A stretch of 23,217 bases of DNA from a virus: the IMG/VR virus record IMGVR_UViG_3300032282_001429, positions 1 to 23,217 of that record; one strand, 5' to 3'. The notes beneath the pieces were generated by a model. It was not told where the DNA came from, did not search any database, and saw only the letters and a list, made by a program, of their open reading frames with translations. Shown here one piece after another: positions 1 to 23,217 of this stretch (its first letter is position 1; each line of letters begins with the position of its first letter). The translations under genes and the position numbers were made by a program.

Positions 1-2130
1 CGGGATTGTGGCTTCAACGATGATTGTACGGTAGTATTGTGTTCCAGAATAGATGATGAACGCAGGCTCCATCGTAGGCATCTCAATTGTGTAAGTATTG
101 CCATCAGGAGCAGAAGGCCCGCCGCTCACAGTAATGTAATAAGGTGTACCGGAACCAATGCCATACACCCGCTCGCCAAGGCAGGTCTGTTGGTATCCAG
201 AAACGCCGCCACCATTGAATGTTTGCGTGCCACTAATGGCCCGATAACGAGGAAGCGTCTGATTGACAAACTTTGGGTATTGATTCCAAGCAAGGTAGAA
301 AGCTTGAATCGTAGCCCATTCCGTTGGATTCCACAGGGTGTATGTAAGCGCAGGAATGGTTGATGATGTCTGATAAGAAACCTTTATTGTCGCATCCACC
401 ATCGCATCGACAGGTGGCGATTGATAGATATCAAAGGATGTTCTGGTGGCACTAAGCAAGGTGGCGCTAGTGGCAATGGCCTTGGCCCTGCCGGGATATT
501 GAAACGGCCTTTTGGTTGTGTATGACAAGGCAACACCGGAAGTTGGGTCTCCACCGGAAATGCTTTGCATACAGCTAACCGTCCATCGCGTGACGCCATC
601 AATGTCATCATTATCCTTTGCCATGAGGACACCAACGGGGAGCATAAACGTTCCATCGTAAGCCTGTCCAAGACTTACCCATGTTTCAATACGAAGACCA
701 CCATCGCGTGGTTGAGTGCGTTTTTCGATGACACCTCTACCTTCAGCCCAACGACGGTCATAAATGGTAACTCCGCTATCTTCCCGGCTGCTGTCATTGA
801 TAAGTACAACGGTCCCACCAATGCTTGCGGAAGGAGCAGCGGGAGCACCACCAAGCGCAGTCGTCCGATAGATGATCAGCTTTCCCTGATTGTGGGTTTC
901 CTGATCGTTGCTAATGACACCAAATCCCTCGGCCCATGTGCTGCTGTAAAGCGTATATCCATCCTCAAGGCGGGTGCTTTGCTCAATCAAAACAACCGTG
1001 CCACCAATGGTTGCGGAAGGCGTTGTCGGAGCAGCATTAAGCCTTTGGCGCGTGTAAACAACCAGCTTGCCTTTGTTGCGGTAATCAACTGTTTCAATGA
1101 TATTGCTAGTTGTGACGCCCTTAGCCCAGACAACTGTCCACACCCGATAGCCATCGCGGTCGGCATATTCCTGAGAAACAATTGTTCCACCGGAAAGCGG
1201 GTCGGTTGTGGGCTGTGTGGTTACGGAAGGATTTGTAAGCCAAACAATGGTGCTACGAAGGAGCGATCCACTAAGCCGGGTTTCCGAGGATTCGCTAATC
1301 TTGCCATTCCCCTTGGCATAGGAAGCTGTCCAAACGCGATAGCCATCCTGATCCGAATAGCTGTAAGAAACGTTCGTATAGCCAGTAGGGGTAGCAATGG
1401 GATTGGTTGTGACGGAACTATCCGTTAGATAACGGATTGTCCTGATAAGCAGGGCTCCGTTGTTCTTGATCTCGTCATCTTGGCTGATCTGCCCAAGCCC
1501 CTTTGCGTATGTGTACGTTGTCGTTTCCAGCCCATTGGGGTTCTCCACGCGGGTGGAAATAAGCGTGTATCCCGTAGGAGGATTAGGGCTGGGTGCATCA
1601 TTCAGATAGACCAGCGTCTTGAGCAGCAACGCACCATTGTTCTTGGTCTCGTTGGTCTCCAGCAGCAGTCCCTTGTTGATGTAAACGCGGCGAATCTGGC
1701 GAGTCGTGCCGTCATCCTCCATCGTTTCAGAACGAAGGATGCACGTAGGGTCATACGTGGACGTTGTGGTGCCTACAGTCTGAGGGACATACGTTCCGCT
1801 AGACATCTGCACCCAGTCGGCAATGACCGTTTTAAGGCCATTCTCGCCATACTGTACGTCCTCTAGCCCTACCTTGGTCTCTGTTGCCGCGTTCCTGACC
1901 TCGTAGGTCTTGACGATGGCATCCTTGCCCTCAATACGGGCCATGCCTCGCTTGACCAGCAGGGCTGTACCAAGCCCAAGATCGGTCGTTCCGACGCTTT
2001 CCGTTACCTCGGAGTAGTCGCGGTCGCCATGACCGGCAGCAATGTACCGCGTAATCCTAATTCTCCCATCAGGGAGAACTTCAACATCTGGCTTACGTAG
2101 CTCGCCGGGCCGGGTATAGGTGAGATTCAT
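1..2130 (-). CDS. Repeat-containing phage tail/structural protein, C-terminus beyond the window edge
   Basis: An open frame of 710 codons runs from an ATG at 2130 to the window edge without a stop, so the C-terminus is missing. The N-terminal ~180 residues start MNLTYTRPGELRKPDVEVLP and look like a small structured domain. From about residue 187 the protein is built of tandem modules of 62-65 residues, starting near residues 187, 250, 315, 377 and 439, with a more diverged copy before them. Each module carries an aromatic-rich strand, then (Y/W)A(K/E)G, then a short (N/K)xG(A/K)L strand and a Thr/Pro/Ser-rich linker. No signal peptide or catalytic motif was seen. Last in the late gene order and downstream of the fibre and lysis-like genes, it is probably a virion or tail appendage protein; that is inference from position and architecture, and I do not recognise a named family. 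Its ATG directly follows a hairpin that covers the possible ribosome site. Confidence 0.75.
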   Translation of the reverse strand, partial: MNLTYTRPGELRKPDVEVLPDGRIRITRYIAAGHGDRDYSEVTESVGTTDLGLGTALLVKRGMARIEGKDAIVKTYEVRNAATETKVGLEDVQYGENGLKTVIADWVQMSSGTYVPQTVGTTTSTYDPTCILRSETMEDDGTTRQIRRVYINKGLLLETNETKNNGALLLKTLVYLNDAPSPNPPTGYTLISTRVENPNGLETTTYTYAKGLGQISQDDEIKNNGALLIRTIRYLTDSSVTTNPIATPTGYTNVSYSYSDQDGYRVWTASYAKGNGKISESSETRLSGSLLRSTIVWLTNPSVTTQPTTDPLSGGTIVSQEYADRDGYRVWTVVWAKGVTTSNIIETVDYRNKGKLVVYTRQRLNAAPTTPSATIGGTVVLIEQSTRLEDGYTLYSSTWAEGFGVISNDQETHNQGKLIIYRTTALGGAPAAPSASIGGTVVLINDSSREDSGVTIYDRRWAEGRGVIEKRTQPRDGGLRIETWVSLGQAYDGTFMLPVGVLMAKDNDDIDGVTRWTVSCMQSISGGDPTSGVALSYTTKRPFQYPGRAKAIATSATLLSATRTSFDIYQSPPVDAMVDATIKVSYQTSSTIPALTYTLWNPTEWATIQAFYLAWNQYPKFVNQTLPRYRAISGTQTFNGGGVSGYQQTCLGERVYGIGSGTPYYITVSGGPSAPDGNTYTIEMPTMEPAFIIYSGTQYYRTIIVEATIP

Positions 2131-2146
2131 GGGAAGTTTCCTTCCC
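2131..2146 (-). promoter_or_regulatory. GAAA-tetraloop hairpin abutting the ATG of the repeat protein
   Basis: On the minus strand the 16 nt just before the ATG read GGGAAG-GAAA-CTTCCC, a perfect 6-bp stem closed by a GNRA (GAAA) tetraloop. The only Shine-Dalgarno-like sequence (GGAAGGA) lies within it, so folding would hide it. The structure is seen; a role in controlling translation is inference. Confidence 0.5.
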
Positions 2147-2162
2147 TATTCTACCCTATCCC

Positions 2163-2306
2163 TTACTTCGCGGAGCGTCGGGAATAGTCCACTCCCTTGA
2201 TAGTGCCCTTATTCTTGGAAGCGTAAAAGATGTTCTTGGCCTTCTTGGAGCCGTACTCCTTGACCATCGCCGCCATGATTTCCTTACCCTTCTTTGTCAG
2301 GGGCAT
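2163..2306 (-). CDS. Small basic phage protein (47 aa)
   Basis: A 47-residue basic protein beginning MPLTKKGKEIMAAMVKEYG and continuing with a YASKNKGTIKG motif. Small proteins of this type recur in many unrelated tailed-phage structural blocks (recalled, not searched), and their function is unknown. It starts 1 nt after the stop of the 46-aa gene (TAA-t-ATG), so it is probably translated by re-initiation. There is no transmembrane segment, and lysines are spread throughout, which would fit nucleic-acid or virion association, but nothing in the sequence proves that. Confidence 0.72.
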   Translation of the reverse strand: MPLTKKGKEIMAAMVKEYGSKKAKNIFYASKNKGTIKGVDYSRRSAK

Positions 2307-2307
2307 A

Positions 2308-2448
2308 TTATTTGCAGCACTTACGGTTGGTGCAGCCGTTGTTCTTAACCTTGCCGCCGTATTCCATCATCCGCTCCTTCTTGCCCTCGGAGCGTTCGTG
2401 CCGCATCTCCTGCTTCTTCGACTTATAGCGTTCGCCAGATTTGCTCAT
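2308..2448 (-). CDS. Tiny basic Cys-containing phage protein (46 aa)
   Basis: A 46-residue protein starting MSKSGERYKSKKQEMRHERS and ending with a short Cys cluster (CTNRKCCK). It is very rich in Lys, Arg and Glu, with a Gly/Asn-rich end. The three cysteines near the C-terminus could bind a metal or form a disulfide, but the spacing matches no motif I know. It lies between the membrane-protein cluster and the 47-aa basic gene, with a 1-nt gap to the latter, which supports it as a real coupled gene. Function unknown. Confidence 0.62.
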   Translation of the reverse strand: MSKSGERYKSKKQEMRHERSEGKKERMMEYGGKVKNNGCTNRKCCK

Positions 2449-2462
2449 GGCCGTATTTTACC

Positions 2463-2627
2463 CTACTTGGTAGCTTCCCGGCTCCACTTCCACACCAGAT
2501 AGGCAATGCCGAGAAGGGTGCCAATAATGCCAAGGATCTGATTAACTTGCCCCAAAGCCGTAGCAGATACGGTTGGGATTGACGCGATTACGAGATCCTT
2601 GGCGTGAACGTTCATGGGTTTACCCAT
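2463..2627 (-). CDS. Small single-pass membrane protein (54 aa) in the lysis-like cluster
   Basis: A 54-residue protein with one clear hydrophobic segment at about residues 31-46 (ILGIIGTLLGIAYLVW), followed by a short basic tail (KWSREATK). I chose the ATG at 2627, giving MGKPMNVHAK, because it lies 1 nt after the stop of the lipoprotein gene; a longer reading would overlap that gene extensively. A second ATG four codons downstream is possible. Position suggests a holin, antiholin or other lysis accessory protein. The topology is seen; the role is inferred from neighbours. Confidence 0.6.
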   Translation of the reverse strand: MGKPMNVHAKDLVIASIPTVSATALGQVNQILGIIGTLLGIAYLVWKWSREATK

Positions 2628-2628
2628 A

Positions 2629-2841
2629 TTACCATCCACGGTTGGAAACTTCGGTCTCCAAGCGTGTGATGGTACGCATCGCTTCGCTTGTCCAATTCGG
2701 TGCTGCTTGTGCTGCCGCCTTGAACTCAGCATGATTAAGGAGAGGGAGGGTGTTGTCCGACGCCATTCTTGGCATCCGGTTGCAACACCCCCCCAGCATT
2801 AGCAATGGCATCATCATTACGCCGATTTTTGCCAAGCTCAT
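2629..2841 (-). CDS. Small lipoprotein, candidate outer-membrane spanin (Rz1-like)
   Basis: A 70-residue protein beginning MSLAKIGVMMMPLLMLGGCC: a short basic N-terminus, a hydrophobic core and a lipobox-like LGGC, so signal peptidase II cleavage before Cys19 is plausible. The mature part would be about 52 residues. An AAGGA sequence about 9 nt upstream supports the ATG at 2841. The gene begins inside the preceding small membrane-protein gene in a different frame (107-nt overlap), the arrangement classically seen for Rz/Rz1 spanin pairs of phages infecting diderm bacteria. Mature Rz1 proteins are usually proline-rich and this one is not, so the spanin call rests on the lipobox and the overlap. 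Confidence 0.6.
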   Translation of the reverse strand: MSLAKIGVMMMPLLMLGGCCNRMPRMASDNTLPLLNHAEFKAAAQAAPNWTSEAMRTITRLETEVSNRGW

Positions 2842-2926
2842 TGCTTATGTTCCTTGAGGCTATGACAGCCCCTACGGCGTTCAAAAGGGCTGTAATGGCC
2901 CTTAGAATGGCCGTAATGAGGCTCAC
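2735..2926 (-). CDS. Small membrane protein, candidate inner-membrane spanin (Rz-like), GTG start
   Basis: A 63-residue protein read from a GTG at 2926 that overlaps the stop of the upstream holin-like gene (GTGA). A GAGG sequence 4 nt upstream of the GTG supports this start. An N-terminal hydrophobic segment (residues ~3-22) is followed by a polar tail with an RNDDAIANA stretch. The last 107 nt overlap the lipoprotein gene in another frame. An N-terminal membrane anchor with a polar periplasmic tail, overlapped by a lipoprotein gene, fits an i-spanin, but at 63 residues it is much shorter than typical Rz proteins and has no long coiled coil. Confidence 0.55.
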   Translation of the reverse strand: MSLITAILRAITALLNAVGAVIASRNISNELGKNRRNDDAIANAGGVLQPDAKNGVGQHPPSP

Positions 2927-3108
2927 AGAACCTCGCCAGACCCGCCATTCTTCTTGGAGAAGACGGACCACACGGCAACACCAACCGTAGCCAGAGCGCC
3001 GGTCACTTCGGGGGTAAGCAGACCTGTGATGTCCAGACCCTTACCGGCAAGGTAGCCAGCAAGGGCGGCAAGAACAGCGCGGATGACGCCAGCAATCGTG
3101 TTATTCAT
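2923..3108 (-). CDS. Holin-like small membrane protein (61 aa)
   Basis: A 61-residue protein starting MNNTIAGVIRAVLAALAGYL with two hydrophobic stretches (about residues 4-22 and 35-53) separated by a short turn containing LDITGLLTPE, and a charged tail (SKKNGGSGEVL). Two membrane segments, small size and a short polar C-terminus are typical of class II phage holins, which permeabilise the inner membrane at lysis. Similar small proteins in other phages are often annotated as holins (recalled). It starts 2 nt after the stop of the 46-aa gene and overlaps the next membrane gene by 4 nt. No endolysin gene lies beside it. Confidence 0.6.
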   Translation of the reverse strand: MNNTIAGVIRAVLAALAGYLAGKGLDITGLLTPEVTGALATVGVAVWSVFSKKNGGSGEVL

Positions 3109-3110
3109 GG

Positions 3111-3251
3111 TTAGTCCTTCTTCTCTTCCACCAAAGGCTGGAGGGTGTTGAGCGCCTTGGCGATCAGTTCATGTTCCTGACGGGTGCCGCGAAAAACCAC
3201 AGCAACCTGAGCGAGAATATCGAGAGCCTGCTTGGGAGTGATAGTGTCCAT
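3111..3251 (-). CDS. Small acidic/helical phage protein (46 aa)
   Basis: A 46-residue protein starting MDTITPKQALDILAQVAVVF and ending in EEKKD. It appears to be one or two amphipathic helices (residues 6-20 and 25-43) with no membrane segment. It is the first gene after a gap in the late block; a TTGACA hexamer lies 28 nt upstream of the ATG and there is no clear Shine-Dalgarno. It is followed 2 nt later by the holin-like gene, so it may belong to the lysis transcription unit. Function unknown. Confidence 0.6.
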   Translation of the reverse strand: MDTITPKQALDILAQVAVVFRGTRQEHELIAKALNTLQPLVEEKKD

Positions 3252-3256
3252 GTCCA

Positions 3257-3285
3257 ATTGCTTATGAATTCCGGCAATATGTCAA
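3257..3285 (-). promoter_or_regulatory. Possible promoter upstream of the lysis-like cluster
   Basis: On the minus strand a perfect -35 hexamer TTGACA (3280-3285) is followed 17 nt later by a weak AGCAAT, which ends only 5 nt before the ATG at 3251. If used, the transcript would be nearly leaderless. The -35 is convincing; the -10 is poor. Confidence 0.35.
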
Positions 3286-3288
3286 GTC

Positions 3289-3561
3289 TTAGGCCCGTGT
3301 CAGGTTGAGATTGGCAGCAATGGCCGTAAGCTGATACTCATCGTCATCAGCATCAGCAGGCCAAGCAGCCCATTGGGCCTGAGTCATGTTGATGTTTCCA
3401 TCCTTCAGTACAATCACGGTATCGGGATTGCCATCAACACCGGGAGTGACGGTCTGGAGCTGGTAGTAGTAGGACGGCGGCGGGCCAAGGTTGCCAGCGC
3501 GGACATAAAGCACATTAGCCGTGCCGGGATAGACAGTAACCGGGGAGATGTAGGTTTGCAT
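3289..3561 (-). CDS. Hypothetical tail-associated protein (90 aa)
   Basis: A 90-residue protein beginning MQTYISPVTVYPGTANVLYV, rich in Tyr, Pro and Ala in the first half and acidic (ADADDDEYQL) near the end. I placed the start at the ATG at 3561, 5 nt after the tail-fibre stop; an in-frame TTG at 3582 would add seven residues and overlap the fibre gene. No Shine-Dalgarno is seen at either. The strand-rich composition and position directly after the fibre suggest a fibre-associated or small virion protein. I do not recognise the family. Confidence 0.65.
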   Translation of the reverse strand: MQTYISPVTVYPGTANVLYVRAGNLGPPPSYYYQLQTVTPGVDGNPDTVIVLKDGNINMTQAQWAAWPADADDDEYQLTAIAANLNLTRA

Positions 3562-3566
3562 GGTGA

Positions 3567-6092
3567 TTAAAGTAGAAGCCAAGCGGCACCAGTCGAGTAA
3601 ACAGCGCGTTTGACTGCGCCGCCGCCAGTCGGGGCGGTGCCGCTGCCGGTGCCGGCAGCGTTGGTAGCGTCTGACACGAAAACGATGCCGTAGGTGTTGC
3701 CGGCAGCGGCGGCGGGGAGGGTGGCCACCGTGTAGGATTTGTGGATGACGATGCCGGAAAACGTAGTGTTTAGTGACGTGTCACATTTCAAAGCGGTCGA
3801 ACCGCTAATTCTTATTGAAAAAGGTATAGAAACTCGAGGTTCTACAAATGATTCTACTGTATCAAAATATAACCAACCGTAGTCCGTTGTGCCACGTTGC
3901 AATTTTAATGCCGTTGCACCTCCGGTTGTTGTAGATAGAGCAAAGTAATTAGTGTCGATGCGGTAAAAACTCCAATCCGTCCCAAACCCAATGCCGCCTG
4001 CGCTGGTGGTATGCGTGGCGAGTTGGATGATGCCGTTGGATGAATTGGTGCCTGTGCCGACAAGCACCGTATTGTCCAGCCGAGTCTTGCCTGCATTCCA
4101 AAGACCATAGCTGTTCGTGATCGTCTGATTGGTGCCTTGAGTAGGACCTCCAGCAATGTAAATGGTAGTAGCGTCCGTAGTCGTGACGCTTGAATTCGTC
4201 GCGGCAAGAGCTGGTTGCCTAAAGTTATGGAATACTTGAGACGCGACCGTTCCAGAAGCAGCGGTGCTATTGTCTGTAACCGTCGCCGTATTCCACGATG
4301 TGAACGCGCCAACCGTTGAACTGGCGAGATATGGACTTGCACTTTGTCCTTGCACAAGATGCTCCATCCTCCCGCCCAAACTTGGTCCGTAAATGTTAAA
4401 GATATTTGCAGCACCAGAAGTTCCTTCGCCAGCACCTGCGGAATTAGAAAAAAACTTAAATTGGCCAGATATGATGTTCAGCGAGAATGGCGCTTGAAGC
4501 TCTGTGCGATTGGATCCAGCCACACCGTCATTTGTATATGCAGTTCCATTTACGGCCAAACGTCCGTTGTATGATCCGTTACCGAAATTAAGCGCCGCTT
4601 GTGCGGTAGTTCCAGTAGAAGAGTTGGTAAGGGTTGCGGATGTTGCATTAACATTGCCGCCCGTGTAGAGCGCCCCCGCCACACCCACGCCCCCGCCGAC
4701 CACCAGCGCACCCGTCGTGGTGGAGGTGGAGGCGGTGGTGTTCGGAATGCTGACATATGACACCGCGCTGCTCGATCCCACAATCGAAATGGCAGTCGCA
4801 GCCGAATTTCCGTCATCCGACACAAAACGGAGATTTACCACACCATCGGATTGATTGATAAAATCAAACCCGCGGGCATTGGCCGTCGAAAGAGAGCGCA
4901 CTAGGCTGACTCGCGGAGCGTTGCTGACCGTGTGCAGAATGGCGTTTGCGGTTCCAACGCCAATCGTGCCGATGCCGGTGCCGCCCGAGGAAATGAGGTT
5001 GCTGCCTGCGTAAACTGCCCCCGCCACCCCCACACCACCGCTTACCACCAACGCACCAGTGGTCGTGGAGGTGGAGGCGGTGGTGCTGCTAACCGTTGCT
5101 TTCGCCGCAAACGTCGCGTTCTGGCTGGTGTCAAGCGTTAGGGCGGTGGTGCCATTGTTCGTCTGAAGAACCAGCGAAGCGCTCGCAGTCAGTTGAAAAT
5201 TAGTCCCGCCCGCAACAATGTACCCGATTGGCGAACCATTGTTGAGGAAGAAGAAATTTGTTGAGCCACCGCTATTCAGCGAAAGCGCATTTGAACCGCT
5301 GCGGTAAAGACTGACATCCGTTCCAAACCCAATCCCGCCCGCGCTGGTGGTGTGTGTGGCGAGTTGCAGCTTGCCGTTGCTGCTGTCGGTGGCGGTTCCA
5401 AGCAGGGTATTTCCATCAACAACGATCACATTGCCAAAAGCCAATTTGATCGGATTTGCACGAATATACAGACCATTGATACCAGAACCAAGGTCATTCA
5501 ACGAATCCAGAGCAACGCCGACACCGCTGCCATTAAGCAAAGAATACGGGCGGCAATGAAGGTTTCCATTGGTCTCGGTACGAACATTAAACTTACCAAG
5601 CCCAGTAACGCCAGCAACATTGACTCCACCAGTACCACTCGGAGTCAGCGTGATGCTCGCATTTGTCCCCTGTCCCGCAACAATCGACGCACCGCTGCTG
5701 CCGCCGTTCAGCGTAAGATTGGTGGCGCTCTGAGCCGTGATGCTGTTGACGTTGGTGATCGCGGTCGGAAGCGAGAGCGTTACATCCCCCGTGGACGACG
5801 ACGCAACAATCTGGTTGGTCGTGCCATTGATGGACGTAATGGCATCCGTGTTGTCCACCTTCTGCCATACCGCTCCATTGAAGATGGCCCAATCTCCCAC
5901 AGTCCATGTCGTTACACCATTCAGATTGGTGCTACCACTTGTGGAAACGACATAGTAATAGCCCTTCGTACCAACGCTAGATGTCAGCGCGGGGCTATTG
6001 GCAGACGCATCCCACGTACCTTGATAGCTCACCTGACCCTCAAGGGCCAGATTGGGAGGGTTCTGAATGAGAAGCGTCTTAAAGATGTCCAT
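3567..6092 (-). CDS. Tail fibre protein with duplicated Thr/Ser/Gly-rich modules (841 aa)
   Basis: An 841-residue protein. The N-terminal ~80 residues contain YQGTWDAS, GTKGYYYVVS and GDWAIFNGAVWQKVDN, a pattern typical of the proximal part of many phage tail fibres. The body is very rich in Thr, Ser, Gly, Ala and Asn, with repeated modules: TASTSTTTGALVV at residues 338-350 and 453-465, each followed by GGVGVAGA, and LATHTTSAGGIGFGTD at about 244-259 and 691-706. The C-terminus (from ~786, TVATLPAAAAGNTYGIVFVS to GAAWLLL) resembles the distal end of receptor-binding fibres. It would bind the host surface. It starts 1 nt after the stop of the upstream structural gene. The repeats are also visible in DNA at 4664-4742 and 5018-5088. 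Fibre identity is secure from composition and termini; receptor unknown. Confidence 0.88.
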   Translation of the reverse strand: MDIFKTLLIQNPPNLALEGQVSYQGTWDASANSPALTSSVGTKGYYYVVSTSGSTNLNGVTTWTVGDWAIFNGAVWQKVDNTDAITSINGTTNQIVASSSTGDVTLSLPTAITNVNSITAQSATNLTLNGGSSGASIVAGQGTNASITLTPSGTGGVNVAGVTGLGKFNVRTETNGNLHCRPYSLLNGSGVGVALDSLNDLGSGINGLYIRANPIKLAFGNVIVVDGNTLLGTATDSSNGKLQLATHTTSAGGIGFGTDVSLYRSGSNALSLNSGGSTNFFFLNNGSPIGYIVAGGTNFQLTASASLVLQTNNGTTALTLDTSQNATFAAKATVSSTTASTSTTTGALVVSGGVGVAGAVYAGSNLISSGGTGIGTIGVGTANAILHTVSNAPRVSLVRSLSTANARGFDFINQSDGVVNLRFVSDDGNSAATAISIVGSSSAVSYVSIPNTTASTSTTTGALVVGGGVGVAGALYTGGNVNATSATLTNSSTGTTAQAALNFGNGSYNGRLAVNGTAYTNDGVAGSNRTELQAPFSLNIISGQFKFFSNSAGAGEGTSGAANIFNIYGPSLGGRMEHLVQGQSASPYLASSTVGAFTSWNTATVTDNSTAASGTVASQVFHNFRQPALAATNSSVTTTDATTIYIAGGPTQGTNQTITNSYGLWNAGKTRLDNTVLVGTGTNSSNGIIQLATHTTSAGGIGFGTDWSFYRIDTNYFALSTTTGGATALKLQRGTTDYGWLYFDTVESFVEPRVSIPFSIRISGSTALKCDTSLNTTFSGIVIHKSYTVATLPAAAAGNTYGIVFVSDATNAAGTGSGTAPTGGGAVKRAVYSTGAAWLLL

Positions 6093-6093
6093 T

Positions 6094-6417
6094 TTAGAGG
6101 AAGTTCAGCTCTTGAATCTCAACGATGACGTCGCTGGCTGCTGTGCGGATGGCCTTGGCTTTTGACGCCATTGTGCGTGTCCAATAGGCCGAGGCCCCAT
6201 CCGTATAAAGGAAACCAAATGAAGCCGTGGGTGTGGCTCCGTCAAAAGTCACCCGGCAATTGCCACCATTGAACTGCACCAGCACATGGGTGGTATCGCC
6301 TTGCAGGGCAAAATTGACAATGGAGACAGCCGCGCTGCTAACCGTGCGCTGCGTGTGAGCCGCATTGTTCTGCGGAATAGCCTGAGAAGGCGTATTGACG
6401 ATTTTAGCGTTAGCCAT
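6094..6417 (-). CDS. Small phage structural protein A (107 aa), paralogue of its neighbour
   Basis: A 107-residue protein with a central GGNCRVTFDGATPTASFGF stretch (from about residue 51) that aligns with the same region of the adjacent upstream gene (GGDCYVTFDGSTPSSTNGH). Both appear to be all-beta and end in a basic strand segment (MASKAKAIRTAASDVIVEIQ here). The CxVTFDGxTP core recurs in small head/tail proteins of tailed phages (recalled). It lies between the head-completion-like gene and the fibre, so a decoration, neck or tail-adaptor role is plausible. Gaps to both neighbours are 1 nt. Exact function is not determined. Confidence 0.68.
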   Translation of the reverse strand: MANAKIVNTPSQAIPQNNAAHTQRTVSSAAVSIVNFALQGDTTHVLVQFNGGNCRVTFDGATPTASFGFLYTDGASAYWTRTMASKAKAIRTAASDVIVEIQELNFL

Positions 6418-6418
6418 G

Positions 6419-6730
6419 TTAGTAGGTGAACTGGCTCATCACAACGTGGGAAGTATTGCCGCCTGTGGCCTTGAACTTGGCAACACGGGTAGATTCCTTG
6501 CTCCACCAAGCATCGTGAGGAACAATGAGGTGATGTCCGTTTGTCGAGGACGGAGTGGACCCGTCAAACGTCACATAGCAATCGCCACCTGTAATTGTGA
6601 TGTAGCAACAGGTAGTCTTGTAATCAAGGGCCTGTGTGAACGACGAAACCGCACCGTTTGTAACGTCAATGGTTTGGCCGAGATTGCCGTCATTCGGGAC
6701 GGGATAGAGATTAACAACGTAGGAGTTCAT
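6419..6730 (-). CDS. Small phage structural protein B (103 aa), paralogue of its neighbour
   Basis: A 103-residue protein starting MNSYVVNLYPVPNDGNLGQT, with the core GGDCYVTFDGSTPSSTNGH followed by HLIVPHDAWWSKESTRVAKF. It shares this core and overall layout with the next gene downstream, so the two look like a tandem duplication that has diverged. Its ATG overlaps the stop of the upstream gene by 1 nt (TAATG), indicating coupled translation. Probable minor virion protein at the head-tail junction or on the capsid surface; the role is inferred from position. Confidence 0.68.
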   Translation of the reverse strand: MNSYVVNLYPVPNDGNLGQTIDVTNGAVSSFTQALDYKTTCCYITITGGDCYVTFDGSTPSSTNGHHLIVPHDAWWSKESTRVAKFKATGGNTSHVVMSQFTY

Positions 6731-7347
6731 TAGTTGCGGCGGTAGGCGCGATTGACGTGGGTTGAAATTCGGTGGGCAACAATGCCTGTGGACCTTGTGA
6801 CATCCACCTCGGCAAGTTCATTTTGAAGAAGATCATCAGCCATTTTCTCTTCTGTCAACGCTACATCATTCTTGCCATCAGACCTCAACCAATCGGCATA
6901 AGCCCCTTGGGCAATGTAGTCCTGCCATTCCTCAGGGATATTGGTCGAGGCATCCGTATAGGGTCCGTCCCAGTTCTTGCGATAGCTGACGTAGGCAGAT
7001 GTCGTGGAAGCCGATGTATCGTTGATTAGATGGGCTCCATCGTAAGAGACATAGAACTCAAGCTCGATGGACGAATACTGGTAGAAGGGCTGGTAAACTT
7101 TGTGAACACGGATAAACTTATCAATCGTGCTCTTGCCAACCTCCGTAAAAGGAATGATGTTATTGGTGATTGTACGAGACTCGCCAACAATCAACCAACG
7201 GGGCCAGAAATCGCAGGCTTCATAAGCCATCTTGGCTCGGCGATTGATGAACTCCTTGATGTTGGCTTGCGTATCCACAGTCGGAGACGTAATGCCACCA
7301 AGGGCCTTCACCCTATTGTAAATAGACGTATAGGAAACGTTTTCCAT
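6730..7347 (-). CDS. Putative head-tail connector/adaptor protein (205 aa)
   Basis: A 205-residue protein starting MENVSYTSIYNRVKALGGIT. It has an N-terminal helical segment with EFINRRAKMAYEACDFWPRW (residues ~32-51), a beta-rich centre with FIRVHKVY and EFYVSYDG, and a C-terminal helix around PEEWQDYIAQGAYADWLRSD. Length, a helical start and position between capsid and fibre genes match phage connector proteins that extend the portal, such as gp6- or gp11-type adaptors, but I do not claim a specific family. Its ATG overlaps the upstream stop (TAATG) and its stop overlaps the next start in the same way. Confidence is good for a structural gene and moderate for connector function. Confidence 0.65.
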   Translation of the reverse strand: MENVSYTSIYNRVKALGGITSPTVDTQANIKEFINRRAKMAYEACDFWPRWLIVGESRTITNNIIPFTEVGKSTIDKFIRVHKVYQPFYQYSSIELEFYVSYDGAHLINDTSASTTSAYVSYRKNWDGPYTDASTNIPEEWQDYIAQGAYADWLRSDGKNDVALTEEKMADDLLQNELAEVDVTRSTGIVAHRISTHVNRAYRRN

Positions 7348-7658
7348 TAGAGTTTGTTTACGGCCAAATGCGGAAAGCGTTTCTGATAATCCTTAATGAA
7401 TTCCTTGCTGGTGATTTCCTGATGGCCGTACTTGCGGCGCATATTAAACCATTCCCACGCAGGGGTTACCGAAAGATGGCGAAGGTTTTTGAACCCAAAC
7501 TTGGCAGCTTCCTCGCACTTCTTGGCGTGTTCAGCACAGATTTTCTCCCGATTGTTCTCAAGGTTCTGCTTTAGCTGAATACCCGTCGTTATCTCGCGGA
7601 TCAACGCACGGTTGATTTCGCCATCAGAATAACGAGGAAGTGCGGTGATGATGTCCAT
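7347..7658 (-). CDS. Hypothetical helical late protein (103 aa)
   Basis: A 103-residue, mostly helical, charged protein starting MDIITALPRYSDGEINRALI, containing KICAEHAKKCEEAAKFGF and ending HLAVNKL. I chose the ATG at 7658 because a further nine codons upstream to a GTG would lie inside a terminator hairpin. The chosen ATG directly abuts the T-tract of that terminator and has no Shine-Dalgarno, so it may be expressed from read-through transcripts or a leaderless one. It overlaps the connector start by TAATG. Function unknown; position suggests head completion or assembly. Confidence 0.6.
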   Translation of the reverse strand: MDIITALPRYSDGEINRALIREITTGIQLKQNLENNREKICAEHAKKCEEAAKFGFKNLRHLSVTPAWEWFNMRRKYGHQEITSKEFIKDYQKRFPHLAVNKL

Positions 7659-7693
7659 AAAAAAGCCCGTGCGGCATTTTACCACACGGGCTT
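7659..7693 (-). terminator. Rho-independent terminator after the major capsid gene
   Basis: On the minus strand AAGCCCGTG and CACGGGCTT form a perfect 9-bp stem around a 13-nt loop, followed by TTTTTT. It lies 22 nt beyond the capsid stop. It probably limits transcription of the downstream tail genes relative to the capsid gene. Confidence 0.85.
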
Positions 7694-7715
7694 AGGGTTT
7701 ATAGGCTAACAGCTA

Positions 7716-8693
7716 TCAGGTGACCGCTGTGATCTTGCCGTGGGCCAGCGGGCTGTGCACCTGAAGGGTCAGGGCGCAGTCCACATAGCCACGCTCACCA
7801 CCACCCTGATTCGGGACGCGGGTCGAGCCAAGGCTCAGCAGTTCCGCAACGCCGATGTAATTCGGGTTGAGGAGGTAGCCACGGGACGAGTCGGGGAGAC
7901 ACACGGGGTTGCCGTTGATCACCGTGATGATGCCGAAGTCGGAATCATAGGTGTTCACCGACAGGGTGATCTCCTTGTCCACCGCCATCTGATTGACGTG
8001 ATAGACGTTCTCGTTGCTGTTGTTGTCCGAGCGGGCAAAGCCCGACACCGTGCGACGGAGGGTCGTGCCAGCCACCAGCGTCAGGGCATCCACCGTACCC
8101 GTCTGGGTGAAGATGGAGGCGACGAGGCCGTTGAACACGTTCTCAGTCAGGGTCGTGCCGCTGCTGTTGATCGAAGCCGCCGGGGTACGGAAGTTCGACG
8201 GAACATCAGCCGGGCCGCTGGACTTGATCCAGTCGCCAAGACCGCGGCTCTGGTAACGGGCCGAAGCGCCGTCTTCAACCGAGCGGTCCTGATCGCCGCA
8301 CAGCGTCTTCTCGATGTCGCGCTTGGTCTCGCGGATCGCCTTGGCCTCGGCCTCAGCAATGCGGGCGGGACCAACGGACTCCACAGCCTGCTGAAGCTGC
8401 GAGACCATGTAGTCACGACGGAAGAGCTGGACGTAGTTGCCCAGACGCGCACGACCGGCAAACTTGTCGGTGTACGTCGAGATGTCCGCACCCTCCTGAA
8501 TGCCCGTCGAGGACGGGGAGGCAAGAACGTCCACAGTCCACTCATTGAAAGTGGCCGTAGCCTTGCTCTTGTTAGCAAGCGAGAGGACCGGGGTCTCCTC
8601 GGGAGCCAGAATTGTCAGAACGTCCGTCAGATCCTCGCGGTTAGAAACGCCAGAACCGGGATTGGTGATATTGTAGGTATTAGAAAAGGCCAT
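7716..8693 (-). CDS. Major capsid protein, SU10-like (DUF5309 family)
   Basis: A 325-residue protein beginning MAFSNTYNITNPGSGVSNRE, with PEETPVLSL at residues 31-39 and EWTVDVL at 51-57. This N-terminal pattern and the length match SU10-like major capsid proteins (DUF5309), which adopt the HK97 fold and build the icosahedral shell. Later parts include a helical spine (RIAEAEAKAIRETKRDIEKT) and strand-rich Thr/Val segments ending LAHGKITAVT. It follows the scaffold gene with a 2-nt gap and is followed by a strong terminator, the usual setting for the most highly expressed virion gene. No Shine-Dalgarno is visible, so translation may depend on coupling to the scaffold stop. Confidence 0.88.
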   Translation of the reverse strand: MAFSNTYNITNPGSGVSNREDLTDVLTILAPEETPVLSLANKSKATATFNEWTVDVLASPSSTGIQEGADISTYTDKFAGRARLGNYVQLFRRDYMVSQLQQAVESVGPARIAEAEAKAIRETKRDIEKTLCGDQDRSVEDGASARYQSRGLGDWIKSSGPADVPSNFRTPAASINSSGTTLTENVFNGLVASIFTQTGTVDALTLVAGTTLRRTVSGFARSDNNSNENVYHVNQMAVDKEITLSVNTYDSDFGIITVINGNPVCLPDSSRGYLLNPNYIGVAELLSLGSTRVPNQGGGERGYVDCALTLQVHSPLAHGKITAVT

Positions 8694-8695
8694 GA

Positions 8696-9784
8696 TTAGA
8701 TTTTGGTAAATTGAAGAGCGCGATATTTGGCGAAGTCCTTGTAACGTCCGGTTTTGTTAAACCGATCTGACAGGTCATTCAGCGCCCGGTTTTGACGAGA
8801 CTGCGGGAGCGAGGATTCTGTTGACTGGCTAACTACAGGAGACGGCGGGGAGAGCCGGGCCGTGGGCTTTGTCTCCACGGAACGGCGACCATAGATGCTG
8901 TTAGCAGCATGGGCCAGCAGGTAGGGCAATTGGGCGGCAAAGTCAGGAGCAATCTTCTGGATTGTCTTGACGTTGTTATCGCTCATCAACGCCTCGTACT
9001 GCTTGCGGACATCATTGTCCTCTCCTTGAAGCCAAGGAAGCTCAGTCTTAGCCTTTGTGGTAAGGAGTTCCTTCATCTGTTCACGGTCGGCAGACAACTT
9101 GATCTGCTTACCCTGATCAGGAATGAAGACATCCTTAGCCTTGCGGGCTCGACGGACAACTTCCCGAAGCTCGCGCTTGGTGTATTCCCTGCCGTTTTCG
9201 TTTGTCACAACGTCATCGGCAGCGAGATCTTCACTTCGATCCAAGTGATTCTCAGCCCATTCCATCACCTCCACGATCTCTTGATATTTGGAATCAAGTT
9301 CGTCCTTGGCTGTGACGTTGGCGTAGGGATTGTCTTTCACCTTCGCCTCAAATGAGGTTTCCTCGCGCTTGGCAATTTCTGCCTTAAGAGAAGCCAGTTG
9401 TTCCTCGGCAGCTTTCCGCTTGGCTGTCAGTTCCCCAAATCGGGCAACAGCCTTGCTACCGAGCTTCTGGGCAAGCTCCTTAAGCTCTGCCTCGCTCATG
9501 TTTTCCAAGTCAATATCCTTTGAAAGAACCTCCGATTCCTCACCAATCGGCTCCTCCTTAGGCTTCTCCTCAGGCTCTTCATTCCGAGGTTCATCCTTTG
9601 GGGGCTCCGATTCAGCGGGAACCGCCTCTGCGGGCTCTTGCTTAGGCTTCTGGGGCGATTTTTGCGCCTCCATAATCCCAGTAAGGGCCTTGAATCGGGC
9701 AGCAATAAGCTCGCTGCTCGACATATTCTTACCCACAGGTTTTTGGTCGGCGCCTGCGTTCGCCGTTTGGACTTCAGTAGACAT
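8696..9784 (-). CDS. Scaffolding-like protein (362 aa)
   Basis: A highly charged 362-residue protein. Residues ~44-88 are Pro/Glu/Lys-rich and disordered-looking; ~96-145 form a likely coiled coil (MSEAELKELAQKLGSKAVAR and on); further helices follow, with a Ser/Pro linker near the C-terminus and a basic terminal segment (DRFNKTGRYKDFAKYRALQF). This architecture, with its position directly upstream of the major capsid gene, is typical of capsid scaffolds, whose basic C-terminus contacts the shell. I chose the ATG at 9784 (MSTEVQTANAGAD); an in-frame GTG at 9838 would add 18 residues encoded inside a predicted hairpin leader. No protease motif was seen. Confidence 0.78.
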   Translation of the reverse strand: MSTEVQTANAGADQKPVGKNMSSSELIAARFKALTGIMEAQKSPQKPKQEPAEAVPAESEPPKDEPRNEEPEEKPKEEPIGEESEVLSKDIDLENMSEAELKELAQKLGSKAVARFGELTAKRKAAEEQLASLKAEIAKREETSFEAKVKDNPYANVTAKDELDSKYQEIVEVMEWAENHLDRSEDLAADDVVTNENGREYTKRELREVVRRARKAKDVFIPDQGKQIKLSADREQMKELLTTKAKTELPWLQGEDNDVRKQYEALMSDNNVKTIQKIAPDFAAQLPYLLAHAANSIYGRRSVETKPTARLSPPSPVVSQSTESSLPQSRQNRALNDLSDRFNKTGRYKDFAKYRALQFTKI

Positions 9785-9841
9785 TAGTGGTGCCGTCTTT
9801 ACGCCACGGGCATTGCGAAGCCCGTATTGTAGCACCACCTA
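9785..9841 (-). promoter_or_regulatory. Nested stem-loop leader before the scaffold gene
   Basis: On the minus strand an outer arm pair (TAGGTGGTGC at 9841-9832 and GCACCACTA at 9793-9785, one bulged G) encloses an inner hairpin ACGGGC-ttcgcaat-GCCCGT (9825-9806). The outer 3' arm touches the ATG at 9784. It may act as a translation control element; the pairing is seen, the role is inferred. Confidence 0.4.
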
Positions 9842-9842
9842 G

Positions 9843-10103
9843 CTACTGGGGTAGGCCCTGAGCCCGGCGCATAGCCCTCTTAGCCAAAAGGTCTGCATAT
9901 CCGCACAATGTGAGGATCTCGTCGTAAGCCTGTATCTTGCCACTAATCTCCCTAATGCGGCCTTCTGTGGCCCTAGGAAGCTGCCCAATGAGGCTTTCCC
10001 GGCCAGCAGCCACCCAGTCAAGGAAGTCGAGGAACTGATCGCGGTCAGCCAGAAACTTAATCTGCTCCTCAAGGGGGTGCTTCTGCCTGTTAAAAAAGTT
10101 CAT
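9843..10103 (-). CDS. Small helical late protein (86 aa)
   Basis: An 86-residue protein beginning MNFFNRQKHPLEEQIKFLAD, then DRDQFLDFLDWVAAGRESLI, predominantly alpha-helical and charged, ending in RRAQGLPQ. It lies between the DUF6321-like and scaffold genes, behind a 113-nt gap carrying an inverted repeat and a TTGACA hexamer. No membrane segment or metal site is present. Proteins at this locus in related phages are usually uncharacterised. It could be an assembly accessory factor, but nothing shows its role. Confidence 0.65.
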   Translation of the reverse strand: MNFFNRQKHPLEEQIKFLADRDQFLDFLDWVAAGRESLIGQLPRATEGRIREISGKIQAYDEILTLCGYADLLAKRAMRRAQGLPQ

Positions 10104-10109
10104 AAGTCC

Positions 10110-10139
10110 ATTACGCTACGTGTTATGAAATCATGTCAA
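10110..10139 (-). promoter_or_regulatory. Possible promoter for the 86-aa/scaffold/capsid unit
   Basis: On the minus strand TTGACA (10134-10139) is followed after 18 nt by CGTAAT (10110-10115), 6 nt before the ATG at 10103. The -35 is perfect and the -10 is weak. The -35 lies in one arm of a long inverted repeat, so a regulator binding the repeat could control it. Confidence 0.35.
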
Positions 10140-10167
10140 TTCTTCAGTATTGACATGGTTTCGTAAC
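10122..10167. repeat. Near-perfect 19-bp inverted repeat with 8-nt spacer
   Basis: Arms at 10122-10140 and 10149-10167 match in 17 of 19 positions, and both differences become G-U pairs in plus-strand RNA. Each arm contains TTGACAT read outward. It could be an operator dyad or an RNA hairpin, and lies in the only sizeable gap between portal and scaffold. Confidence 0.7.
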
Positions 10168-10181
10168 ACCCCCTCAAACTC

Positions 10182-10212
10182 CCCCCTTTCTTTTGGGGGT
10201 TTCTTTTATTTT
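10182..10212 (+). terminator. Terminator-like hairpin with plus-strand polarity inside the minus-strand late block
   Basis: CCCCC-TTTCTTTT-GGGGG is followed by TTTCTTTTATTTT, the order expected for a terminator on the plus strand. In the minus direction no T-tract follows the stem. No plus-strand gene lies upstream, so it could block antisense transcription or end a short RNA starting nearby. Confidence 0.5.
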
Positions 10213-10216
10213 GCGA

Positions 10217-10474
10217 TTAACAACCCCAAGCTCGCCGGGACCAATAGTTGGCAGAGAGCTTGCCCTCGCCGCCCTTGATGCCAGCGGAACGGGCGCAATA
10301 GGAAGCCTTGCGGGCGGGTTGATCCTTTTTGATCGACATCGAAGGATCGCCAAAACGAACCAACTTCACCTTATTCCCCACCTTGGCTAACACCGCAGAC
10401 TTCTTGGAACCGCCCGGTGTGCGCTTTGGCTGGTTGTACCCAGAAAACGTCATGCCGTGATACTTGATGCTCAT
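10217..10474 (-). CDS. DUF6321-like small phage protein (85 aa)
   Basis: An 85-residue basic protein containing MTFSGYNQPKRTPGGSKKSA, then AVLAKVGNKVKLVRFGDPSM, and ending GKLSANYWSRRAWGC. The order GYNxPxRTPG, KSAVLAK, KVKLVRFG and a C-terminal SAxYW matches small proteins I associate with DUF6321 in phage head modules. Function is unknown; basic residues and gene position suggest contact with DNA or the head-tail region. Its ATG overlaps the portal stop (ATGA), so it is translationally coupled to the portal. Confidence 0.7.
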   Translation of the reverse strand: MSIKYHGMTFSGYNQPKRTPGGSKKSAVLAKVGNKVKLVRFGDPSMSIKKDQPARKASYCARSAGIKGGEGKLSANYWSRRAWGC

Positions 10475-12564
10475 GTTTGAATAGCTTGAGTGTTGACCTG
10501 ACCCATCTGGGCAGGGGCTGTGCCGAGACGCCCAATCTGGGCGTTCTGCATCTGCTGCATGGCAAACTGATATTGCGTAACATACTTCTCAAGGCGGGCG
10601 CGGAATGCCTGATCCTGCTGAAGTCGTTGAGCAACATCAGGTTGCTGGGCATACTGCTGCACAACCTGCAAGGCAATCTGGGCACCATTGGGCCGGGCGC
10701 CCACCTCAATGCCAGCGTAAATCTTGGACAGGTCTTCCGTCACCTGCTTAACCACTTGCTGGGAAGCCTGTTCCGCAGGCTGAAGGATGGTATCCGCCAT
10801 CACGGGATCAATGTTCGTAGCCATAGCCTCCAGCAGGCTATCCGCATTGATGCGACCATTGCGGTCAAGCTGGAGTAGGCTGACAAACTGATTGAGGCGA
10901 GCCTCCTGAGTATCGGGGTCATTATTGGTGACATCAAAGTTAATCTTGATGTCGAAGTCCTCGTCAGGGTTGCCCTTGTCAAAACGCATGGGATCAGCCA
11001 CGCCCGTGACGCGGAAGAACACCTGATCGGGGCCAAACCGCTGGTAGCACTTGAACGCCAGCTTCAGAACATCCTGCGCGTGATTGAGGAACTTGTTGAT
11101 GAAGAATTGCTGGCGAACAGCCGAGAGAGGATTCAAGGCATTGAGGCCAACAATGTCATCCGCAGCCATGACCATTGTCTTCTCCATCTCAACAGAACCG
11201 GGATTGTACTGAGGAGTAGGACCAAACGCAATCTCACCCATGCGGCGCACAGGAATAAACCTACCGGGGCCAAAGTCCGTGGGAGCATTTCCCGCCATGT
11301 GCATGATGGGTGGGAGCGTAGCCATGCTGTTACGGTCGATGCGGCTATCCCGCTCGGCCTTCACCTGATCCTGCGGACCCTTCAGCAGGTCCGTGAACGT
11401 CTGAACCTCGTATAGACGCTTGCTGTCATTACTAAGACGAGTAACGACGAAAGGATAATCGTTGTAACCGTTGAGGAGTTCATGCTTCGCAAAGCCGGGG
11501 ATTTCGCCAATCCCAGAGAAGCGAGGATGGAAAACTGTAGCATAGATGCCTTCGCTTCCGTCCTCATGGTCAATAAGGCGCTGGAAGCCGTAAACGATTT
11601 CGATTAGTTCAGAAGCGTTGTACTGCTGGCGGTAACGCGCGTAGGACGTTCCGCGTGTGCCATAAACATTCTCAAGGTTGTAAGTGTTTACGCCCTTAAG
11701 ATGCTCAATGACATGCTTCGCCCACTCTGCATCCCAGCCATCGGAAGTGACGCGGGACAGGATTTCCTGCACCGTAAGGAATGTCCGATAGAAAACAAAC
11801 GGAGCTCGCTGGGGATTGATGCAATAGCTCGGAAAGAAAACATCCCCATCTGGGGCGCAGGTCTGAAGAAAAGGACGATCAACGGACATGCGGCTCACCG
11901 GAATCTCGCCTTCGCCTTTTTCGCGCAAATCCTTCAATGCCTTCTTTGCCCGATTGTCTTTTAGGTCTGGGTAAACGGACTTCAGCATTTCGATGACTTG
12001 CTCATCGTTCTTGCTGTCCATGATGATGTTTGCCAACTCAGGACTGGTCTGGTTGATCTGCTCAAGGTTTACCTTTTGCAGATAACGCTTTTCCATTCGC
12101 TCCCAGCCCACGTAGGTGATCATCAACCCACGTTCAAGGAAGTAGTTGCCAGCCAACTCCATCTCCTCGCGGAAACGGGGAATGTAGCTGCTCACCATCC
12201 ACTTCAAGAATGCGCTTACCACGCGAGCCCGGCCAGCATCAGACGACTCCACCGGGTAGGCTCGGATGTTCGCCTTGATCAAGGACGACATGAACAACGA
12301 AACGTAGTTGTTGATGCGCTCCTCAATGATGCGAGCCTCCGTATCAGAGGCCCCTTCCCACGGAAAAGCATCACCGCCATGCTTTCGCAAGTCAGCGGAC
12401 TTGCCCGGCCAATAACAACGACGACCATCGGAGCTGCTAACGCATTGATTAAAATACGTTGAAAGCTCGTTGAGTGTGCGATTGTATGCGCCCACCAGCG
12501 CAACAACATCAGGACCGTCAGGGGAGACGAACGTTAGGGCTTGTTGCTGCTTGGATTGTGACAT
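10471..12564 (-). CDS. Portal protein (697 aa)
   Basis: A 697-residue protein beginning MSQSKQQQALTFVSPDGPDV. It has the FPWEGASD motif (around residues 68-75) found near the N-terminus of many large podovirus-type portals, helical regions around residues 85-160, and a Gln-rich helical C-terminus (QQVVQQYAQQPDVAQRLQQD region) that could form the barrel. The portal forms the dodecameric ring at one capsid vertex through which DNA is packaged and which carries the tail. Position after the large terminase and before scaffold and capsid, and the length, agree. It shares a 31-nt overlap with the small upstream gene and ATGA with the gene downstream. Confidence 0.85.
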   Translation of the reverse strand: MSQSKQQQALTFVSPDGPDVVALVGAYNRTLNELSTYFNQCVSSSDGRRCYWPGKSADLRKHGGDAFPWEGASDTEARIIEERINNYVSLFMSSLIKANIRAYPVESSDAGRARVVSAFLKWMVSSYIPRFREEMELAGNYFLERGLMITYVGWERMEKRYLQKVNLEQINQTSPELANIIMDSKNDEQVIEMLKSVYPDLKDNRAKKALKDLREKGEGEIPVSRMSVDRPFLQTCAPDGDVFFPSYCINPQRAPFVFYRTFLTVQEILSRVTSDGWDAEWAKHVIEHLKGVNTYNLENVYGTRGTSYARYRQQYNASELIEIVYGFQRLIDHEDGSEGIYATVFHPRFSGIGEIPGFAKHELLNGYNDYPFVVTRLSNDSKRLYEVQTFTDLLKGPQDQVKAERDSRIDRNSMATLPPIMHMAGNAPTDFGPGRFIPVRRMGEIAFGPTPQYNPGSVEMEKTMVMAADDIVGLNALNPLSAVRQQFFINKFLNHAQDVLKLAFKCYQRFGPDQVFFRVTGVADPMRFDKGNPDEDFDIKINFDVTNNDPDTQEARLNQFVSLLQLDRNGRINADSLLEAMATNIDPVMADTILQPAEQASQQVVKQVTEDLSKIYAGIEVGARPNGAQIALQVVQQYAQQPDVAQRLQQDQAFRARLEKYVTQYQFAMQQMQNAQIGRLGTAPAQMGQVNTQAIQT

Positions 12565-12791
12565 GATTTGGCGCGGGAGATGGCGTTCTTTATGATACCA
12601 CAGACATACTCCCTAGTCCTACCAATGCGGTCGGCAAGCTCATCGGGGAAAATTTCCTCCGTTGAACGGGTTATACGCATCCTTTCAAACTCATAGTAAA
12701 TCAACCTGTCCGAGTGCTGGACAAGCCATTTGCTATTAAGAGTCTGATCAGGAATAATTTTGCAGGATTCGGTAGGACGTCCCCGCTTCAT
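12534..12791 (-). CDS. Hypothetical small basic protein (85 aa)
   Basis: An 85-residue protein starting MKRGRPTESCKIIPDQTLNS, containing DELADRIGRTREYVCGIIKN and a basic tail. The middle segment (~49-70) could be a helix-turn-helix, and a GRPT start is seen in some DNA-binding proteins, but this is a guess. A GAGG about 9 nt before the ATG supports the start. It overlaps the upstream gene by 44 nt and the portal by 31 nt, which is more overlap than elsewhere in the block, so confidence that it is translated is moderate. Confidence 0.55.
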   Translation of the reverse strand: MKRGRPTESCKIIPDQTLNSKWLVQHSDRLIYYEFERMRITRSTEEIFPDELADRIGRTREYVCGIIKNAISRAKSCHNPSSNKP

Positions 12792-13050
12792 CTGAAATAG
12801 CCTCTACGTGAACGCGTTTTCCAACCAGCTTTCCGCTAAGGCGCTTAGGGATTACCACGGGAATCTTGCCGTCCTTGCCATCAACCTTGCAATAAATCCA
12901 TTGCGGATTTGGAGCTTGAGAAATGCAGGTGGCTTCAAAGATGTTGGTCTGTTCAGGCGGCTTGGGCTTTTCAGGAACAGGGGCAGGATCGGGAACCCGC
13001 TCATAAACATCGGTTTTCTTGGCAGCAACCTTTGTTGCAAAGGTCTTCAT
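12748..13050 (-). CDS. Hypothetical Pro/Lys-linker plus beta-domain protein (100 aa)
   Basis: A 100-residue protein starting MKTFATKVAAKKTDVYERVP. Residues ~21-34 are a Pro/Lys linker (PDPAPVPEKPKPPE). The remainder has a strand pattern (FEATCISQ, WIYCKVDGK, KIPVVIP, GKRVHVEAI) that could be a small beta-barrel such as an OB or SH3-like fold. The start at 13050 overlaps the terminase stop (TGATG) and is preceded by a consensus AGGAGG 6 nt upstream, the clearest Shine-Dalgarno in the window. Position between terminase and portal suggests a packaging or head accessory role; function unknown. Confidence 0.7.
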   Translation of the reverse strand: MKTFATKVAAKKTDVYERVPDPAPVPEKPKPPEQTNIFEATCISQAPNPQWIYCKVDGKDGKIPVVIPKRLSGKLVGKRVHVEAISDEAGTSYRILQNYS

Positions 13051-14663
13051 CAATAACCTCCTTTGGTGGTTGTTTTGGTTTTAAGCAGATCAGGGAACAC
13101 GTAGATTGCTCGGCTTACAGCCAGATAGCGGATGACATCAATGGGATCCTTCCATGCTTCATCCAGCCCGCCTTCGGCTGTATATTCCTGCAAGGCGGAA
13201 ATGATGTTCTGGCACCTGTCCGAAATATAGAAATGCGGGCGGTTGATACTGTCGATTGGCGCTCCCTTATTGTAGGCCATCTTTGTTTGCAGGGCCTGCA
13301 AGCCATCCTCAATGTCCAAACCCGGCGCAGGGATGAAAGTCAGCCCGGCATCCATAAGGTCTTCTATAACGGACGATACGCCGCTTAACGTCTGATATTT
13401 GGCTGCACCAAGGCGAGGGTCAATGAAACGTTCAAAGATGACATCCTTCGTTTCCGCTTCGTAGCTGGTGATCAGGTCAACATAATCCTTGATGCCATAA
13501 CCCAGCCCCTTGGCCCCCTCACCGGAAGTCCATTTGCCGCCGTGCCATTTGGCCCAATCGCCAATGTTTGCATCCGGCCACTCACGGTAGACGTACCACG
13601 TATCCGTCTCATCCACCGCCACCCAAGCCATGAACCAGTTCTTTCGACCAGCCGGGTCGAGGATCATGTACTTGGTCTTGTTGCTCAGATCAATCTTCTC
13701 GTGCGGAATGACATTCACCTCGCGGCTGAAGTTGGGGAACTTCGTGGACATCGACTTGGTGGCGATGCCATACGCGCGGGTGAGGATCTCGTTCTCGGGC
13801 CTGTTGGCTAGGTCTTTGGCGATTCGTTCGTATCCGCCGAACGGATTGTCCTTGGAGTGGAAGTAGACGACGACCGCGTCACGATTCTTTGAACGCTGAA
13901 TGTAGGGGACTGATTTCCCGTCCAAGAGGTCGGCGGATTTCTCCACCAGCGTAGAAGCGCCTTGTACATAGTCTCTAACCACCTCCGTGTATCCATCAAT
14001 GGGAGTGAAAGTGACAAGTAGCTTACTGTTACGAGTAGCAAGACGAAACCTAAGAGTAGCGAGAAGCTCAGGACCAATAAGGTATTCGTCGCACCAAGCA
14101 CCAACATTAATCCAGTTTGGGGAACGGCAACCCAATTCGGCGCCCTCCAAAATCGTATCATTGTTAAGAAACTGCGCATACGTCTTGAAGATGATGGCGC
14201 TTTTGCTGTTGGGCAGAATGAGGCTCGACTTGCTGAAGCCGTTCTTGCGCGTGTAGGAAACGTTCTCCTCCGTGCCCAATACCTTTACCCGGTATTCCTC
14301 GGGCAAGGCATCATAGATAGCGCTCTGCTGCTGACGGATGGAAACATCTGCATTCTGGGCAAAGCACATGATGGTGGAGCCGGGATTCTCCACGGCAGCC
14401 TTCACCACCATGTACGCCGCCCAAGTTGTTTTGCCGCTGCGATTGCCACCGCTCACCAATATCTCGGACGTTGTGGCAAGGTATTCCTCCGCATCCTTCC
14501 AATGCTGGAGCTTCCAGCCATACCGATAGGGATCTCGTTTGCTATTTGCGATTGCCGAATGGTAGATGCCGTGGAGTTTCAGCACCTGCTGCGGCTCCAT
14601 CATCGCCAACTCCTCATCCGTGGGCGGCTTGAGGATTTCGTGTTTTTCCCAAATAATACTCAT
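13050..14663 (-). CDS. terL: Terminase large subunit (537 aa)
   Basis: A 537-residue packaging motor. Walker A is GGNRSGKTT at residues 72-80; Walker B is in INVGAWCDEY with D192/E193; the coupling motif is VTFTP at 217-221. The C-terminal nuclease (RNase H-like) has candidate acidic residues D336 (LDPAG), D415 (FIDPRLG) and D506/D509 (KDPIDVIRY). It would bind the portal, use ATP to translocate DNA into the prohead and cut concatemers. Length fits the family. Its ATG overlaps the stop of a 58-aa gene (ATGA), itself overlapping the small terminase-like gene, so the three are one coupled unit. Confidence 0.93.
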   Translation of the reverse strand: MSIIWEKHEILKPPTDEELAMMEPQQVLKLHGIYHSAIANSKRDPYRYGWKLQHWKDAEEYLATTSEILVSGGNRSGKTTWAAYMVVKAAVENPGSTIMCFAQNADVSIRQQQSAIYDALPEEYRVKVLGTEENVSYTRKNGFSKSSLILPNSKSAIIFKTYAQFLNNDTILEGAELGCRSPNWINVGAWCDEYLIGPELLATLRFRLATRNSKLLVTFTPIDGYTEVVRDYVQGASTLVEKSADLLDGKSVPYIQRSKNRDAVVVYFHSKDNPFGGYERIAKDLANRPENEILTRAYGIATKSMSTKFPNFSREVNVIPHEKIDLSNKTKYMILDPAGRKNWFMAWVAVDETDTWYVYREWPDANIGDWAKWHGGKWTSGEGAKGLGYGIKDYVDLITSYEAETKDVIFERFIDPRLGAAKYQTLSGVSSVIEDLMDAGLTFIPAPGLDIEDGLQALQTKMAYNKGAPIDSINRPHFYISDRCQNIISALQEYTAEGGLDEAWKDPIDVIRYLAVSRAIYVFPDLLKTKTTTKGGY

Positions 14664-14836
14664 CTAAAACGAATTGCAATTAGGATTTTCCACAATCCAA
14701 CACTCATCGACCAATACTGGCTAAAGCTGTTATGCCGTTTTCCAGTTACCACATCCGTCCAACCAGAAGCAATCTGAGCCTTGGTAAACCAAATACCAAA
14801 ACACGGTCTAAGCGCTGTCTCCGTGCTTATTCTCAT
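14660..14836 (-). CDS. Coupled 58-aa protein between the small and large terminase genes
   Basis: A 58-residue frame starting MRISTETALRPCFGIWFTKA and ending ILIAIRFR. It overlaps the upstream gene by ATGA at its start and the large terminase by ATGA at its stop, filling the gap exactly, which is strong evidence that it is real. The centre contains SGWTDVVTGKRHNSFSQYWS; the end is hydrophobic and basic but too short for a confident membrane helix. It may be a terminase-associated factor or serve mainly to couple translation. Function unknown. Confidence 0.65.
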   Translation of the reverse strand: MRISTETALRPCFGIWFTKAQIASGWTDVVTGKRHNSFSQYWSMSVGLWKILIAIRFR

Positions 14837-15363
14837 GTTGCGGGATCAGCAGGCTTGGCAACAACGTCTACGCTGCTGGCCTTCAGCTTGGCTTTCGCCT
14901 CCTCAATGGCCTTCATTGCATCCTCAAGGCTGGGAGCCGCACTCTTGTGCTCAATCGTCACCTTGTTCCCCTCGGACGCCATGAAATACTTGTCCGCATA
15001 AATGCCGTAGGCCATTGCCAAATCCCTGATGTTTGTCCGCCGAAGCGCATTCTCATCTTCCGACAACATCTTCATCTTCTCCTGCTGCAACAGCCTAGCC
15101 CCCTCAATCAGCTCAATTGCATCCTGAGCAATGATCTCCCGGCGGCTATCCACCAGCCCCTTATGCCTCGCTTTCAACCCCACCAGCGTGTACCAATCCA
15201 CCCCCTCTTCCTTCATTATCGACTTCCACGACTGCCCACCAGCCATCTTCTCAATGCACCGGGCAGCCTTCTCGGGGTTCCTTGCCTCCACCAACCGTCG
15301 GTTGTCCGCCGCCTCCACAATCGAAGACGCTATCTTCTTTCTCAATTGTTTGCTTTCACTCAT
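14833..15363 (-). CDS. Putative terminase small subunit / DNA-recognition protein (176 aa)
   Basis: A 176-residue protein starting MSESKQLRKKIASSIVEAAD. The N-terminal half contains a likely helix-turn-helix (GGQSWKSIMKEEGVDWYTLV, about residues 42-61), a helical middle (DAIELIEGARLLQQEKMKML) and a C-terminal segment with GNKVTIEHKSAAPSLEDAMK and a coiled-coil tail. HTH followed by an oligomerising helix and a strand with a short acidic/helical tail is the usual plan of small terminase subunits, which recognise the packaging site and regulate the large subunit. It is first in the late operon, just upstream of the large terminase. Homology is not obvious, so the call leans on architecture and synteny. 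Confidence 0.72.
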   Translation of the reverse strand: MSESKQLRKKIASSIVEAADNRRLVEARNPEKAARCIEKMAGGQSWKSIMKEEGVDWYTLVGLKARHKGLVDSRREIIAQDAIELIEGARLLQQEKMKMLSEDENALRRTNIRDLAMAYGIYADKYFMASEGNKVTIEHKSAAPSLEDAMKAIEEAKAKLKASSVDVVAKPADPAT

Positions 15364-15368
15364 AAGTC

Positions 15369-15397
15369 GTTATCCCACAAACCCCACCGCCCGTCAA
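15369..15397 (-). promoter_or_regulatory. Candidate late promoter for the terminase operon
   Basis: On the minus strand TTGACG (15392-15397) and GATAAC (15369-15374) are 17 nt apart; GATAAC ends 5 nt before the ATG at 15363, so transcription would start at or next to the start codon. It is the best sigma70-like match before the structural genes. Confidence 0.45.
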
Positions 15398-15545
15398 TCA
15401 CTTTTTTTTAAAATAATGTGTAACCTTTGCCCCCTTTCCCCCGTCCCTTAATACCATTTACCACCCCAGCACTCCTGTGCCTACTTGTCCTACTGGGCAG
15501 TTGCAAAAAAAATTTAATAGGTCGGTTTACCCAATCATCGTTAAA

Positions 15546-15585
15546 CCCCCCATCGCCCGAACAACCCCCTCCCCCCCCCTACCCC
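15546..15585 (-). other. G-quadruplex-forming motif
   Basis: The minus strand reads G4-TA-G9-A-G5-TTGTTC-G3-CGAT-G6, satisfying the usual four-run G3+ pattern with loops of 1-6 nt. A second G-rich cluster with runs of 3, 5 and 5 lies at 15424-15447. Sequence-level evidence only. Confidence 0.7.
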
Positions 15586-15622
15586 TTTGGAGCCCAACGG
15601 GCTGCACTATTCCTCTGAATCA

Positions 15623-15642
15623 TGTGAATAAGATGTGGATAA
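15623..15642 (-). promoter_or_regulatory. DnaA-box-like pair
   Basis: 15634-15642 is a perfect TTATCCACA on the minus strand. 15623-15631 matches the same 9-mer with one difference, in the same orientation, 2 nt away. A single perfect box can occur by chance, but the adjacent near-copy in a spacer makes host DnaA binding worth considering. Confidence 0.4.
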
Positions 15643-15667
15643 CACGGGGATTGGCGCGTGAGAGCAT

Positions 15668-15706
15668 AAAAAAAGGGACAGAACCCATTGCTGGGCGCTG
15701 TCCCTT
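15668..15706 (-). terminator. Rho-independent terminator of the MoxR/VWA cassette
   Basis: On the minus strand AGGGACAG pairs perfectly with CTGTCCCT, with an inner CCCA/TGGG stem, followed by TTTTTTT. It lies 14 nt after the stop of the 34-aa gene and separates the cassette from the late operon. Confidence 0.9.
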
Positions 15707-15719
15707 GATTGTCGGTGGG

Positions 15720-15824
15720 CTAGGGTTTGCTTGGCGGGTCGCTAGGAGGTCGCGTGAAGACTACGATAAGCAGGAAGATGGCTAGGATGAGAGCACCTAG
15801 CAGGAGGTCAATGAGGCGGCTCAT
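15720..15824 (-). CDS. 34-aa single-pass membrane peptide at the end of the MoxR/VWA cassette
   Basis: A 34-residue peptide beginning MSRLIDLLLGALILAIFLLI, with a hydrophobic helix at residues 4-23 and a polar, proline-rich tail (TRPPSDPPSKP). Its ATG overlaps the VWA-gene stop by ATGA, and an AAGGAG lies 8 nt upstream, so translation is well supported. It is immediately followed by a terminator, making it the last gene of the cassette. Small size and one membrane helix suggest a membrane anchor, regulator or toxin-like peptide working with the VWA protein; this is inference from context. Confidence 0.7.
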   Translation of the reverse strand: MSRLIDLLLGALILAIFLLIVVFTRPPSDPPSKP

Positions 15825-17188
15825 TTGAGCATCTCCTTGAGGGCCTCGAGGTGTTCTATCCGCTTGATGTCGTGCAGCTTGGATAAGCGCAGGGCTTCGG
15901 CGGATAGTTCCGAGTGTTGGTCGTCATTGACACCTGTGACGTAGCCGTCGCAGATCCAGATGCGCGGTTGGGTTTGCGTGCCCAACCACTTGAGGACGGG
16001 GCCGTCGATGATGTTGCCTTGGCCCGTTTCGTCACGGAAGTGACGGATGGCGTTTTCGTTGGCCATGCGGCCCTGTTCGGCTACGATGGCGATCTTGCCT
16101 GCGTCCCCATATCCGCAATAGATGGCAACCTTGGCTGCGGGTGCCTTTTCGAGGATGTTGGCGATGGCTTTGGTGCTGATGTTCATTGACCCTGAGGCGT
16201 CGATGATGAACGTGCCGCCCTTGTTGGCATTGCGGCGGGTGGGGCGTTTGAAGGCGCGTCCGTCGGTGAGCAGGCGATGGATTGTGCCAACGCGGGTGCC
16301 TATCATCATGGAACGCTTTCGGCGGTCGCCCTCGATCTTGCGCTGCTTTTCGAGGTGGAGCTTGCGTATCTCGCTGAGCTTGCCCCAATTGGCCTTTCTG
16401 GTGGCGTTCTTATGCCCCATGAGGCTGTGCATGTGGCGCTTGATGGTCTCGTCATCGCTGTCGATTGCCTCGTGCGCTTGGGATAGGAGCTTGCGCAGCA
16501 GCTTCGCGGCCTTGATGGTTAGCTTGAACGTCGGGATTTCGCCCGATGTTGTCTTGCGCTTGCCCGACAACGTTTGGCCGACCATCTTGCCTATGCGATG
16601 TGCAACTCGCAATAGCTCACCGTGGTCGTCCGTTGTTGGCATTTCTGGCAAAACGATCGCTCTTTTGTTGATCGCGATTATTACATCGTCATGCATCTTT
16701 CTGAACTCGTCGTACAGCTTAAGAGGGCCATGTAATCCACGCGGAACTGCCGTCGTGTGTTGCAGCATCAGGTGCGCATAGCTTTCGAGGATCGCATGCT
16801 TGTCTGCTGAGTTGGCGATCTGATCTACCAGACGCGCATGCGTCTGTGGCGTTGAGCATCCCATGTCACTCGGCAGTAGGTTCTTGCGATAGAGCGCGGT
16901 GGCTATGCGTAGATCCTCGACGCATTGGAGGTCGTGGTTGTTGAAACCGTGCTTGGCACATAGCTTGGCTGGCGAGATGCCGGGCGTGATTGCCGCATGC
17001 ATCAGTTCGTGCATGCGGACAAACTGCTCGTTGGCTGCGCCTGCGGGAGGTAGACCCATCTCGTTATTGATGGGATCGGTGTAGCCCTCTGGCATGTCGT
17101 GGGCGGGTGCGGTTTGGACTACCTTCCACGCCTTGCCGTTGATGGCCTCGGGCAATGGCCGAGATGGATGTTGTTTATTCTTTTGCAT
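15821..17188 (-). CDS. HExxH and von Willebrand A domain protein, partner of the MoxR-like ATPase (455 aa)
   Basis: A 455-residue protein. Near the N-terminus MHELMHA contains HExxH (H60, E61, H64), followed by VEDLRIATAL (E91/D92), the spacing expected of a zinc-metallopeptidase-like fold with a downstream acidic ligand. A helical, basic middle (~200-310) leads to a VWA domain starting TFIIDASGSM, with MIDAS residues D330, S332 and S334; the later ICDGYVTG near 412-419 could supply another MIDAS acid. This order resembles CobT-like and DUF2201-like proteins that work with CobS/MoxR AAA+ ATPases. It starts 4 nt after the ATPase stop; the ATG at 17188 avoids a long overlap. It could be a metal-dependent adaptor or protease loading substrates to the ATPase. 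Whether zinc is bound is not shown. Confidence 0.85.
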   Translation of the reverse strand: MQKNKQHPSRPLPEAINGKAWKVVQTAPAHDMPEGYTDPINNEMGLPPAGAANEQFVRMHELMHAAITPGISPAKLCAKHGFNNHDLQCVEDLRIATALYRKNLLPSDMGCSTPQTHARLVDQIANSADKHAILESYAHLMLQHTTAVPRGLHGPLKLYDEFRKMHDDVIIAINKRAIVLPEMPTTDDHGELLRVAHRIGKMVGQTLSGKRKTTSGEIPTFKLTIKAAKLLRKLLSQAHEAIDSDDETIKRHMHSLMGHKNATRKANWGKLSEIRKLHLEKQRKIEGDRRKRSMMIGTRVGTIHRLLTDGRAFKRPTRRNANKGGTFIIDASGSMNISTKAIANILEKAPAAKVAIYCGYGDAGKIAIVAEQGRMANENAIRHFRDETGQGNIIDGPVLKWLGTQTQPRIWICDGYVTGVNDDQHSELSAEALRLSKLHDIKRIEHLEALKEMLK

Positions 17189-17192
17189 GTTA

Positions 17193-17963
17193 TTAGACCG
17201 TGGCGGCTTCGTTGACGGTGGCGGCGGCAACTTTGATGCTGTCGAGGATTGCGTTGGCGCGGCTCTTGCCGAACACGGCGGTGGCGGCAACCTTCTCGTC
17301 CACAACCTTGCACAGGTCGTTGAACGTGAACCAGCTACGCATGGAGATGCGCTCCGATTGGTTGGGATGCGTGGCGGACGCCTTGGCCGCTTTGCGCTGG
17401 CACTCGGGCAGCATGTTGATCATTTCGGGGTGCGGCTCGTCGATCTCGATGACCTGCGAGAAGCGGGACTTCATGCCCTCGGTCCGCAGCGCCTCCCCAG
17501 GGAGGAGGTTGGACGTTGCAACGCAGGTAAATCCCTCGGCGGGCTTGAGCGTTTCGCCCGTGATGAGGTTCATCTTGGCGGAGCCGGTGCCGTCAAGCAC
17601 CGTATGTAGGAGCGACTCGACGTCGCCGTTGGCCTTGTCGATCTCGTTGATGACGAGTCGGCGGCCGAAGCGCCAAGCCGTGGCAGCGGGGCCGTCCTGC
17701 CAGACGAAACCTTCGTTACCGCGATTGATGTAGTACCCCAGCAGATCGGCTGCGGAGGTTTCGTCGGTCATCGTGATTACGACCGCGTCTGACGCGCCCT
17801 GATGTTGAGCCGCGAACGTCTTGCCGGTGCCAGCAGGACCGTGCAGGAACAGAAAGCGGTTGTTGGGCATACGACCGAGGTTGTCGAGGAGAGCGTTGGC
17901 GACGTGCCAAACGCTGTTCTGGTCGATAACGCTGGTCGTGGAGGAGCTGGTGCTCTTGTTCAT
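17193..17963 (-). CDS. MoxR/CobS-like AAA+ ATPase (256 aa)
   Basis: A 256-residue AAA+ protein. Walker A is GPAGTGKT at residues 42-49; the Walker B region is LVINEIDKA at about 103-111, in which the usual first acidic residue is Asn106 while Glu107 is kept; sensor 1 is CVATSN near 147-152; an arginine-finger-like GMKSRF ends at R167-F168. MoxR-type ATPases form hexamers that remodel or load metal into partner proteins, usually with a VWA-domain partner, and the partner is encoded next door. Its leader is A/C-rich (ACACACAAC) with no Shine-Dalgarno. It is compact, lacking a long C-terminal lid. The target is unknown. Confidence 0.87.
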   Translation of the reverse strand: MNKSTSSSTTSVIDQNSVWHVANALLDNLGRMPNNRFLFLHGPAGTGKTFAAQHQGASDAVVITMTDETSAADLLGYYINRGNEGFVWQDGPAATAWRFGRRLVINEIDKANGDVESLLHTVLDGTGSAKMNLITGETLKPAEGFTCVATSNLLPGEALRTEGMKSRFSQVIEIDEPHPEMINMLPECQRKAAKASATHPNQSERISMRSWFTFNDLCKVVDEKVAATAVFGKSRANAILDSIKVAAATVNEAATV

Positions 17964-18071
17964 GTTGTGTGTACGTAGTCACGCAGGTTGTGTGGCCTGC
18001 GGCTCAAACGCGAGCGACGTATCCCATTAGTGGGAAGTGAGAATCCCGAGCCGAAGGCTCGGGAAAAATTT
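17964..18071 (-). promoter_or_regulatory. Structured leader upstream of the MoxR-like gene
   Basis: The 108-nt gap has three hairpins: a perfect 9-bp stem with a 3-nt loop at 18044-18064 (core CCCGAGCC/GGCTCGGG), TCCCA/TGGGA at 18022-18035, and GCAGG/CCTGC just upstream of the ATG. On the plus strand the first is followed by AAAAATTTTT, so it could stop plus-strand transcripts; on the minus strand no T-tract follows it. CTAATGGG here recurs upstream of the 73-aa gene. Confidence 0.5.
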
Positions 18072-18158
18072 TTAGCCGAGGATGATCTGGACGCAAAGCC
18101 AAGCGAAGCCGCCGACGATGACGACGCCGAGGATAAAATCGCAGAACTTACGCTTCAT
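18072..18158 (-). CDS. 28-aa single-pass membrane peptide
   Basis: A 28-residue peptide beginning MKRKFCDFILGVVIVGGFAW and ending CVQIILG: a basic N-terminus and one hydrophobic helix filling the rest. The ATG overlaps the last codons and stop of the 73-aa gene by 11 nt, so coupled translation is plausible. With the 34-aa peptide at the other end, the ATPase/VWA pair is flanked by two tiny membrane proteins. It is short enough to have arisen by chance, but the charge and hydrophobicity pattern and the overlap support a gene. Confidence 0.55.
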   Translation of the reverse strand: MKRKFCDFILGVVIVGGFAWLCVQIILG

Positions 18159-18369
18159 ACGAGACGGTGATAAAGTTGGAGTTGAGGTTGAACCGTCCTT
18201 GACGCCAAGCCTTGACGGCGGCGTTGCGGTTGATGATGACGAGGTGAGTGGGGTTCTTGCCGGGAGCGGCCATCGAGTACGCAAACGGATACTCGCCTTT
18301 TCTGGAGAGGTAGTATGTGCCGAAACGCTTAAAGAGCCGATTGGGGCGCGTAATTTTGGTGAGCTTCAT
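18148..18369 (-). CDS. Hypothetical basic protein (73 aa)
   Basis: A 73-residue protein starting MKLTKITRPNRLFKRFGTYY, with basic and aromatic residues throughout (GEYPFAYSM, NRNAAVKAWRQGRFNLNSNF) and an end in TVSYEA. It has no membrane helix and may be a small RNA- or DNA-binding or adaptor protein; I do not recognise it. It sits behind a good promoter candidate (TTGATC-17-TCTAAT) and a small leader hairpin (ATGGGG/CCCCAT), and overlaps the 28-aa gene. Confidence 0.62.
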   Translation of the reverse strand: MKLTKITRPNRLFKRFGTYYLSRKGEYPFAYSMAAPGKNPTHLVIINRNAAVKAWRQGRFNLNSNFITVSYEA

Positions 18370-18391
18370 AGTCGTATGGGGGCGTTACCCC

Positions 18392-18420
18392 ATTAGAAGA
18401 GTTGTTGGTTGTTGGATCAA
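18392..18420 (-). promoter_or_regulatory. Candidate promoter of the MoxR/VWA cassette
   Basis: On the minus strand TTGATC (18415-18420) is 17 nt from TCTAAT (18392-18397), which matches TATAAT at 5 of 6 positions. The -35 overlaps the stop of the 151-aa gene, and the ATG of the 73-aa gene is 22 nt after the -10. The spacer contains CCAACAACCAACA, also present before the SSB-like gene, so the sequence may have another role. Confidence 0.5.
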
Positions 18421-18872
18421 TCCTCGTGTTGGTCGTAAGTACCGCGACGGTCTGAGACGACTTCCGTGAAGTCGTCGTTCAGGAATTCATTGATGAGCAT
18501 GATTCGCGCATTGAGCCAGAACACGCGTGTTTTGGCTGAAGGGTTGTTTTTGGAAGAACGTTCCGCCCACTTTAGGTCTCTGGAGAGGGTTTCGATGTGG
18601 CTCTTGATCATCGCTCCCGTCCAACGGGTGATGTAGTTGAGGTCGTGGCTCACGTTGCCAATCACGAATACCATTTCGTCGGCTTCGATCTTGTTGCTGA
18701 GAACTTCTTTGCGCGAGCGATAGCTGCGCACGATATCACTAGCATTGTCGTCCCACATTTCATTCTTATCAGCAGGACGGAACGTCCCATCCACATTCCT
18801 AAACTTAGTGACTGGATGGCCGCTTGTAGCTGGGCGGGACGACTGGCTGGCGAGAGGGTGACGGTGTTTCAT
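18417..18872 (-). CDS. Hypothetical protein at the head of the cassette (151 aa)
   Basis: A 151-residue protein beginning MKHRHPLASQSSRPATSGHP, with a disordered basic start, then a mostly helical region (VRSYRSRKEVLSNKIEADEM, VSHDLNYITRWTGAMIKSHI, and LSRDLKWAERSSKNNP) and an acidic end (YDQHED). It has no membrane segment or known catalytic motif. An AAGGG 5 nt upstream of the ATG serves as Shine-Dalgarno but lies in the arm of a perfect inverted repeat that could hide it. As the first leftward gene from the divergent control region it is probably expressed early. I do not recognise it. Confidence 0.65.
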   Translation of the reverse strand: MKHRHPLASQSSRPATSGHPVTKFRNVDGTFRPADKNEMWDDNASDIVRSYRSRKEVLSNKIEADEMVFVIGNVSHDLNYITRWTGAMIKSHIETLSRDLKWAERSSKNNPSAKTRVFWLNARIMLINEFLNDDFTEVVSDRRGTYDQHED

Positions 18873-18875
18873 AAC

Positions 18876-18897
18876 GACCCTTCAGAACACAAGGGTC
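18876..18897 (-). promoter_or_regulatory. Hairpin over the ribosome site of the 151-aa gene
   Basis: On the minus strand GACCCTT and AAGGGTC form a perfect 7-bp stem with an 8-nt loop, 3 nt from the ATG at 18872. The right arm contains the AAGGG ribosome site. Confidence 0.5.
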
Positions 18898-18956
18898 AAG
18901 GAGGAGCGCAGGCGAAGCCGAGAACTCCTTGAGGGCGCAGCCCCTTGCCCTTGTGT
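18887..18956. repeat. Branched inverted repeat (cloverleaf-like)
   Basis: ACACAAGGG (18887-18895) pairs with CCCTTGTGT (18948-18956), and TCAAGGAG (18896-18903) pairs with CTCCTTGA (18925-18932). Two small hairpins, GGC-GAA-GCC and GGGC-GCA-GCCC, protrude. All arms are perfect. Confidence 0.65.
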
Positions 18957-19162
18957 TATGAGTTTGGGGCGATATGGAACAACGGCTCCGCCGAGCCTGC
19001 ACGTCGCCAGCCCAGCGGAGAGCGGACAGACAGGCACCGCTATACCACCGAGGCCGAAGGCCGAGCATTGGATGCGGGGGCGTCGCGGGGGCGGCAGCCC
19101 CTGCGTCTCTGCACATTTGATTGCTTGCGAAGCAAGCAGCCAATAGGCAGAGCCCCATAAAT

Positions 19163-19181
19163 ACATGCGAAAAACGCATGT
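19163..19181. repeat. Perfect 7-bp inverted repeat with A5 loop
   Basis: ACATGCG-AAAAA-CGCATGT, in the divergent control region. A protein-binding dyad or RNA hairpin is possible; there is no T-tract beyond it. Confidence 0.45.
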
Positions 19182-19294
19182 GTTGCAAGCGATTGCTGGT
19201 AAGTAAGCTACGTTGTTACGCCATAAGATTATCTAATGATGAGAGAATCCTGGCTGATAGGTAGACACGGCTACGGGTTATTAGCGTTGCTGCA

Positions 19295-19330
19295 CGTTAT
19301 TAAAGCGCGTGCTGCTAATTTTTAATAACG
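19295..19330. repeat. Perfect 10-bp inverted repeat in an AT-rich segment
   Basis: CGTTATTAAA (19295-19304) and TTTAATAACG (19321-19330) flank 16 nt. A further TTATTA-type copy lies just upstream (19278-19283) and the palindrome TACGCGTA lies just downstream. This AT-rich patch in a GC-rich region is a candidate operator or origin-unwinding segment. Confidence 0.5.
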
Positions 19331-19361
19331 CAATACGCGTACGCATTGGCTGGCTGCTGGA

Positions 19362-19475
19362 AAGTTTGAGTGCGCCACCGGCCAGCGAAGCTGCCGGGGG
19401 CGCGGAGAATGTCACACTTTTTGCCGGTGGCGTTGAGAAGTTTGAAGCGCCAAAAGAAAGTCACACTCTTTGCCG
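19362..19475. repeat. Two-copy direct repeat interrupted by a GAA hairpin in one copy
   Basis: AAGTTTGA...CGCCA occurs at 19362-19377 and 19438-19452, and GTCACACTYTTTGCCG at 19411-19426 and 19460-19475 (one difference). In copy 1 a hairpin with a GAA loop (19378-19397) and flanking GC-rich DNA lie between the halves; in copy 2 only 7 nt do. Confidence 0.6.
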
Positions 19476-19566
19476 AAAGTTTTATTTGACAATGCGCGGG
19501 AAATCGAAATGCTTCTGGGCATGGGGCGTTGTGTGTCGCTCCTACCGCGTTTGTGTGTCGCGGTTG

Positions 19567-19601
19567 CCCTCTGGTCCTCAAGGCCAGAGGGTTTCTTTTT
19601 T
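19567..19601 (+). terminator. Strong plus-strand terminator upstream of the early genes
   Basis: CCCTCTGG (19567-19574) and CCAGAGGG (19584-19591) form a perfect 8-bp stem with a 9-nt loop, followed by TTTCTTTTTT. No gene precedes it on the plus strand, so it ends either a small RNA or antisense transcription from the control region. Confidence 0.85.
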
Positions 19602-19651
19602 CGCAAGGCGTTGGTTTCCAATACCGCAAACCGGCTTAGAAGGAAATGTTC

Positions 19652-19680
19652 TTGACACGATTTTTTCCTGATGGAATATC
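19652..19680 (+). promoter_or_regulatory. Possible early promoter
   Basis: TTGACA (19652-19657) is followed after 17 nt by AATATC (19675-19680), a weak -10. It lies just after the terminator and 132 nt before the first early gene. Another TTGACA at 19486-19491 also has only a poor -10. Confidence 0.35.
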
Positions 19681-19740
19681 CCAAGCATTCCTCCGAAGGT
19701 TTGGGAAATCCCGGGCATCTGGTGATGCCAGAATTCCATC
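19670..19740 (+). promoter_or_regulatory. Three-way-junction-like leader structure
   Basis: GATGGAAT (19670-19677) pairs perfectly with ATTCCATC (19733-19740). Between them are TCCCAA/TTGGGA (19679-19684 with 19701-19706, inner CCT/AGG) and GGCATC-TGGT-GATGCC (19714-19729). A T-run before and an A-run after could extend the outer stem. It matches no riboswitch class I can recognise. Confidence 0.45.
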
Positions 19741-19811
19741 CCAAAAATAATTCAAAAAAGAATTTGCTTTTTGATTTTTGTTAGGCAGGGTCAAAACGAA
19801 AACTAAAACAT

Positions 19812-20153
19812 ATGATCTCAAAAGAAAACAAAGCTCTAGAAGAAGCCCGGGCAATCATCTCGGGATTCATGGAACGCTGGGAAGCTCCCACTTGCGTGGA
19901 ACAAAGCGACATCGCTGAAGCCGCCAAGGTGTGGCTCAAGAATCACGACGCGGATGACGACGTTGAGCCTTACTGCAACATTTCGTTGACGAGCGGGGAC
20001 AACGGAGCCGTGCTCACGGTGTTCAGCTTTGTTCCCAGCTTCAACAAGCACAACCCGCATGAGACGCACAAGCTCGGCGCGGTTATTGCCGAGACCGTCC
20101 GCGAATGGTCGCAGGACGAAAACAATTCCTCCCATGAATTTGGGAGCAACTAA
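19812..20153 (+). CDS. Hypothetical early protein (113 aa)
   Basis: A 113-residue acidic protein starting MISKENKALEEARAIISGFM, with an N-terminal helix, a central EPYCNISLTSGDNGAVLTVF strand region and a helical, acidic end (ETVREWSQDENNSSHEFGSN). No membrane or nucleic-acid motif was seen. The ATG follows an A-rich leader (AACTAAAACAT) with no Shine-Dalgarno. As the first rightward gene after the control region, 20 nt before the SSB-like gene, it is probably early and may assist replication or host takeover. I do not recognise it. Confidence 0.72.
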   Translation: MISKENKALEEARAIISGFMERWEAPTCVEQSDIAEAAKVWLKNHDADDDVEPYCNISLTSGDNGAVLTVFSFVPSFNKHNPHETHKLGAVIAETVREWSQDENNSSHEFGSN

Positions 20154-20173
20154 AACCAACAACCAACACAACT

Positions 20174-20800
20174 ATGCCCATCGTTAAAGCTGAATCCAAG
20201 TCTGGTCAGGACCCGGTGCCTGCTGGCGTTCATCACGCCGTGTGCTATGCCGTCATCGACATCGGCACGCAGGACCCCAACAACCCCACGTTCCGCCCGT
20301 CTCGCAAGACGATCATCATTTGGGAGCTTCCCCATGAGACGATCACCACGCCCGATGGCCCCAAGCCCCGGGTGATCAGTTGCGAGTACACTTGCAGCAT
20401 CGGCAAGAAGGCCACCCTTCGCTCCGTGCTGGAGTCTTGGCGCGGTCGTCCGTTCACGGCGGAGGAGCTGAATGGCTTTGATCTGAAGAAGATCATCGGC
20501 CACAATTGCCAGCTCAACATCGTCCACAAGCCGGGCAAGGCTGATCCGTCGCGCATCTACGCCCGCATTCAGAGCGTGGTGCCGCTGGTCAAGGGCATGT
20601 CCCCATTAAAGCCTGCGAACGAGGTGATCTACTACGACATCCCCGACGCCGGCCCGATCAACATTCCTCCGACGATTCCTGAGTGGATCGCTGCGAAGAT
20701 CATTGCGTCCGACGAGTACAAGGAGCGCAATGCCGGGGTCCACACGGAGGCCACGCAGGTTGCACCTGAGGGCGGCGACGACAAGGACGTTCCGTTCTGA
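20174..20800 (+). CDS. Putative phage single-stranded DNA-binding protein (208 aa)
   Basis: A 208-residue protein with a beta-rich N-terminal region (PAGVHHAVCYAVIDIG, residues ~16-31; KTIIIWELP, ~45-53), then SWRGRPFTAEELNGFDLKKI (~88-107) and CQLNIVHKPG. The pattern matches a phage family seen next to replication genes and often predicted to be OB-fold ssDNA-binding proteins (recalled). The C-terminus is acidic and ends DDKDVPF, like the DxxPF tip by which SSBs recruit partners. It would coat ssDNA and help DnaB, two loci downstream. The leader is A/C-rich (CCAACAACCAACA) without a Shine-Dalgarno. DNA binding is not proven by the sequence. Confidence 0.7.
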   Translation: MPIVKAESKSGQDPVPAGVHHAVCYAVIDIGTQDPNNPTFRPSRKTIIIWELPHETITTPDGPKPRVISCEYTCSIGKKATLRSVLESWRGRPFTAEELNGFDLKKIIGHNCQLNIVHKPGKADPSRIYARIQSVVPLVKGMSPLKPANEVIYYDIPDAGPINIPPTIPEWIAAKIIASDEYKERNAGVHTEATQVAPEGGDDKDVPF

Positions 20801-20823
20801 GGTTTGATTTGACGTTAGGGTTG

Positions 20824-20895
20824 GCCCCTGTAGCTCAATGGTAGAGCACCTGTTTTGTAAGCAGGGTGTTGCAGGTTCAAGTCCTGTCAGGGGCT
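20824..20895 (+). tRNA. tRNA-Thr (anticodon UGU)
   Basis: Acceptor stem GCCCCTG/CAGGGGC (7 bp), D-stem GCTC/GAGC, anticodon stem CCTGT/GCAGG with loop TTTGTAA (anticodon TGT), 5-nt variable region, T-stem GCAGG/CCTGT with loop TTCAAGT, and discriminator T. The length is 72 nt and CCA is not encoded, so the host must add it. It lies between the SSB-like and helicase genes and would help decode ACA, and by wobble other ACN, Thr codons. The structure is canonical. Confidence 0.95.
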
Positions 20896-20922
20896 CTGTT
20901 TCTAGGGTAGGAAAACACACAA

Positions 20923-22275
20923 ATGACCACACAAAAAAGCACGATAAACCTTCCCTTCTCCGAGGAGGGGGAACGCACAATTCTTTCCTGCATCCTGATG
21001 GATGGACAGGCGGCTCTCGCCAAGGCGATTGATGCCAAGCTGAGCGAGGACAGTTTCTATGACCCCACCTACCGGAAGGTGTGGCGGGCCATCCAATGGC
21101 AGCACAAGAACAACAAGCCGCTGGAGCTTTACGCCCTTGCCGAGGAACTGAAGAAGAACGGAAAGCTGGAGGAGATTGGCGGCTATCCCGCGCTGGTTGA
21201 TGCCACGCAGGCCAGCAACACCACTCTGGAATACGGCTACTGGCTGGAGAAGGTGAAGCACCTGCAAGTGATGCGGGATGTCTACGCTTCCTGCACGAAG
21301 ATGTCCGAGAAGGTGCTGGCTAGGTCTGGCAGCGTTGATGATTTCGTTGCCGAGATGAACGGCATCCTGTCATCGCATCATGCCACCAAGTCGCAGAAGA
21401 CGGTGGAGGAAGCAGCAGACGAGGCCATTGCGCTTGTCGAGCGGGTGGAGCGTGGCGAGTTTACAGAAAAGGACATGGGGCTTTCGTTCCCTTGGCCTGA
21501 TTGGGACAAGCGGTTTGGTCTGGCGAAGCCCGGCGAGCTTATCATCATTTCCGCTAGGCCGGGCATGGGCAAGTCGTCGTGCATGCGGCAGATTGCCGAC
21601 AGGTGGAGCGAGCTTGGCAAGGTGCTCATCTTCTCGCGTGAGATGACGGTGGAGCAGATGACCCCGCTGGTGGCGCAGACCAATGCCGAGGTGAGCTTCA
21701 AGAGCATCCTCAAGGGTCACTCCACGATGGAGGAGATGACCCGGTTCAAGGCTGAATTGGTGAGGATCAAGGGCCGCAAGACCATTGATGTCTATGACCG
21801 CGACCGCACGCTGAGTCACATTGTGACACGGGCCAAGGCGTTTGCCCAGATCAATAAGCCCAAGGCCATTTTCGTTGACTACCTTCAGCGGTATGACGCG
21901 CAGCAGGAGCGGGGCGAAACCCGCGACGTTGCCCTTGGGCGGTTTACGATGGCGATGAAGGATCTTGCCATCGAGCTAGCCATCCCCGTGGTGCTGCTGG
22001 CCCAGCTTGGGCGTTCCGTGGAGAAGGAGAACCGGGAGCCGCGCATGTCTGACCTCCGTGAGTCGGGCAACCTTGAGCAGGACGCTGATCGCATCATCTT
22101 CCTTAACGCGCCAGACCACAAGCCAGACGGGTCCATGCAGCAGATTACGGACAATGACGTTCGTTTCATCTACGTCGATGCCATCCAAGCCAAGGGTCGT
22201 TCCGACGGCACGGGACGATGCGGCATGATGTTTGACCGGCCCCTCACTAAGTTTAACTCTTACATCGCAACATGA
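20923..22275 (+). CDS. dnaB: Replicative DNA helicase, DnaB-like (450 aa)
   Basis: A 450-residue RecA-fold hexameric helicase. The N-terminal ~150 residues (SEEGERTILSCILMDGQAAL and on) match the DnaB N-terminal domain that binds primase. Walker A is ARPGMGKSS at residues 211-219; the catalytic Glu is likely E240 (FSREM); Walker B is IFVDYLQ with D319; the later QLGRSVE (361-367) and RESGNLEQDADRI (379-391) are the sensor and DNA-loop regions typical of the family. It would unwind DNA 5' to 3' at the fork. No primase or loader gene is in the window. The start at 20923 follows an A/C-rich leader. Its stop overlaps the next start (ATGA). Confidence 0.93.
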   Translation: MTTQKSTINLPFSEEGERTILSCILMDGQAALAKAIDAKLSEDSFYDPTYRKVWRAIQWQHKNNKPLELYALAEELKKNGKLEEIGGYPALVDATQASNTTLEYGYWLEKVKHLQVMRDVYASCTKMSEKVLARSGSVDDFVAEMNGILSSHHATKSQKTVEEAADEAIALVERVERGEFTEKDMGLSFPWPDWDKRFGLAKPGELIIISARPGMGKSSCMRQIADRWSELGKVLIFSREMTVEQMTPLVAQTNAEVSFKSILKGHSTMEEMTRFKAELVRIKGRKTIDVYDRDRTLSHIVTRAKAFAQINKPKAIFVDYLQRYDAQQERGETRDVALGRFTMAMKDLAIELAIPVVLLAQLGRSVEKENREPRMSDLRESGNLEQDADRIIFLNAPDHKPDGSMQQITDNDVRFIYVDAIQAKGRSDGTGRCGMMFDRPLTKFNSYIAT

Positions 22276-22421
22276 AGGAAAAACAAGACAAGCTATTAGA
22301 AATCCTGCTGGCTTTGATCATCATCATGGTTGGCCTAGCCATTGCTAGTATTGCCACAGACCTCGTGCTCAAGATCAAGAACGAGGGTCAGACGGTAAAC
22401 AGATTTATCTTGGGAAAATAA
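22272..22421 (+). CDS. 49-aa single-pass membrane protein
   Basis: A 49-residue protein beginning MKEKQDKLLEILLALIIIMV, with a hydrophobic helix at about residues 9-27 flanked by charged ends (KEKQDK before; LKIKNEGQTVNRFILGK after). Its ATG overlaps the helicase stop by ATGA, so it is coupled to it. It could be a membrane anchor or a membrane-active early protein. Function unknown. Confidence 0.6.
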   Translation: MKEKQDKLLEILLALIIIMVGLAIASIATDLVLKIKNEGQTVNRFILGK

Positions 22422-22425
22422 AAAC

Positions 22426-22695
22426 ATGAACACAAACACACCGCTAACAGACGCAGCAATCGCAGACAGTTTCCAAACTGGCTTGCATCAAAAAGTTAAG
22501 GCAGAAGAAATGCGCAAGCTGGAGCTTAGGGTTGCCGAGCTTGAGGCTGATATCAAGGAATACGAGCAGGACATGCTTGACATGGCTTGGTTCGACATTC
22601 ACCTAAGCCCAGAGGAAAGCGAAAGGCTTTTCAACGAAGAGGTGGAGGTTGGTAAACTTTGGGATCGGGTCAGAAAGGAAAGGACTGGAAAATGA
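22426..22695 (+). CDS. Coiled-coil protein with N-terminal TPLTDA motif (89 aa)
   Basis: An 89-residue acidic protein starting MNTNTPLTDAAIADSFQTGL, followed by a coiled coil (MRKLELRVAELEADIKEYEQ, ~28-48) and a helical tail ending VRKERTGK. The start TPLTDA resembles TPRTDA in the last gene of the window. The leader is A-rich with no Shine-Dalgarno, and its stop overlaps the next start (ATGA). It may oligomerise or act as a small adaptor; no known function. Confidence 0.68.
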   Translation: MNTNTPLTDAAIADSFQTGLHQKVKAEEMRKLELRVAELEADIKEYEQDMLDMAWFDIHLSPEESERLFNEEVEVGKLWDRVRKERTGK

Positions 22696-22985
22696 CACAC
22701 GCAGACAGAGCAACTGAACTAGTATTGGGTGATCGTAACGCAGCCTATGGACATCCCGGCGAGGATTATGCCAAGGTTGCCAAGATTTGGAGCGGCTTGC
22801 TCTACCCAATCTTGCAACGAGACATCACCCCACAAGAAGCCATCCTTATGATGGTTGGCTTGAAGCTGGCGCGTGAGGTGCATATCCCAAAGTCAGATAA
22901 CATCATCGACGCGCATGGGTACTTGTTGTGTTACGAGTGGGCGCTCAACGGTATGCGCCCGTCACCAAAGGAGGCGCAGCCGTGA
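22692..22985 (+). CDS. DUF6378-like protein (97 aa)
   Basis: A 97-residue protein beginning MTHADRATELVLGDRNAAYG, then a helical body (DYAKVAKIWSGLLY, ITPQEAILMMVGLKLAREVH) and DNIIDAHGYLLCYEWALNGM. The order GDRxxxYGxP, then a Trp-ending helix, a TPQEA(I/V)LMMxGLKxAR helix and a D...D.aGY helix matches DUF6378, an all-alpha family with a MazG-like pattern common in phages; catalysis is unproven. I chose the ATG that overlaps the upstream stop (ATGA). Its stop overlaps the next GTG. A role in nucleotide metabolism is possible but not shown. Confidence 0.75.
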   Translation: MTHADRATELVLGDRNAAYGHPGEDYAKVAKIWSGLLYPILQRDITPQEAILMMVGLKLAREVHIPKSDNIIDAHGYLLCYEWALNGMRPSPKEAQP

Positions 22986-23217
22986 GCGATACACCTAGAA
23001 CAGATGCGATTGTTGCTGAGCTAGTTACTTTTCCTACACCAGAAACCATTATTGATTTAGCCGGTGAACTGGAGCGCGAGAACGCCGCGCTGCGCGAAGT
23101 GGTCGTACAATGCGAGGACGCTTTAAGGCACGCACTGATGATGTCTCCCCTAGATCCTTTTCAGCGCGGGAAGGTTATCACGGCAGCGTTAGACAAAGTC
23201 CGCTCGGCCATCGACGC
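22982..23217 (+). CDS. Coiled-coil protein with TPRTDA motif, partial at window edge
   Basis: A GTG at 22982 overlaps the upstream stop (GTGA) and opens a frame of at least 78 codons that runs off the right edge. It reads MSDTPRTDAIVAELVTFPTP, then a coiled-coil-like LAGELERENAALREVVVQCE and a helical segment ending KVRSAID. The TPRTDA start followed by a LERE/NAALRE helix is a recurring small phage protein type. It shares the TPxTDA start with the gene at 22426. Function unknown; the end is not in the window. Confidence 0.62.
   Translation, partial: MSDTPRTDAIVAELVTFPTPETIIDLAGELERENAALREVVVQCEDALRHALMMSPLDPFQRGKVITAALDKVRSAID

Follow-up and report, generated by a model that had tools for sequence, protein, structure and literature searches.

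The lysis genes considered here compare most closely with the overlapped two-component spanins described by Kongari et al. 2018, of which phage P2 is an example (PMC6139136). In that work, a periplasmic cysteine is found in either partner in 507 of 528 known two-component pairs, the reported summed periplasmic length is 62-300 residues, and the o-spanin was unannotated in 196 of the 528 two-component systems. In Campylobacter phages, lysis genes are reported to lie outside cassettes (PMC7692668). A second point of comparison is the Pam3 gp28 holin family, which is PF23987 (Phage_holin_10) in Pfam. The third is phage T7, where 17.5 is the holin and 18.5 and 18.7 are the spanins. The T7 endolysin, an amidase, is encoded by gene 3.5, far from 17.5, 18.5 and 18.7.

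The stretch of DNA analyzed here, called the window, comprises all 23,217 bases of a virus record without end repeats. Its late genes run along the minus strand and include the terminase large subunit, an SU10-type capsid protein, and tail genes, as recognized in Pfam and PHROGs scans with the assignment to individual frames being our own. A 697-aa window protein has a counterpart annotated as portal in three phage records. The lysis cluster lies near the left end of the window as four small minus-strand frames. An earlier note made from the letters alone had described four tiny genes here, encoding a two-pass holin-like protein, a GTG-started single-pass protein, a lipobox protein nested over its end by 107 nt, and another single-pass protein. 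All four frames are present. The first (2923..3108) encodes 61 aa with two hydrophobic stretches and begins at an ATG preceded by GAAGGA. The second, the i-spanin candidate (2735..2926), encodes 63 aa from a GTG at 2926 that overlaps the holin stop as TGTGA. The third, the o-spanin candidate (2629..2841), encodes 70 aa from an ATG preceded by the Shine-Dalgarno-like AAGGAA. It shares exactly 107 nt (2735-2841) with the second frame, in +1 at offset 85. The fourth (2463..2615) encodes a 50-aa one-pass membrane protein that is a frequent neighbor downstream of the spanins.

In our reading, the 63- and 70-aa proteins form an overlapped two-component spanin whose family PHROGs hardly covers, lying beside a Pam3-type holin, and we place the probability of this reading at roughly 0.85. 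The cluster would then supply the holin and spanins of a phage lysis module. In it, the 61-aa holin would open the inner membrane at a set time. We infer that the i-spanin sits in the inner membrane by its N-terminal anchor, that the o-spanin is an outer-membrane lipoprotein, and that the two pair across the periplasm via their C-terminal helical parts. Once the peptidoglycan is cut, which is probably the work of a lysozyme/SLT-like enzyme whose gene lies elsewhere in the genome, as it does in several related phages, the spanins would bring both membranes together and the outer membrane would give way. The 50-aa protein would be one more small membrane protein in this module. As machinery this is an ordinary cluster, but of a sequence family barely recognized by a standard phage protein library.

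Like the overlapped spanins of PMC6139136, the window o-spanin starts inside the i-spanin, in a different frame, and continues beyond its end, and the two systems also share a lipobox, short C-terminal parts, and an adjoining holin. Unlike those spanins, the window pair has no match to the PHROGs spanin families, its family carries a motif of its own with predicted C-terminal helices (see below), and there is a basic residue in the hydrophobic helix of its i-spanin. The window also resembles T7 in having a late-region holin with overlapping spanins and, as we suppose for the window, a wall enzyme elsewhere. However, T7 18.7 lies wholly inside 18.5, whereas the window o-spanin extends beyond its partner. 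Spanin function implies a diderm host, so the host of this phage would be diderm if that function holds.

The lipoprotein signal of the 70-aa protein is a sequence pattern, the lipobox LGGC at Cys19 with a hydrophobic core, and leaves a 52-residue mature part. A structure model built from 14 sequences predicted helices at residues 38-46 and 48-68 behind a low-confidence signal part. The mean pLDDT was 71 for the whole protein and 83-92 for the ten-residue blocks that make up residues 31-70. Neither member of the window pair matched a spanin in PHROGs or Pfam, and tblastn of the holin and of the o-spanin against phage records gave no match. We then used p47 (2163..2306, minus strand; alignment of 8), a flanking marker outside the lysis unit, to read the same genome place in relatives; relatives of p47 are encoded in 521 of 600 pattern-matching viral-contig stretches, among the matches listed. 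This gave lipoproteins in L091, L140, and L142 with the same C-terminal motif as the window protein, HPEFxAAAxxAPxFT. A second flanking marker, p46 (2308..2448, minus strand; alignment of 8), also lies outside the lysis unit.

A search with the lipoprotein alignment found 48 viral loci. From 55 loci with a profile match, six copies were dropped (L001, L170, L187, and three pieces among L200-L206), leaving 49 contig rows that include the window and L196; several are near-identical, hence the rows do not count independent lineages. The lipobox is strict in 42 rows, reads TSGC, AMGC, or TAGC in six, and is truncated in one. Partner frames were scored in the 42 strict-lipobox rows, and all 42 have a frame with a hydrophobic start overlapping or abutting the lipoprotein gene. 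In 41 of them the overlap is in +1 and spans 107-176 nt. At L150:6780-7126, in a different phage type, the family pair overlaps by only 4 nt, in +2, a further difference from the overlapped spanins. The family therefore spans overlapped and almost separate gene arrangements. The Rz/Rz1-like pattern put forward in the earlier note is well supported by the 49 rows, the constant partner, the adjoining Pam3 holin, and comparable cassettes elsewhere. The window pair itself is unmatched in PHROGs, and lipoproteins of four of the five relatives tested match the PHROGs family "Rz-like spanin" weakly, at E values of 0.0011 (L183, a member of the window family) to 0.058. A literature search of limited depth found no description of the window-type family. 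Gene callers often miss overlapping o-spanins, and the family motif helps to find them in uncultured phages. One row, L196:1959-2319, is on a 3.4-kb contig in an Oxalobacteraceae MAG and has the spanin pair with the 50-aa protein. This is a weak host hint, because short phage contigs are easily misplaced.

We next considered whether the overlap could arise by chance. On both strands of the window, only one hydrophobic-N-terminus frame is overlapped by a lipobox frame, namely the spanin pair, and the same search in 60 dinucleotide-shuffled windows gave one pair in all. The detector missed visible pairs in L004, L008, and L010, and over 1.33 Mb it gave three calls that look like chance (L100, L104, and L121). 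When the 63-aa gene was redrawn synonymously, the second frame was open in 15,035 of 20,000 redraws, but open with a lipobox signal in only 93 of 20,000. Openness alone is therefore unremarkable, and would suit a lipobox frame that is no gene at all; the lipobox is remarkable. That the frame is a chance one is contradicted by its homologues in 48 other contig rows, by its Shine-Dalgarno-like sequence, and by its differences from the L003 counterpart, 18 of 25 of which fall at third codon positions of the o-spanin frame outside the overlap. We regard this conservation as having already refuted a chance frame.

The comparison with L003 also bears on selection. The counts of differing sites were 4/82 for the i-spanin-only part, 11/107 for the overlap, and 25/106 for the o-spanin-only part. 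In the latter, eight amino-acid changes were seen where 19.7 were expected (P 0.000, 3000 simulations), which indicates purifying selection on the o-spanin's own half as judged from sequence. Inside the 107-nt overlap, this two-sequence test found neither frame significantly constrained (7 versus 8.0 and 7 versus 8.3 expected). The overlapping frames are conserved as coding in that both have homologues, with no significant constraint within the overlap from two sequences.

The 63-aa protein has an N-terminal hydrophobic helix followed by ~40 mostly polar residues, and its counterpart in L003 is 87% identical. A longer, 78-aa reading from 2971 was rejected; the frame is open there but has no Shine-Dalgarno-like sequence. 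The hydrophobic stretch covers approximately residues 3-23 and includes Arg9 and Asn16. Its KD 19-residue maximum is 1.95, and its helical moment is 1.56, versus 1.01 for the holin and 1.15 for the 50-aa protein. High moments (1.40-1.56) are found in the window, L003, L140, L154, and L183, though not in L142 (1.00) or L150 (1.09), and Lys or Arg occupies the place of Arg9 in eight of ten aligned family members. A position-independent insertion-energy sum was positive for 14 of 14 proteins and did not discriminate. It is not certain that such an amphipathic, Arg9-bearing stretch is a true membrane-spanning anchor, and it may be an unusual one. The basic residue, the high moments in five of these members, and the lack of a Pfam or PHROGs family match could also be expected of a second holin-like or amphipathic membrane-active protein, with the lipoprotein acting alone or with some other partner. 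However, all 42 strict-lipobox genes start inside or against such a frame, 41 of them in the same register, which is the known spanin pattern, and we consider a non-spanin role improbable.

Taken as an i-spanin, the 63-aa protein is short, as the earlier note had stressed, but this is less odd than it was made to look. Members of its family measure 49-89 aa, and the periplasmic residues of the window pair, counted from the sequences as ~40 + 52, add up to a length inside the reported 62-300. The sole candidate periplasmic cysteine of the pair is Cys20, which directly follows the lipid cysteine; in L140 and L142 it is the i-spanin that carries cysteines, two of them. Homology between the window-type i-spanin and that of L006, a member of the enzyme-linked cassettes described below, was unsupported in a profile comparison (probability 9.5%).

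The 61-aa protein matches PF23987 with 38.6 bits against a curated cut-off of 27 (E 1.1e-9) and is 90% identical to its L003 counterpart. It resembles the Pam3 gp28 family in having 61 aa and two hydrophobic stretches, in line with the two-pass holin-like protein of the earlier note. It is a member of this family by sequence, and hole formation is predicted. The relatives with Pam3 holins form two groups, the enzyme-linked cassettes and the window's own group. The cassettes of L004, L005, L006, L008, L009, and L010 begin with the enzyme, followed by the holin, a 70-72-aa protein, and a 78-80-aa lipoprotein starting inside the latter. L011 has the same order with proteins of 68 and 69 aa. Among the four enzymes upstream of the holin tested with Pfam, those of L004, L006, and L011 are Peptidase_M15_4 and that of L008 is CHAP; the enzymes of L005, L009, and L010 were assigned by resemblance alone. 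The L006 lipoprotein matches the PHROGs "Rz-like spanin" at 7.3e-10. These sets (L004-L006 and L008-L011) are lysis cassettes of the usual kind. In contrast to L004, L006, L008, and L011, the window holin has no adjoining endolysin. In L140 and L091, two to three kb of tail-fibre-like genes lie between the Pam3 holin and the spanins. Homology of the Pam3 holins to the two-pass proteins of L164, L183, L154, L166, and L150 was unsupported in a profile comparison (probability 5%).

The absence of an adjacent endolysin, also remarked on in the earlier note, stands for this contig but need not be real, as the record is 23 kb long and without end repeats. No endolysin adjoins the window cassette, and the 30 other window frames gave no peptidoglycan hydrolase among 11 Pfam families or the best 25 of 34 PHROGs families. 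Pfam likewise gave no peptidoglycan enzyme in 61 frames of G001-G003 (37-38 kb; best 25 of 44 families), in 10 frames of phage C75C1, or in 41 of the 49 frames of at least 85 aa in the spanin-carrying G020. Two frames of the G001-G003 set matched Rpf1_C, a non-enzymatic-looking model, weakly (E 0.0009). These results suit a phage with no dedicated endolysin that exits via a virion-associated wall enzyme or host autolysins, helped by the holin and spanins. However, reading the translations of G020 revealed a 139-aa frame with a lysozyme-like pattern, ESGG...GPAQI, which Pfam had not flagged. Failure to find a lysin with Pfam is therefore weak evidence, and statements of "no endolysin" that rely on Pfam can mislead.

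Searches with this pattern and a profile located a lysozyme-like gene in L036, L043, and G023 as well; L036 and L043 are related to the window through the capsid protein, at 83% and 79%. The profile was seeded with L036, L043, G020, and G023, so four of its 12 matches are seeds. Among 31 records, these 12 are L036, L043, and ten of 24 spanin carriers (G020 and G023 being seeds), and the gene is found in eight of ten spanin-carrying records of at least 24 kb. In the ten carriers a distance of 11-21 kb separates it from the spanins, and eight of them have it on the opposite strand. Compared with the PDB, the family profile hits i-type lysozymes at ~3e-6 (3ab6, 4pj2, 2dqa, and 8bbu, over 80-100 residues), and the Glu of the ES motif, compared with i-type lysozymes and Pfam SLT, is kept in 4/4. 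Of three members tested against Pfam SLT (cut-off 21.3 bits), one scored 22.9, one fell just below at 20.9, and one had no match. Unlike the i-type lysozymes, these proteins are phage-encoded, are about 110-140 aa long, and have no reliable structure model (mean pLDDT 48 for the L036 protein, from two near-identical sequences). They also differ from the T7 enzyme, an amidase, in being lysozyme-like.

The profile found no match in the window, G001-G004, C75C1, G021 (42.6 kb), or G026 (32.6 kb); G021 and G026 carry spanins, and G001-G003 have neither window-type spanins nor the lysozyme-like gene. A search beyond the window thus yields a remote lysozyme-like gene in several relatives, but not in these. 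The window extends 20.4 kb beyond the spanins, so the gene would be expected inside it at the shorter distances seen; in six of the ten carriers it is 17-20 kb away. The complete 39.5-kb genome of C75C1 and the 37-38 kb of G001-G003 indicate the probable full size of this phage. The lack of a match in G001-G004 and C75C1 speaks for a phage without a dedicated endolysin. The unflagged gene in G020, its counterparts in other spanin carriers and in L036 and L043, and the fact that the window is a fragment all speak against it, and we judge it unlikely. By analogy with these relatives, we infer a remote lysozyme/SLT-like enzyme in the window's phage itself, acting together with the holin and spanins.

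The 50-aa protein may be a second holin or a holin regulator. In an alignment of nine sequences, 17 of 51 columns are invariant. An 89-aa reading of this frame from 2732 was rejected as an over-extension, as the first start in L003 is at the 50-aa position, which is common to the aligned homologues. A kinship with T7 holin 17.5 was also rejected, as the comparison found nothing. At this genome place, the 50-aa protein is the more constant presence, which would fit a 50-aa working holin with the 61-aa protein as antiholin or accessory, or the reverse. However, the 61-aa protein alone reaches the holin family cut-off, the PF23987 matches of the 50-aa proteins of L140, L091, and L142 are weak and below it, and the T7 comparison lends no help. 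We regard such an exchange of roles as possible but doubtful, and keep the 61-aa protein as the holin.

The genome place itself has different occupants. The 50-aa protein follows the spanins in the window, L003, L091, L140, and L142, but in L092, L095, and L134 it comes after a three-TM protein instead. In the capsid relatives G001-G003, a three-TM protein and a 57-61-aa protein occupy the lysis place. The holin-spanin set therefore resembles a cassette that is swapped in and out at one fixed genome position. Homology between the 50-aa protein and the 57-61-aa protein of the G001-type relatives was unsupported (profile comparison, probability 5%), and a deeper kinship among the small proteins of this place is not proved by such comparisons. 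That spanins and a three-TM protein alternate at a single position amounts to a natural experiment on which lysis parts are interchangeable. A bolder proposal, which we put forward tentatively and think rather less than evenly probable, is that this is a widespread, hardly recognized family of compact, +1-overlapped spanins in environmental phages, whose i-spanins are held by an amphipathic, basic-residue helix and not a classical anchor, whose o-spanins pair via a conserved helical C-terminus, and whose cassette replaces the three-TM protein at a fixed place, uncoupled from the remote lysozyme-like gene.

Directly upstream of the holin, a TTG-started frame (3111..3257, minus strand) encodes a 48-aa protein without a family match in Pfam and PHROGs scans. 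Positional counterparts, identified by eye (L140:1376-1507, L164:6460-6672, L025:15725-15886, and L033:8074-8244), precede the holin or the three-TM gene in relatives. At the lysis place of one relative, L027:15082-15603 encodes a 173-aa lipobox (LVGC) protein, which had no Pfam or PHROGs match when tested as L065:11553-12074. Immediately ahead of the lysis place, capsid relatives encode ~150-aa proteins that have a single hydrophobic start and contain a TGSMKP motif (L019:13401-13850, L014:13715-14179, and L109:96-560; cluster of 7 frames). We take these to be like S26 signal peptidases; the one tested, from L019, had no significant Pfam match.

Relatives of the 50-aa protein (42-52% identity) are also found on three contigs of Geminisphaera colitermitum TAV2 (L197, L198, and L199, near position 7000), a member of the Verrucomicrobiota, where they lie behind a 137-139-aa protein. 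The window capsid protein found no counterpart in that genome. Elsewhere in the window, an ATPase P-loop frame (17193-17963, minus strand) is probably the Pfam AAA_5 match. Within 15821-17963 (minus strand), the frame after it, of 494 aa, may contain a von Willebrand-like domain as judged by eye; the two frames lie beside the small terminase, and we take them to be a CobS/CobT-like pair. Finally, an 85-aa protein with a SYCARSxGIKG-like motif (10217-10474, minus strand) adjoins the portal-like gene of the window, and in relatives a similar protein sits between the 50-aa gene and p46.
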